Of a stretch of 48,588 nucleotides of DNA, positions 1 through 48,588 are shown one piece after another. Position 1 is the first letter of the stretch. The number at the start of each line of letters is the position of its first letter. The notes beneath the pieces were generated by a model that was not told the origin of the DNA, did not search any database, and saw nothing but the letters and a program-made list of their open reading frames with translations. The position numbers were made by a program, and so were the translations under genes. Source of the stretch: a bacterium (GTDB taxonomy: Bacteria; Vulcanimicrobiota; Vulcanimicrobiia; Eremiobacterales; Eremiobacteraceae); contig CADDZI010000014.1 of assembly GCA_902812405.1 (NCBI GenBank), positions 1-48,588 on the forward strand. The letters are read 5' to 3'.

Positions 1-2
1 AG

Positions 3-212
3 CGCTTCGTGGGTTCCCGGCGCTACTACCGCGGCCGGATCGTTCGCGCTCTCGCCACGGCCGCCAGCCTTCCCTGGGAGGAGCTCGCACGCAGGGTCGC
101 GGGTACGCCCCGGGTAAGCCGCAGCCGGTGGTGGCGGCGGCTTCTCGAGAGTCTGGCGCGCGACGGGCTGATTCGTCTGGATCCCGTGCGACGGCGCGCC
201 CGCGCGGCCTGA
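3..212 (+). CDS. C-terminal fragment of probable A/G-specific adenine glycosylase (MutY)
   Basis: An open frame enters from the left edge and stops at 212, leaving about 69 residues. The fragment begins with a GSRRYYRGRIV stretch, then a small helical, winged-helix-like tail ending in a basic run (RRRARAA). The stretch resembles the helical region found after the HhH-GPD and Fe-S part of MutY in some Actinobacteria and Deltaproteobacteria, where GSxRxxRGR is typical. The next gene is another HhH base-excision glycosylase (nth), which fits a DNA-repair pair. No catalytic residue lies inside the window, so the call rests on tail similarity and context only. An uncharacterised winged-helix tail of another enzyme is the alternative. 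It is truncated by the window edge, not broken. Confidence 0.45.
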   Translation, partial: RFVGSRRYYRGRIVRALATAASLPWEELARRVAGTPRVSRSRWWRRLLESLARDGLIRLDPVRRRARAA

Positions 213-928
213 CGCCGACCCAGCGTCGGAGGGAGATTTTCGTGCGCCTCGAGCGTCTGTACCCGGACGCGACGACCGCCTTACACCACGAGAATCCGTT
301 CCAACTCCTGGTGGCGGTCATTCTGTCCGCGCAGTGCACCGATGCGCGCGTGAACATGGTGACGCCGGCGCTTTTTGCGGCCTTCCCCACACCTGCCGAC
401 CTGGCGCGCGCGCCGCGGCGCGACCTGGAGCGAATGATTCACAGCTGCGGTTTTTTTCGCTCCAAGGCCCGCCACCTGATTGGCGCCGCGAAAATGCTGG
501 TCGAGCGGTTCGGCGGCCGCGTGCCGCAAACCCGCGAGGAGCTTCTGCAGCTCCCCGGCGTCGGCCGCAAGACGGCCAATGTGATTTTATCGACCGCGTT
601 CGGCCAAGGAGCGATTGCCGTCGACACGCACGTCTTTCGGGTCGCCAACCGTTTGAGACTTGTCCGCGCGATGACGCCGGCCGCCGTCGAACGCGGTTTG
701 CTGCGCAGCGTGCCGCGCGAGCTGTGGGGACGCATTTCGCACTGGCTCATCCTGCACGGCCGCCGGGTCTGTACGGCACGCCGCCCGGCGTGCGCGCGTT
801 GCGTGCTGGCCGATCTGTGCCCCAGCGCCGGCCGCTTTTACGACGGCCGGAAAAAGGATGGATTGAAGAGTGCCCGCAGGACGATGGCGCGCAGCGCCCG
901 CCGACGGTCGAGGGTGCCCAGCCCGTAA
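128..928 (+). CDS. nth: Endonuclease III (DNA glycosylase/AP lyase)
   Basis: Removes oxidised pyrimidines and cleaves the resulting abasic site in base-excision repair; cytoplasmic, DNA-bound. The helix-hairpin-helix LPGVGRKTAN carries the catalytic lysine and is followed by AVDTHVFRV with the conserved Asp. The C-terminal cluster reads C-X6-C-X2-C-X5-C, the usual [4Fe-4S] ligand set. The GTG at 128 would overlap the preceding gene by 85 bases and gives 266 residues against about 211 for E. coli Nth. A non-ATG start near 209 (CTG, overlapping the upstream stop) or GTG at 242 may be the true one. The C-terminus runs about 38 residues past the Fe-S cluster as a basic tail and overlaps the convergent flavoprotein gene by 91 bases. 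Identity is secure, the start is not. Confidence 0.93.
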   Translation: MVAAASRESGARRADSSGSRATARPRGLTPTQRRREIFVRLERLYPDATTALHHENPFQLLVAVILSAQCTDARVNMVTPALFAAFPTPADLARAPRRDLERMIHSCGFFRSKARHLIGAAKMLVERFGGRVPQTREELLQLPGVGRKTANVILSTAFGQGAIAVDTHVFRVANRLRLVRAMTPAAVERGLLRSVPRELWGRISHWLILHGRRVCTARRPACARCVLADLCPSAGRFYDGRKKDGLKSARRTMARSARRRSRVPSP

Positions 929-2076
929 CCCAGGGCGCGGCTGGCATAGTAGGCGTTCTCCCGCGCCCGCCGGACGACGAGGCTGAGCAGACGCGCGCTC
1001 TTCGCCAAATTCTTCAGCAACCGCCCGGCCGAAAGGTAGCCACCCGCGATGCGCCGCCACTCGCGCTCGTGCACCGACAAGACCTCGCGCGACGCATCAT
1101 TGGCGGCGACGGCCGCCAACGCCGCACGGCCCGCCGAGCGACCGGACACGAGTGCCGTCCAGATGCCTTCTCCGGTCAGCGGATCGACGAGGGAGGCCGC
1201 ATCGCCGCACAGTAGGGCGCCGTCGAAAACCGTCGGCCGGTGCAAGGTCGAAACCGGCAGCGGCCACCCGACCGCGCGGCCGACCGGCTTTGCCTGTGTC
1301 AAGCGCGGTGCGACATTGGGTTCGCAAGCGACGAACTCCGCCAGAATGTCGCGCAACTTGCGCGACGCGCGGCGCAGCTCTCCGGCGTAGATGCCGATCC
1401 CGATGTTGGCAGTCGCCTCTCCCACCGGAAACACCCAGCCGTATCCCGGAAGGATGTGCCGGTCGAAGTAGTAGATCTCGAGGTCATCGCGCAGGTCTGC
1501 AACCCCGGTGTAGTAACCGCGCAGCGCATATCCGATGTGCCGCTCGGGGGCGCGACCCAGGCCCAACGATGCGGCGACCGCCGAATGGGCGCCGTCGGCC
1601 CCAATGACGAGACGCGCCGCAATTGCGCGGACCGACGTGCCGTCGGTGCACTCGACGCCGACGACCCGTCCGTTGTCAAGCAGCGTCCGGATGACGGATG
1701 TGCCCTCAACCAGCCGCGCGCCCGCGTTTTGGGCGGCTCGCGCCAACCGTTCGTCCAAGACCACCCGCGGAACGACCCAGCACTCGGCGCCGCCGGCCGG
1801 TGCATCCGGGGTCGCCGCGAAGGTCTCGCCGGTCGGGGCGCCGATGCGTCCCCCGCGTACCCGAACCGCTTTGCCATCGAAGGATTCAAACGACAGGCCC
1901 ATCTCGTTCAAGATGGCCACCGAGTGCGCGGTGATGCCGTCGCCGCAACTCTTGTCGCGCGGAAAGCGGGCGCGCTCGATGAGCATGACGTCGGCACCGG
2001 CCGATGCCAGCAGGTGTGCCGCCGCCGATCCCGCCGGCCCGGCGCCGGCGACCACGACGTCAGCGCTGTTCGGCAC
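838..2076 (-). CDS. Geranylgeranyl reductase family FAD-dependent oxidoreductase
   Basis: A 412-residue flavoprotein of the geranylgeranyl-reductase/p-hydroxybenzoate hydroxylase type. It starts with the dinucleotide-binding GAGPAG (residues 11-16), has the family SCGDGIT motif near residue 43, IGADGAHS in the middle, and a second FAD contact, GDAASLVDPLTGEGI, in the C-terminal half. Members reduce isoprenoid double bonds in quinones, chlorophyll or lipids, but substrate cannot be read from sequence. The start overlaps the end of the upstream PLP-enzyme gene by 17 bases, so the two are probably translationally coupled and belong to the operon headed by the diguanylate cyclase at 6299. The 3' end overlaps nth tail-to-tail by 91 bases. 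Confidence 0.88.
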   Translation of the reverse strand: MPNSADVVVAGAGPAGSAAAHLLASAGADVMLIERARFPRDKSCGDGITAHSVAILNEMGLSFESFDGKAVRVRGGRIGAPTGETFAATPDAPAGGAECWVVPRVVLDERLARAAQNAGARLVEGTSVIRTLLDNGRVVGVECTDGTSVRAIAARLVIGADGAHSAVAASLGLGRAPERHIGYALRGYYTGVADLRDDLEIYYFDRHILPGYGWVFPVGEATANIGIGIYAGELRRASRKLRDILAEFVACEPNVAPRLTQAKPVGRAVGWPLPVSTLHRPTVFDGALLCGDAASLVDPLTGEGIWTALVSGRSAGRAALAAVAANDASREVLSVHEREWRRIAGGYLSAGRLLKNLAKSARLLSLVVRRARENAYYASRALGYGLGTLDRRRALRAIVLRALFNPSFFRPS

Positions 2077-3220
2077 GGATCGCGTCCAGTTCTTCGAAGG
2101 CCCGGTCGATATCGTCGAGCGTGTTGTAGAAGTGCGGCGCGATGCGGATGCCGGCTTCAGGTCGCCAATCCACCACGACGCCGCGCGCGATCAGCTCCTG
2201 GCAGGCTTTCTCGGACCCCGGAAAATCGAGGCTGACGTGACCGCCGCGCCGGCCCGGCTCAAGCGGCGTCCGCACCTGCAACCCCCGTTCTCGAGCCTTG
2301 GCGATCACGTAGTCGGTCAAGAGCAGGCTGCGCTCACGGATCGCCGGTACGCCGACCTCGGCGATAATCTCCAACCCGCTCTGTGCCGCCGACAGAGCGG
2401 CCGGACTGACGGTTCCGCCCGCGTACCCCCACGCGCCGTCGGCCGGCTCGAAGGCCTCCATCGAGAATGCAAAGGGTTGCCGGTGCCCAAACCACCCGAC
2501 CAGTGTGGGCCGCAGCCGTTCCTGCGCGGCCGGATTGATCCACAAGAAGGCCGCACCAGGGCCGCCGCACAGCCACTTGAGAGACCCTCCGACAACGGCA
2601 TCCGCGCCCAGAGCCGTGACGTCCAGCGGCAGACTCCCCGCCGACTGGTAGACGTCGAGGAAAACCAGCGCCCTGACCTCGTGAGCCCGCCGAATGATGG
2701 CTGCGACGTCGGCGATGGCGCTCGAGCGAAAGAGGACGTGCGAAACGGGCACGGCCACCGTGCGTTCATCGATCGCGGCCAGCATCGCGTCCGTATCCAT
2801 GCAGATGCCGTCCGGGCTGGGCACGATCTCAATCCGCGCCCCGCGTTGCGCCTGGGATTGCCAGACGTAGTGAATCGTCGGAAACTCCAACGACGAATAG
2901 ACGATCTTGTTGCGATCCGGCCGAAAATTGACGCAGGATGTCAGAATCCATTGGCTCGTCGTCACGTTGGGTTGCATGATGACGTGGCGGGCGTCGGCGC
3001 CCAGAATGCGCGCGACAAGGCCGGCGCTGCGGTCCACCAGCGCCAGCCATTCATCCCAGGCCGTGACGCCCTTGTGCGCCCACTGGTCCGCGTATCGCGA
3101 CAGCCAGTCTCGCGCCCGCGCCGGCATCGCACCCAGCGAGTTGCTGATCAGATAGGTGCATTCGGCCAGGATCGGAAATTCGCTGCGCCGGCGCAGAAGG
3201 GGATCCGAGGCGGCAATCAC
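2060..3220 (-). CDS. Kynureninase-like class V aminotransferase-fold PLP enzyme
   Basis: PLP-dependent enzyme of fold type I, about 386 residues from a GTG at 3220. Seen: SNSLGAMP near residue 26, cofactor-binding FLDVYQSAG near 188, and GGSLKWLCGGPGAAFLW with the Schiff-base lysine at about residue 215. Near the C-terminus is VVDWRPEAGIRIAPHFYNT. The K-W-L-x-GGPGAAFL pattern and the D-x-R...IR-x-AP ending are those of kynureninase (kynurenine to anthranilate plus alanine). Isopenicillin-N-epimerase-like and cysteine-desulfurase-like relatives share much of this, so the substrate is open. An upstream ATG at 3352 also keeps the frame open but would overlap the diguanylate cyclase gene by 83 bases, so I prefer GTG 3220. 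No other kynurenine-pathway gene is present here. Confidence 0.8.
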   Translation of the reverse strand: MIAASDPLLRRRSEFPILAECTYLISNSLGAMPARARDWLSRYADQWAHKGVTAWDEWLALVDRSAGLVARILGADARHVIMQPNVTTSQWILTSCVNFRPDRNKIVYSSLEFPTIHYVWQSQAQRGARIEIVPSPDGICMDTDAMLAAIDERTVAVPVSHVLFRSSAIADVAAIIRRAHEVRALVFLDVYQSAGSLPLDVTALGADAVVGGSLKWLCGGPGAAFLWINPAAQERLRPTLVGWFGHRQPFAFSMEAFEPADGAWGYAGGTVSPAALSAAQSGLEIIAEVGVPAIRERSLLLTDYVIAKARERGLQVRTPLEPGRRGGHVSLDFPGSEKACQELIARGVVVDWRPEAGIRIAPHFYNTLDDIDRAFEELDAIRAEQR

Positions 3221-3269
3221 GGGCGGCTTGTTCTGCCTTGCCGGGCGGTCCTCCGCCCGCAACCGGCCT

Positions 3270-6200
3270 CTAGCCGGCGAACCGGGGCAGACTTTCCAGA
3301 CGCGGCGAGACGGTATTGCGCCCGCTCTGTTTGGCTGCGAACAGCTCGGCATCGGCCGCTTTGAGCAGCGCGCTGAGTTGCGTCCCCGCCTCCGGATACG
3401 CGGCGACGCCGAAGCTTGCGGTGACGCTCACATCCTCGCCCCCGCCGGCCTCAACGCCCTCCCAGGTCGTCTGGGCGATGCGCGCCAGGGCGCGTTCGGC
3501 CAGCATGACGGCGTCGGTCAGACGCGTTTCGGGAAGGACGATCAAAAATTCATCGCCCCCATAGCGGGCGACGACGTCCGATACCCGCACGGAGGCTGTA
3601 AGAACGGCTCCAAACTGCCTCAGGATTTTGTCGCCGGCTTCGCGGCCATAGCGCTCGTTGATCGTCCGCAAACCGTCGATGTCTGCCATGATGACCGCCA
3701 GCGGCCGTTTCCGCCGCCGCACCTCGGAGAGTCGCTTGCGCAACACATCCTGCGTGAAGCGGTAGTTGTACAGACCCGTCACGGGATCGGTCATCGCCAT
3801 TCGGGAGGCTTCGTCCAGCATACGGGCGTGCCGCAAGGCGGCGGCCAGCTCGTCGCCCGCTGCGTGCACGATGCTCTCGTCCTCGGGGCCAAACCGGCGC
3901 CCGTCGAAGGCCAGCAGCTGGAGGACGCCGATGACCTCATCCCCGGCCGCGAGGGGCTTTGTCATGATCGCCGAGACGTCCGAGGCCTGACGGTCGGCCA
4001 GTGCGGGGTTTTCCACCGCGCTCCCGCCGTCGTGGTGGACGAGAGTCTGGCGGTAGACAACCGCAGCTGAGAGGGGTCCGGCAGGCAAGTCCTCGACGGG
4101 GCGCACGGAGACCGGTTCGCAGCCTTCGGGGCGGAAGCCGCGCTGCGCCACGTTGTACAGGCGCGATTCCGCGGCGTCGTAGACGTACAGCCGGCCGTGT
4201 CCCAGCACGAGAGCCTGCAAGACATGGTCCAAACCCTGACGGGCGACCGCGGTCATGCTCATTTCGCGCCCCAAGGCCAGGCTGATGCCGCGCACGACGC
4301 TGAGGGCGCGATTCTGACGCATGACGTGATCGAGCTTGTGTGCGTGTTCGGAGATGTCCTTACTGAACGCGACCAAGCCGACGATGCGGCCTTGATCGTC
4401 GCGCGCGGGGGACGCCGAGACCAGCACCACGATGTCTCTGCCGTCACGCGTGCGGCAGGTTACTTCGAAGACCGGAATGTGCTCGCCCCGCGCGACCCGC
4501 GACAGGAGCTCGCGGACGTCCTCGCGATGCTCCACGGGTATGATGGGCAAATCTGCAAAGCTCTTGCCGAGCACGTCTTCCCGGCCCACGCCAAAGATGC
4601 GCTCCGCACCCTTATTCCAGCCCGCGACGCGCCCATGCACGTCGATCTGCATGATCGCGTCGCTCGACTCTTCGAGGATGCGATCGAGGAAGTCCCGGGC
4701 AGCCCTTGCCTGGTCGTGAGCGCGGACGGCGGCCAGCGCCGCACCGCCGTGACGGCCTACCGCGCGCGCCACCTCCTCTGCAACGCCCGTCTCGAGGTCC
4801 GGCGCCTGCTGCATGAAACAGGCAACGGCCCCCGCCACCTTGTCGCCCTCCAGGAGCGGAAAGGCCACCACCGCGTTAAACTCGTGTCGGCGCGCAAGCT
4901 GCTCCCATCCTAGGCGGATCCAGGATGGATCGGCGGTCAGATTGGTGCGCACGACGAGCCGCTGTTCGCCGGCGGCTTGCACCGCAGGATGAGCCGCCGC
5001 CGCGGGTTCGCGCAAGACGGCTTGCAGCCGGGCAGTCAGATCGGCCGGGGCGCACCACGCGCCGGCCTGCCTCAGCGTCTCGCCGTCACGCGTGTACGTG
5101 ATGGCGCACGCCGCACCCAACGCGTCGGTGGCCGCGCGCGCGATGCTGCGCGCGACCTCGGCCTCGGACAGTGCGCGTGAAATTGAAGCCGCTGCCGCGG
5201 CTGCCGCCGCCGCCGCACGCTCGGCCCGGCTTGTGCGCGAGGCCTGGCGCGCATGGGCAACCGCCTGGCGCGCGTGCGGCAGGAAGGTCTCCAGGTCGGA
5301 TACTTCTTTGTCGCAGAAGGCGTCAGCCGAACGCGCATCGAGCTCCATGACCAGCGCCGTTTGCGTGACGTCGGCCAGGGGCGCCGCCACGACCGAGCGC
5401 ACGCCGCACCGTTGTGCGGCGTCGACCCAGGGTGCAAAACTGCGGTCCGAGAGGGTGTCGGTCACACGCTGCGTCAGGCCCGTCCGCGCCGCCTTCCCCA
5501 ACGGTCCCGCGCCCAGCGGCATGTTGGGGTCGGCGTTCGCCACGATGTGCGCCGCGTAGTCGCGGGCCGTCTCGTCACCGACGATCGTGCGAGCAACAAA
5601 ACGGTTACCGTCGAGTTGCCAGACGATGGCCCAGTCGGCCCGGGTCAGGATTCGACAGACGTCGGCAGCCGCGCGGAGGACGTCGCTTTCGTCAAGGCTG
5701 GAGTTGACTCGCGCCACGTGTTCCAGCAGAGCGGCTCGATCTTTTTCCTCGGCCAACGCCCGCGCCGCCGCTGCGCGGCGATCGAGGTCGGCGGCGATGA
5801 TTGCCCCCGCGGCGGCCAACGCCTCGGCGTGCCGGCTGGGAAACGCTGTCTCGCGCGCAGTATATGCGACCCACACGCCGTAGGTTGTGAGGCCGGCCCG
5901 CAATGGGACGGCGATTGCGGCCGCGATCGCCTCGGGCTGCGGATGGAGGGCAAGCAGGGCCGAAGAGCGTCCGCCGTCGCGCACGACATGCCAGGTTCCG
6001 GTTATGAGCGCAGTACCGACCACGTCGTCCGCCGTCAGTGCAAGCCGGCTCGCATTGACAGCCTCCGCAAACGCCGCCGCATCCGCACTCCATGCCGCGG
6101 CGGCGAGCGTACCCGACGTGCCGACCGTCACGGCCACGCAGGCGACGTCGAAGATGTCCGCGATACCCCGCACCGCCTCGCGCAGCACCTCGTCGTCCGT

Positions 6201-6299
6201 GGCGCAGGCCACGCAGTGCGCGGTCAGCGCGAGCAAACGTGATGCGGGATCGTTGCGATCCTCACCCGAACCGTTGCCGGCAACGACGTGCATGCTCAC
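3270..6299 (-). CDS. Multi-sensor diguanylate cyclase (GAF-GAF-GAF-PAS-GAF-GGDEF)
   Basis: A 1009-residue signalling protein predicted to make cyclic di-GMP from two GTP. Domain reading: GAF-like regions at about 25-175, 195-350 and 375-525, a clear PAS domain at about 536-655 (DFLDRILEESSDAIMQID...), another GAF at about 665-830, then GGDEF from about 845. The active site reads RYGGDEF at 912-918 with the catalytic signature intact. RVSD at 905-908, five residues upstream, matches the RxxD inhibitory site for product feedback. I see no membrane segment, so it is probably a cytoplasmic sensor. An Ala-rich helix near 360-375 links domains. It is first in a minus-strand cluster, with 49 bases to the next gene. 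The signals sensed cannot be inferred. Confidence 0.92.
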   Translation of the reverse strand: MSMHVVAGNGSGEDRNDPASRLLALTAHCVACATDDEVLREAVRGIADIFDVACVAVTVGTSGTLAAAAWSADAAAFAEAVNASRLALTADDVVGTALITGTWHVVRDGGRSSALLALHPQPEAIAAAIAVPLRAGLTTYGVWVAYTARETAFPSRHAEALAAAGAIIAADLDRRAAAARALAEEKDRAALLEHVARVNSSLDESDVLRAAADVCRILTRADWAIVWQLDGNRFVARTIVGDETARDYAAHIVANADPNMPLGAGPLGKAARTGLTQRVTDTLSDRSFAPWVDAAQRCGVRSVVAAPLADVTQTALVMELDARSADAFCDKEVSDLETFLPHARQAVAHARQASRTSRAERAAAAAAAAAASISRALSEAEVARSIARAATDALGAACAITYTRDGETLRQAGAWCAPADLTARLQAVLREPAAAAHPAVQAAGEQRLVVRTNLTADPSWIRLGWEQLARRHEFNAVVAFPLLEGDKVAGAVACFMQQAPDLETGVAEEVARAVGRHGGAALAAVRAHDQARAARDFLDRILEESSDAIMQIDVHGRVAGWNKGAERIFGVGREDVLGKSFADLPIIPVEHREDVRELLSRVARGEHIPVFEVTCRTRDGRDIVVLVSASPARDDQGRIVGLVAFSKDISEHAHKLDHVMRQNRALSVVRGISLALGREMSMTAVARQGLDHVLQALVLGHGRLYVYDAAESRLYNVAQRGFRPEGCEPVSVRPVEDLPAGPLSAAVVYRQTLVHHDGGSAVENPALADRQASDVSAIMTKPLAAGDEVIGVLQLLAFDGRRFGPEDESIVHAAGDELAAALRHARMLDEASRMAMTDPVTGLYNYRFTQDVLRKRLSEVRRRKRPLAVIMADIDGLRTINERYGREAGDKILRQFGAVLTASVRVSDVVARYGGDEFLIVLPETRLTDAVMLAERALARIAQTTWEGVEAGGGEDVSVTASFGVAAYPEAGTQLSALLKAADAELFAAKQSGRNTVSPRLESLPRFAG

Positions 6300-6524
6300 G
6301 CCTAGGCCTCCGCGCGGGTGAGGTGGACCGACGCCGAGTCACGATCGCCGTTGCTGGGCTTCGCGATGGGCACGACGCCCGTCGTCGCTCCCGCACAGGG
6401 CGTACCACAGCGACGCGGGCTCGTCCCCATCCGCCCACCTCCCAGGTTTCCTCGACAGCCGGCGTGCGGCAAACGCGTGTGCCCGCCGAGGGGGAAGGTC
6501 CCGGCTGCCAGAAGTGCGTCTCCC

Positions 6525-7367
6525 ATGGATCGTCGCGCCGCCATGTCTGCTTTCAACGAGCTCGTCGCCGACTGCGACGCGGCGTCGCGGCCCGTGTCTT
6601 TGGATACCGCTTGTCTGCTCATCTCCGCCGTCTTCGATGCACGCGTCGATGTCACCACGTATCTCTCACGACTGGATGCGTTCGCCGAGCGCGCCGCCGC
6701 CACCGCTGCCGGACCTAGTTCATATGCAATAATCGGCTCGCTGCACCATCTTCTCTTCACGGTGCTTGGGTGTCATGGCAACGAACGGACCTACGACGAT
6801 CCGTCCAATGGTCTCTTGTCCACGGCGATCGACCGGTATACCGGCCTTCCCATCACGCTCGGCATTCTGCTCATGGAAGTCAGTCGGCGCGTAGGCCTTC
6901 CGTTGCAGGGAGTGGGTCTTCCGGGGCATTTCGTGGTGCGCTTCCCGGATCCGGAGAGCCGGCTGTACATCGACGCGTTCCACGGCGGACGGATCCTCGG
7001 TGTCGCGGAGTGTGCGGCGCTGGTCGATCGCATCTACCACGGCCGCGTCACGTGGCGGGATGACTTCTTGTCGCCGTTGGACGAACGGGCAATCCTCAAA
7101 CGTGTGCTGCTGAATCTCAAGAATGCGTTCAATACCGCCAAGGATTACCCCGGCGCCTTGGCTGCCGTCGCCTTGCGGATGACGCTCGACCCGGGCGACG
7201 CCACCGAATTGCGCGACCGCGGCATCCTCTTTGCCCGTCTGCGGCGCTACGATCGCGCCATCGCGGACCTCGAAGCGTACCTTGAACGCTCGCCCCACGC
7301 GGGGGACAGCGACCACATCCGGACCACCGTCCAGTACCTGCGCCAGGAGCGCCACCTTCTGCCATGA
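6525..7367 (+). CDS. SirB1-family transglutaminase-like protein with C-terminal TPR
   Basis: About 280 residues from ATG 6525 (a second ATG at 6543 is equally possible), close to E. coli SirB1. The N-terminal two thirds is the SirB1/transglutaminase-like fold: NGLLSTAIDRYTGLPITLGILLMEV is the family hallmark, followed by GLPGHFVVRF and YIDAFHGGRIL, supplying His and Asp of the fold; no nucleophilic Cys is obvious in the usual place. The C-terminal part (about 190-275) contains TPR-like helices with repeated ALR/DPGD and YDRAIADLEAYL motifs. Biochemical role of the family is unsettled. The stop overlaps the aminopeptidase P start (ATGA), so the two are co-translated. The frame is open from 6318, but that stretch looks non-coding and lies in the divergent promoter region. 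Confidence 0.85.
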   Translation: MDRRAAMSAFNELVADCDAASRPVSLDTACLLISAVFDARVDVTTYLSRLDAFAERAAATAAGPSSYAIIGSLHHLLFTVLGCHGNERTYDDPSNGLLSTAIDRYTGLPITLGILLMEVSRRVGLPLQGVGLPGHFVVRFPDPESRLYIDAFHGGRILGVAECAALVDRIYHGRVTWRDDFLSPLDERAILKRVLLNLKNAFNTAKDYPGALAAVALRMTLDPGDATELRDRGILFARLRRYDRAIADLEAYLERSPHAGDSDHIRTTVQYLRQERHLLP

Positions 7368-8698
7368 CATCACACGAGCATGCCGAACGGCGCCGCCGCG
7401 TCCTTGAGGCGATGGGGGATGCGGTGGCGGTTTTTCCCGGCGCCCCGCCCCGCATCCGCAGCAACGACAGCGAGTACGAATACCGCCAGGATTCCGATTT
7501 CTACTACCTGACAGGCTTCGACGAGCCGGAGAGCGTGCTCGTCCTGGCACCGCGACATCCGTCCGTCCGCAGTGCGCTCTTCGTACGCCCGCACGATCCG
7601 GAGCGGGAGCAGTGGGAGGGCCGCCGAGCCGGCGTGGAGGGAGCTCGCCTTGCGACCGGCGTGGATGCAGCGTACCCCATCTTCGAACTCCAGGAGCGGC
7701 TGGGAGAGTTTTTGGAGACGGCACCCCGCCTCTACTATTCGTTCGCCAACGAGTACCACTTCAACGAGATGATCGAGAGCTTCGTGCGCCGCTACCGGAC
7801 GCGCCGGGCGCGGCAGGAGGGCGGTCCGCTGGAGGTCGTCGATCCGTGCCTACTGGTGCACGAGATGCGGCTCATCAAGTCGGCGGCGGAAGTTGCGACG
7901 CTGCGGGCGGCGGTGGCGATCACCGGAGCCGCCCACGTCGCCGCGATGCGCCACGCCCGGCCGGGTATGCACGAATATGAAGTTGCGGCAATCGTCGCCT
8001 ACGAGTGTGCGCGACGCGGCGCGCAGGCGCAGGCCTATCCGAGCATCGTTGCAAGCGGCGCCAACCTGACGACGATCCACTACCGTGCCAAGCGCGACCT
8101 CATTCCCGATGGGTCCTTGGTTCTCGTGGATGCGGGTGCCGAGCTGGACTACTACTGCGCCGACATCACGCGGACGTGGCCCATCCGGGGACGTTTTAGC
8201 CCCGAGCAACGGGCAATCTACGAGATCGTCTTGGCCGCCAACCGCGCGGCGATCGAGATGTGCCGCCCGGGTCGCGTTTTCAACACCGAAATCAACGATG
8301 CGTCGATCCGCATCCTCGTCGAGGGCTTGCTGGACCTTGGCTTGCTGACCGGCAGCCTGGACGAGCACATCGAAAAGGAGACGCACAAGCGCTTTACCCA
8401 GCACCGGGTCGGACACTGGCTGGGGTTGGACACGCACGACGTCGGCTCGTATCGGCGCAACGGCACGTGGCGTCCTCTGGAGCCGGGCATGGTCGTTACC
8501 ATCGAGCCGGGCTTGTATGTCGGCGACCAGCCGGACATCCCCGAACGGTTTCGCAACATCGCCGTCCGGATCGAGGACGACGTGCTCGTCACCGCGGGCG
8601 CACCGGACGTCCTCTCGGTCGATATTCCCAAGGATGCGGCGGACATCGAGCGCATCATGGCGGAGGGCAGGAGCGCAGCGCGCGAACTCATCGCATGA
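7364..8698 (+). CDS. pepP: Xaa-Pro aminopeptidase (aminopeptidase P, M24B)
   Basis: Cytoplasmic dinuclear-metal peptidase of 444 residues that releases N-terminal residues preceding proline. The N-terminal domain carries the typical YRQDSDFYYLTGFDEPES segment (about residues 43-60). The catalytic pita-bread domain shows the metal ligands in order: Asp in LVDAGAELDYY, Asp in ADITRTWP, His in HRVGHWLGLDTHD, Glu in MVVTIEPGLYV and Glu in VRIEDDVLV. Length matches E. coli PepP (about 440). It overlaps the SirB1-like gene upstream and the M20 amidohydrolase downstream by four bases each, suggesting a peptide/amino-acid turnover operon. Confidence 0.96.
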   Translation: MTSHEHAERRRRVLEAMGDAVAVFPGAPPRIRSNDSEYEYRQDSDFYYLTGFDEPESVLVLAPRHPSVRSALFVRPHDPEREQWEGRRAGVEGARLATGVDAAYPIFELQERLGEFLETAPRLYYSFANEYHFNEMIESFVRRYRTRRARQEGGPLEVVDPCLLVHEMRLIKSAAEVATLRAAVAITGAAHVAAMRHARPGMHEYEVAAIVAYECARRGAQAQAYPSIVASGANLTTIHYRAKRDLIPDGSLVLVDAGAELDYYCADITRTWPIRGRFSPEQRAIYEIVLAANRAAIEMCRPGRVFNTEINDASIRILVEGLLDLGLLTGSLDEHIEKETHKRFTQHRVGHWLGLDTHDVGSYRRNGTWRPLEPGMVVTIEPGLYVGDQPDIPERFRNIAVRIEDDVLVTAGAPDVLSVDIPKDAADIERIMAEGRSAARELIA

Positions 8699-9867
8699 CC
8701 GCCGTGGACCTGACCTCGGTCGCGGAGCGCGTCATCGCGTGGCGCCGCCGGTTGCATCAGCACCCCGAACTGGGCTTTGCCGAGCATGAGACGGCGGCGC
8801 TCGTTGAGGACACGCTGCGCTCGTGCGGGCTCGTTTCCCGCCGGGTGGCGGGGACCGGTGTCGTCGCGGTCCTCTCCGGCGCCAGCTCCGGCAAGACGCT
8901 CCTCCTGCGGGCGGACATGGATGCGCTGCCGATCCCGGAGCGAAGCGGCGAGCCGTGGGCATCCCAGATTCCCGGCCTCATGCACGCCTGCGGACACGAC
9001 GCACATACCGCCATGCTGCTCGGCGCGGCGGTCTGGCTGACGGCGCATCGCAATCGCGTGGCGGGCAGCCTGGTCTTCGCGTTTCAACCCGCGGAGGAAG
9101 GCCCGGGCGGGGCGTTACCGATGATCGAAGCCGGCGTGCTCTCCTCACCTCCGGTCGACGCCGCCATCGCGATGCACGTGCTTCCCCTGCTCCCGCCCGG
9201 CGTCATCGGCTGGAAAACCGGTCCGGTGCAGGCCGCGGCGGATGACTTCACCATCGAGGTCATCGGGCGCGGCGGTCACGCCGCATCCCCGCATCTCGCG
9301 GTGGATGCGATTCCCGCGGCGGCGCATCTTGTCGGCGCCTTGCAATCTCTTGGCAGCCGCGAGAGCGATCCACTGGAGCGGGTTGTCGTCGGCATCGGCA
9401 CGATGACGGGCGGCTTTCGGCGTAACGCCGTCGCCGACAAGGTGACGCTGGAGGGCACGGTTCGCTGCTTCGATGCCGCGTTGCGCGCCGGCATGCCGCA
9501 GCGATTGCAGCGCATCGCAGAGGGAGTGTGCCGCGCGCATGGTGCGACCTGCCGCATCCGCTACGATGCCGGGTATCCGCCCGTCATCAACGACCCGCAC
9601 CTGACGCGCCTGGCCGCGACCGTTGTGGAGCGCTGCCCCGACGTCGCGGGCGTCGTCGAATTGCCCGCACCGCGCATGGGAGCCGAGGATTTTGCGTACT
9701 TCGCGCAGGCCGTGCCCGGCTGCATGCTGCGCTTGGGTGTCGCACCCGAGGGTCCGGGTCCGGTTGCGATGCTCCATGCACCCGAATTCCGTCTGAACGA
9801 AGCCGCCCTGCGCGCCGGCGTCGCCGCGTGGTGCGCGCTGGCACTGGAGCTGCCCCGTATGCTGTGA
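8695..9867 (+). CDS. M20-family amidohydrolase (N-acyl amino acid/hippurate hydrolase type)
   Basis: A 390-residue metallohydrolase that would remove an acyl group from amino acids or small conjugates. ATG 8695 overlaps the aminopeptidase stop (ATGA). Key motifs: HQHPELGF (about 21-28), ADMDALPI (73-80), HACGHDAHT (97-105) with the Cys and two His of the metal site, QPAEEGPGG with the adjacent Glu pair, and GGHAASPH of the lid domain. The C-terminal APRMGAEDFAYFAQ supplies the final ligand region. This combination is that of the aminoacylase/hippurate hydrolase/IAA-amino-acid hydrolase subgroup. The exact acyl substrate cannot be assigned. Confidence 0.92.
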   Translation: MTAVDLTSVAERVIAWRRRLHQHPELGFAEHETAALVEDTLRSCGLVSRRVAGTGVVAVLSGASSGKTLLLRADMDALPIPERSGEPWASQIPGLMHACGHDAHTAMLLGAAVWLTAHRNRVAGSLVFAFQPAEEGPGGALPMIEAGVLSSPPVDAAIAMHVLPLLPPGVIGWKTGPVQAAADDFTIEVIGRGGHAASPHLAVDAIPAAAHLVGALQSLGSRESDPLERVVVGIGTMTGGFRRNAVADKVTLEGTVRCFDAALRAGMPQRLQRIAEGVCRAHGATCRIRYDAGYPPVINDPHLTRLAATVVERCPDVAGVVELPAPRMGAEDFAYFAQAVPGCMLRLGVAPEGPGPVAMLHAPEFRLNEAALRAGVAAWCALALELPRML

Positions 9868-9967
9868 GCCACATCACAGGCGACGCCGCGACGGTGCGCG
9901 TCGAAGTTCATCCCGCACGCAGCGGACGATAGTACATGTATCAGATGTTCGTGAGCGAAAGAGCAGG

Positions 9968-10810
9968 ATGAACGTGCAGCAGACACCCCAACGCCGTTTC
10001 CGCCGCAAGGCACTCCCGACGGCGGGCCAGGACAAGAGCCACAGCCGGCTGGGCATCATCCTGGCCGTCGTCAGTGCGGCGGTCATCGTACCGGCCGTCT
10101 TCTATACGGCCCAACACCCCGAGAATGTGGGATCCGCCGTCACGCGCATGGCGCGACACATGCCCGTGATGAAGAGTTTGCGCGTTGCCGTCGTTGCCCA
10201 GCGAGAGACTCCGCCGCCAAGCCTGACGCCGGCGCCGTCGCCGACCCCCGCCGCGCCACCCACCCTTCACCCCAAGGAACACCATGCGGCACCACCGGCG
10301 CTGGCCGCCGCCAGGGCCGAGCATCTTAAGCGTGAGAAGGAACATCTCCGCAAAGCACGCCGTCTGGCATCCGCCGGCAGCGTGCTTGACGTCGCGGGTT
10401 CGGCCGGTACCACCGCCGGCACGTCGGCCGACCACGGTGCCAGCGCCTCGACGTCGACGGCCACCGCTGCGCCGTCGCCCGCCGCGGTCGCCATGGCGCA
10501 AACGCCCCAGGCGGATGCCACGCCGATCTATGCGCCGGATGTCATCGTCGACGCGCGCTTCACGCACGAGGTCCGGCCCGAATACCCGGAGATCGCCCGC
10601 ATGCAAAACGCGCAGGGGACGGCGATCGTCTTGGCCACCATAGGACCGGACGGCAAGGTGATTTCGGCCCGCATCGAGCAGTCGACCGGCAACAAGATGT
10701 TGGATGCCGCGGCCTTGACGGCTGCCGAGCAGAGCGGCTTCGAGCCGCCGATGATCAACGGTAAACCGGCAACCGAGACCTATCGTCTCGTCTACACCTT
10801 TACGCCATAG
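9968..10810 (+). CDS. TonB-like energy transducer
   Basis: A 280-residue protein with a basic N-terminus, one membrane helix at about 27-47, a Pro/Ala/Ser-rich periplasmic linker (about 70-190) and a TonB C-terminal domain at about 193-280 (RPEYPEIARMQNAQGTAIVLATI... ending RLVYTFTP). TonB couples the inner-membrane proton-motive force, through ExbB/ExbD, to outer-membrane receptors. No exbB, exbD or receptor gene lies in the window, so this could be a stand-alone TonB-domain protein used for another envelope role. The purine run before ATG 9968 is very close, so the GTG two codons downstream is an alternative start. A hairpin just after the stop probably ends the transcript. Confidence 0.85.
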   Translation: MNVQQTPQRRFRRKALPTAGQDKSHSRLGIILAVVSAAVIVPAVFYTAQHPENVGSAVTRMARHMPVMKSLRVAVVAQRETPPPSLTPAPSPTPAAPPTLHPKEHHAAPPALAAARAEHLKREKEHLRKARRLASAGSVLDVAGSAGTTAGTSADHGASASTSTATAAPSPAAVAMAQTPQADATPIYAPDVIVDARFTHEVRPEYPEIARMQNAQGTAIVLATIGPDGKVISARIEQSTGNKMLDAAALTAAEQSGFEPPMINGKPATETYRLVYTFTP

Positions 10811-10835
10811 CCGGCCGTCATCGCCCATAGCCGGC
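10805..10835 (+). repeat. Short direct repeat at the tonB-like stop codon
   Basis: CCATAGCCGGC occurs at 10805-10815 and again at 10825-10835, a period of 20 bases. The first copy contains the TAG stop of the TonB-like gene. A partial third copy (CCAGCCGGC) starts at 10851. It looks like a small local duplication. Confidence 0.6.
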
Positions 10836-10856
10836 TCGGTCGCCCGACCGCCAGCC
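10833..10856 (+). terminator. Candidate hairpin terminator after the TonB-like gene
   Basis: CGGTCG (10837-10842) and CGACCG (10845-10850) form a perfect six-base dyad with two bases between, extendable by GGCT (10833) pairing with AGCC (10853) across a two-base bulge. It sits between the TonB-like stop and the convergent TPR gene. No T run follows, so it is either a GC-rich terminator or an isolated palindrome. Confidence 0.4.
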
Positions 10857-10972
10857 GGCCGTGCCGGTGCGCCCGACGCCTACGCACCTCTTCGCCTGCG
10901 GGTTTTTCGGCACGCCGCCGCTGCCTTATGGCCGTGCGAGCGCGATGCATGCGTTACGGCGACGAAGAGAAC

Positions 10973-12352
10973 TCAGCTGGGGGAAACGCCGTCTCCGATT
11001 TCGGATCGCAGGGCTGCTGCATCCTCGAGGCGGCCAAGGGACTCGTAGCACGCCGCCAAGCGTGCCGCAACCTCCGGGTCAAACGACGCGCGGTGCAAAC
11101 GTTCGTACCCAACAACCGCCGCTGCGAAATCGCCGGCAGCAAAGGCTGCATCGGCCTTGCGGCGGGTGAACGCGGCCAAACCCGGAGGCAAGCCTCCACC
11201 CGATGTCGGTTGCGTGCTGCCAATGCTGACGCGGGAGGTGAAACCTTCAGATACCGGGGGAGTTTGACTGCTCGAACCGTTGGCGGCAGCCGGCTCCCAG
11301 ACAATGTCGCCCGGGGATGCGAGCTCACCTTCCGGTTCGGGCGACGCCGGCTGTTCGCCGAGGTCCAGCGACTGGTCCGAACCGGCCTCTTCGCTCCACG
11401 CCGCACCCGTGTCCGCGAGATCCGAAGCGCTGGTATCAGGGATTTCCGAAGCACCCCAGCCTGACGCCGGCACGGCACCCTCCGCGATGTCCACGGCGCC
11501 CTCGGCCGCATACGCGCCTGCCTCGTGGCTTGGCGGTGCCACATTCTCCACGACATCGCCCTCGAGGCTCAACTGTGGCGGCATGTCCGCCGAACCGGCC
11601 TGGACGACATACCCCGCCAACGCGCCGCTCCTGGCATGCACCCCCGCCCAGCGGGCATCCTCGAGACCCATCTCGCGCACGCTGTCGAGGATCTGCCCGA
11701 CAATCTCATGCTGTCCGGCCAGACTTTCATCGGGCAACGATTCAAGCCAACGCGCGACTTCCTGGTGTGCGTGCGGCGCCACATGCAGAAAAGTCAGAGC
11801 GAACGACGGAACCTCATCAAAGCGTTGGGCCTGCATCAGGTCGCCGATCCCGCGCTGCAGGTACTGTTCGGCTTCGGGACCGCGGCCCGCCTCGGCGTAC
11901 AGCGCACCCAGGCGTGCGACGATCGCCGGATCATCCGGTATCAGCTTTTCGCAGAAGCGATACTCGTCGATCGCATCGGCGATGTAGCCGCCCCGGTAGA
12001 GCCCCTCCGCATTGGCCAAACGAATCCCGGGGTCGTCCGGCTGCTCGGTCGCCAGCTGCGCCAGCACTTCAAGCAGGTCATCGTTGATCTGTGCCAGCCG
12101 CGTCAACTTGGCGAACTGGCGGCCAATGACCGCGCGGTCCGGACCCAGCGGGTCAACCTCCTTGGTACCGAACAATCCGCGTTTCTTTTCGCGCGCCGCC
12201 AGGACCTCGGCCAAAATCGCCACCGCCGCATCCGCCCGGCGCTCGGCCGCCAAGGCGTCCGTGGCCTCGACGTAGTGAGCAACAGCAGCCCGTAGCCCGC
12301 GCAGCGCCGCGATTTCCTCGGCTTTGGCCAGCTTGCTAGAAGCGGTCGTCAC
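10973..12352 (-). CDS. TPR-containing protein of unknown function
   Basis: A 459-residue soluble protein with no signal peptide or membrane segment. Residues about 10-190 form helical repeats of TPR character (AIDEYRFCEKLIPDDPAIVARLGALYAEAGR is the clearest). An acidic, low-complexity linker (about 255-395, rich in Glu, Ala, Ser and Pro) follows. A last helical pair at about 400-455 resembles another TPR (AGDFAAAVVGYERLHRA...). The start overlaps the end of the 903-residue TPR/coiled-coil gene by 17 bases, so both are probably translated from one mRNA and their products may act together as a scaffold. The repeats suggest protein-protein contacts; I do not recognise a specific family. Confidence 0.8.
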   Translation of the reverse strand: MTTASSKLAKAEEIAALRGLRAAVAHYVEATDALAAERRADAAVAILAEVLAAREKKRGLFGTKEVDPLGPDRAVIGRQFAKLTRLAQINDDLLEVLAQLATEQPDDPGIRLANAEGLYRGGYIADAIDEYRFCEKLIPDDPAIVARLGALYAEAGRGPEAEQYLQRGIGDLMQAQRFDEVPSFALTFLHVAPHAHQEVARWLESLPDESLAGQHEIVGQILDSVREMGLEDARWAGVHARSGALAGYVVQAGSADMPPQLSLEGDVVENVAPPSHEAGAYAAEGAVDIAEGAVPASGWGASEIPDTSASDLADTGAAWSEEAGSDQSLDLGEQPASPEPEGELASPGDIVWEPAAANGSSSQTPPVSEGFTSRVSIGSTQPTSGGGLPPGLAAFTRRKADAAFAAGDFAAAVVGYERLHRASFDPEVAARLAACYESLGRLEDAAALRSEIGDGVSPS

Positions 12353-15047
12353 GGGGTCCTCGTCCGTCCCGGGTCACTACCGGCTTTGGCTCGGGCACTT
12401 CGATCTTTGCCAATTGATCCTTTAAGGCGGCAATACGATCGCCGACATCCCGGTAGTCGGGAGCGCCCGCGGCAATCTCCTCGAACGACCACAGGGCCAG
12501 GTTGAGCGATTCGTGATCGCCCCGGCTCTCGTACAGATCGGCCAGGTTGTACAGGACCTCGCGGTACTGTGCATCTGGATGCCCGGGAATTTCCAGGGCT
12601 GCCGAGAAATGCTGCGCCGCTTCGTCGGGCTTGCCCATGCCCCGCAGACACAGGCCGCGCGCATTTTCCCGCACAACCGCGTAGAGCGGGTCTTCCACGC
12701 CATCCAGCAACAGCATGGCATCTTTGTACCGCTTGAGATCCACGTAGGCTAAAGCCAGGCAGACGCGAGCAGCCGGACCGGCAGTCCCCGCGCCAACCAG
12801 TTTCTCGCACGCCTTGGCGGCGGCCGCCGGGTTGCCTCGTTCTCGCAGGCGCTGTGCGGCTGCGACATAGGCGCCCTCCGGATCTGCGTTCCCGTTGGCT
12901 GCCTCCCGGGCCGCGCGGAGAGCCTCATCCAGGCGGCCGGCAACCACCAATGCATCAATGTTGACCGCCGATGCAGTCCCCTTCTTAGCCTGGACTGCCG
13001 GCGCCGCTACAGCCGGCTTTGCCTCGGCCGCTTTGGGCGTCGGCGCCGGTGTTGGGGCCTGGTTTGCGGCCGCACCGTTGGCTGCCTGGTGCAGCCCCGA
13101 AACAGCTTCCTGATACTGCGCGTCTCGCTGTGCTTGCGTCTTGTCAAGAGCCGCGACCGCCGCTTGGGCTTGGGCCTTCTTCGCCTCGATGGCGGGATGC
13201 AGCGACTTCAGTTCGTTGCGTGCCGCGTCGAGCTGGGCTTTCAGCTGCGCCAGCGAACCAACCATGGTCTTCAACTCCGCAATCGCGGCGGCCGCCGCCG
13301 CCGCCTCGGCCTTGGTCGAACCAGCTTCCTCAGCCACCGCCTGCAAGCTCGCCGCGACCTCCTCGGCCTGAGCGCGTGCCGCCTGCAGCCTAGAGCGCAG
13401 ATCCTGCGCCGTCTTCTCCAGACCGGCGGCGTTGCTGCCGGCTTCAGCCACGCGCTTCTGCGCGGCGTCGAGATTGGCCGTTGCGTGGGCAACGAGCGCC
13501 GTCACATTGGACGACTTGGCTTCAACGTCTCGCAAGAACTCGGGAAGGGCGGCCAGCTTCTCCAGATCCGCACGCGAAGCTTCGATACGGGCTCGCAGAT
13601 CCTCGAGCCGCTTATCCTCCGCAGCCTTGGCGGCGGTGACGGTCTCCAGTTCCTGTTTGAGGCCGGCGATGCTCGCCTCGACGGCGTTCCGCTGTTGGTT
13701 GAGCGCATCCAGCGCAGCTTGTGCAGCTTTGATATCCCGTTCGATTGCCAGGCGCTTCTTGTAGGCCTCGGCCACCTCGGCGGTAATGGCTGCCAGCTTG
13801 GAGGTAACCTCCGACTGCTTTTCCAGCAGAGTGACTTCGGGCGGTAGATCGGTATCCATGGTGCTCCCTGTTGAGGCCGGGGTGACCGGCGGCGCGAGTG
13901 AGGTGGGAGGTGTTGCCGACGCTGCCGGTCGTGGTTGCGTCGTGGCGGAAGAAGGGGAAGAAACTGCTCGAGTAACAACCGTGGGCTGTGCCGCCAACTC
14001 CCCAGGCCGCCCGGGTGCAGCCGGGCGCACGGCAGTTTGCGAGGCCCCGGCGCCGGCAGTGATGGTCTTGACTTGCGCTCCGGCGGGTGCGCTCGTCGGG
14101 GCCTGCGGTTGCGTGGAGGGCGCGGGGCGGACGGGCATGGAAACGCGGGCGGCCGGCGGTACAACGTTTGTTGCTGCGGGCGCCGCCTGGCGCGGTGGGG
14201 GGATCTGGGACACAGACCCTGCACCAGGGGAGACCTGCTTTGCCCCCGCAACAGCCGCCCGAGCCGGGCGGTCTTCGGACTTGTCCTGAGCGGGCTGCTC
14301 TTTACGCGACGACGCATCGACCTTGTCGAGCTCGGCTTCCAAACGCCGCGCTTCCCAGTTGTCGTCTTCAATCTGCAGCGCCCCCGCAATGAGCGCACGA
14401 GCTTGGTCGTACTGCATTGCCGCCGTCGCTGCGCGTGCTCCCTGCAGGTAGTAGCCCAGCGCGTCGCCCAGCAGCCCTTTCTTGCGATACAATTCGGCGA
14501 GCCGTGTCAGCGTCGGGACGTGGTGCCGGTCGCGCTCGGCAATCTTTTTGTATGCCGCGATGGCCTGATCGGTTTGCCCGTCGGCCTCATACAAGACGGC
14601 CGCTTCGTAAAGCGCCGGCAGGTGGCGAAGGTTCGACTTGCGGACCACTTCGATGAACTTTTCGAGAGCCTGCTCGCGTTTGTGCTCGGCCAGATCGACG
14701 CGCCCGAGCTCGAACAGTGCATCGTACCCCTTTTGGTCCAAGGTGTGTGCTGAGGCAAAGCTGGAACGTGCGAGGGGCAAATCGCCGGCCTCAAGCGCCT
14801 GACGGCCAACGTCCAAAAAGGCCGCAATCGCGTCGGAGGCGGCACCTGCTGTTGCCAGAGCCTTGGCAGCGTCTGCCCGCACCCTGGCCGGCAGATCGCT
14901 TTGCTTCAGGAGCTGCCGAAGGGTGGTTGCGGCTCCGTCTTGGTCGCCGCGTGCGAGCTGCTCGCGGGCCTTGAGCACCGCCGGGTGGGGCGTCTCACCG
15001 GTGCTCCCGGTAACATCGTTGCGCCGGTTCTTTCCCAGATTGGACAT
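12336..15047 (-). CDS. Large TPR/coiled-coil protein of unknown function
   Basis: A 903-residue protein in four blocks: N-terminal TPR-like repeats (about 20-245), a long Pro/Ala/Thr-rich disordered linker (about 250-400), a heptad-rich coiled coil (about 405-665, with many Ala, Glu, Lys and Gln), a second short Pro/Ala linker, and C-terminal TPR-like repeats (about 690-880). No signal peptide or membrane helix, so probably cytoplasmic. AGGAAG eight bases before the ATG is a good ribosome site. The 17-base overlap with the following 459-residue TPR gene indicates coupling. A LexA-type palindrome lies about 145 bases upstream. The architecture resembles filament- or scaffold-forming proteins, but no known family is recognised. 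Confidence 0.82.
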   Translation of the reverse strand: MSNLGKNRRNDVTGSTGETPHPAVLKAREQLARGDQDGAATTLRQLLKQSDLPARVRADAAKALATAGAASDAIAAFLDVGRQALEAGDLPLARSSFASAHTLDQKGYDALFELGRVDLAEHKREQALEKFIEVVRKSNLRHLPALYEAAVLYEADGQTDQAIAAYKKIAERDRHHVPTLTRLAELYRKKGLLGDALGYYLQGARAATAAMQYDQARALIAGALQIEDDNWEARRLEAELDKVDASSRKEQPAQDKSEDRPARAAVAGAKQVSPGAGSVSQIPPPRQAAPAATNVVPPAARVSMPVRPAPSTQPQAPTSAPAGAQVKTITAGAGASQTAVRPAAPGRPGELAAQPTVVTRAVSSPSSATTQPRPAASATPPTSLAPPVTPASTGSTMDTDLPPEVTLLEKQSEVTSKLAAITAEVAEAYKKRLAIERDIKAAQAALDALNQQRNAVEASIAGLKQELETVTAAKAAEDKRLEDLRARIEASRADLEKLAALPEFLRDVEAKSSNVTALVAHATANLDAAQKRVAEAGSNAAGLEKTAQDLRSRLQAARAQAEEVAASLQAVAEEAGSTKAEAAAAAAAIAELKTMVGSLAQLKAQLDAARNELKSLHPAIEAKKAQAQAAVAALDKTQAQRDAQYQEAVSGLHQAANGAAANQAPTPAPTPKAAEAKPAVAAPAVQAKKGTASAVNIDALVVAGRLDEALRAAREAANGNADPEGAYVAAAQRLRERGNPAAAAKACEKLVGAGTAGPAARVCLALAYVDLKRYKDAMLLLDGVEDPLYAVVRENARGLCLRGMGKPDEAAQHFSAALEIPGHPDAQYREVLYNLADLYESRGDHESLNLALWSFEEIAAGAPDYRDVGDRIAALKDQLAKIEVPEPKPVVTRDGRGPRDDRF

Positions 15048-15190
15048 TGCGTTTGCTTCCTATGAATGTGGGCTATCATCCGGCCCAACCCAGGACCATA
15101 AGGAGCCACCCCCGCTCCGATTGCTCGCCGTGAAGCCTGTCCATTAACTGAATCGGCCGCTTCTGGGCGTGCGTTGAGCCACGCCCGTTC

Positions 15191-15206
15191 TCGAACATAC
15201 GTTCGG
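15191..15206. promoter_or_regulatory. LexA-type (GAAC-N4-GTTC) palindrome
   Basis: TCGAACATACGTTCGG, with half-sites GAAC at 15193-15196 and GTTC at 15201-15204, matches the Gram-positive/actinobacterial SOS-box pattern CGAAC-RNRY-GTTYG almost completely. It sits in the 182-base gap upstream of the minus-strand TPR/coiled-coil operon. An overlapping palindrome, GTTC-TC-GAAC, begins at 15187. Regulation by LexA is inferred only from the pattern. Confidence 0.4.
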
Positions 15207-15229
15207 ACGCCGAATGGCCCGCCAAAGGG

Positions 15230-16168
15230 CTAGGAACCGGCAACCCCCAGGCCCACAAGGTAGTGTTCGGCCTCCATGGCGGCTCGGCAACCCATTCCCG
15301 CCGCAGTCACTGCTTGGCGGTACCGCACATCCCAGACGTCGCCGGCCACGAAAACCCCAAGACGGCTGGTGTGAACCCCGTCGGCCGAGACCACATACCC
15401 CTTGGCGTCCAAGTCGAGTTGGCCCGCGAACAGCTCCGTATTCGGACGGTGCCCGATCGCCACGAACACCGCATCGCAGGGCCTCTCGGTCACTTCTCCC
15501 GTTTTAACGTGGCGCAGCCGTACCCCGGTGACGCGCCCGTTGCCGAGAATATCCTCCACGACGCTGTCCCACACAAAGCTGATGGCCGGATGGTTGCGGG
15601 CACGTTCCTGCATGATCTTCGATGCGCGCAGTTCGTTACGCCGGTGAATCACCGTCACGCTGCGGCCAAAGCGTGTGAGGAACAGGGCCTCCTCGAGGGC
15701 CGTATCGCCGCCCCCGACGACGCAGATGTCTTTGCCCGCAAAGAAGGCACCGTCGCACGTTGCGCAACTCGAGACTCCCTTTCCCCGCAAAGCCGCCTCG
15801 CTGTCTAGCCCCAACCACAACGCGGAGGCGCCGGTGGCAACGATGACGGCAGGTGCCCGAAACTCCGCGTCATCCGTCCAGACGCCGTGCTGCGGCCCCG
15901 TGAAGTCAACCCGGATCGCATCTACGGGACGAACGTCTGCACCGAAGCGTTCGGCTTGAGCGCGAAAACGCTCCATGAGCTCCGGGCCCAGGATGCCTTC
16001 GGGGAAACCGGGATAATTCTCCACGTCGCTCGTCAGCATCAGCTGACCGCCGTATTGGCCGCCGGCAATGACCAGCGGTTGGAGCCTGGCTCGCGCGGCA
16101 TAGATGGCCGCCGTCAGCCCAGCCGGCCCGGACCCGATAATGATGACTTTGCGCTCCTGTGCTGTCAT
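15230..16168 (-). CDS. trxB: Thioredoxin-disulfide reductase
   Basis: NADPH-dependent flavoenzyme that reduces thioredoxin in the cytoplasm. From ATG 16168 it has 312 residues, the usual TrxB size. GSGPAG at 12-17 binds FAD, CATC at 135-138 is the redox-active disulfide, GGGDTALEEA (about 155-165) binds NADPH, and VFVAGDVWD near the C-terminus is the second FAD contact (usually AGDV.D). An in-frame upstream ATG at 16228 would intrude into the promoter region shared with the divergent cysteine-synthase-family gene. No thioredoxin gene is adjacent. Confidence 0.95.
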   Translation of the reverse strand: MTAQERKVIIIGSGPAGLTAAIYAARARLQPLVIAGGQYGGQLMLTSDVENYPGFPEGILGPELMERFRAQAERFGADVRPVDAIRVDFTGPQHGVWTDDAEFRAPAVIVATGASALWLGLDSEAALRGKGVSSCATCDGAFFAGKDICVVGGGDTALEEALFLTRFGRSVTVIHRRNELRASKIMQERARNHPAISFVWDSVVEDILGNGRVTGVRLRHVKTGEVTERPCDAVFVAIGHRPNTELFAGQLDLDAKGYVVSADGVHTSRLGVFVAGDVWDVRYRQAVTAAGMGCRAAMEAEHYLVGLGVAGS

Positions 16169-16242
16169 GAGGGCAAGGTATTCCGGTGCCGGTTCCTGTA
16201 GCACCTGTACCCCGAGAGCATACCCCATCCAGGATCAGTGCC

Positions 16243-17268
16243 ATGAACCACAAGGCGAGCGGCCTTGACATCTTTGCCGCGGTCGGCAACACGCCGCTCC
16301 TCAGACTCTCCAAGCTGTCGGCTGCCGTGGGCCGGACGATTCTGGGGAAGGCCGAGTTTCTCAACCCCGGGGGGTCGGTCAAAGACCGGGCCGCCAAGTT
16401 CATCATTGAAGATGCCGAACGAACCGGTCGCCTGCAACCCGGCGGCATCATCGTCGAGGGCACGGCCGGTAATACCGGGATCGCTTTGACAATGCTTGGC
16501 CACGCCCACGGCTATACCAGCATCATCGTCGTGCCCGACGACCAGTCGTTGGAGAAGATCGAGCTGCTGCGCGTGTTGGGGGCGGACGTGCGCCTGGTGC
16601 CTGCCGTCCCGTTTGCAGATCCCAATAATTACTACCACGTTGCCCGGCGCATCGCCCAAGAGACCCCTGGAGCCATCTGGGCGGACCAATTCAACAACAC
16701 TGCCAACGCCCGCGGGCACTACGAGACGACCGGACCGGAGATCTGGGAGGCCTGCGGCGGGCAGGTGGATGCATTTGTCGCCTCTGCCGGCACGGGCGGT
16801 ACGTTCGCCGGCGTCTCGGCCGCGCTCAAGGAACGCAAGCCCTCCATCCGCACCGTTCTTGCCGACCCCTTCGGCTCCTCGTTGTACGCGTACGTCAAGC
16901 ACGGGGTCCTCGAGGCACAAGGGGATTCCATCGTGGAAGGCATCGGCATCAAGCGAATCACGGACAACTTTCGTTCAGCCCGAGCCGACGACGCGATACG
17001 CATCGATGACCGGACGACGGTTGAGATGGCCCACTACCTGGTTCGCGAGGAAGGTCTCTTGCTGGGGGGGTCTGCGGCGCTGAACGTCGCGGCGGCGGCC
17101 TTGGTGGCACGGGACTTGCCCGAGGGCAGCACCGTCGTCACCATTCTCTGCGACGGCGGGGGACGCTACCTCTCACGCCTCTACAGTTCGGCCTGGCTCG
17201 AAAGCAACGGTCTGCTTCCGGCCGCAGCGGGCTTGACTTTCCTCGAAGCGGCACAGCACGCGCGGTAG
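16243..17268 (+). CDS. Cysteine synthase family PLP enzyme
   Basis: Fold-type II PLP enzyme of 341 residues. FLNPGGSVKDRAA places the Schiff-base lysine at about residue 47; EGTAGNTGIAL (about 75) is the substrate/PLP loop and GTGGTFAG the phosphate loop. Classical CysK has EPTSGNTGI; the EGTAGNTG variant together with the C-terminal GRYLSRLYSSAWL marks the CysK/Cds1-like subgroup. That subgroup includes both O-acetylserine-dependent cysteine synthases and cysteine desulfhydrases, so the direction of the reaction is uncertain. It is divergent from trxB with 74 bases between starts. nuoA begins 91 bases downstream. An upstream in-frame ATG at 16186 is less likely because it invades the trxB upstream region. 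Confidence 0.88.
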   Translation: MNHKASGLDIFAAVGNTPLLRLSKLSAAVGRTILGKAEFLNPGGSVKDRAAKFIIEDAERTGRLQPGGIIVEGTAGNTGIALTMLGHAHGYTSIIVVPDDQSLEKIELLRVLGADVRLVPAVPFADPNNYYHVARRIAQETPGAIWADQFNNTANARGHYETTGPEIWEACGGQVDAFVASAGTGGTFAGVSAALKERKPSIRTVLADPFGSSLYAYVKHGVLEAQGDSIVEGIGIKRITDNFRSARADDAIRIDDRTTVEMAHYLVREEGLLLGGSAALNVAAAALVARDLPEGSTVVTILCDGGGRYLSRLYSSAWLESNGLLPAAAGLTFLEAAQHAR

Positions 17269-17359
17269 GGCAACCTGCACGGCCCGCCAAAACGGAGTCT
17301 CCAGAACATCGCAAGCATCACGGGCCGGCGCAGACAGAGGCCGGCCGGCTGAGGGGAAC

Positions 17360-17719
17360 GTGCCGACTTCGCCCTGGAGCATCATTGCCGTCTATTTCGT
17401 CGTCGCGCTGGCGGTGGCGGGTGCCATTGCCGTCGTCCCCGGCATTTTCACCCGCAAGCGGCCGACCAAGCAAAAGTTGGAGCCTTACGAGTGCGGGGTG
17501 CCGCCCACGTCCGGCCTCGAGGGCCGGTTCCCGGTTCGCTTTTACCTGGTTGCCATGCTCTTCGTCATCTTCGACGTCGAAACGGCAGCCTTTTATCCGT
17601 GGGCAGTCCAGCTAAAGGCGCTGGGCATGTTCGGTTTCCTTGAGATGGTAACGTTCATCGTCGTCTTGGGCGTCGGCTATGCCTACGTCTGGAAGAAGGG
17701 CGGCTTGTCATGGCGCTAG
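17360..17719 (+). CDS. nuoA: NADH-quinone oxidoreductase subunit A
   Basis: Small membrane subunit of complex I near the quinone channel. The 119-residue product starts at GTG 17360, preceded by GAGGGG at 17351-17356. It has three membrane helices, the conserved YECGVPP loop that carries the Cys linked to the active/deactive switch in mitochondria, and FDVE (TM2) with the conserved acidic pair. It is the first gene of the nuo operon, and the end overlaps nuoB by 10 bases. Confidence 0.97.
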
Positions 17720-18192
17720 GGGAGAACCAGCCGTTCGTGCTGACCAAGCTCGACGAGTTCATCAAGTGGGCCCAGTCCTCGGCGATTTGGCCCATGACCA
17801 TGGGCTTGGCCTGCTGCGCGATCGAGATGATGAGCATTGTGTCACCGCACTACGACACGGCGCGCTTCGGGGCTGAAGTCTTTCGATCCTCACCCCGTCA
17901 GGCCGACCTCATGATCGTGTCGGGTCGTGTCTCTAACAAGATGGCCCCCGTCTTACGGCAGCTGTACGAGCAGATGCCCGACCCCAAGTGGGTCATCTCC
18001 ATGGGCGCGTGCGCGTCGAGCGGCGGTATCTTCGACAATTATGCGGTGGTGCCGGCAGATACGTTTTTGCCTATCGATATCTACGTGCCGGGCTGTCCGC
18101 CCAGCCCCGACGCTCTCATCTACGCCTTGATGCAGTTGCGGCGGGAGATTCGCGCCGGCGGTAAGGCCAAGGTCCTGGCGGCGAATGCCTGA
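17710..18192 (+). CDS. nuoB: NADH-quinone oxidoreductase subunit B
   Basis: Hydrophilic subunit holding the terminal Fe-S cluster N2, which passes electrons to quinone. The 160-residue protein has the adjacent cysteine pair C35-C36 (LACCAIEM), C101 (GACASSGG) and C129 (PGCPPSP), the complete N2 ligand set. It overlaps nuoA by 10 bases and nuoC by 8. Confidence 0.98.
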
Positions 18193-18760
18193 TGCCGGCG
18201 CCCTGCACCCCGAGCGCGCGGCGCTCGCGCCGCTCCTGGAAAAGCTGACCGAGGCGGCCGGAACGGCTTTTCTCGAGGCCGTCGCGGCGCCCGACATGGA
18301 CGAGCTCGCCATCCGGCCGGAGGGTCTCCTGCCCGTCATGGACCTCGCGCGCTGCCACGGCTTCAACCACCTGCTGGACGTCGGCGGCGTCGACCACCAT
18401 CCGCTGACGCCTCGCTTCGAGGTTGCCTACCACCTCACCGCGCTCTCTGCAAACAGCGTGGAGCGTGCCGGGCCGATTCTTCATCCGCCGCGGCTGCGGG
18501 TGCGCGTCTTTTGCGACGAACCGGAACCCGCCGTTCCATCCGTGACGCACCTGTGGCCCAGCGCCAACTGGCCGGAGCGGGAGGTCTTCGATCAATTCGG
18601 CATTCGTTTTGACGGGCATCCCGATCTGCGCCGCATTCTGAATCCCGACGATTTTGTCGGGCATCCGCTGCGCAAGGACTTCCCCCTACGCGGCCAGGCA
18701 AGACGCTTTGTTCCGGGCGGGCGCGTCGGGCCGATCCCGCCGCTGGAGACGCGACGATGA
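18185..18760 (+). CDS. nuoC: NADH-quinone oxidoreductase subunit C
   Basis: Peripheral-arm 30-kDa subunit, 191 residues. The family signature is present as [20 protein letters not shown], followed by RRIL and [10 protein letters not shown]. The N-terminal 30 residues are variable. The gene is not fused to nuoD, unlike the E. coli NuoCD. It overlaps nuoD by four bases (ATGA). Confidence 0.97.
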
Positions 18761-19989
18761 GCACCCGCGGCACAACTCTCTTTGCGGACAATCCGGACGT
18801 CCAGCTCGCGCCAGGGGCGGAGCAGGATACTCTTGTCCTCTCCATGGGTCCCCAGCACCCCAGCACGCACGGTGTCCTGCGGGTGCTCCTGCGCTTGGAT
18901 GGCGAGGTCGTCGTCAGTGCCGAGCCTGAGATCGGCTTTCTCCATACCGGTATCGAAAAGCAGGCTGAGAATTTGCTCTGGCAGCAGGCGGTAACGGTTG
19001 TCGACCGCGCCGACTACCTTGCGCCTTTGTCCAACAGCTTGTGTTACGTCTTGGCCGCCGAGCAGCTGCTGGGCATCGACACGATTCCACCCCGCGCCCG
19101 GGTGCTGCGCGTCATGTTCACCGAGCTGACCCGGCTCGCCAGTCACCTGGTCTGGCTGGGAACCCATTGTCTCGACCTGGGCGCCCAATCCATCTTCTTC
19201 TACGCCTTCGAGATGCGCGAGCGCATCTTGTCGATCATGGAACTGGTGACCGGCGCCCGCATGCACCAATCGTGGTTTCGCATCGGCGGCCTGGCGATCG
19301 ACGTGCCGGTCGGCTTCCTGGACGCCATCGACGACTTCATCGCACGTTTTCCGCAACGCTTGGCCGACATGCGGGCCATCGTTGAAAAGAACGTCATCAT
19401 CCTCGACCGGCTGGTGGGCGTGGGCCGCATCAGCGCGGAGGAGGCCGTCGCGTGGGGTCTGACCGGGCCGTCCCTGCGCGCCACCGGCATCCGCTACGAC
19501 GTGCGGCGCGCCCACCCGTACTGTGACTACGATCAGTACGACTTCGACGTGCCGACGCAGACCGAGGGCGACTGCTACGCCCGCTTCGTCGTCCGTCTCA
19601 ACGAGATGTACGAATCCTGGCGCATCATCAAGCAGGCCCGGGACCGGTTTCCGGGCGGCCCGGTGACGATCGATGATCGCAAGATCATCCCGCCCCCGAA
19701 GACCGAAATCCAGCACTCCATGGAAGCATTGATCCACCATTTCAAGCTCGTGTCGGCGGGTTTCAACGTGCCGGAGGGACACGTCTACCAGGCCGTCGAG
19801 AGCCCGCGCGGGGAACTTGGTATGTACGTGACGAGCGCCGGCGGCAACAAGCCGTGGAGGGTTCGCTGGCGCGCACCCTCTTTCTACCAAACGCAAGCCC
19901 TCAAGCGGCTGGCACCTGGCAATCTCATCGCCGACGTCGTGGCCATTATCGGCAGCCTCGACCCGGTGTTCGGAGACGTCGACCGATGA
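18757..19989 (+). CDS. nuoD: NADH-quinone oxidoreductase subunit D
   Basis: The 49-kDa subunit that, with NuoB, forms the quinone head-group site; 410 residues. GPQHPSTHG near residue 30 contains the conserved quinone-site His. [12 protein letters not shown] contains the Tyr. [11 protein letters not shown] and [13 protein letters not shown] are the other family blocks. Many relatives have HHAYFRPGG where this has HQSWFRIGG, a mild divergence. Stop and nuoE start overlap (ATGA). Confidence 0.97.
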
Positions 19990-20480
19990 GCCCCGAACGC
20001 CGGCGCAAAGCGGAGGAATTGGCCGCGCGCTATCCGCGACGCCAATCCGCCCTCATTCCGTTCCTGCAGTACTGTCAGGAACAGGACGGCTTCGTGACCC
20101 GCCAAGCCATCCGCGACGGTGCCGAGATGTGCGGCCTGACCGAAGCCGAGGTCGAATCGATCGCTTCCTTCTATACGCTGCTCTTCCGGCAATCGGTCGG
20201 CAAGCACCTGATCCAGGTCTGCCGGACTCTGTCGTGCATGCTGCGCGGCGCGGGCGAGTTGCAAGAGCACATCCGCCGCCGGCTGGGTGTCCGCAACGGC
20301 GAAACGACGCCCGACGGGCTCTTCACCTACGAGGAAGTCGAGTGCCTGGCTGCGTGCGACCGCGCTCCCTGCCTGCAGCACAATCTTATGTTCCACTATA
20401 ACGTGACTCCGGACGAATTCGATCGCTTGCTGGAAACGTGGCGGGCAAGCCGGCCGGCGGTCAGCCTGCCGGCGGAGTAA
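19986..20480 (+). CDS. nuoE: NADH-quinone oxidoreductase subunit E
   Basis: The 24-kDa thioredoxin-fold subunit with the [2Fe-2S] cluster N1a, next to the NADH site. From ATG 19986 it has 164 residues with C79-x4-C84 and C120-x3-C124 as ligands. The frame is open farther upstream inside nuoD, but the ATGA overlap decides the start. Confidence 0.97.
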   Translation: MSPERRRKAEELAARYPRRQSALIPFLQYCQEQDGFVTRQAIRDGAEMCGLTEAEVESIASFYTLLFRQSVGKHLIQVCRTLSCMLRGAGELQEHIRRRLGVRNGETTPDGLFTYEEVECLAACDRAPCLQHNLMFHYNVTPDEFDRLLETWRASRPAVSLPAE

Positions 20481-20482
20481 GG

Positions 20483-21784
20483 ATGGCACCTTTCGAACCG
20501 GTGTTGACGCGCGGCCTGGGCAGGCTGGATTTGACCGACCTCTCGGTGTACGAAGCACAGGGCGGTTTTGGTGCGCTGCGCAAGGCGTTGCGTGACATGA
20601 CCCCTGAGGCGGTCGTCAACGAGGTCAGCGCTTCCAATCTGCGTGGGCGGGGTGGCGCGGGTTTCCCAACCGGCCGGAAGTGGAGTTTTCTGCCCAACGA
20701 CGGGCGGCCGCGGTACCTGGTCTGCAACTGCGACGAGGCCGAGCCCGGAACGTTCAAGGACCACATGCTGCTCGAGCAGACCCCCTTTCAGATTATCGAA
20801 GGCCTGGTGATCTCGGCCTACGCCATCCGCGCCGAGCGTGCGTTCATGTACATTCGGGGCGAATTTTTGGAAGGCTACCGCATCTTCCGGCGCGCGCTCG
20901 AGACGGCGCGCGAGCGCGGCTACGTCGGTCCGCGCATTGCGGGCAGCGATTTTTCACTCGACATCGTGGTACATCGCGGCGCCGGCGCGTACATCTGCGG
21001 CGAAGAGACAGCCATGCTCGAGTCGATCGAGGGCAAGCGTGGTGAACCGCGCCTTAAGCCTCCCTTCCCGGCCAATGCCGGCTTATACGGGATGCCGACC
21101 GTCGTCAACAACGTCGAGACACTGTGCTGCGTGCCCCACATCGTCGAGCGCGGCGCCCAGTGGTTTTCTTCCATCGGGCCGCCCAAGTGCCCGGGACCGA
21201 AGATCATCAGCGTCAGCGGGCACGTTCGCAAACCGGGCAATTACGAAGTCCCCATGGGGATCCCGGCCGGCCAGCTGATCGAGGAGTATGCAGGCGGGCT
21301 CGAACCGGGCCGGCGGTTGAAGGCCATCCAGCCGGGTGGGGGCTCCTCGGCTGCCATCTTTGAAGAAGACCTGGATACCGGGCTGGACTTCGACTCCTTG
21401 GCGGCCAAGGGCACGATGCTCGGATCGGGCGGCTTCGTGGTCATGGACGACAGGACGTGCCTCGTGCGCGCGGCGCTGACGCTGGTGCGGTTCTTCGAAC
21501 ACGAATCCTGCGGTCAGTGCACCCCTTGCCGGGAGGGTGGACAGTGGGTGGCGCGCATGGTCGGGCGGCTGGAAGCCGGCGAAGGCTCGAACGCGGACCT
21601 GGCCATCTTGCGCACGCTCAACCGCACGCTGACCGGTACCAACCTGTGCCCATTGGGGGACTCCATCATGCCGTTTCTATCGTCGGTCCTACGGCGCTTC
21701 CCGGAGGAGTTCGAGACCCACGTGACCCAGGCCGGCTGTCCGCTCGCCGCGGAACAGGCCGTCGCTGCGGGAGCTGGAGCATGA
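20483..21784 (+). CDS. nuoF: NADH-quinone oxidoreductase subunit F (NADH/FMN-binding)
   Basis: The 51-kDa subunit that oxidises NADH through FMN and cluster N3. ATG 20483 follows the nuoE stop by two bases, with GGCGGAG/AAGG upstream as ribosome site, giving 433 residues. Nucleotide-binding glycine motif GRGGAGFPTGRKW lies at 55-67; NCDEAEPGTFKDH (82-94) and GAGAYICGEETAM (167-179) bind FMN/NADH. C343, C346, C349 (ESCGQCTPC) and C389 ligate the [4Fe-4S] cluster. A GTG/ATG-type start at 20438 inside nuoE is possible but has no advantage. Overlaps nuoG by four bases. Confidence 0.98.
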   Translation: MAPFEPVLTRGLGRLDLTDLSVYEAQGGFGALRKALRDMTPEAVVNEVSASNLRGRGGAGFPTGRKWSFLPNDGRPRYLVCNCDEAEPGTFKDHMLLEQTPFQIIEGLVISAYAIRAERAFMYIRGEFLEGYRIFRRALETARERGYVGPRIAGSDFSLDIVVHRGAGAYICGEETAMLESIEGKRGEPRLKPPFPANAGLYGMPTVVNNVETLCCVPHIVERGAQWFSSIGPPKCPGPKIISVSGHVRKPGNYEVPMGIPAGQLIEEYAGGLEPGRRLKAIQPGGGSSAAIFEEDLDTGLDFDSLAAKGTMLGSGGFVVMDDRTCLVRAALTLVRFFEHESCGQCTPCREGGQWVARMVGRLEAGEGSNADLAILRTLNRTLTGTNLCPLGDSIMPFLSSVLRRFPEEFETHVTQAGCPLAAEQAVAAGAGA

Positions 21785-24177
21785 CAAACGGGCGGCGCAT
21801 GGTGCGCCTGACGATCGACGGAACGAGCCTCGAGGTTCCCGAGGGCACGCTGCTGGTCGAGGCGGCCAAGAGCATCGGGGTCCACATTCCGGTCTACTGC
21901 TACCATCCCAAGATGGACCCGGCGGGGCTGTGCCGCATTTGCCTGGTTGAGATCGAGAAGATGCCCAAGTTGCAGATCGCGTGCAACACGCAAGTCGCTG
22001 AGGGCATGGTCGTGCACACCGCATCGTCGCGCGTCGCCGAGGGGCGCCGCGGCGTGCTGGAGTTTCTCCTTCTCAACCACCCGCTCGACTGCCCGATCTG
22101 CGACAAAGGCGGGGAATGCGACCTTCAGGATTTCACCCTCACCTACGGCCCGGGAGCAAGCCGGTTGACCGAGCCCAAACTCCACAAGCCCAAGGCTGTC
22201 GATCTCGGTCCGACGATCGTCCTCGACGAAGAGCGCTGCATTCTGTGCCGGCGCTGTACCCGCTTCGACAACGAGATCACGCACGAACGGAGACTCATCG
22301 TCGTCGAACGCGGCCATCGCTCGTTGATCGGGACCGCGGACGGCAAGCCCTACACCTCGTACTTTTCGGGCAACACGACGGAAATCTGCCCGGTGGGCGC
22401 GCTGACGAGCAAGGCCTATCGCTTCCGGTCGCGTCCCTGGGATCTCAGCCACGCGGATTCCGTCTGCACGCAGTGCTCGGTCGGCTGCAATTATCGTATT
22501 GACTCGCGCTTTGGGCGCATCATGCGCACCTACACGCGCGAGAACCCGGCCGTGGACGACGGCTGGATTTGCGACCGCGGGCGCTACACGTTCAACTACC
22601 TGTACGAACCCAGCCGTCTGCGTCAACCGCTCATTGCCGTCGACGGGGAGCTCAAAGCCGCCACGTTTGACGAGGCGATCGCCCTCACCGCCGAAAAACT
22701 GGGACGCGCAGCGCAAGCACGGCGCGTCGGGATCATCGGCGGCGGGCGGCTCTCGGACGAAGAGGCATTTGCGCTGCAGCTGCTGGCCCGCGACGTCCTG
22801 GGAAGCGACAATATCGACTATCGCGCGAGCGCGCAAAAGTACGCCTCACCGCCCCGCTACGAAGCGCGCCTGGCCGACATTGACGATGCGTCGTTGATCC
22901 TCATCTTCGGCGCCGTGACGCCCGAGCAGGCGCCGATCGCCGACCTGCGGATTCGCCGCGCCGTCGCCCGCCGCCACGCGCGGCTGCTCTTCGTGGGACC
23001 CTTCGTACCGCCCGCCTTTGTGCCCAGCCGGCACGTCCCGTATGCGCCGGGAGAGATTGCCCCGCTCATGCGGGCGCTGGCAGACGTCGTCCACCACGGC
23101 CGCGAGGAACAGGGCGAGGGCTTCGTCGCGGAGATTGCGCAGGCTCTGGCCCAGGCGGAGAAAATCATCGCCATTCACAACGGACGCGATCCGCAGGCTG
23201 TCGAGGCGCTGGATGCCTTGCTCGACCGGCTGGCCCAGTACGATCATCCGGTCGGCGTGTTGGTGGTGGGAGCCGCAGGGAATGCCCGCGGCGCCGAGGC
23301 TGCCGGCTGCGTCCCCAACCTCGGCCCGGGCTACGCGCCGCTCGGACGCACCGGCATGACCACCGCGCGCATGCTGGATGCCGCCGCGCGCGGCGAGATC
23401 GATGCGCTCTTCATCGCCGGGGCCAATCCGGCTCTCACCTTTCCCGATGGAGCCCTCGTACGCCGGGCGCTGGAACGCGTCGAGTTTCTGGCGGTCTCCG
23501 AGCAGGTCATGACCGAAACCGCCGCCTACGCCGACGTCGTCTTCGCCGCCGCCTCGTTCGCGGAGAAAAGCGGCCACGTGACGAACCTCGAGGGGCGCCA
23601 ACAGCCTTTCCACCAAGCGGTGGAACCGCCGGTTCAGGTTGCGACGGACGCTCAGATCCTCGCCGCGCTGGCCCACGCGCTGGGCAAACCGTGGGTGATA
23701 TCGGCGGAGCCTGCGGTGCTGTTCTCCCAGCTTGAGAAGATGCAGCGTCCGGCGCGCACCCGCTCCTCCCGAGACCCCCTGCCCCGTCCGTGCGTGGACG
23801 ATCCCGTGCCGGTGCCGGATCCGGCCTCCTGGCCGGACGGCCTCACGGTGATTCCGATTCCCCATCTCTATGCAGGCGGCGGAGCGGCCGCACACGATCC
23901 GGGTCTCGCGCCGATGCGCCCGCAACCCTTTGCCGTTTTCCACCCGCAGGATGCGCAGCAGCGGGGGGTCGCGGATGGGACTCGGGTGCGGCTGCGCGGA
24001 CCGGGGGGCGAGATCGAGGTGCAGGCCCGCACAGGCGATCACGTGCCGCCGGGAAGCGTTTTGGTCTTGGCCGACATGCCCGAGGCTCCCGTCAACAAAC
24101 TGACCAATGCCTCGGGATACGGCGTGGCGTGCGTTGACGCCGCGACGGTAACCGCCTCGCAGGAGTTGTCCGCATGA
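21781..24177 (+). CDS. nuoG: NADH-quinone oxidoreductase subunit G
   Basis: The 75-kDa subunit with the longest Fe-S chain, 798 residues from ATG 21781. N-terminal [2Fe-2S] motif YCYHPKMDPAGLCRICLVE plus ACN; then HPLDCPICDKGGECDLQ for N5 and N4 ligands (His plus Cys); CILCRRCTRF with EICPVGAL. A further C-x2-C-x3-C...C set (VCTQCSVGC and WICDRGRY) binds the off-path cluster N7 found in E. coli and Thermus but lost in mitochondria. The rest is a catalytically empty molybdopterin-oxidoreductase-like domain, ending with a MoCo-dinucleotide-binding-like beta domain. ATGA overlaps at both ends. Confidence 0.97.
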   Translation: MTNGRRMVRLTIDGTSLEVPEGTLLVEAAKSIGVHIPVYCYHPKMDPAGLCRICLVEIEKMPKLQIACNTQVAEGMVVHTASSRVAEGRRGVLEFLLLNHPLDCPICDKGGECDLQDFTLTYGPGASRLTEPKLHKPKAVDLGPTIVLDEERCILCRRCTRFDNEITHERRLIVVERGHRSLIGTADGKPYTSYFSGNTTEICPVGALTSKAYRFRSRPWDLSHADSVCTQCSVGCNYRIDSRFGRIMRTYTRENPAVDDGWICDRGRYTFNYLYEPSRLRQPLIAVDGELKAATFDEAIALTAEKLGRAAQARRVGIIGGGRLSDEEAFALQLLARDVLGSDNIDYRASAQKYASPPRYEARLADIDDASLILIFGAVTPEQAPIADLRIRRAVARRHARLLFVGPFVPPAFVPSRHVPYAPGEIAPLMRALADVVHHGREEQGEGFVAEIAQALAQAEKIIAIHNGRDPQAVEALDALLDRLAQYDHPVGVLVVGAAGNARGAEAAGCVPNLGPGYAPLGRTGMTTARMLDAAARGEIDALFIAGANPALTFPDGALVRRALERVEFLAVSEQVMTETAAYADVVFAAASFAEKSGHVTNLEGRQQPFHQAVEPPVQVATDAQILAALAHALGKPWVISAEPAVLFSQLEKMQRPARTRSSRDPLPRPCVDDPVPVPDPASWPDGLTVIPIPHLYAGGGAAAHDPGLAPMRPQPFAVFHPQDAQQRGVADGTRVRLRGPGGEIEVQARTGDHVPPGSVLVLADMPEAPVNKLTNASGYGVACVDAATVTASQELSA

Positions 24178-25184
24178 CGCACGTGCCGGAATGGTTGCTC
24201 ACGGTCGTCATCAAGTCCGCGGTGCTCATCTTCATCGTCGTCACCGCTTTTGCGTACCTCATGCTGGCCGAACGCAAGATGCTGGGGTGGTTTCAGATGC
24301 GCGTCGGGCCCACGTGGTGCGGGCCGTGGGGCCTCCTGCAACCCGCTGCAGACGCGGTCAAGCTCGTCCTCAAGGAGGACCTGACGCCTGCGGATGCCGA
24401 CCGCTTCCTGTACAAGGTGGCGCCGGCACTGGCCGTGCTGACTGCGCTTTTGGCATACGCGGTCATCCCGTTCGGCTTCTACCCGGATGGCCATCCGATC
24501 GCCATCGCATCGCCCAACGTCGGCATCCTCTTTTTGCTGGCTGCCGGCTCCATCGGCGTGTACGGCATCGCGCTCGGGGGGTGGTCGTCCCAATCCAAGT
24601 GGCCCCTGCTCGGGAGCATCCGTTCCACCGCGCAGATGATCTCCTACGAGCTCGCCATGGGGTTGGCCATCGTGCCCGTCGTTATGCTGGCCGGCACGAC
24701 GAACCTGGCCGGCATCGTCGCCGCCCAGGCCCGGCACCACCTGTGGTACGCCGTTCCGCTCTTCGTGCCGTTCGTTATCTACGGCATCACAGCGCTGGCC
24801 GAGACTAACCGGGCGCCGTTTGATTTACCCGAAGCCGAAACCGAGCTCGTCGCTGGCTTCCACACCGAGTACTCGAGCCTCCGTTTCGGCACGTTCTTCG
24901 TCGCCGAGTACGTCAATATGATCACCGTGTGTTCCATCCAAACGCTGCTCTTCTTGGGCGGCGGTGACGGCCCGTGGGTGGAGCGCCTGCCTTGGCTTTC
25001 CGTCGTCTGGTTTTTGGTCAAGGTGGCCGTGCTGCTCTTCACGATGATCTGGTGGCGAGCCACGCTGCCACGCCTGCGCTACGACCGCTTGATGGCCTTC
25101 GGCTGGAAGGTGCTGCTGCCGGTCGCCGCCCTCAACCTGCTGATCGTCGCGGGGATTGTCGCCGCCGGAGGGCCACGCGGATGA
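24174..25184 (+). CDS. nuoH: NADH-quinone oxidoreductase subunit H
   Basis: Membrane subunit that builds the quinone tunnel and links it to the proton channels; 336 residues with about eight helices. The loop ETNRAPFDLPEAETEL at 210-225 carries the conserved acidic residues of the E-channel, followed by VAGFHTEYS. MRVGPTWCGPWGLLQPAAD (42-60) is the N-terminal family block. No key residue appears changed. Overlaps nuoI by four bases. Confidence 0.97.
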   Translation: MTHVPEWLLTVVIKSAVLIFIVVTAFAYLMLAERKMLGWFQMRVGPTWCGPWGLLQPAADAVKLVLKEDLTPADADRFLYKVAPALAVLTALLAYAVIPFGFYPDGHPIAIASPNVGILFLLAAGSIGVYGIALGGWSSQSKWPLLGSIRSTAQMISYELAMGLAIVPVVMLAGTTNLAGIVAAQARHHLWYAVPLFVPFVIYGITALAETNRAPFDLPEAETELVAGFHTEYSSLRFGTFFVAEYVNMITVCSIQTLLFLGGGDGPWVERLPWLSVVWFLVKVAVLLFTMIWWRATLPRLRYDRLMAFGWKVLLPVAALNLLIVAGIVAAGGPRG

Positions 25185-25753
25185 ACCGCGGCCCCTTCTT
25201 CGTGCTGCAGGCGGCGTACGGACTCGTCGTCGGCCTGCTGACGACCCTGAAGTACTTTTTCTCCAAGAAGGCCACGATCGATTATCCGCGCGTGCCGTAC
25301 CGGCACGCCGAGCGGTTCCGCGGCGTCCATGAATTGCGCCGGTACGACGACGGTTTGGAGCGCTGCATCGGCTGCGAGTTGTGTGCGGTCGCCTGCCCGG
25401 CCAACGCGATCACGGTGATCGGCGCCGAGAACGACCCGCACGCGCCGGTCTCGCCCGGCGAACGCTACGGCTACCGCTACGAGATCGATATGCTGCGCTG
25501 CATCTTCTGCGGATTCTGCGAGGAGGCGTGCCCGACCGACGCGATCGTTCTGACGCCGCGCTTCGACATCGCGGACTTTACCCGCGACCGCTTGATCTTC
25601 GGCAAAGACAAACTTCTCGTGCGCGATCCGCTCACCCAGCACCGCGCGAACACCGAGTCCGCCGCCGAGACCGAGCCGGGCGTCGTGCCCCCCGCGCCCG
25701 CAACACCCCCGCCGCCGACGGCCGTGCCGTCGCAGCCTACGGGAGCATCATGA
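25181..25753 (+). CDS. nuoI: NADH-quinone oxidoreductase subunit I
   Basis: Ferredoxin-like subunit carrying clusters N6a and N6b. From ATG 25181 it has 190 residues. Ligands C62, C65, C68, C72 (CIGCELCAVAC) and C107, C110, C113, C117 (CIFCGFCEEAC) are complete. The N-terminus forms an amphipathic membrane anchor. The C-terminal 30 or so residues are an unusual Pro/Ala-rich tail beyond the usual NuoI end. ATGA overlaps join it to nuoH and nuoJ. Confidence 0.97.
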   Translation: MNRGPFFVLQAAYGLVVGLLTTLKYFFSKKATIDYPRVPYRHAERFRGVHELRRYDDGLERCIGCELCAVACPANAITVIGAENDPHAPVSPGERYGYRYEIDMLRCIFCGFCEEACPTDAIVLTPRFDIADFTRDRLIFGKDKLLVRDPLTQHRANTESAAETEPGVVPPAPATPPPPTAVPSQPTGAS

Positions 25754-26262
25754 GCTTCCTCTTTTGGCTGTGCGCGGTCATCGCGATCCTGACCGGGATC
25801 GGCGTCGTAGCCAGCCGCCATCCAGTGCACTCGGTGGTCGGACTCATCGTGAACTTCAGCGCGCTGGCCGTCTTGTTTTTGACCCTGTCGGGCGAGTTTT
25901 TGGCGATGATTCAGATCATCATCTACGCCGGCGCGATCTTGGTCCTGTTCCTCTTCGTCATCGCCATCCTGACGGCCGGCAACCGAGCGGTCGAGAGTGC
26001 CCCCAGCCGGCTCGAATTTCAAGCCGTCCCCTCCATCGTCGCCGGCCTGGCCGCACTGACGCTGCTGGCGGCGGGTATCCGCGAGACTCGGCCGGCGGCC
26101 GCCATCACCTCTCCGCCACCCGAGGGTTTTGGCCTGGTCGCCACGTTCGGCCGCTCGCTCCTCACCACCAACCTCTTTGCCTTTGAGGTGACGGGTTTCG
26201 TTTTGCTCGTCGCCGTCATCGGCGTCATCGTCATGGCCGGCCGGCCGGCCGTGCGGTCCTGA
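25750..26262 (+). CDS. nuoJ: NADH-quinone oxidoreductase subunit J
   Basis: Membrane subunit with five helices, 170 residues from ATG 25750. The family block MIQIIIYAGAILVLFLFVI (about 53-71) is present and includes the pi-bulge helix that gates the central water chain in complex I. The C-terminal helix ends in a short basic tail. Eleven bases separate the stop from nuoK; GAGGAGGC before the nuoK ATG provides its ribosome site. Confidence 0.95.
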   Translation: MSFLFWLCAVIAILTGIGVVASRHPVHSVVGLIVNFSALAVLFLTLSGEFLAMIQIIIYAGAILVLFLFVIAILTAGNRAVESAPSRLEFQAVPSIVAGLAALTLLAAGIRETRPAAAITSPPPEGFGLVATFGRSLLTTNLFAFEVTGFVLLVAVIGVIVMAGRPAVRS

Positions 26263-26273
26263 AGCGAGGAGGC

Positions 26274-26582
26274 ATGCAGATTCCACCTGTGGCGGACTAC
26301 CTGATTGTGGCGGCGGCGTTGTTCGTCGTCGGCGTCGTCGGCTTTCTCGTGCGGCGCAATCCCATCACCATGCTCATGGCGATCGAGCTGATGTGGAACG
26401 CCGGTAATCTCGCGTTTGCCGCCTTCGCCCGCAGCTTCGGCGATATGTCGGGGCAGGTTTTTGTCTTCATCGTTATCACCGTCGCGGCCGCAGAGGCGGC
26501 GATTGCGCTGGCCATCGTCGTTATGGTCTTCCGGCGTCGCCGCGACGCCGACGTCGACGATATCTCGGTGATGCGCGGATGA
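26274..26582 (+). CDS. nuoK: NADH-quinone oxidoreductase subunit K
   Basis: Small MrpC-like subunit, 102 residues and three helices. The two conserved membrane glutamates are there, in MAIELMWNAGNL (E. coli Glu36 equivalent) and VAAAEAAIALAIV (Glu72 equivalent). These form the link between the E-channel and the antiporter-like subunits. A basic/acidic C-terminal tail (FRRRRDADVDD) follows. Overlaps nuoL by four bases. Confidence 0.96.
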   Translation: MQIPPVADYLIVAAALFVVGVVGFLVRRNPITMLMAIELMWNAGNLAFAAFARSFGDMSGQVFVFIVITVAAAEAAIALAIVVMVFRRRRDADVDDISVMRG

Positions 26583-28528
26583 TGACCGACACCTTTGCCC
26601 AGACCGCACCCTTCACGATTCTCTTCCTGCCTCTCTTGGGGATGCTGGTCATCGCCGTCGTCGGCCCGCGCGTCCATCGTGCGGCATCCGCAGCCATCGC
26701 CAATCTCGCCGTGCTGGGTGCTTTTGCGCTGACGGTGGCTCTAGCGCTGGACGTCTGGCACCGGCCACCCTCTGATCAGGTACTGACGGTCACGTATCCG
26801 CCGGCCTGGGCCGCCCATCAGCAATTCTGGGCCCACATCCCGCCCCTGACCGTGTCGTTCGAACTGCGCATCGATGGCCTGTCGCTTGCCTGGATGCTCA
26901 TCGTCACCGGCGTGGGCTTCCTTATCCATCTGTACTCGGTGGGCTACATGCTCGACTCGCGATGGTATCGCACGTTCTTCGCCTACATGAACCTCTTCAT
27001 CTTCGCCATGCTGCTCTTGGTGATGGCCGGCAACTTCCTGTGGCTGCTCGTGGGATGGGGCGGCGTCGGCCTGGCGTCATACCTGCTCATCGGATTCGAT
27101 ATGCACCGGCCGGCCGCGGTTGCCGCGGCGCGGAAGGCGCTCATCATGAACGTCATCGGCGACGTCGGGATCATGCTGGCCATGTTTTTGCTGTTCGCGC
27201 ACTTCGGCAGCCTCTCGTACAAGGAGATCTTCGCCAACGTTACCGCCGCCGGGACGCCGGCCCTGAACTGGATCGGCATCTGGCTGTTGCTGGGTGCGGT
27301 CGCCAAATCGGCGCAGTTGCCGCTCCACACCTGGCTCCCGGACGCGATGGAGGGTCCGACGCCGGTCAGCGCGCTCATTCACGCGGCGACGATGGTGACC
27401 GCCGGTGTCTACCTCGTCGCGCGCGCCCACCCCATCTACGACCACGCGCCCGCCGCGGCGCAGGCGGTGGCCGTTGTGGGCTGCGCCACCGCGTTCTTCG
27501 CCGCCACGATCGGCTGCGTGCAGTACGACATCAAGCGTGTCCTGGCATACTCGACGATGAGTCAGATCGGATACATGGTGCTGGCGGTCGGCGTCGGCGC
27601 GTACGCCGCCGGGACGTTCCACTTCATCACCCATGCCTTCTTCAAGGCCTTGCTCTTCATGGCCGCCGGGATCATCATCCACAACCTGGGTGGTGAGCAG
27701 GACATCCGCAACATGGGCGGACTGGCGCGCCGCCTGCCCTTTGCCTTTTGGGCTTTCCTCGTCGGCACGCTGGCCCTCTGCGGCGTGTTTCCCTTCTCGG
27801 GATTTTTCTCCAAGGACGCGATTTTAGACCAGCTCCTCGTCCTCCATCACCCGGTATTGTGGGCTTTCGGCACCGCCACCGCCGCGCTGACCGCGTACTA
27901 TATGTTCCGCCTGCTCTTCATGACGTTCTTTACGGGCGGGTTTCGGGGTAAGGCGCAAACGCACGCCGGCACCGTCGCCAGTATGAGCGTGCCGGTCGCT
28001 CTCCTGATCGGGCTGGCTCTCGTTGGCGGCTGGATCGTCGTGCCCGGCCACGATGGGTTGACGCCGCTCCTGCGCGCCGCGTTCGCGGATACCGGCACCA
28101 TGGCAGCCCTCGACCACTTCAGCGGCATCGTCTCGCTGGCGGCTCTGGGCGCGGGTCTGGTGGGATTCGTGGCTGCGTACCTACTGTACGAACGACCATC
28201 CGGCCTGCGGCCGACCCTGCGGAGAAGCCTGCAGCCCGTGCGCAACCTGCTGGCCAACGCCTACTACGTGGATGCCACCTACCATTGGCTGTTCGAAGTC
28301 CCGGTCCTCACCTTGGCATCTGACATCGCCCGCTACCTTGACCCGGAGGCCGTCGCTGGTGGGGCCGCCGCCGTGGCGCGAACGGCGACCGCCGCCGGTG
28401 ACGCCGTGCGTCTGTGGGAGGCGGGCTACGTACGCCGCTATGGCTTGAGCATGCTCGTCGGCGTCGTCATCGTCTTGGCGCTCTTCCTGTACCTTGCAGG
28501 CGGAACGGCCGCCCTGGGGGGGCGCTAG
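26579..28528 (+). CDS. nuoL: NADH-quinone oxidoreductase subunit L (TM5 Glu replaced by Gly)
   Basis: Distal antiporter-like proton-pumping subunit, 649 residues, about 16 membrane helices and a C-terminal lateral helix with a final anchor. Conserved blocks: AKSAQLPLHTWLPDAMEGPTP (TM7 Lys at 243), SALIHAATMVTAGVYL (His of TM8), DIKRVLAYSTMSQIGYM, FHFITHAFFKALLF and GFFSKDAIL (TM12 Lys). The TM5 motif usually reads GWEGVGL with the essential Glu (E. coli E144); here it is GWGGVGL, Gly161 encoded by GGC at 27059-27061. The Arg of TVTRVGD (E. coli R175) is Val192. Asp195 (E. coli D178) is kept. Otherwise the protein looks intact and expressed as part of the operon. Confidence 0.97.
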   Translation: MMTDTFAQTAPFTILFLPLLGMLVIAVVGPRVHRAASAAIANLAVLGAFALTVALALDVWHRPPSDQVLTVTYPPAWAAHQQFWAHIPPLTVSFELRIDGLSLAWMLIVTGVGFLIHLYSVGYMLDSRWYRTFFAYMNLFIFAMLLLVMAGNFLWLLVGWGGVGLASYLLIGFDMHRPAAVAAARKALIMNVIGDVGIMLAMFLLFAHFGSLSYKEIFANVTAAGTPALNWIGIWLLLGAVAKSAQLPLHTWLPDAMEGPTPVSALIHAATMVTAGVYLVARAHPIYDHAPAAAQAVAVVGCATAFFAATIGCVQYDIKRVLAYSTMSQIGYMVLAVGVGAYAAGTFHFITHAFFKALLFMAAGIIIHNLGGEQDIRNMGGLARRLPFAFWAFLVGTLALCGVFPFSGFFSKDAILDQLLVLHHPVLWAFGTATAALTAYYMFRLLFMTFFTGGFRGKAQTHAGTVASMSVPVALLIGLALVGGWIVVPGHDGLTPLLRAAFADTGTMAALDHFSGIVSLAALGAGLVGFVAAYLLYERPSGLRPTLRRSLQPVRNLLANAYYVDATYHWLFEVPVLTLASDIARYLDPEAVAGGAAAVARTATAAGDAVRLWEAGYVRRYGLSMLVGVVIVLALFLYLAGGTAALGGR

Positions 28529-28530
28529 GG

Positions 28531-30099
28531 ATGTTGATCGACACCGTCATCTTTTTGCCGCTCGCAACCGCCATCGTGCTGCTGGCCATTCCCCGAACAG
28601 CACACAACGCTCTCAAAGGCGTGGCCTTGGCGGGTGCCGTGGCGACGTTTGCGCTGTCTCTGGCTTTCATAAACCTCGGGACGTCGGTCGCCGCCGATCA
28701 GAATGTGCCCTGGATCCAAACCCTGTGGACCGCCGCCTACCATGTCCGTGTGGACGGCGTACGCCTCTTCTTCATCCTCCTGACGACGCTCGTGGCGGCG
28801 GTTTCCATCTGGGGCGCCTTCTCGTACGACCAGCCCGAGCGCCTGCGGGGGTACCTTTGCCTGTTGCTTGCGTTCGAGACAACGCTCCTCGGTGTGTTCA
28901 CCGCCGCCGATCTGCTGCTGTTTTACATCTACTGGGACCTCATGTTGATCCCCGTCTTCCTTTTGTTGACCGGCTTCTCGGGTACCGCCGAAGCACGCCG
29001 CGCGGCCTGGAGCTACCTCATCTACAACGGTGCAGGCGGGCTCGTACTCCTCCTGGGCATCGTGGCTCTGGTTGCCCACACGCACACCTTCGAACCGGCC
29101 GCAACTCTCTCGCTGCCCGCCCGTACGGCGTGGTGGATCTTCGCTGCTTTTGCGCTGGCTTTCGCGATCAAGACGCCGCTGTTTCCGTTCCACGCCTGGA
29201 TGCCGCCGACGTACACCTTCGCCCCGGCGCCGGTGGTTGCGCTCGTGTCCGGCGTTCAGAGCAAGGCCGGGCTCTTCGGCTTGCTGGCCTTTGCCTTACC
29301 TCTGTTTCCGCAGGCCGCGCACGCCTGGGCTCCTGTGCTCCTCATCCTGGCGACGGCCGGTATTCTGTACGGTGCCCTGGCGGCAATCGGAGAGCAGGAT
29401 GTCAAAACGCTGGTCGGCTTCTCATCTCTCTCCCACTTGGGGCTTGTCTGGCTCGCGCTCTTTGCCTTCGACATGACCTCGGTACCGGCCGGGATTCTCA
29501 TGATTGTCAGTCACGGCTTGATCGCCGCTGCCCTGTTCCTGTTGCTGGGCTTTATCGAAGAACGCACGGGCACGCGCGATCTGGCGCGGTTCGGGGGCCT
29601 CGCCTGGCAGGCACCGCGTCTCGCCGTCTTCCTCCTCATTGCAGCGATGGCGGCCTTGGGCCTGCCGGGGCTTTCCGGATTCGCGGGAGAATTTCTCATC
29701 TTGATCGGCAGCTGGCAAACGCAGCCCGTCTTCACAGCGCTGGCGCTCGTGGCCATCGTCTTGGCCAGCGTCTACATGCTCAAGTTGTTCCAGGGAACGA
29801 TGCACGGACCGCAGCGCCTTGGGCAGGCCGCACCGAGCGTGCGCGACCTGCGGCCGCGGGAACTCGCACTCGTCGCGCCGCTCCTGGCGGGGATCGTCTT
29901 CCTCGGCGTCTGGCCGGCGTGGCTCAACGATCGAACACCGTCACAGGTCACTGCCGCGGCTGCGGTCACCCGGGTCGGCGGGGTGCCAGACTCCCCGCAT
30001 GCTGCGCACACCGCGTCCGCGGCACGTAAGGCGGCCGCCGGCCTGCAGATGCAGACGGCACGGCGTGCGGACGGGATGGTCGCGGAGGCCGGGTCGTGA
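28531..30099 (+). CDS. nuoM: NADH-quinone oxidoreductase subunit M (TM5 Glu replaced by Asp)
   Basis: Second antiporter-like pumping subunit, 522 residues from ATG 28531, two bases after the nuoL stop, with TAGGG overlapping that stop as ribosome site. TM7 Lys is present in FAIKTPLFPFHAWMP and the TM8 Lys in VSGVQSKAGLFG. The TM5 motif YWDLMLIPVF has Asp136 (GAC at 28936-28938) where E. coli has Glu144 (WEMMLVP). After the last helix comes an Ala/Arg-rich tail of about 45 residues that standard NuoM lacks. Overlaps nuoN by four bases. Confidence 0.97.
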   Translation: MLIDTVIFLPLATAIVLLAIPRTAHNALKGVALAGAVATFALSLAFINLGTSVAADQNVPWIQTLWTAAYHVRVDGVRLFFILLTTLVAAVSIWGAFSYDQPERLRGYLCLLLAFETTLLGVFTAADLLLFYIYWDLMLIPVFLLLTGFSGTAEARRAAWSYLIYNGAGGLVLLLGIVALVAHTHTFEPAATLSLPARTAWWIFAAFALAFAIKTPLFPFHAWMPPTYTFAPAPVVALVSGVQSKAGLFGLLAFALPLFPQAAHAWAPVLLILATAGILYGALAAIGEQDVKTLVGFSSLSHLGLVWLALFAFDMTSVPAGILMIVSHGLIAAALFLLLGFIEERTGTRDLARFGGLAWQAPRLAVFLLIAAMAALGLPGLSGFAGEFLILIGSWQTQPVFTALALVAIVLASVYMLKLFQGTMHGPQRLGQAAPSVRDLRPRELALVAPLLAGIVFLGVWPAWLNDRTPSQVTAAAAVTRVGGVPDSPHAAHTASAARKAAAGLQMQTARRADGMVAEAGS

Positions 30100-31544
30100 C
30101 GGCGTTCGCGGGCGTAACGATTTCGTGGCCCGCTCTGGCGCCGATCCTCGTGCTGACGGGGGCCGGCTTACTCATCATGCTGGTGGATCTTGTGAGCCGC
30201 GCGACGCTCCGCGGCCTGCTCTACGGCATCGGCATCTTGGGAGCCGTTGGAGCGGGCCTCACCATGCTGCCGCTCTACGGCCACTCCGTGACCACGCTTG
30301 CGGGCGCGTTTGCCAGCGACCGCTTTTCGTGGCTCTTCGACCTCGTGCTGCTGGGCAGCCTTGCCGTCACCTTGCTCCTCTCCTCGCTGCGGCGAGCCGA
30401 GGACGGCGGCAGCCCGGGTGCCTATGCGGCGCTTTTGGTCTTTGCCGCCATCGGCGGCATGGTGATGGCCGGTGCGGCAAACCTCATGATCATCTTCCTG
30501 GGATTGGAGCAGTTGTCGCTGGCGCTCTACGTCCTGGCGGGCATGGGCTATCCCCGGGCCGCGTCGCAAGAGGCCGCACTCAAGTACGTCCTGCTCGGTT
30601 CGCTGGCCTCGGCTTTCCTGATCTTCGGTTCGGCTTTGCTGTACGGCTCCTCCGGCGGGCTGTCGCTCGACGCCGTGCACGCTGCAGCGAGCGTTCCAAG
30701 CGGGCTCTTCGTCACCGGACTTGCGCTGTTTGTGGTTGGGATCGGTTTCAAACTTGCCCTGGCACCTTTCCACAGCTGGGTGCCCGACGTCTACGAAGGC
30801 TCGCCGCTCGCGGTGACCGCGTTCATGGCGGTGGCAGTCAAGGCGGCTTCGCTGGCCGTTCTGGCACGTGTTACGTACGTCGTCTTCGGTCACGATACGT
30901 CGGCCCTCGCACCGCTGTGGCTGCTGGCCATTATCTCGATGCTGGTGGGAAACGTCGGAGCGATCCGGCAGCGCAATCTCAAGCGTCTTCTGGGATACTC
31001 GAGCATTGCACAGGTGGGCTACATGGTAGTTGGCCTTGCGGGAGTCGGTCCCCAAGGACTCAGCGCTTTGGCCTTTTACCTCGTGGCCTATGCTTTGACG
31101 ACACTCGGGGCGTTTGCGGTGATGGCGCTTCTGGCGGACGGCGGAGAGGAGTACGCCGATCTGGGCGCCTACCCCGGCCTCGCGGCGCGACGCCCCTGGC
31201 CTGCGGCGGCCATGGCGCTCTTTTTCTTTTCCCTGGCCGGCATACCGGCGACGGCGGGCTTCTACGGCAAGCTGCTTCTCTTGGCCGAGGGGCTTGCCGC
31301 CGGGCCGTGGGGCCTGGCACTGGATGTCACGCTCGTTGTGGGGACCGTTGTTTCCCTCTACGTCTACGGGAAGATCGTGTGGGACATGTACTCGTTCACC
31401 GAACCCGAGGCGGTTGTACCGACCGGCAACGCTCTTCCATCCTGGGTTGCCGTCGCGGCCGGAGCGCTGGGTACGCTCGTGCTGGGGCTGGCCCCGCAGC
31501 TTTTTGCGATGAGCCAACCCTTTCTCTCGGTCGGACCGCGCTAA
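30096..31544 (+). CDS. nuoN: NADH-quinone oxidoreductase subunit N
   Basis: Third antiporter-like subunit, closest to the E-channel; 482 residues from GTG 30096. TM5 Glu is retained (FLGLEQLSLALY, Glu138; E. coli Glu133). TM7 Lys is in FKLALAPFHSWVPDVYEGSP, TM8 Lys in AVAVKAASLAVL and TM12 Lys in FYGKLLLL. RLLGYSSIAQVGYM is the usual later block. It is the last gene of the operon; a short CCGGG...CCCGG dyad follows the stop near 31558, but it also overlaps the next gene's leader. Confidence 0.97.
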   Translation: MTAFAGVTISWPALAPILVLTGAGLLIMLVDLVSRATLRGLLYGIGILGAVGAGLTMLPLYGHSVTTLAGAFASDRFSWLFDLVLLGSLAVTLLLSSLRRAEDGGSPGAYAALLVFAAIGGMVMAGAANLMIIFLGLEQLSLALYVLAGMGYPRAASQEAALKYVLLGSLASAFLIFGSALLYGSSGGLSLDAVHAAASVPSGLFVTGLALFVVGIGFKLALAPFHSWVPDVYEGSPLAVTAFMAVAVKAASLAVLARVTYVVFGHDTSALAPLWLLAIISMLVGNVGAIRQRNLKRLLGYSSIAQVGYMVVGLAGVGPQGLSALAFYLVAYALTTLGAFAVMALLADGGEEYADLGAYPGLAARRPWPAAAMALFFFSLAGIPATAGFYGKLLLLAEGLAAGPWGLALDVTLVVGTVVSLYVYGKIVWDMYSFTEPEAVVPTGNALPSWVAVAAGALGTLVLGLAPQLFAMSQPFLSVGPR

Positions 31545-31572
31545 GGTCCGCAACCTTCCGGGGGCGCCCGGC

Positions 31573-31962
31573 GTGATTCGGTCGCGCCCGCAGGTGGTGA
31601 CGCATGCGGTCTGTCTTGGCGTGCTCTGTCTGCTCGCGGGCTGCACGCGAGCCGCCCCCCCGAATGCAGCAAGCCGGCCCGTGCCGATCCCTGTGGCGAC
31701 CGGCGATTATCCGTTGTACGGACACGCCGCCGACTTTTCGTGGTTGGCCGGCCGAGTCGTAGAAAACTTTCCGTGCACGTACCTGCGTTTTAGTCCCGCT
31801 GCACGTGCTCCGTTTGGCGGTCTCGTACCCATAGACGTGCCGGCCGGGGATTCGCATCCGCCGGCCGGCGATTTCGTGGTCGTCCGCGGCGTCCTCGAAC
31901 CGTATGCGCTCGACGCCTGCGGTTCACCGGCCTATCGCGTCAGCTCACTCGAGGAGCATTAG
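31573..31962 (+). CDS. Small lipoprotein of unknown function
   Basis: A 129-residue protein from GTG 31573 with a signal peptide ending in LLAGC, so Cys24 would be lipidated. The mature part is short (about 105 residues), with repeated hydrophobic beta-like stretches (FSWLAGRVV, FVVVRGVLEPY) and two more Cys (in FPCTYLRF and LDACGSPAYRV). The W-L-A-G-R-V-V and F-V-V-V-R-G-V-L spacing suggests a small beta-barrel such as an OB fold, but this is only an impression. It lies 28 bases after nuoN and may be read from the same transcript. Confidence 0.7.
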   Translation: MIRSRPQVVTHAVCLGVLCLLAGCTRAAPPNAASRPVPIPVATGDYPLYGHAADFSWLAGRVVENFPCTYLRFSPAARAPFGGLVPIDVPAGDSHPPAGDFVVVRGVLEPYALDACGSPAYRVSSLEEH

Positions 31963-32011
31963 GGTCGAAGCAATGACGCGACGGCGCCTGCGGCCGTCAG
32001 GGCAGAGCCAG

Positions 32012-32449
32012 TTAGGGTGTTGGGGTTGCCATGCCCGCACCGCTGTCGCCGTTTTCCGTTCCTGCCCCGCTCCCCGCGCCATGTCGGGAGTGCCGCATCC
32101 TGTGGTGGCGGCTCCCCGCCAGGTGGTAGCCGGCCGCATCGGCCGCGGCCTGACACATGTATTGCCCGTGCTTTGTGCGTCCGAAGTACGGATCGCCTTG
32201 CTCGTGATACGTCTTGCGCGCGGTGTTCACCCACACGATGCTGCCCTTGCAGTGCAAGCCGGCGGGAATGGGCGCTTGCTGCGAGAGCGGCAGCGCCGCG
32301 ATTTCCTTTTGCACTTGTGTCATCGGACTTGCCGGGGGTGCAACCGTCGCGTTGTTGGCGGGCGCCGATTGCTGACTCCCACATGCAGACAACACAAGAC
32401 CCGCGGCCGCGGCAGCCGCCACCACGGAACAACGCCACGCACAAACCAT
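32012..32449 (-). CDS. Lipoprotein with a sunset-domain-like motif
   Basis: A 145-residue protein with a signal peptide and LSAC lipobox (Cys23). The mature part contains CKGSIVWVNTARKTYHEQGD and then YFGRTKHGQYMCQAAADAAGY. The pattern V-W-V-N-T-x-x-K-x-YH...G-x-T-K-x-G-x-YM-C-x-x-x-A-x-x-A-G resembles the small Zn-binding-like sunset/Ada-like module seen at the ends of nucleases and in short secreted proteins. The rest is Ala/Pro-rich before it and His/Gly/Ala-rich after it. Role unknown. It is convergent with the preceding lipoprotein gene. Confidence 0.65.
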   Translation of the reverse strand: MVCAWRCSVVAAAAAAGLVLSACGSQQSAPANNATVAPPASPMTQVQKEIAALPLSQQAPIPAGLHCKGSIVWVNTARKTYHEQGDPYFGRTKHGQYMCQAAADAAGYHLAGSRHHRMRHSRHGAGSGAGTENGDSGAGMATPTP

Positions 32450-32473
32450 GTTGACTCCTTTCGTAAGTGGTCA

Positions 32474-32490
32474 CGGTCGCTGCGCGACCG
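32474..32490. repeat. Dispersed palindrome, copy 1 (CGGTCGC/GCGACCG)
   Basis: Seven-base perfect arms CGGTCGC (32474-32480) and GCGACCG (32484-32490) with loop TGC. It is a shorter member of the palindrome family found near 33.74, 33.85, 43.99, 44.06 and 48.47 kb. It lies in the leader region of the sunset-like lipoprotein gene. Confidence 0.55.
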
Positions 32491-32717
32491 CACAAACGCG
32501 AGATGGACGAACCAAGACCAACGTGAGCTTCGCTTTTGGGATGGAGAATCTTTGCCGTGTGTCCCACGCGGCGTGCCTGCGTGTGCGTGCGGCTGTCAAG
32601 ACAGGTTTCCCGAGCAGACCAGGCACGCTGAGGCCGGAACACGACGCTCGCCGAGCGGGCCAGGGGAGGCCGCCCTGTGCGGTGTCCGACCGTCCGGCGC
32701 GCCCGAGAGTCGCGGTG

Positions 32718-33575
32718 TTACGGCGTCGGGTCGGCCACCGGGCGATTACCGCCCGTCATCGAGGCCGCATCGAGCGCCACGAGCGTCCGCTGCACGTCCT
32801 GCACGATGCCGGTCACGTGCTTGCCCGGACCCTTGTAATGCAAGGTGTCCTGCAGCTGGGCCTGCATGGAGACGAGGCGGCAATTGAGGGGATCGTAATC
32901 AAAAGTGGCAGTGATGTGGGCAAGGCCGGTCGCCCACCCCAGCGGCTCGCCCGAGGAGGTCAGGGCGGGTTCTTTCATGGGAACGCTGCCGGTTGCGTGA
33001 ATGGTGAACACATTGACTCCCAGGACAGAGCGTTCCCCGGTAACGGTAAAGTGCAGCAGCGGCTGGGCCGTCATGCCGTACAATTTGGCCCCCAACTTGC
33101 CGGACCACGAATCTCCCACGGATAGCGGCCGGCCTTCATCCACCGCGTGCCATCCCATGAAGGGTAAGGGCAAAAGGAAGAGGCCGCCTAGATTACCGCT
33201 GTCGCGCACAAGGACGCCGCCCGCGTTGAGTAGCGTCCAACCGTGCCCCCAGCGACGTTGCGGTTTGGCGCCCTCGACGACAGCCGTCACGCTGCCCAGC
33301 CGATGCAGCGTGAGCGACGAGGCCGAGCTCGCGGTGACGGCGATACTCTCGCGACCGCGCACCCGGGTAGGAGCCAAGACCTGGTGAATCGTCCTCCCAA
33401 AGGGGTCGCGCCCGCGGATCGACTGGCTCATAACTGCCTGCAGCGAATAATTGAGCTTTTCGCCCACCCAATGCGTGTTTTGGGGAACGGGAACTGGGCT
33501 ACCCGAGGCTTGAGGCGGGGGTGGGATAGGCGACGCCGTAACGAGGAAAACGGCAACCAAACCTAGCCACAACAT
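32718..33575 (-). CDS. Secreted protein of unknown function
   Basis: From ATG 33575 this gives 285 residues beginning with a hydrophobic signal sequence (WLGLVAVFLVTAS) and a Pro-rich linker (PIPPPPQASGSPVPVPQN). The remainder looks beta-rich with alternating hydrophobics (YSLQAVMSQSIRG, SSASSLTLHRLGSVTAVVEG, LHFTVTGERSVLGVNVFTIHATG). Near the end is ITATFDYDPLNCRLVSMQAQLQ, the type of pattern seen in envelope beta-sheet proteins that carry hydrophobic ligands. I do not recognise a family. The frame is open to 33695, but the later ATG gives a proper signal peptide. A LexA-like sequence lies about 100 bases upstream. Confidence 0.7.
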   Translation of the reverse strand: MLWLGLVAVFLVTASPIPPPPQASGSPVPVPQNTHWVGEKLNYSLQAVMSQSIRGRDPFGRTIHQVLAPTRVRGRESIAVTASSASSLTLHRLGSVTAVVEGAKPQRRWGHGWTLLNAGGVLVRDSGNLGGLFLLPLPFMGWHAVDEGRPLSVGDSWSGKLGAKLYGMTAQPLLHFTVTGERSVLGVNVFTIHATGSVPMKEPALTSSGEPLGWATGLAHITATFDYDPLNCRLVSMQAQLQDTLHYKGPGKHVTGIVQDVQRTLVALDAASMTGGNRPVADPTP

Positions 33576-33670
33576 CGCCACCAGGTTTGCATGCCGCGGC
33601 CCGCACCCCTGTTGCCTCCACGGGATGAAGATGACGGAGAACACATTTTCATATTGCAGTCCTGACATAC

Positions 33671-33686
33671 TCGAACATACGAGCGA
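33671..33686. promoter_or_regulatory. Partial LexA-type site, second copy
   Basis: TCGAACATACGAGCGA shares an exact 12-base core (CTCGAACATACG) with the palindrome at 15191, but its right half is GAGC instead of GTTC. It lies about 100 bases upstream of the secreted-protein start at 33575. CTCG-AACATA-CGAG is also a palindrome in its own right. Confidence 0.25.
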
Positions 33687-33732
33687 GGTGCTCACGTGCC
33701 CGTGACGTCACACAGGAATCCGCTCGCGTCGC

Positions 33733-33750
33733 GGTCACGCGTGCGCGACC
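33733..33750. repeat. Dispersed palindrome, copy 2 (imperfect)
   Basis: GGTCACGC (33733-33740) and GCGCGACC (33743-33750) pair with one mismatch around a GT spacer. It is a degenerate member of the CGGTCGCGC/GCGCGACCG family. Confidence 0.45.
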
Positions 33751-33834
33751 CACGGAAACGTACCCAGTACCATGATCCCAAGGCGCAACGCTCTATCGGC
33801 GGCATGAAGGCAGCCGCGGCACCACCCGGGCATT

Positions 33835-33860
33835 CGTAGCGGTCGCGCTTGCGCGACCGG
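33835..33860. repeat. Dispersed palindrome, copy 3
   Basis: Nine-base perfect arms CGGTCGCGC (33840-33848) and GCGCGACCG (33851-33859) with TT between, preceded by CGTAG. It lies just beyond the stop of the amino-acid permease and could serve as its terminator. The same unit, including the CGTAG flank, recurs at 44050. Confidence 0.7.
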
Positions 33861-33874
33861 CAGAACCTGACGCC

Positions 33875-35365
33875 TTAGGTTCGTCCGGTCGCCGGCTGCG
33901 CTGCCGACGCCAAGATGGCCTTACGTTCTTCGCTGTGCCGGTATCCATATAAGAAGTAGATCGCCAGGCCGACGATCATCCACACCGTGAAGCGGATCCA
34001 GATCGCCATATCCGTGCCGTAGACCATGAGAAACGCCGACATGAGCGCTCCCAGGATAGGAACGAGAGGCACCCAGGGTGTGCGGAACGGCCGAACGTGG
34101 TCAGGATGCGTCCGGCGCAGAATCAAGACGCCGAGGCACACCAGGAGAAAGGCGCTCAAGGTTCCGGTGTTGACGAAACTCAACAACGTGTCGAGATTGA
34201 AGTAGCCGGCGAGGACCGCAATGATGAGGCCCATGATGACGGTCATGCGAGCCGGCGTCCGAAAGCGCGGGCTGATGGCGGCAACGCCCTTGGGCAAGAG
34301 GCCGTCGCGCGCCATGACCATAAAGATGCGGCTCTGCCCGAAAATAGCCGTCAAGATGACCGAGGATGTTCCGAGCAGTGCACCGAGAATTGCCGTCCAC
34401 GCGAATTGACCCAGGTGGTTTGCCGCCAGGGCGGTCGGAAGCGGCGTATTCGAGTTGATCTGGTCAGCCGGCTGGAGGCCGATGAGCGCCGCGGCAACGG
34501 CACTGTAAAAAAGCGTCCCAATCGCGAGCGACCCAAGCACCCCGATCGGCACGTCACGCTGCGGCTTCTTGGCCTCCTCGGCGGCCACCGTCACCGCGTC
34601 GAAACCGATAAACGCGAAGAAGGCATAGAACGCGCCCGGGATCACGCCCACGTAGGTGTGGTGCGCGGCGGGCCGGTGCCAACCGTACGGCAAAAACGGG
34701 TGAAAGTGCTGCGGGTGAAAGTGCGGCAGGGCGATGACGACAAAGAACGCCAGCACCCCCATCTTGATGATGACCAAAATCGTATTCGTGCCCGCCGATT
34801 CACGAACCCCGGCCGCGACGAGCAACGAGAAGAGGATGACGATGAGGGCCGCCAGGACGTCGAAGTAGGTGTGGGCGGAGGGATTGTAGGCGGCGCTCGC
34901 CCAGTGTGGCACGTGGATGCCCAGCTGGTTGAGCACGATCTGGATGTTTTGAGAAAACGTCGACGCCACCGGCGCCGCCGACATGCCGTACTCCAAGATG
35001 AGATTCCAGCCGATGAGCCAGGCGACGAATTCGCCGACCGTGGCGTACGTGTAGGTGTAGGCGCTACCCGCCACCGGCACCATGGAGGCGAACTCGGCAT
35101 AACACAGGCCGGCAAACGCCGATGCGACGGCGCAGATGAGAAACGAAATTAAAATGCCCGGCCCGGCGTAGTCGTGAATCCCGGTGCCGACCGTCGCGAA
35201 GATGCCCGCCCCAACCATGTTGCCCAAGCCCAGGGCGATGAGCATCCACGGACCCAACACCCGGCGCAGCGCCGGCCTGCCGCGCGCCTGGTGCTCCTCC
35301 TCGGTGAGTGAACTCAGCGACCGCGTGATGAAGAGTCCGCTGTAGAGACGCGTCAGCGTTGCCAT
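33875..35365 (-). CDS. Cationic amino-acid transporter type APC permease
   Basis: A 496-residue inner-membrane permease with about 12-14 helices, of the APC superfamily and probably the CAT/YhdG type. The first-helix motif GLGNMVGAGIFATVG (about 46-60) is the unwound substrate-binding segment. SFLICAVASAFAGLCYAEFASMVPVAGSAYTY (helix 3) and GFDAVTVAAEEAKKPQRDVPIG (helix 6 and following loop) are the other diagnostic blocks. Substrate is probably a basic or broad-range amino acid. The gene begins 10 bases after an RmlC-like epimerase gene in the same direction. Confidence 0.9.
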   Translation of the reverse strand: MATLTRLYSGLFITRSLSSLTEEEHQARGRPALRRVLGPWMLIALGLGNMVGAGIFATVGTGIHDYAGPGILISFLICAVASAFAGLCYAEFASMVPVAGSAYTYTYATVGEFVAWLIGWNLILEYGMSAAPVASTFSQNIQIVLNQLGIHVPHWASAAYNPSAHTYFDVLAALIVILFSLLVAAGVRESAGTNTILVIIKMGVLAFFVVIALPHFHPQHFHPFLPYGWHRPAAHHTYVGVIPGAFYAFFAFIGFDAVTVAAEEAKKPQRDVPIGVLGSLAIGTLFYSAVAAALIGLQPADQINSNTPLPTALAANHLGQFAWTAILGALLGTSSVILTAIFGQSRIFMVMARDGLLPKGVAAISPRFRTPARMTVIMGLIIAVLAGYFNLDTLLSFVNTGTLSAFLLVCLGVLILRRTHPDHVRPFRTPWVPLVPILGALMSAFLMVYGTDMAIWIRFTVWMIVGLAIYFLYGYRHSEERKAILASAAQPATGRT

Positions 35366-35375
35366 GAAAACCTCG

Positions 35376-35885
35376 CTAGGCGGAGGCGTCTTTGGGTGAG
35401 AGAATGGGTTCGCCTTCCAGGGGCCACGTGATGCCGACTGCCGGGTCGCGCCAGCTCAGGACGCGTTCGCTCGCCGGATCGTAGAGCGCGCTCATCTTGT
35501 AATGGACAATCACATCCTGGCTGAGCGCCAGAAACCCGTGCGCGAACCCCCGCGGCACGTACAGCTGCCAATGGTTGTCTTCGCTCAGTTCAAATCCTTG
35601 CCAGCGCCGGAAGGTCGGCGACTCCGGGCGCACGTCCACGATGACGTCGAAGATCCGGCCCACGAGGACTTGCACGAGTTTGGCCATGCGCAGGTCGTAG
35701 TGAAGCCCGCGGATAACATTGCGACGCGACCGGGAAACGCTGTCCTGCAGCCAGACATCATGGAGGCCCACCGCGGCGTATTTGGCCGTTGAGAACGTTT
35801 CCTTGAAATACCCGCGCTGGTCGCGGTAGACCTCGGGAATGAAAATCTTTGCCTCGGCAAAATTCGTGTCGCGGACCTGAATCAT
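35376..35885 (-). CDS. dTDP-4-dehydrorhamnose 3,5-epimerase family protein (RmlC-like)
   Basis: Cupin-fold sugar epimerase of 169 residues from ATG 35885. The family block RRNVIRGLHYD (catalytic His in RGLHY) is present, as are Lys in MAKLVQVL, GRIFDVIVDVR, VPRGFAHGFLAL, the Tyr in ALYDPASER and the Asp in SWRDPAVGI. RmlC acts in dTDP-rhamnose synthesis, but rmlA, B and D are absent here and the protein is slightly shorter than typical, so a related 3- or 5-epimerase of another NDP-sugar is possible. It precedes the permease gene by 10 bases. The ornithine-cyclodeaminase family gene diverges 55 bases away. Confidence 0.88.
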   Translation of the reverse strand: MIQVRDTNFAEAKIFIPEVYRDQRGYFKETFSTAKYAAVGLHDVWLQDSVSRSRRNVIRGLHYDLRMAKLVQVLVGRIFDVIVDVRPESPTFRRWQGFELSEDNHWQLYVPRGFAHGFLALSQDVIVHYKMSALYDPASERVLSWRDPAVGITWPLEGEPILSPKDASA

Positions 35886-35940
35886 CGCCGGCCCCCTTCG
35901 CACCCACCGCCGGTTTTCCCGTCCCGGGCGAGCGTGCCGG

Positions 35941-36912
35941 ATGCTGATTCTCTCCGAAGCCGAGGTCGCGGAGCTGCTTTCCCTCGATGATGCGTTTGCG
36001 ATTCTCGAGGCTGCGTTTGCCGCGCAGGCCGCAGGCGGCGTTGACATGCCGCTGCGCACCATCGCCGCAGCGCCCGGCGGTGTTCTGGGCTGTATGCCGT
36101 GCCGGCTCGCCGACCCGCAGTCTGCGCTGGGCGCCAAGCTTGTGACCTTCTTTCCGGGCAACGCAGGCCCATACGTACCCACGCACAACGCACTCATCGC
36201 GCTGTTCGATCCGGCATCCGGTGTTCCGGAGGCCGTCATGGACGGACGCTATATCACGGAAGTGCGGACCGCCGTTGTCTCCGCGCTCGCGACCCGGGCT
36301 CTGGCCAACCCCGGCGCATCTCGGCTCGCCATCCTGGGTACCGGCGTCCAGGCGCGCGCTCACCTGCACAGCCTGGCCCGTGTGATGAGGATTGCGCATC
36401 TCGCCGTGTGGGGGCGCCGGGATGAGCAGGCCGAGCGGCTCGCGCGCGAGGCGCGCGATCGCGGCCTGCCGGCTCGGGCCGCGACCTCGGTTGCGGACGC
36501 CTGCTTCCGCGCCGAAGTCATCTGCACGGTGACGTCGGCGCGTGAACCCGTGCTGGCGTCGGACGCCGTCGCACCGGGCACGCACGTTAACGCCGTCGGC
36601 TTCGGAGGCCCTGCGGCACGGGAAATTGCCGGCGATCTCATGCAGCGTGCGCGCCTCATCGTGGATTCGCTGGAAGGCGCCTTCCAGGAAAGCGGCAACG
36701 TCCGATTGGCCATGCAGGAAGGAAGACTGCCGTCGCAGCCCGAGGTGACGCGTCTGTGTGACGTGCTCACAGGACGCGCGCCAGGGCGGCGTGCCGCAGA
36801 TGACGTAACGCTCTTTAACTCTCTGGGGATTGCGCTTGAGGATATTGCCTGTGCACGTCACGTGCTTGAGCGGGCGCGCGCGCAGGGTATCGGAACATCG
36901 GTACCCTTGTAA
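35941..36912 (+). CDS. Ornithine cyclodeaminase/mu-crystallin family protein
   Basis: A 323-residue NAD(P)-binding protein. LILSEAEV at the N-terminus, FPGNAGPYVPTHNALIALFDPASG, and EVRTAVVSALATRALA (about 107-122) are family blocks that form the substrate site. GTGVQARAHL (about 134-143) is the dinucleotide-binding loop. Members deaminate ornithine to proline, reduce cyclic imines or oxidise N-substituted amino acids, so substrate is not assigned. The next gene begins 67 bases downstream on the same strand. Confidence 0.9.
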   Translation: MLILSEAEVAELLSLDDAFAILEAAFAAQAAGGVDMPLRTIAAAPGGVLGCMPCRLADPQSALGAKLVTFFPGNAGPYVPTHNALIALFDPASGVPEAVMDGRYITEVRTAVVSALATRALANPGASRLAILGTGVQARAHLHSLARVMRIAHLAVWGRRDEQAERLAREARDRGLPARAATSVADACFRAEVICTVTSAREPVLASDAVAPGTHVNAVGFGGPAAREIAGDLMQRARLIVDSLEGAFQESGNVRLAMQEGRLPSQPEVTRLCDVLTGRAPGRRAADDVTLFNSLGIALEDIACARHVLERARAQGIGTSVPL

Positions 36913-36979
36913 CAGCGGACCCCAGCGGCACCTGCCGCCTGGAAACCCGAGCGCCGGATGGCACCTGGCCGCCGCCGCT

Positions 36980-38470
36980 GTGCGGACTCTCCTTGCATGC
37001 ACGGCCATGGCGTGCGCCGCCGGCTGCTCGTCGAGCGGCCTGACACCTGTGCCCGGAACGCACGGCGCGGGACTGCCCAACCCCAGCCTGGCCAACGTTG
37101 TTCAGCTCAGTTCGGATATCTTTGGCAATCCCTCGAGCCAGCACGCCACCGAAGTCGAACCTGCGGCCGCTGCTTTTGGCATGACGATCGTCAGCGCATT
37201 TCAAGCTGGACGCTTTTTTGTGGCCGGGGCCTCCGACATTGCGTATGCAACGTCGCAGGACGGCGGCCTGACCTGGACTCACGGCGTCCTGCCCGGTACA
37301 ACCTCACAAACGATGCCAGCCGGTGTTTTCGATAGCGTCAGCGATCCGGCCGTGGCGTATGATGCGGCACACCGTGTCTGGCTGATCGCCTCTCTGCCCG
37401 TGCTCTTTTCACAACAGGCCGCCGGTGCCGCGGTGCTGGTCAGCCGTTCCGGGGATGGCATCACGTGGAGCATGCCGGTCACTATCGGCATCGGGGTTTC
37501 CTCGAGCGACAAGGATTGGATCGCCTGTGATGACGGGCCGGCCAGTCCGTACTTCGGCCACTGCTACGTCGAGTGGGACGACGTCAATGCGGGCGGTCTC
37601 ATCCACATGAATGCCTCAACCGATGGCGGCCTCACCTGGGGTCCCGCACTGACGACGGCAGGCATGGCAACTGGAATCGGAGGCCAACCCGTCGTGAGAC
37701 CCGACGGCACGGTCGTTGTTCCCATCGCTTCCTACGGAGAGACGGCCTTGCTCGCGTTCAGCTCTCACGACGGCGGCGATTCGTGGGGTGCACCTGTCGA
37801 GGTTTCCTCCATCATCGACCACTTCGAAGCGGGAGGGTTACGGAGCGGGCCACTGCCTTCAGCGGCCGTGGATGCTGCTGGAACGGTCTACGTCGCATGG
37901 CAGGATTGCCGTTTTCGGGTCAGCTGCGCGGCGAACGACATCCTGATGAGCACGTCGGCCGACGGCACGACGTGGAGCCCGCCGCAGCGCATCCCCATCG
38001 ATGCTACGACAAGCGGCATCGACCACTTCTTGCCCGGCATCGGGGTCGCGGCGGGCACGGCCGGGTCAACGGCCCAGATTGGTCTCACGTACTACCGGTA
38101 TGAGGATTCTGCATGTGCACCGGCTTCGTGTTTGCTGTCGGTTGGCTTTATCGGGTCCAGTACCGGCGGCGTGAGCTGGACGACACCGGTTGTGGTCGCC
38201 GGACCGATGAGCGTTGGCTGGCTGCCGCAGACCACGCTCGGCGCGATGGTCGGTGATTACAGCGCTGCCGTGTTTGCGGGCGGCCATCCATATGCGATCG
38301 CGGCGGTTGCCGAAAATCCCGTCGGTGAATTTCACGAAGCGATGTTCGCGACGCGCCCGGGCCTTTTGAACCTCACCGGTGGCGTGCATGTCGCAGGCCG
38401 AGAACGCGCGGTGCCGGGCGTCCGGCCCGATCATCCGCCCCGGCCGCCGTTACCGCCGGCCGGCGAATAG
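36980..38470 (+). CDS. Asp-box (BNR) repeat lipoprotein, sialidase-like fold
   Basis: From GTG 36980 the 496-residue product starts with a short signal peptide ending in CAAGC (Cys16), a slightly atypical lipobox. Six Asp-box motifs of S-x-D-x-G-x-T/S-W type are spaced along the chain near residues 92, 156, 213, 262, 325 and 393 (for example SQDGGLTW, STDGGLTW, SSHDGGDSW). This is the periodicity of a six-bladed beta-propeller as in sialidases and exo-acting sugar-binding proteins. The arginine triad of true sialidases is not obvious, so an enzymatic role is uncertain. The C-terminus is Pro-rich. The frame stays open upstream into the preceding gene, but no signal peptide fits there. Confidence 0.75.
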   Translation: MRTLLACTAMACAAGCSSSGLTPVPGTHGAGLPNPSLANVVQLSSDIFGNPSSQHATEVEPAAAAFGMTIVSAFQAGRFFVAGASDIAYATSQDGGLTWTHGVLPGTTSQTMPAGVFDSVSDPAVAYDAAHRVWLIASLPVLFSQQAAGAAVLVSRSGDGITWSMPVTIGIGVSSSDKDWIACDDGPASPYFGHCYVEWDDVNAGGLIHMNASTDGGLTWGPALTTAGMATGIGGQPVVRPDGTVVVPIASYGETALLAFSSHDGGDSWGAPVEVSSIIDHFEAGGLRSGPLPSAAVDAAGTVYVAWQDCRFRVSCAANDILMSTSADGTTWSPPQRIPIDATTSGIDHFLPGIGVAAGTAGSTAQIGLTYYRYEDSACAPASCLLSVGFIGSSTGGVSWTTPVVVAGPMSVGWLPQTTLGAMVGDYSAAVFAGGHPYAIAAVAENPVGEFHEAMFATRPGLLNLTGGVHVAGRERAVPGVRPDHPPRPPLPPAGE

Positions 38471-38562
38471 CATGCACAGACGCTCATGTGAAGAATTGCC
38501 GCCGCTGCCGCGAACGGTCACGCGGACACCTGTGTGACGCGATCCCTGAGATGTCGTGCTTG

Positions 38563-39471
38563 TTACGGTGGCCCGCGCAAGGGCGAGCCAGAATAGGGGC
38601 TGGCCGCCTGCAATCCGGTGAAGGGGCTGCTGGTAAAAGGGGAGCTGCCGTAGGGATTTCCGACAAACGGGCTACCAAACGGCAGCGACGTGTACGGATT
38701 GGCCGTGGGCAGGGAGGCTGCGGGCAGCGCTGTGTACGGCGTGCCGCTGAACGGACTGCCGACAAAGGGCGACGTGAAGTGCAGACCGTTGCTGAAGTGC
38801 TCCATTGTAAACGGCCCGGTAGAGAAGGCCTGATTCTGCAGACCGCCGGCATAAAACTGATCAAACGTCATCGGGGTTGCCGAAAACCCATAGTCCGGCG
38901 ACGACGCCGGGTAGACTGGCGCCGCTGCCACACCTGAGTACCGAGCATCGCCATACCCGGATGAACCGGGCATGCCGTAGGTGATCAGATTGCGCTTGCG
39001 GTAAGCCTGGACGTAGAGTGCCTGTTGAATGCCGACCGCATCCAAGAGCAATCTCTGGGTCGGGGCATCTTTGGCGCATGCCAGCTGCGGCGACGTGTGA
39101 CCTTTCCAGGTAATGATCAGCGGTGTCGAGAGTTCAACCGTTGCCCCGCTTTGGTTACCTGTATCCGAGCACGGGCCGGACGCGATCCGATCCAGGGGTC
39201 CGACTGCCGTCAGGTCGGCGAAAAACTTTTGGCTGACAGCGGGTGCCAACTGGGTTGCCGCATGGCCGGCACCATCGATGGCAATCGCGCGGCCGCCGGG
39301 TTCGACGACAATCCTAAAACCCGCGTAGTCACCGCTGCCCGGATAGTAGATGTTGGCTGCACCCGGCGGAGTCGGCAATAACGGAACCGGGGGTGCATAC
39401 GTTGCCCCCAGAGTGACGAGCCCCAGCAGTCCCCACGCCAGGGCGGACGCTATCCCAACACGTCTTCGCAC
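38563..39471 (-). CDS. Secreted protein with a Pro-Phe-rich repeat tail
   Basis: A 302-residue protein with a signal peptide (1 to about 26). The mature N-terminal part (about 30-165) is folded-looking, with the pair Cys in GPCSDTG and Cys in LACAKD. After residue 200 it turns into low-complexity sequence with at least a dozen Pro-Phe or Pro-Tyr units (SPFVGSPFSGTPY, SLPFGSPFVGNPY and so on) to the end. Such tails are usually disordered or surface-interacting. No family recognised. It is convergent with the Asp-box lipoprotein gene. Confidence 0.7.
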   Translation of the reverse strand: MRRRVGIASALAWGLLGLVTLGATYAPPVPLLPTPPGAANIYYPGSGDYAGFRIVVEPGGRAIAIDGAGHAATQLAPAVSQKFFADLTAVGPLDRIASGPCSDTGNQSGATVELSTPLIITWKGHTSPQLACAKDAPTQRLLLDAVGIQQALYVQAYRKRNLITYGMPGSSGYGDARYSGVAAAPVYPASSPDYGFSATPMTFDQFYAGGLQNQAFSTGPFTMEHFSNGLHFTSPFVGSPFSGTPYTALPAASLPTANPYTSLPFGSPFVGNPYGSSPFTSSPFTGLQAASPYSGSPLRGPP

Positions 39472-39700
39472 AGGCGATATCCCACCAGCATGATAGAGGA
39501 TTGTACTCGTCTATGCAAGGCCGATTCGTCCTACAGCCTTGCCGCACGGCGTTCAGCACTGCGGTACAACAGGTATCGCCCAGCACTTGCCCGGGGAAGT
39601 CGGCTGGGTTTCCCATGGGTCCATACAAGAAGCCTCGAACATTGGCTTTCCTCTCCTTCCTCAATTCTGCGGTTTTCCGGACCGATGGGAGTGCACCGAC

Positions 39701-40054
39701 ATGATCAAAGACCTTGCGTTCGTTGCGTATTCCGTCGCCGACGTACCGCGGTCGGTCGCCTTCTATCGCGACGTCGTGGGGCTCGAGCTGACCGACATCG
39801 TGTCCGAGAGCTGGGCCGAGTTTGCGGCCGGCTCGGCGACCTTCGGCGTCGGCAAAGGACAGGCGCTAGGCATCACGCCAGGCAGCCAGTTCTCGGCAAC
39901 CTTTGAAGTTGACGACGTCCACGCCACACACGATCGTCTCGCCGGTCGCGGCGTCTCCGTCACCGACGTCCAGGAGGGTCCTGTCTGTTATTTTTGTTTT
40001 GCAACCGATCCGGACGGCAACCGCTTCGGGCTGCACCAGCGTAAGCGTGGCTAG
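39701..40054 (+). CDS. VOC (glyoxalase/bleomycin-resistance) family protein
   Basis: A 117-residue single-module VOC protein from ATG 39701, preceded by GGGAG nine bases upstream. The N-terminal VAYSVADVPRSVAFYRDVVGLEL is the typical paired beta-alpha-beta start, and CFATDPDGNRFGLHQ near the end is the metal/substrate strand. Members form dimers and act as lyases, dioxygenases or binding proteins on small molecules. His/Glu metal ligands are not all evident, so the activity is open. Confidence 0.85.
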   Translation: MIKDLAFVAYSVADVPRSVAFYRDVVGLELTDIVSESWAEFAAGSATFGVGKGQALGITPGSQFSATFEVDDVHATHDRLAGRGVSVTDVQEGPVCYFCFATDPDGNRFGLHQRKRG

Positions 40055-40074
40055 CTGCTCCGGCTAGCTGCTCC
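40049..40074 (+). repeat. Perfect 13-base tandem duplication
   Basis: GGCTAGCTGCTCC occurs twice end to end (40049-40061 and 40062-40074). The first copy contains the VOC gene stop codon, so the duplication did not change the protein. Confidence 0.8.
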
Positions 40075-40585
40075 TCCGAAGCCTGCGAGAAACCTCACCG
40101 AGACCGCGTGGGACCAGGGCCCAAAGTCTCCCACTTTGCCGTCTGCGCCCTGCCGCTTGAGTATGCGCCTGGGGCAACCCAGCCCACCCGAATACCATTC
40201 ACCCCTTTTGCGGGCTGGTTCGTTCTCGGTACATGTCCGGGCAGTGAGGAGTGACCGACATCACCTGTCTCCAGTGTACACAGAGAGCTCTTTGGCCAGC
40301 GCCGAAAGACGGGTATCGAATCATATGACACGTGAAGCACGGATTCACGGGGACAAACCGTACCAACTGACGGCCTCCGATGCTTGCAGCAACCGAGAGG
40401 TCTTGCCGTCGGCGTACGCGACAGGTGCGAAAACCCACATGGCAGACAATGACGACTGTCACATGTCGCTGCCGATCACATCCTACGTATGGCCGGGCGA
40501 CCCCAGTCGCCAAGCATATCGGTCCCTCATTAGAGCGTGGCCGCGGGAATCATGAGACGATAGATAGAAACACGAGGCGAACAAT
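40055..40585 (+). other. Gene-free stretch with several hairpins upstream of pilin genes
   Basis: No convincing gene is present on either strand. I see small hairpins: CGTGAA/TTCACG at 40331-40349 (seven-base loop), CCGT/ACGG just after it, and GGCGAC/GTCGCC at 40496-40511 with a four-base loop. The stretch directly precedes the pilin operon, whose first start has GAGG eight bases upstream. It may be a long structured leader, but I do not recognise a riboswitch class; no tRNA is evident. Confidence 0.5.
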
Positions 40586-41044
40586 ATGACCATTGCTGGC
40601 CCATCCTCCAAGGGCGTGCGGACCTCGCGCGGATTCAGCCTCATCGAAGCATTGATCGCGATGGTCGTGCTCTTGCTGGCCGTTTTGGCCATGTTGTCGG
40701 TCGTGCCGTTCGGTTTTACAAACGTCCAGACGAATTCGATCGACGTCCAAGCCGTCGCCGTCGCCCAGCAGGCCTTGGATGACGAGCATAACGCCCTTCT
40801 GCACGCACTGCCCATGCCGGCGGCGACGACCGTGCCGATCGATCCCGGCCAGTCCTATCTTGCCGGCGCCAACCAAAACAGCAACTACGGGTCCTTCACG
40901 GTGACGCCGGACGGCTGCTCGTCCGTGCAGCTGATCGGCAGTTTGCTGAGCGGTGTCAACACGTACTCCTGTACGGCAACGGTCGCCTGGACGGAATCCG
41001 GGGCCGCCCGCCAAGTGACGGTCCAGAGTTATGTCACGAAGTAA
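40586..41044 (+). CDS. Type IV pilin-like protein (PilV-like)
   Basis: A 152-residue prepilin. The N-terminal signature SRG-FSLIEALIAMVVLLLAVLA has the peptidase cleavage after Gly16, a Phe at +1 and Glu at +5, as required for pilin assembly. The rest is a small domain with two Cys near the end. The I-E-A-L-I-A-M-V pattern is characteristic of minor pilins PilV/GspI. It is the first of three pilin-like genes; the next starts 14 bases before its stop. GAGG eight bases upstream of the ATG supports the start. Confidence 0.85.
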   Translation: MTIAGPSSKGVRTSRGFSLIEALIAMVVLLLAVLAMLSVVPFGFTNVQTNSIDVQAVAVAQQALDDEHNALLHALPMPAATTVPIDPGQSYLAGANQNSNYGSFTVTPDGCSSVQLIGSLLSGVNTYSCTATVAWTESGAARQVTVQSYVTK

Positions 41045-41684
41045 TCGTCGCCGCCGCGCCTACACGCTGGCCGAATTGCTCTCGGTCATGTTCGTGCTAT
41101 CCCTCACCCTCACGGCCGTCGCCGGCATCATCGGTCCGCTGCTGCGATCTCAAAGCCAGACCCAGGCCAAGGTGGACACCGTGCAGGCGGCGGCCATGGC
41201 CTTTTACCGCATTCAACGCGATCTGCGCAATTCGGACGCCGCGCAGTTATGGGTATGCACGATAGGCCCAAGTCCCACGTGCACCCGGCCAGCGGCGACT
41301 CTGACGACGACGCAAGCCATCGTCATCCAGACTGCGTACCAAAACGGCACGGGCCGGTTTCAACTGACGACAACGGGTGCGCCGTTCTGGCAAGGTGCAA
41401 CCATCTATTGGGTTGACAGCCAGGGCAACTTGGACGTCGCATTCGACCAACCCGGCTCGTATACGGTCGGCAACAACCTGACCCAGGCGGATGCCCAAAA
41501 CGCGGTCACCGACGTCACCACCCGCGGGGGCATGCAGTTGGCCCGCTTCCTGCAGCAGATTTCTCTGGCGGTCCCCGGCGCCGGCTTTGGACATTCCTTA
41601 TCCTTTCAGATGAAAGCACAGAGCACGGTGAACGGCGCGTACAACGAGACGACCTACGACACCGACGTTGAGACACGGAATTGA
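41031..41684 (+). CDS. Type IV pilin-like protein (PilW-like)
   Basis: A 217-residue prepilin. The leader is short and very basic (RSNRRRRA), cleaved before Tyr11, with Glu at +5 in YTLAELLSVMFVLSL. Position -1 is Ala rather than the usual Gly, which most but not all prepilin peptidases tolerate. The C-terminal domain has a Cys pair (WVCTIGPSPTCT). It overlaps the PilV-like gene by 14 bases. The order V, W, X is that of minor-pilin clusters needed to initiate pili. Confidence 0.82.
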   Translation: MSRSNRRRRAYTLAELLSVMFVLSLTLTAVAGIIGPLLRSQSQTQAKVDTVQAAAMAFYRIQRDLRNSDAAQLWVCTIGPSPTCTRPAATLTTTQAIVIQTAYQNGTGRFQLTTTGAPFWQGATIYWVDSQGNLDVAFDQPGSYTVGNNLTQADAQNAVTDVTTRGGMQLARFLQQISLAVPGAGFGHSLSFQMKAQSTVNGAYNETTYDTDVETRN

Positions 41685-41691
41685 GGTTGCC

Positions 41692-42894
41692 ATGATGCGG
41701 ATACTGCGATCCTCACGCACCCGGCCCCGGTCCCGGCAGCGGCGGGGTATCGCCCTGGTTATGACGTTGTTCATTGTCGTGATGCTGCTGCTGGTTGCGG
41801 CCGCGGTGTTGTCGAACACCTCGTACACGGCCAACAATGCCCTCAACGTCCAAATTAAGAATCAAATTTTCAACGCCGCGGAAGCGGGCGTCAACGTCGC
41901 GCAGTGGAATCTTGACCAGAACCTTGCCGCTCCCAGCGGGGCCTCGGGCACGACGACTGTCCAGGGCTACACCGCGCACTGGGCGATTGTCGCCAACGAG
42001 TTGACTCAAGGCGGCACCATCGTTTCCGATCCCGACCCGCAGTATGGCAGCCTGAGCGTGCCTGCAGGACAAGCTCTTTTGGCCGGCTGGGCGTCGGGTA
42101 TCATGGGCGGGCGCACCGTCTACGTCGAAGAAATGGTCCAACACGCACCTCCCACGCTATTGCCCAAAGGCGCCATTGTCTGCGGCGGAACCGGCGTCAT
42201 CGATCACCAGCAGATTACGGATACCTCCGGCAACCATAGCGCGGACATCCGGTGCGGCACCATCCTCGCCAGCGGCGGTGGCCAGATTCCGGACGGCAAC
42301 TCGTACGCCGTCGGCAGCGTGAATCAGATTACGGGATACGATGGTCAGGCCCATAAAAATGCCACGCCGCCGACGTTTCTCACACCGGGCCAACTCTCGA
42401 CCCTTCAGAATCAGGTGCTCACCCAAGCCCAGAGTGGCTCCCCGAACTTTTACACATCCGGTAACGTCACGGGGGGCACGATTGGATCCAGCGGGGCGAA
42501 CTGCGTCGCGTACATTGGCGGCAGCATCGTGCTCAACGGGAACGGCAGTTTGATTAACTACTGTGCCACGACGGTCGTTATGGGCGACGTGACAATCGGG
42601 GGCAACGCCAAGTACCAGGCCCTGCCGCCCGGTACGACTCACATTATGTACGTTTTTGGATCGAACGGGACCGTGCTCCACGGTACGCCCACGACCGAAG
42701 GCATCTTCTACGTCGCCAATGCCAACGTCACCATTGACGGCGGGGGCAACGGCAATTTTTCCGGCGCCATCATCACCCCCAATAACGTCACGATGAACGG
42801 TGGCGGAACCGCAAGCTTCGCGTACAACGGCACGCAGACCCCGCCGCCGGTTCCCAACAATAAGGTGATCCCGCTGGCGCAGTGGGAGTACTGA
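41692..42894 (+). CDS. PilX/GspK-like pilus protein with DUF7305-like C-terminal domain
   Basis: A 400-residue protein from ATG 41692 (ATG 41695 also possible), with GAGG overlapping the previous stop as ribosome site. RRG-IALVMTLFIVVMLLLVAAAVL gives the class-III signal, but without Glu at +5, as in GspK/PilX-type tip proteins. Helix 1 continues into FNAAEAGVNVAQWNLDQN. The C-terminal half (about 180-390) is Asn/Gly-rich, ending with strands of the type VTMNGGGTASFAYNG, the pattern of DUF7305. Such proteins likely cap or prime a pilus. No pilus ATPase or platform gene is in the window. Confidence 0.82.
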   Translation: MMRILRSSRTRPRSRQRRGIALVMTLFIVVMLLLVAAAVLSNTSYTANNALNVQIKNQIFNAAEAGVNVAQWNLDQNLAAPSGASGTTTVQGYTAHWAIVANELTQGGTIVSDPDPQYGSLSVPAGQALLAGWASGIMGGRTVYVEEMVQHAPPTLLPKGAIVCGGTGVIDHQQITDTSGNHSADIRCGTILASGGGQIPDGNSYAVGSVNQITGYDGQAHKNATPPTFLTPGQLSTLQNQVLTQAQSGSPNFYTSGNVTGGTIGSSGANCVAYIGGSIVLNGNGSLINYCATTVVMGDVTIGGNAKYQALPPGTTHIMYVFGSNGTVLHGTPTTEGIFYVANANVTIDGGGNGNFSGAIITPNNVTMNGGGTASFAYNGTQTPPPVPNNKVIPLAQWEY

Positions 42895-43098
42895 CCGGTA
42901 TCTCCCTCACCCGATGGAGGCCCCCCTGGAATCCGCAGCCGACGGCCGTTTTATGCTCGGCTGACGGCCGACCTTTTGGGGAGACGCAACTCGCAGCGCC
43001 CTCCTTCATCCACCTGCCGCGCTAACCCGTTATGAGCTGTGGAGCAGCGGCCTGCTGCCCCTTTTCTCCTTAGGGCGATGTCCATTGAAAGGGATTGT

Positions 43099-43950
43099 AT
43101 GGACTCGAAACTCCGGGATTCGTTTCGCGAAACGGGAGAACTCGTAACCGAGTTGTCGGTCAAGGCTAGTGAAGCGCAGGCGCGCGGCCTGTCGCGCCGA
43201 TCTTTCGTGTCGTCCGCGCTGCTGGCGACCGGGGCGGCGGTCCTCGGGTCGAGCGTCGCGGCGGATGCCGCCGTGCGGCCTGTGCTGCGCTCGGCTCTGG
43301 TCCCCACTACGACGACCAGCAAGTGCTCGTGCACCCCGACGACCATCTTCAGCATCGCCGCCACGGCCGAGTTGCTCGCGACGACGATGTACTATCGTGC
43401 ATTGGCCCTGCCGACCGACCTTCCCGACGTCAACAGCATTGCCAACCGCAATTACTTCCAAGCTGCGCTCACCGAGGAGTACCTCCACTACGAGCTGCTG
43501 ACCAGTCTGGGCGGCAAGGCCCTGGCCACGCAGTTCTTCTTCCCGACCGGTATGTTCACGAATGAGACGACCTTCTTCAACACGCTGGACGCTCTCGAGA
43601 CGGCCTTTATCGCCGCCTATCTGGCGGCGGCCCGCGAGTTCAGCGGCGCCGTCTCGTCGGTGATCACAAAACCCAATCCCGTGGTCATCGGGGCAGCGGT
43701 GCAAATCGCCGCCGTTGAGGGCGAACATCGCGTCCTGGGCCGCGTGGCCGCGGGCGTCAACCCGCCCAACAACCGCTATCTGGAATCCGGAGAGTTCCAG
43801 TGCGTCGAGGACGCGGCGGACGCGCTCCATCCGTTCCTGGCGGGCGGGGCTGGGTTCTCGGGCCCATTCCATGTCCCGTCCAAGAGCGAGGTGAATAGCG
43901 CGGCCCAGCCCTACGGGTTCAGCTTCTTCCCACCCGAACCCGTCGCCTAA
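43099..43950 (+). CDS. Tat-exported ferritin-like protein
   Basis: A 283-residue protein from ATG 43099 (AGGGA four bases upstream). An N-terminal tail of about 32 residues precedes the twin-arginine motif SRRSFV (33-38), a hydrophobic stretch (ALLATGAAVLG) and an AADA-type cleavage site. The mature part is a four-helix bundle with ferritin-like ligand spacing: Glu in ATAELLATTMYY, Glu/His in EEYLHYELL, Glu in LETAFIAAYLAAAREF and E-x-x-H in VEGEHRVLGR. It probably folds in the cytoplasm with metal before export. A Cys pair (KCSCTP) precedes the bundle. Physiological role (metal binding, oxygen or stress protection) is unknown. Confidence 0.82.
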   Translation: MDSKLRDSFRETGELVTELSVKASEAQARGLSRRSFVSSALLATGAAVLGSSVAADAAVRPVLRSALVPTTTTSKCSCTPTTIFSIAATAELLATTMYYRALALPTDLPDVNSIANRNYFQAALTEEYLHYELLTSLGGKALATQFFFPTGMFTNETTFFNTLDALETAFIAAYLAAAREFSGAVSSVITKPNPVVIGAAVQIAAVEGEHRVLGRVAAGVNPPNNRYLESGEFQCVEDAADALHPFLAGGAGFSGPFHVPSKSEVNSAAQPYGFSFFPPEPVA

Positions 43951-43983
43951 TGCGGCACAAGGAAAGGTAGCCGGTACTCGAGC

Positions 43984-44008
43984 AGCGGTCGCGCTTTGCG
44001 CGACCGCT
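43984..44008. repeat. Dispersed palindrome, copy 4
   Basis: Eleven-base perfect arms AGCGGTCGCGC (43984-43994) and GCGCGACCGCT (43998-44008) with loop TTT, the longest stem in the family. It lies just downstream of the ferritin-like gene and may double as its terminator. Confidence 0.75.
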
Positions 44009-44049
44009 ACCTCGGGCTTTCCGATTTGTTAGTCGCTCTTCCCTGAATC

Positions 44050-44075
44050 CGTAGCGGTCGCGCTTGCGCGACCGG
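44050..44075. repeat. Dispersed palindrome, copy 5
   Basis: CGTAG followed by nine-base perfect arms CGGTCGCGC (44055-44063) and GCGCGACCG (44066-44074), spacer TT. It matches copy 3 over 26 bases, at 44050-44075. It sits 41 bases from copy 4, in the space before the end of the minus-strand DUF488 gene. Confidence 0.75.
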
Positions 44076-44109
44076 CAAGAAGTCCCCGCCCTGCGTTGAC
44101 GAATTTCCA

Positions 44110-44508
44110 TCAGGCACGACCTTTTGACGCAGCGCGGGCCGTCCGGGTGCGGTCTGCCGCACGCAGCACCTCGCGCAGTACGACCGCCTGATTGTGCTGT
44201 TCGTCGCGCGCCGAGTAGACAAGCGTCAAGACGGAATGGTCCCCCGCTGCGGTCAGGAGCTCGCGCACGCGGCGCCGTGCGGCAGGCCGGCGCAGTTCGG
44301 CTCGGTACCGTCGCTGAAATTCCGTCCAGCGCTTCGGTTCGTGGCCAAACCACTTGCGCAGCGGCGCACTGGGCGCGAGGTCCCGCCACCAGCCCTTAAC
44401 CTTGAGTTGGTCTTTGCTCAGTCCTCGGGGCCACACTCTGTCCACGAGGGCCCTATATCCGTCTCGCGGATTCGGGCGTTCGTACGCGCGTTTGATCGCG
44501 ATCTTCAT
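44110..44508 (-). CDS. DUF488 family protein
   Basis: A 132-residue protein from ATG 44508, with AGGTGA just upstream on the minus strand. Typical DUF488/YeaO blocks: IKRAYERPNPRDGYRALVDRVWPRGLSKD and WRDLAPSAPLRKWFGHEPKRW, then LVYSARDEQHNQAVVLREVL. The family is small, soluble and functionally uncharacterised; its RVWPRG motif is highly conserved. Basic C-terminal tail. An ATG at 44547 would add 13 residues not seen in relatives. Confidence 0.92.
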   Translation of the reverse strand: MKIAIKRAYERPNPRDGYRALVDRVWPRGLSKDQLKVKGWWRDLAPSAPLRKWFGHEPKRWTEFQRRYRAELRRPAARRRVRELLTAAGDHSVLTLVYSARDEQHNQAVVLREVLRAADRTRTARAASKGRA

Positions 44509-44678
44509 GCCGTCACCTGCCCTCCTGCCCGTGACACGGGTGTCCAAGACGCTTCTCCGGGTGTGCGTCCATGCATCGCCTAGTTTGAGTCTTACGTCGA
44601 GAGCTCTTGTCTAGCTTTTGTCCATATGAGGGCCAATCTTTTTTTCACAACATAGCGACACTTCCCCCAGCCGGCACG

Positions 44679-44709
44679 ACGTACCATCTAGGCCCTCTAA
44701 GGGGTACGT
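44679..44709 (+). other. Hairpin in the fasciclin gene leader
   Basis: ACGTACC (44679-44685) pairs perfectly with GGTACGT (44703-44709); inside, CCC (44693-44695) can pair with GGG (44701-44703) as an alternative. It lies about 80 bases before the fasciclin start. It could end transcription from upstream or affect mRNA stability. Confidence 0.4.
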
Positions 44710-44788
44710 GCTAGGATGCAACCTGCACGCGGCTTCGGCGCCGGCCGCTGCTCTCACCCCCTCCATTGTCGATAAAGGAGTTCTCGCG

Positions 44789-45208
44789 ATGCCTGCAACC
44801 GGTCTTCACGATATTGTCGAAACGGCCGTCGGGGCCGGATCCTTCTCAACTCTTACCGCTGCGCTCAAAGCTGCCGGCCTGGTGGACGCTCTGAAGGGCC
44901 CCGGCCCGTTCACCGTCTTTGCGCCGAATGACGATGCATTCGCACAATTGCCCGCCGGCACGCTCGACAGTCTTCTCAAAGACATTCCCAAGCTCACTGC
45001 GATCCTCCGGTACCACGTCGTGAGCGGGAGTTACGCGTCTTCGGACGTCAAGGCAAAGACGGTGCTCAAGACACTCCAGGGAGAGACAGTGACCCTCGAG
45101 CCCTCGAACAACACGGTAAAAGTGAACGACGCAACGGTCATCCAACCGGACGTTCGCGCCTCCAATGGCATCATCCATGTCATCGACCGCGTGGTCCTGC
45201 CGGCGTAG
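44789..45208 (+). CDS. Fasciclin (FAS1) domain protein
   Basis: A 139-residue single FAS1 domain from ATG 44789, with a strong AAAGGAG eight bases upstream. Motifs: [24 protein letters not shown] (alpha-helical start), [19 protein letters not shown] (H1 box), [11 protein letters not shown] (YH motif), and [14 protein letters not shown] at the end (H2 box). Most bacterial FAS1 proteins have a signal peptide; from this start there is none. A GTG at 44708 would add 27 residues ([10 protein letters not shown]...), not a clear signal either. The product may be cytoplasmic, or the extracellular address may be missed. FAS1 domains mediate adhesion or small-ligand binding. Confidence 0.9.
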
Positions 45209-45215
45209 TTGAGCA

Positions 45216-45259
45216 GGGCTCGGACTGCGGCCCAAACCCGGTCCGAGCCCAAACGGACC
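45216..45259. promoter_or_regulatory. Inverted- and direct-repeat cluster upstream of the MerR/B12 regulator
   Basis: GGGCTCGGAC (45216-45225) and GTCCGAGCCC (45241-45250) form a ten-base perfect inverted repeat. GGTCCG (45240-45245) and CGGACC (45254-45259) form another, and GCCCAAAC is directly repeated at 45230 and 45247. The pattern lies between the fasciclin stop and the MerR/B12 gene. It can be read as a terminator hairpin for the former or as an operator array for the latter. Confidence 0.5.
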
Positions 45260-45299
45260 CCGCGCCGGACATGCAGAACATGCCGGCTGAAGCATCATC

Positions 45300-46220
45300 A
45301 TGACGAATTACCGCATCCTGGGCGTCGCCCGCCTCACCGGTCTCACGACGGACACCATCCGCAAGTGGGAGCGCCGGTATTGCGTCGTCACGCCGCGACG
45401 CGATGAGCGGGGTATCCGACGCTATACGGACGCCGATCTGCGACGCCTCCAGGACCTTCGCCATGCAACCGATCTTGGGTACCCTATCGGCGAAGTCGCC
45501 CGCCTGACGCCCCAGGAGCTCAGCGAGCTGCTGCGCAGCAAGCCTCTGCCTGCCGTTCCTTCCGCTGTGCGCCGCAAGAGGAACCTGCCGGATGTCTTCA
45601 CGCGCGCGGTCTTGACGGGTCTTGCCCGCTACGACGGCGAGCAGGTGGACCGCATGCTGTCGGCGGCGGCCCGTCTCCTGCCGGCCTCTGAATTCGTCCT
45701 CGATCTCATGTCGCCGCTGTTTGCGCACATCGGGCGGGCGTGGCGCTCGGGCAGCTTGGAGATCGGGCAAGAGCATCTCTTCTCGGCCGTCGCGCGGTCC
45801 GTCTTAGGCAACCTCATACGCACATACCCGCCGCGTCCGGATGCACCGCTGGCGGTTTTTGCAACGCCGGCCGGCGAACCCCACGAGTTCGGTGTGCTCC
45901 TTGCCGCCATGCTCGCCGCCAGTGAAGGTCTGCGCGTGCAGTACCTGGGACCCAATATGCCGGTTGCCTCCATCGTGCAGACGGCGGAGCAGGTGCGTGC
46001 GCAGGCTCTTGTGTTGGGCGTGGTTCGCAGCCGCCAACGCAGCTCGCTCAGCCGTGCGCTGGTGAGTTTGGCGGCGGCGTTGCCGGATCGCATTGAGTTA
46101 TGGCTGGGAGGCAAGGCCGCGCAAAAAGACCTTATAAGCCGCCTGCAACGCCCCGCCACGGCCGTGCCGACGCTGCCGGATTTTTACCGGCACCTGCGCT
46201 CTCGCCTGAGCGGCTCGTAG
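45300..46220 (+). CDS. MerR-family regulator with cobalamin-binding domain (CarH-like)
   Basis: A 306-residue regulator: MerR-type winged-helix DNA-binding domain (about 1-75, with TTDTIRKWERRY and RRYTDADL), a helical bundle (about 90-175) and a B12-binding Rossmann domain (about 180-300). The capping motif of CarH photoreceptors, W-x9-EH, is present as Trp148 and Glu158-His159. The lower-ligand motif E-x-H-x-x-G is at 193-198 (His195). The residue after the Trp is Arg149, where CarH has the His that binds cobalt after light exposure. CarH represses carotenoid genes in the dark; its target here is unknown. The neighbours (fasciclin, permease) are not typical CarH targets. Confidence 0.85.
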   Translation: MTNYRILGVARLTGLTTDTIRKWERRYCVVTPRRDERGIRRYTDADLRRLQDLRHATDLGYPIGEVARLTPQELSELLRSKPLPAVPSAVRRKRNLPDVFTRAVLTGLARYDGEQVDRMLSAAARLLPASEFVLDLMSPLFAHIGRAWRSGSLEIGQEHLFSAVARSVLGNLIRTYPPRPDAPLAVFATPAGEPHEFGVLLAAMLAASEGLRVQYLGPNMPVASIVQTAEQVRAQALVLGVVRSRQRSSLSRALVSLAAALPDRIELWLGGKAAQKDLISRLQRPATAVPTLPDFYRHLRSRLSGS

Positions 46221-46459
46221 TCCGGCGTTAGGCCGGCGCGCTTGTGGTCGGCTTGGGGCATGATGAAGACGCTCACGGTTGTCGCCAACGACAATGCCGC
46301 GAGCCAGACGCACAACCCTGACGGCCCAGCGTTGTACACTTCTCGCCGCCGATGCAGAGGTCGCGTCCCCGGCCGGACGGTCTTTCCCCAAGGCGCGGCC
46401 GGCGCAACCGAGGGTGCGCACCGGAGGGTCGCCGCCCCGTGCGTCCGAAACGGCCACGC

Positions 46460-47908
46460 ATGAGCGGTGACGACGACGCCTCGGGGCTGCGTCGCGGTCT
46501 TGGCCTGCCGGGCGCCGTCTCCATCGTCGTCGGCACGGTTATCGGGACCGGGATTTTTCTCAAAACCGCGTTGATGGCGCAGCTGCTGGGCTCGGCAGCC
46601 TGGGTCCTGGCGGCATGGGTCGCAGCCGGTCTCCTCTCGCTGGCGGGCACTCTCACCTACGCCGAACTGGCAGCCATGATGCCGCAGGCCGGCGGACCAT
46701 ACGTCTATTTGAAGGCTGCCTACGGCAAATTGCCGGCCTTCTTCTTTGGGTGGAAAGAGTTGCTGTCGACAAAGGGAGCCAGCAACGCGGCCGTCAGCAT
46801 GGCCATCGCAATCTTCCTCACGCAACTCCTGCCCATCCACGTCGTCTGGACGCAGCGAACGCTGCACCTTTTCCACGAGAGCGTCACGTGGCAATTCGGG
46901 TCGCAACAGCTCGAGGCTATCGCATTGATCGTCATCCTGTCCGCCATTAACTGCCTCGGCGTGCGGGCCGGGGGCGCCGCGCAGACCGTACTGACCGGAG
47001 CCAAGCTGGCAGGTATTGCCTTTCTCGTCATCGGCGCCTTCGCGTTCTCGCACGGAAGCTGGCGCCATTTTTTTGAGACCGGCAGCACCGACACGGCCCG
47101 CGCTGCCGGCCTATCCGCTTTCGGCGCGGCGATGATCGCTGCGCTGTGGGCGTACTCGGGATGGGGCGACCTCATCATCGCCGCCGGAGAGGTTCGACAC
47201 CCTGGTCGAACGATTCCGCGCGGATTGATCGTGGGCATCGCCATCATCATTATTGTCTACGTCGTGACGAATGTGGCCTATATTTTCGCCCTTCCGCTGG
47301 CACAAGTGGCCGGCGCCAACTCCACGGCCTTCCCGAATGCGCCTCCCGTGGCGGCACGGGTGGCAGCCGCCTTTTTGGGGGCCGGAGGCGCCGCCTTTCT
47401 CTCATTACTGTTTGTCGTGTCCGCCCTGGGAACGCTCAATGGCGGCATCCTTACCGGTTCACGCATTCCCTTTGCGATGGCGCAGGACGGTCAGATGCCG
47501 GCGGCTCTGGCCGACCTGCACCCGAAGACTCGCGCTCCGATCAAGGCGATCCTCTTCCTTGGCGCGTGGGCCTGCCTGCTGACCTTGACCGGCACCTTCG
47601 ATCAGTTGACGACGCTCGTCATCTTCGTGGATATCCTCCTGGATGCGATCGGAGTGATGGCGATTTTTCTTCTTCGGCGCAGCATGGCCGGCGCGCACCG
47701 GCCGTACCGCACACCACTCTATCCGTGGGTGCCGGCTCTCTACGCCGCGACGCTGATCTGGCTGGTCGCGAACACCGTGTGGACCAACCCGCTGGAAGTT
47801 GCAGGCGGACTCGCATTGCTGGTTGCCGGCCTGCCGGTCTACCTCTATTTCCGCACCAGGGACCGACGCCGGCCCGGGCTGACGCGGCCCGAGCCGACGA
47901 CGGTCTAA
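46460..47908 (+). CDS. Amino acid permease (LAT-type APC family)
   Basis: A 482-residue inner-membrane transporter with about 12 helices. First-helix motif GAVSIVVGTVIGTGIFLKTA (about 17-36) is the family substrate segment. LTYAELAAMMPQAGGPYVYLKAAYG (helix 3) and ALWAYSGWGDLIIAAGEVRHPGRTIPRGL (helix 6 and following) are the usual blocks. Closest in pattern to the L-type/glutamate-GABA/polyamine exchangers rather than the CAT permease at 33875. ATG 46460 is preferred; the frame runs upstream as basic low-complexity sequence without a helix. Confidence 0.9.
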   Translation: MSGDDDASGLRRGLGLPGAVSIVVGTVIGTGIFLKTALMAQLLGSAAWVLAAWVAAGLLSLAGTLTYAELAAMMPQAGGPYVYLKAAYGKLPAFFFGWKELLSTKGASNAAVSMAIAIFLTQLLPIHVVWTQRTLHLFHESVTWQFGSQQLEAIALIVILSAINCLGVRAGGAAQTVLTGAKLAGIAFLVIGAFAFSHGSWRHFFETGSTDTARAAGLSAFGAAMIAALWAYSGWGDLIIAAGEVRHPGRTIPRGLIVGIAIIIIVYVVTNVAYIFALPLAQVAGANSTAFPNAPPVAARVAAAFLGAGGAAFLSLLFVVSALGTLNGGILTGSRIPFAMAQDGQMPAALADLHPKTRAPIKAILFLGAWACLLTLTGTFDQLTTLVIFVDILLDAIGVMAIFLLRRSMAGAHRPYRTPLYPWVPALYAATLIWLVANTVWTNPLEVAGGLALLVAGLPVYLYFRTRDRRRPGLTRPEPTTV

Positions 47909-47935
47909 CGGCGCAACTGTGAGAAGGGTTGCCGG

Positions 47936-48430
47936 GTGGGGCTACAACGGCTGCTGACGCGTCAAGGTTGCGCGAAGGCGAGCGCCTTGGTCGCGGTGCC
48001 GGCACTCTTAGCTGTCATTGACTGGCTGACGCGGCGCTTGCACTCGAACGTTACGGAATTCTTGCTTGTACCGCCCTTAGCCGTCGTCATCTTCCTGCTG
48101 TTCTCCCAGCCGGACGCCGGATTCATCAATGCTCGTTCCATCATCGTCCTGCCCGTGCTGGGCGCCGCAGTCGGCGAGGCGTGCTATGCGTATTTCGGAT
48201 TGACGCCGTGGGGAGTCGGGGTGGCAACGCTCGTCATCTTGTTGGCGCAGGACGCCATCCGCGGCTATATGCCACCGTCGCTCGCCATCGCGGTCCTCGC
48301 CATGCTGCTTAAAGCTCGCGGCATCGGTTATACGGCCGGCGTTGGGCTGGCGGTTCTCTTGATCGGCGCGGTCTTTGTAGCCTGGCGGACGCTGCTGTGG
48401 TCGCGTCTCCCCGCAGGCGGCAAACACTAG
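47936..48430 (+). CDS. HPP family integral membrane protein
   Basis: A 164-residue membrane protein from GTG 47936 with about four to five helices. The HPP family motif is recognisable as MPPSLAIAVLAMLL (HPP to MPP variation) near residue 110, and INARSIIVLPVLGAAVGEACYAYFG is the second block. Some HPP proteins transport nitrite or nitrate in plastids; others have unknown roles. The gene starts 27 bases after the LAT permease gene and is probably in the same transcript. Confidence 0.75.
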   Translation: MGLQRLLTRQGCAKASALVAVPALLAVIDWLTRRLHSNVTEFLLVPPLAVVIFLLFSQPDAGFINARSIIVLPVLGAAVGEACYAYFGLTPWGVGVATLVILLAQDAIRGYMPPSLAIAVLAMLLKARGIGYTAGVGLAVLLIGAVFVAWRTLLWSRLPAGGKH

Positions 48431-48455
48431 AACTGCCGACGCAACGTGTGGGGTT

Positions 48456-48483
48456 GTGGCGGCCGCGCCAGCGCGGCCGCTAC
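48456..48483. repeat. Dispersed palindrome, copy 6
   Basis: Ten-base perfect arms GCGGCCGCGC (48459-48468) and GCGCGGCCGC (48471-48480) with CA between, ending TAC. It is a variant with GGCC in place of GGTC. A lone left arm, GTAGCGGTCGC, recurs at 48531-48541. It follows the HPP gene. Confidence 0.65.
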
Positions 48484-48588
48484 CGAAGCTCCTGCACGGT
48501 TGTTTGTAGCAGCCGTGGTATGGTTTTCGCGTAGCGGTCGCCCACCGCAACCACACGCCCTCCGATCGAGGGCCCGATGCTGCGCCAT

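What the first reader, a model, noticed from the sequence alone, without database searches (positions are those of the whole stretch)
27059..27061. NuoL lacks the essential TM5 glutamate (Gly161 in place of E. coli Glu144) and the nearby Arg
The NuoL TM5 motif reads GWGGVGL; in E. coli it is GWEGVGL. Aligning without gaps from there, Val192 sits at E. coli Arg175, while Asp195 (D178), Lys243 (K229) and the later His and Lys residues are kept. Glu144 pairs with the TM7 Lys in the antiporter-like proton path and is among the most conserved residues of the family. Its loss, with the rest of the protein intact and co-transcribed, suggests that the distal pump works differently or not at all. If shared by a clade, this complex I may move fewer protons per NADH, or use another acid.
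Basis: partly seen in the sequence, partly recalled or inferred. Interest (0 to 1): 0.65.

Follow-up and report, generated by a model that had tools for sequence, protein, structure and literature searches.

The report
Complex I NuoL missing one ion pair
The bacterium's main respiratory proton pump (complex I) belongs to an old lineage, spread over three bacterial phyla, whose outermost pumping subunit has lost a glutamate thought universal together with the arginine that pairs with it, while nearly every other residue of the proton path that was checked is kept; nature has made a variant that current pump models say should fail.

Summary
Window NuoL (26579-28528, +) has Gly161 (GGC, 27059-27061) where E. 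coli has Glu144, and Val192 where E. coli has Arg175. Twelve relatives of the same family have Gly or Ala there.

In 329 distinct NuoL-type proteins: Glu with Arg/Lys 206, Gly/Ala with Val/Thr/Ala/Ile 117, Glu with Val/Ala 2, Gly/Ala with Arg/Lys 0 (the rest: three DabB-like paralogues, one incomplete). Asp178 and Lys229 never vary in these NuoLs; other channel residues almost never. No replacement acid appears.

The form occurs throughout the sampled members of the window's class (Eremiobacterota/Vulcanimicrobiota), in 80 of 301 sampled Chloroflexota genomes and in Thermoleophilia-type Actinomycetota. NuoL+NuoM trees make it one lineage or nearly so. Its NuoM always carries Tyr at His248; in the window's class NuoM's own TM5 Glu is Asp.

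E. coli NuoL has a double ion pair, Lys229-Asp178 and Glu144-Arg175. The second pair is lost as a unit; the lysine keeps its nearest acid. Most likely NuoL still pumps, on a single Lys-Asp pair. Reduced H+ stoichiometry is possible but untested. No earlier report was found in the open-access library.

The parts
26579..28528 (+). nuoL, 649 aa, E-less ('single ion pair') form
   Evidence: (TIGR01974 628 bits)
27059..27061 (+). codon 161 GGC = Gly at the position of E. coli NuoL Glu144 (TM5)
27152..27154 (+). codon 192 = Val at the position of E. coli NuoL Arg175 (TM6), ion-pair partner of Glu144
   Evidence: pair described in PMC13324432
27161..27163 (+). codon 195 = Asp, E. coli NuoL Asp178, retained
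27305..27307 (+). codon 243 = Lys, E. coli NuoL Lys229 (TM7), retained
28531..30099 (+). nuoM, partner subunit with lineage-specific changes
28936..28938 (+). nuoM codon 136 = Asp at the position of E. coli NuoM Glu144 (TM5)
29212..29214 (+). nuoM codon 228 = Tyr at the position of E. coli NuoM His248; signature of the E-less lineage
29260..29262 (+). nuoM codon 244 = Ser at the position of E. coli NuoM Leu264, beside central Lys265
29689..29691 (+). nuoM codon 387 = Glu, E. coli NuoM Glu407 (TM12), retained
30096..31544 (+). nuoN; TM5 Glu (E. coli E133) retained in motif LGLEQLSL
17360..26582 (+). nuoA-nuoK, remainder of the 14-gene complex I cluster; NuoK E36/E72 and NuoH channel glutamates retained

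Best explanation
This is an ordinary 14-subunit respiratory complex I whose NuoL belongs to an old 'single-ion-pair' lineage. Canonical NuoL carries two buried ion pairs beside NuoM: K229-D178 and E144-R175. Here the E144-R175 pair is missing as a unit, replaced by Gly/Ala and Val/Thr/Ala/Ile, in 117 of 325 distinct NuoL proteins compared, from three phyla (shown). K229-D178 and nearly all of the rest of the proton wire are kept (shown), so NuoL very probably still conducts protons and is still driven by the complex (inferred). The switch that gates NuoL would be the Lys-Asp pair alone, and the terminal Glu of NuoM (E407) would act on it directly or through water, without the R175/E144 bridge (inferred). 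Losing acid and base together leaves net charge unchanged. Glu without a base was found twice but a base without Glu never, as expected if a lone buried Glu can be tolerated by protonation whereas a lone buried Arg cannot (inferred; suggests Arg was lost first). NuoM changed with it: Tyr for His248 throughout, and Asp for its own TM5 Glu in the window's class (shown; the functional link is inferred).
For: E144/R175 states over 329 distinct proteins: 202 E+R, 4 E+K, 117 [GA]+[VTAI], 2 E+[VA], 0 [GA]+[RK]. D178 and K229 invariant in all 325; H254, K305, T312 invariant and K342, K399, H338 nearly so in E-less sequences. Only 144 and 175 separate completely; no acid or base gained in the membrane part. 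NuoM H248Y in 98/98 E-less operons against 5/195 canonical; NuoM E144 is Glu in 195/195 canonical but Asp in 41/98 E-less. Trees without the diagnostic columns group the E-less complexes. The double pair and its distances are published (PMC13324432; PMC11496545). Asp178 and Glu144 share proton affinity in simulations (PMC13358369). Isolated Nqo12 with E132Q conducts protons faster (PMC11496545). DabB2, a NuoL homologue, works with Ile at this site and keeps the Lys-Asp pair (PMC13144422). No second complex I or Mrp in the genome.
Against: No E-less complex I has been assayed. In canonical enzymes, mutating NuoL E144 (E144Q) is reported to depress activity and pumping strongly (PMC4938563, PMC11496545), and ND4 E141 is essential in Paracoccus. 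Only one or two independent losses are seen, so coupling between the two sites rests on few events; one E-only sequence (L349) looks like a regained Glu. Gly/Ala plus Val leave room that water or lipid could fill; the single-chain model cannot show the NuoM-NuoL interface.
Confidence: 0.66

Rival explanations
1. Reduced stoichiometry: without the R175/E144 bridge the NuoM-to-NuoL step is broken, NuoL no longer pumps in step, and the enzyme moves fewer than four protons per NADH, perhaps suited to a low-potential quinone.
For: The domino model requires the NuoM TM12 proton to reach the NuoL TM5 site (PMC10212512), and R175 bridges E407(M) and E144(L) in E. coli; both residues are absent here. 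NuoM's own TM5 Glu is relaxed to Asp only in this lineage.
Against: Nearly all other NuoL channel residues, from input to exit, remain conserved, which is not expected of a subunit that stopped pumping. Paracoccus ND4 mutants that still turn over pump four protons, with no escape cycles (PMC9802314).
Confidence: 0.17
2. Changed transport mode: the E-less NuoL works as a freer proton (or Na+) conduit, or feeds protons by a different path, so that control has moved to NuoM (Tyr248, Ser264, Asp/Glu144).
For: Removing this Glu makes isolated Nqo12 conduct faster (PMC11496545); the authors of the DabB2 structure suggest that its missing Glu holds the pair open (PMC13144422); NuoM has lineage-specific changes around its central lysine.
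Against: No Na+-site signature was sought or found; residues of the exit path and His254 gate are unchanged.
Confidence: 0.13
3. Relaxed or decaying NuoL kept only for structural reasons.
For: A supposedly essential residue is missing; the same substitution damages canonical enzymes.
Against: Intact long ORF, complete operon, near-complete conservation of other channel residues over deep divergence, and no other complex I in the genome.
Confidence: 0.03
4. Sequencing or assembly error at the codon.
For: None.
Against: Two base changes would be needed and 12 same-family genomes agree.
Confidence: 0.01

Closest known systems
NuoL/ND5/Nqo12 of canonical complex I (E. coli, Thermus, mitochondria)
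   Same: Fold, operon place, Lys229-Asp178 pair, His254 gate, Lys305/342/399 wire, NuoM/NuoN neighbours
   Different: Glu144 and Arg175 absent; positions 140, 164, 228 and NuoM 248, 264 shifted with them
DabB2 of the DAB2 CO2-hydration complex (PMC13144422)
   Same: Natural NuoL homologue in which the TM5 Glu is replaced (Ile151) while the Lys-Asp pair is kept
   Different: Not part of complex I; works with DabA2; keeps Arg182, whereas the E-less NuoLs have lost the Arg as well
ND2 of a few animals lacking the TM5 Glu (mentioned in PMC3046159)
   Same: A natural loss of a TM5 Glu in an antiporter-like subunit of complex I
   Different: Another subunit, whose Glu is also less sensitive to mutation in E. 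coli; here it is NuoL, the partner Arg is lost too, and whole bacterial clades are involved
Thermus Nqo12 E132Q and E. coli NuoL E144Q mutants (PMC11496545, PMC4938563)
   Same: Loss of the same carboxylate
   Different: Single laboratory changes that leave the Arg unpaired; the natural form has lost the Arg too

Membership tests
Complex I subunit NuoL (TIGR01974) | Profile score over the curated cut-off | tested here: met
   628 bits against 407.5
Complex I subunit NuoL (TIGR01974) | Encoded between nuoK and nuoM in a 14-gene nuo cluster | tested here: met
Complex I subunit NuoL (TIGR01974) | TM7 Lys229 with TM6 Asp178 | tested here: met
   K243, D195; invariant in 325 NuoLs
Complex I subunit NuoL (TIGR01974) | TM5 Glu144 with TM6 Arg175 (second ion pair of canonical NuoL) | tested here: not met
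   G161, V192. This defines the canonical functional form, not the family: all other criteria are met and 116 other NuoLs share the state, so it is filed as a variant NuoL
Complex I subunit NuoL (TIGR01974) | Coupled pumping in complex I at 4 H+/2e | not testable with these tools
   needs biochemistry
MrpA (Na+/H+ antiporter subunit A) | Score over the MrpA models | tested here: not met
   about 270-294 bits against cut-offs above 900
DabB | Partner DabA gene instead of a nuo operon | tested here: not met
   neighbours are nuoK and nuoM
DabB | TM5 Glu replaced while the TM6 Arg is kept | tested here: not met
   both are replaced here; DabB2 keeps Arg182

The most novel reading that the evidence does not exclude
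A widespread natural form of complex I, in three phyla, runs without the NuoM-to-NuoL relay (E407-R175-E144) of canonical enzymes: it has either a different coupling path into NuoL or a lower proton stoichiometry, so the domino and double-ion-pair mechanisms are not universal.
Probability: 0.3. Interest if true: 0.88.

Novelty: new variant of a known kind. Interest (0 to 1): 0.7.

Why it matters
How complex I moves protons along its 200 A membrane arm is disputed, and the competing models give the NuoL TM5 site a fixed role: in the domino model the NuoM TM12 proton must reach it, in the wave model the double ion pair must open. Mutants of these pairs are largely inactive and so say little about the mechanism. 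A natural, apparently functional lineage without the pair offers a ready-made test: measure pumping and solve the structure of an E-less enzyme, and move its few co-varying residues into E. coli. Several genomes carry both forms, so the two could also be compared within one cell.

Tried and rejected
Artefact or read error: rejected. Compensating acid in the helix or elsewhere: none conserved; Asp174 of the window at the end of TM5 is not shared by the whole family, several members having Tyr there. Strict Glu/Arg covariation: first seen without exception, then two Glu-without-base sequences turned up in a targeted search of 301 Chloroflexota genomes, so the claim was softened to 'no Glu loss without base loss'. 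Searches used a pattern with one base too many and mean nothing; replace them after a check against known loci. One search used an antisense query and was discarded. Simple convergence in NuoL alone: unlikely, since NuoM of the same operons forms nearly the same group. Link to menaquinone: not tested; NuoLs of Streptomyces and mycobacteria (menaquinone users, from general knowledge) keep the Glu, so quinone type alone cannot be the cause. The 2010 E. coli NuoL mutant study (PMC2998099) is not held in the library; its results are cited second-hand.

Full report
What is there. The window carries a collinear nuoA-nuoN cluster (17360-31544, +). nuoL (26579-28528) encodes 649 aa and scores 628 bits on TIGR01974 against a cut-off of 407.5. 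Its AlphaFold model (mean pLDDT 81) matches solved NuoL/ND5 chains from E. coli, Mycobacterium, Paracoccus, Thermus and mitochondria. Codon 161 (27059-27061) is GGC and reads GWGGVGL where E. coli reads GWEGVGL. The genome has only three PF00361 proteins, namely NuoL, NuoM and NuoN, so no second complex I and no Mrp antiporter could take over (the assembly is about 97% complete).

Not an error. In the 12 same-family genomes whose site could be read, the codon is GGC or GCC, never a Glu codon. All other members of the class that were read have Gly or Ala (mostly GWGLVG) and Val at the Arg position.

How far it reaches. I compared NuoL from the window's class and phylum, Chloroflexota, Actinomycetota, Nitrospirota and named genomes of other phyla. 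Over 329 distinct proteins the E144/R175 states are: Glu with Arg 202, Glu with Lys 4, Gly/Ala with Val/Thr/Ala/Ile 117, Glu with Val or Ala 2, Gly/Ala with Arg or Lys 0. Three further proteins are remote DabB-like paralogues with Ile, Leu or Gln at 144, and one sequence is incomplete there. The E-less form is in all class members read, in 80 of 301 evenly drawn Chloroflexota genomes (pattern search; all hits whose DNA was read are NuoL and none has Arg at 175), and in Thermoleophilia, Solirubrobacterales and other Actinomycetota. Alphaproteobacteria, Planctomycetes, Acidobacteria, Nitrospira and Streptomyces that were read keep Glu and Arg. The sample is not uniform: named loci were chosen by likeness to the query and some regions were picked by me.

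Taxonomy. The nearest named relatives are Candidatus Eremiobacterota genomes, one of them filed under Vulcanimicrobiota by NCBI, so the window belongs to that phylum (inference). Members of other classes of the phylum have the canonical form only, or both forms.

What is lost and what is kept. The literature describes two ion pairs in E. coli NuoL: K229-D178 (3.3 A) and R175-E144 (2.9 A), with K229-E144 at 4.8 A and R175 halfway to E407 of NuoM (PMC13324432); the same double pair is described in T. thermophilus (PMC11496545). The window lineage has lost exactly the second pair. D178, K229, H254, K305 and T312 are invariant in both groups; K342 and K399 are unchanged wherever aligned, and H338 has one substitution among E-less sequences. 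D400 is more often Glu in the E-less group (36 of 112) than in the canonical one (6 of 205). Position-by-position comparison finds complete separation only at 144 and 175, then strong bias at 140 (Phe/Tyr to Leu/Ile), 228 (Gly to Ala) and 164 (to Val); no acid or base is gained in the membrane part.

The partner subunit. NuoM of E-less operons has Tyr at H248 in 98 of 98, against 5 of 195 in canonical operons, and mostly Ser instead of Leu at 264 next to the central Lys265 (these counts include some near-duplicate loci). NuoM's own TM5 Glu is Glu in 195 of 195 canonical operons but Asp in 41 of 98 E-less ones, including the window (Asp136, 28936-28938); these are the window's class and Solirubrobacterales-type Actinomycetota. 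K234, K265 and E407 of NuoM and E133, K217 and K247 of NuoN are kept in E-less operons. So the loss sits in a co-evolved membrane arm, not in an isolated gene. A separate L/M-like pair in two Chloroflexota genomes (L135, L136) is a different system and was left out of these counts.

History. Trees built without the diagnostic columns group E-less complexes: one change of state with NuoL+NuoM (support of that branch only 37), two with NuoL alone (E. coli and a Nitrospira copy fall inside) and two with NuoM alone. With the two Glu-only sequences added, one (L349) lies well inside the E-less Chloroflexota beside L207, so it looks like a regained Glu; the other (L348) falls, weakly supported, near the border with canonical forms. 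Both lack the base and both have NuoM Tyr248. The pattern 'Glu may exist without the base, never the base without Glu' fits simple electrostatics: a lone buried Glu can be protonated, a lone buried Arg cannot (inference). Because the events are few and deep, this is a pattern, not a statistical proof. Eight genomes carry both a canonical and an E-less NuoL (G162, G170, G154, G119, G100, G440, G446, G447).

How it most likely works. Shown: the pair is absent, the rest is under strong conservation, NuoM has changed along with it. Inferred: NuoL still pumps, gated by the single K229-D178 pair, with NuoM E407 acting on that pair without the Arg/Glu bridge. Support from published work: simulations of E. 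coli NuoL find the proton affinities of Asp178 and Glu144 inversely correlated (PMC13358369), so Asp178 can plausibly take the role alone; removing the Glu from isolated Nqo12 speeds up conduction (PMC11496545); DabB2 works without it (PMC13144422). Against: the same change in intact canonical enzymes is reported to stop or strongly lower coupled activity, so the E-less arm must differ in more than this residue, as its co-varying positions suggest.

What is known. A review calls the TM5 Glu conserved in each antiporter-like subunit (PMC10212512) and an experimental paper calls it fully conserved (PMC4938563). I found no paper reporting its absence in NuoL in eight searches of the open-access library; subscription journals are mostly not held, so this is not proof of novelty. 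The closest natural precedents are DabB2 (not a complex I) and ND2 of a few animals.

Verdict. It is a new variant of a known enzyme, of interest because it turns an assumed requirement of current mechanisms into a testable one.

Noticed in passing
window 28936-28938 (nuoM codon 136): NuoM has Asp instead of its own conserved TM5 Glu144; found only in operons with an E-less NuoL (41 of 98, none of 195 canonical).
   Followed up: yes
L267, L269-L272, L274, L275, L277, L279, L280, L283: In sister classes of the same phylum the canonical-type complex I has Glu instead of the TM7 lysine K234 of NuoM (motif IEAG), a second kind of exception to the supposedly invariant ion pairs.
   Followed up: partly
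L135 and L136 (Chloroflexota genomes G061, G064): A separate cluster of NuoJ/K/L/M-like genes beside what looks like a ferredoxin-NADP-reductase-like gene (read by eye, not tested); its L lacks Glu and Arg, and its M has Gln at both E144 and E407.
   Followed up: partly
L349 (G579) and L348 (G103): The only two NuoLs with Glu144 but no base at 175; one is nested among E-less sequences and looks like a regained Glu.
   Followed up: yes
genomes G162, G170, G154, G119, G100, G440, G446, G447: Each carries both a canonical and an E-less NuoL, suggesting two specialised complexes I in one cell.
   Followed up: partly
L048 (CAMCOB010000024.1): Record titled 'MAG: Bifidobacterium breve' carries a NuoL 76% identical to one from a Thermoleophilia MAG; the title is probably a mislabel.
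   Followed up: no
window 24174-25184 (nuoH): Asn at the position of E. coli NuoH His208 while the channel glutamates are kept; not surveyed in relatives.
   Followed up: no

Follow-up and report, generated by a model that had tools for sequence, protein, structure and literature searches.

The stretch of DNA analysed here (the window, 48.6 kb, contig C14) belongs to a 2.32-Mb genome that is 96.65% complete. The genes and features that concern us lie towards its end:

44110..44509, minus strand: divergent DUF488 gene (PF22752, 8.5e-36; start at 44509 judged by eye)
44596..44606, minus strand: possible, weak third repeat GAGCTCTCGAC (3/5 to nAnnTnnACAn)
44607..44628, minus strand: predicted CarH-type operator of two tandem 11-bp repeats, CATATGGACAA AAGCTAGACAA (both 5/5 to nAnnTnnACAn)
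44789..45208, plus strand: fasciclin-domain gene directly upstream of the regulator (PF02469, 7.9e-42)
45300..46220, plus strand: CarH/LitR-like MerR regulator with an AdoCbl-binding domain (306 aa, ATG start)

The fasciclin gene begins with an ATG at 44789, preceded by AAAGGAG, and is the sole match to PF02469 in the genome. Its product has 139 aa and, judged by eye, no evident signal peptide. The gene ends 91 bp before the start of the regulator, on the same (plus) strand. Order and strand of the pair are kept in the closest relative, G004, and in G140, which is from another family; in Eleftheria terrae (L045) the fasciclin and regulator genes also lie side by side but are transcribed divergently. 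Within the window's own family (14 genomes) a fasciclin gene is found in two, G000 and G004, and these are also the only carriers of the regulator (E <= 1e-12). The locus showed no sigma-70-like promoter. Elsewhere in the window, three ORFs at 40586-42894 have N-termini that, by eye, suggest pilins or membrane anchors (for example RGFSLIEAL), and a ferritin-like protein (PF13668) with an apparent twin-arginine signal, also judged by eye, is encoded at 43039-43950.

Domains and cobalamin pocket of the regulator

The regulator matches PF13411 (MerR_1, 1.2e-16, Pfam profiles). Further matches are to PF02607 (B12-binding_2, the four-helix domain, 3.7e-8) and PF02310 (B12-binding, the Rossmann domain, 1.8e-7), the latter at 31.5 bits, slightly below the cutoff of 32.1. 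The top matches in the PDB are chains of Thermus CarH (3whp, 2.9e-22; 5c8d, 3.6e-22; phmmer). The phmmer alignment places Trp148 at Trp131 of Thermus CarH, Arg149 at His132, Glu158-His159 at Glu141-His142 and His195 at His177 (residue numbers of Thermus CarH follow PMC11796333 and PMC10442372). A first-pass annotation of this DNA had equated Trp148, Glu158-His159 and His195 with the residues that hold AdoCbl in Thermus CarH and had read the equivalent of His132 as Arg149; aligned at all five Thermus positions, the proteins correspond exactly as it said. Trp148, Glu158, His159 and His195 do not vary across the 22 rows of our alignment A1, so the match of pocket residues goes far beyond chance. 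Together with the domains, these invariant residues support the CarH-like AdoCbl pocket that the annotation had proposed. Single-protein structure prediction of the regulator was poor (mean pLDDT 53.8).

The short motifs give a similar picture. The group of AdoCbl photoreceptors defined by SignatureFinder has a four-element signature (PMC11796333), and the regulator carries each element: GxxW (GRAW, residues 145-148), EH (158-159), GxxH with the lower axial His (GEPH, 192-195) and GxxxP (GPNMP, 217-221). The recognition-helix motif RxWERRY of the CarH MerR domain (PMC9304148) is present as RKWERRY (21-27), and Wx9EH runs from Trp148 to Glu158-His159. The classic B12 motif ExHx2Gx41SxT/Vx22-27GG is incomplete at its Ser, which is Gly240 (46017-46019), with ExHxxG, the spacing, Val242 and GG 270-271 intact. 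All 8 A1 rows from the window's class have Gly here and the other 14 have Ser.

The exchange of this Ser would suit a repressor that, like CarA, no longer needs its cofactor, as would the occurrence in our set of MerR homologues without an intact pocket (L011, L039, L042, L046, L049 and L054). However, the regulator keeps the whole of Wx9EH and the axial His, whereas CarA as described in PMC9304148 is without the Trp of that motif, and B12 independence of the window protein is very improbable. Among the homologues, L011, L042, L046, L049 and L054 combine a MerR domain with a B12-domain-like part in which the Trp, the Glu-His or the axial His is missing, and are possibly B12-independent.

The best NCBIfam family for the regulator is NF052513 (CarH), with a score of 120.9 bits against an equivalog cutoff of 400 bits. 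Thermus CarH has an Arg/Asp pair that we take to be a salt bridge of the dimer; in the phmmer alignment these positions are Pro194 and Asn219. CtMerR likewise has no such pair (Leu and Asn in its PDB sequence), although its tetramer forms all the same (PMC11796333). In view of Gly240, Pro194/Asn219 and the 120.9 of 400 bits, we class the regulator as a CarH/LitR-like protein of the CtMerR type and not as a CarH in the strict sense.

The residue after the tryptophan and the light state

The residue that follows the Trp was tallied in 41 aligned homologues picked by similarity to the window protein, mostly from genomes of the phylum (149 genomes were searched) together with 13 plasmid loci out of 156 matching plasmid records. 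Two of 32 Thermus records were used, and the set holds no myxobacteria. A collection of genome contigs added only 2 relatives, and viral contigs gave 3 short MerR matches, left unaligned. Loci that were HTH-only or methionine-synthase-like (L003, L018, L020, L021, L023-L032) were excluded. Of the 41 rows, 23 combine a MerR domain with an intact pocket (Trp, Glu-His, axial His), 10 keep the pocket and have no recognised MerR motif, 7 have a MerR domain and a pocket that is not intact, and 1 has neither.

Across the 23 intact MerR rows, a taxonomically uneven and unweighted sample, the position is occupied most often by Ala (8 rows), then by Glu (5), Arg (4) and His (2), with single rows of Gly, Leu, Gln and Thr. 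Both His rows are from Thermus, and the Arg rows are the window protein, its G004 orthologue (64% identity), the G140 protein and a Caballeronia plasmid protein (L052). Where the MerR motif was not recognised the residue is Gln in 7 rows and Glu in 3; one of these rows, L041, covers only the C-terminal half of its gene, which a contig end interrupts, and L010 is the N half. In the published motif Wx9EH the x stands for any residue, and a His after the Trp is not unique to Thermus, since it is present in many myxobacterial CarH proteins (PMC9304148).

Published light chemistry is available for a protein with the same substitution. The cobalamin domain of CtMerR has Arg at the His132 position (PMC11796333), and Trp-Arg is confirmed in its PDB sequence (8JBS). 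CtMerR binds AdoCbl and responds to green light of 530 nm by passing from tetramer to monomer; it required more light than three other proteins tested (PMC11796333). In its light structure, obtained anaerobically and without monomerisation, the cofactor is aquo/hydroxocobalamin, contacted by Glu through a water and free of bis-His ligation, and both the Glu and the His of the EH pair rotate under light (PMC11796333). The photocobilins SasPcob and AbDPcob, also light-responsive, have Gln and Tyr respectively at this position (PMC11796333), again confirmed in their PDB sequences. In Thermus CarH itself the H132A variant was still mostly tetrameric in light according to one study (PMC10442372), which cites an earlier report that it does disassemble. 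The position therefore matters in Thermus CarH, yet natural proteins without the His do switch, as CtMerR demonstrates.

The Arg149 difference is thus real but ordinary, since Arg also follows the Trp in CtMerR, a proven light sensor. The first-pass annotation had argued that the light state should differ from that of Thermus; this holds insofar as bis-His ligation through Arg149 is impossible, but the missing His is no sign of an unusual photoreceptor. It had also named frequent Arg at the His132 position in confirmed light-responsive homologues as evidence against its view, and the published work on CtMerR supplies such evidence. One of the two outcomes it envisaged was a photoreceptor with another ligand after light, which comes close to the known state of CtMerR, although the missing His on which it was based is commonplace. 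A side chain such as His159 or Arg149 might serve as that upper cobalt ligand: His159 is invariant in A1, and the rotation of both EH residues in CtMerR would agree with such a role. The aquo/hydroxocobalamin and Glu-water contact in the CtMerR light structure, anaerobic and without monomerisation as it is, speak against it, and ligation by a side chain is quite improbable. The light state most likely resembles that of CtMerR, by analogy with its structure.

The other outcome envisaged was a sensor of AdoCbl supply, which would repress when AdoCbl is plentiful and make no physiological use of light. The removal of the bis-His ligand by Arg149, the change of two oligomer-interface residues of Thermus CarH and the poor switching of H132A in one study (PMC10442372) would be in keeping with it. 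Loss of the His is nevertheless no pointer in this direction, the position being variable and CtMerR, with its Arg, being a light-driven switch (PMC11796333). Supply of B12 has a sensor of its own in this genome, which contains one cobalamin riboswitch. AdoCbl can probably be made by the organism, as a CobA/BtuR adenosyltransferase is encoded; an adenosyltransferase of the PduO type was not found in the genome. Neither fasciclin nor DUF488 is known as a B12 gene.

The neighbours of several relatives from the class also argue for light rather than supply. Relatives in G032 and G016 adjoin genes for phytoene synthase and an amine oxidase (crtI-like), and that in G036 adjoins a photolyase. In G032 (L060, 8726-15719) crtI-like, phytoene synthase, acyltransferase and glycosyltransferase ORFs share their strand with the regulator relative, whose gene lies approximately 6-7 kb downstream of the crtI-like gene. 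Epimerase- or NmrA-like NAD-binding proteins are neighbours in G032, G016, G122, G074 and G004, and the ORFs scanned around the relatives in G021 and G083 included no light-type gene; the scan did not take in G131, G134, G135, G139 and G089. In G137, from another family, the neighbours are amine oxidase, DUF1365, CMAS and desaturase genes, and an Azoarcus plasmid locus is similar. Thermus carH has crtB, phr and an NDUFA9-type gene beside it. The window's genome has two photolyase and three SQS_PSY matches. Taken with the light response of CtMerR, this context makes a supply sensor unlikely.

A predicted operator ahead of the fasciclin gene

CarH operators have been described as tandem 11-bp direct repeats with the consensus nAnnTnnACAn (PMC8156234). 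The two units at 44607-44628 are the only tandem pair within the 48.6-kb window in which both score 5, and their score was equalled in 0 of 1000 dinucleotide shuffles of the region before the fasciclin gene. As a control, the carH-crtB gap of Thermus yielded three perfect units. The predicted operator lies 160 bp ahead of the fasciclin start and 97 bp ahead of the DUF488 start; given the shorter distance, the DUF488 gene may be its target, or could share it with the fasciclin gene.

A stricter pattern, for which the window site was one of the sources, matches the 2.32-Mb genome exactly only once, at the window operator itself, a result that is partly circular for that reason. Allowing up to 2 mismatches adds one match in this genome (C48, inside overlapping frames), and the same pattern run backwards as a control also has one. 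Besides the window's genome, 15 genomes of the phylum carry the regulator; in the 10 of these that were scanned, the window-derived pattern has 4 matches with up to 1 mismatch, and the backward control 1. A match in G032 lies immediately upstream of the crtI-like gene, one in G140 precedes the fasciclin-regulator pair, and two on another contig of G140 (C49; L086, 3744-3940) stand before a small ORF and a short-chain dehydrogenase. The published consensus was not significant before the fasciclin gene of G004 (two units, 278/500 shuffles), where there is weak 11-bp self-similarity only (29/1000), nor in the fasciclin-regulator gap of Eleftheria (627/1000). In G138 the two-unit consensus was not significant (113/500), and the three-unit consensus was reached in 30/500 shuffles.

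For a comparison across the phylum, 420 bp upstream of the domain was scanned for tandem pairs at all 27 fasciclin genes found. Pairs scoring 9-10 of 10 precede 4 of 9 fasciclin genes where the genome carries the regulator vs 0 of 17 where it does not, the threshold of 9 having been fixed after the first 12 of the 27 genes had been viewed. The one-sided Fisher probability is approximately 0.008, calculated by hand with this post hoc threshold and with the two G139 genes taken as independent. The four positive genes are those of G000, G140 and two in G139, whose scores were reached in 0, 2, 1 and 18 of 500 shuffles, respectively. The remaining 5 of the 9, that of G004 included, have no operator by this measure, and sites as weak as the candidate in G004 could escape the pattern. 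The best of the 17 score 8 (G114, G025 and G069b, the last reached in 28/500 shuffles). A score of 8 was also obtained in G138; the B12 protein beside its fasciclin gene has no MerR domain, and the genome was counted in neither group. Of the two positive G139 genes (L089, L090), both preceded by CarH-type tandem repeats, one has two separate arrays. The fold assignment, the pocket residues, the gene pair and the operator-like repeats can all be read from the DNA itself.

Proposed mechanism and comparison with known systems

We consider the regulator to be a CarH/class I LitR-type repressor that senses light through AdoCbl, in the Arg variant of CtMerR, with a probability of about 0.74. From the residues and repeats described above we infer AdoCbl binding, a light response, a change of oligomer and repression. 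In the dark, His195 would bind AdoCbl in the base-off form, Trp148 and Glu158-His159 would keep its adenosyl group in place, and the oligomer would bind the tandem repeats at 44607-44628 and repress the fasciclin-regulator pair, perhaps together with the divergent DUF488 gene. Light would break the Co-C bond. Since residue 149 is Arg, no bis-His ligation through this position is expected, so that hydroxo/aquo-cobalamin would remain in the pocket, perhaps touching Glu158 through a water molecule in the manner of the CtMerR light structure. The oligomer would then fall apart and fasciclin would be made.

The regulator thus seems, from gene order and repeats, to control the adjacent fasciclin gene, a modestly new target. 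The fasciclin protein RSP_1409 of Rhodobacter sphaeroides appears in a table of PMC7074977 as induced by singlet oxygen (log2 2.8 and 4.5) and as part of the RpoE regulon; no paper linking fasciclin to CarH or LitR was found in a search that left subscription journals mostly outside. We would give even odds to a wider proposal, that the B12 photoreceptor of this phylum directly controls fasciclin proteins as a light-induced protection, its recognisable regulon having here shrunk to one operator (that of the fasciclin-regulator pair) with the phytoene-synthase-like and photolyase genes outside it. The analysis removes a false lead, the idea that a regulator without His132 has given up sensing light. 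It adds sequence support to the view that bis-His ligation in the light, as in Thermus CarH, is not a general rule, and supplies a concrete predicted operator and output, fasciclin, for a regulator of the CarH/LitR type.

Among known systems, the photocobilins SasPcob and AbDPcob (PDB 8J2W/X/Y) share with the regulator an AdoCbl pocket without His at position 132, but they are not MerR regulators and contain a biliverdin-binding region (PMC11796333). Myxobacterial CarH has the same Wx9EH and axial-His B12 motif; many of these proteins have Trp-His, and CarA is without the Trp (PMC9304148), whereas the regulator has Trp-Arg. Thermus thermophilus CarH (PDB 5C8D/E/F) agrees in domain order, in the equivalents of Trp131, Glu141, His142 and His177, and in the 11-bp tandem type of operator, which is predicted for the window. 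Its His132 and B12-motif Ser are Arg149 and Gly240 in the regulator, and the presumed dimer pair Arg/Asp is Pro/Asn. Thermus carH adjoins crtB and phr, whereas the window regulator adjoins fasciclin. CtMerR (WP_157850694; PDB 8JBS, 8JBT) is distant in sequence (phmmer 47 bits, E 2e-11, residues 127-238) and keeps the Ser that is Gly240 in the regulator. Nevertheless, both proteins join a MerR domain to an AdoCbl domain, and they share GxxW, EH, GxxH and GxxxP, the Arg after the Trp and the Asn in LGPN-P.
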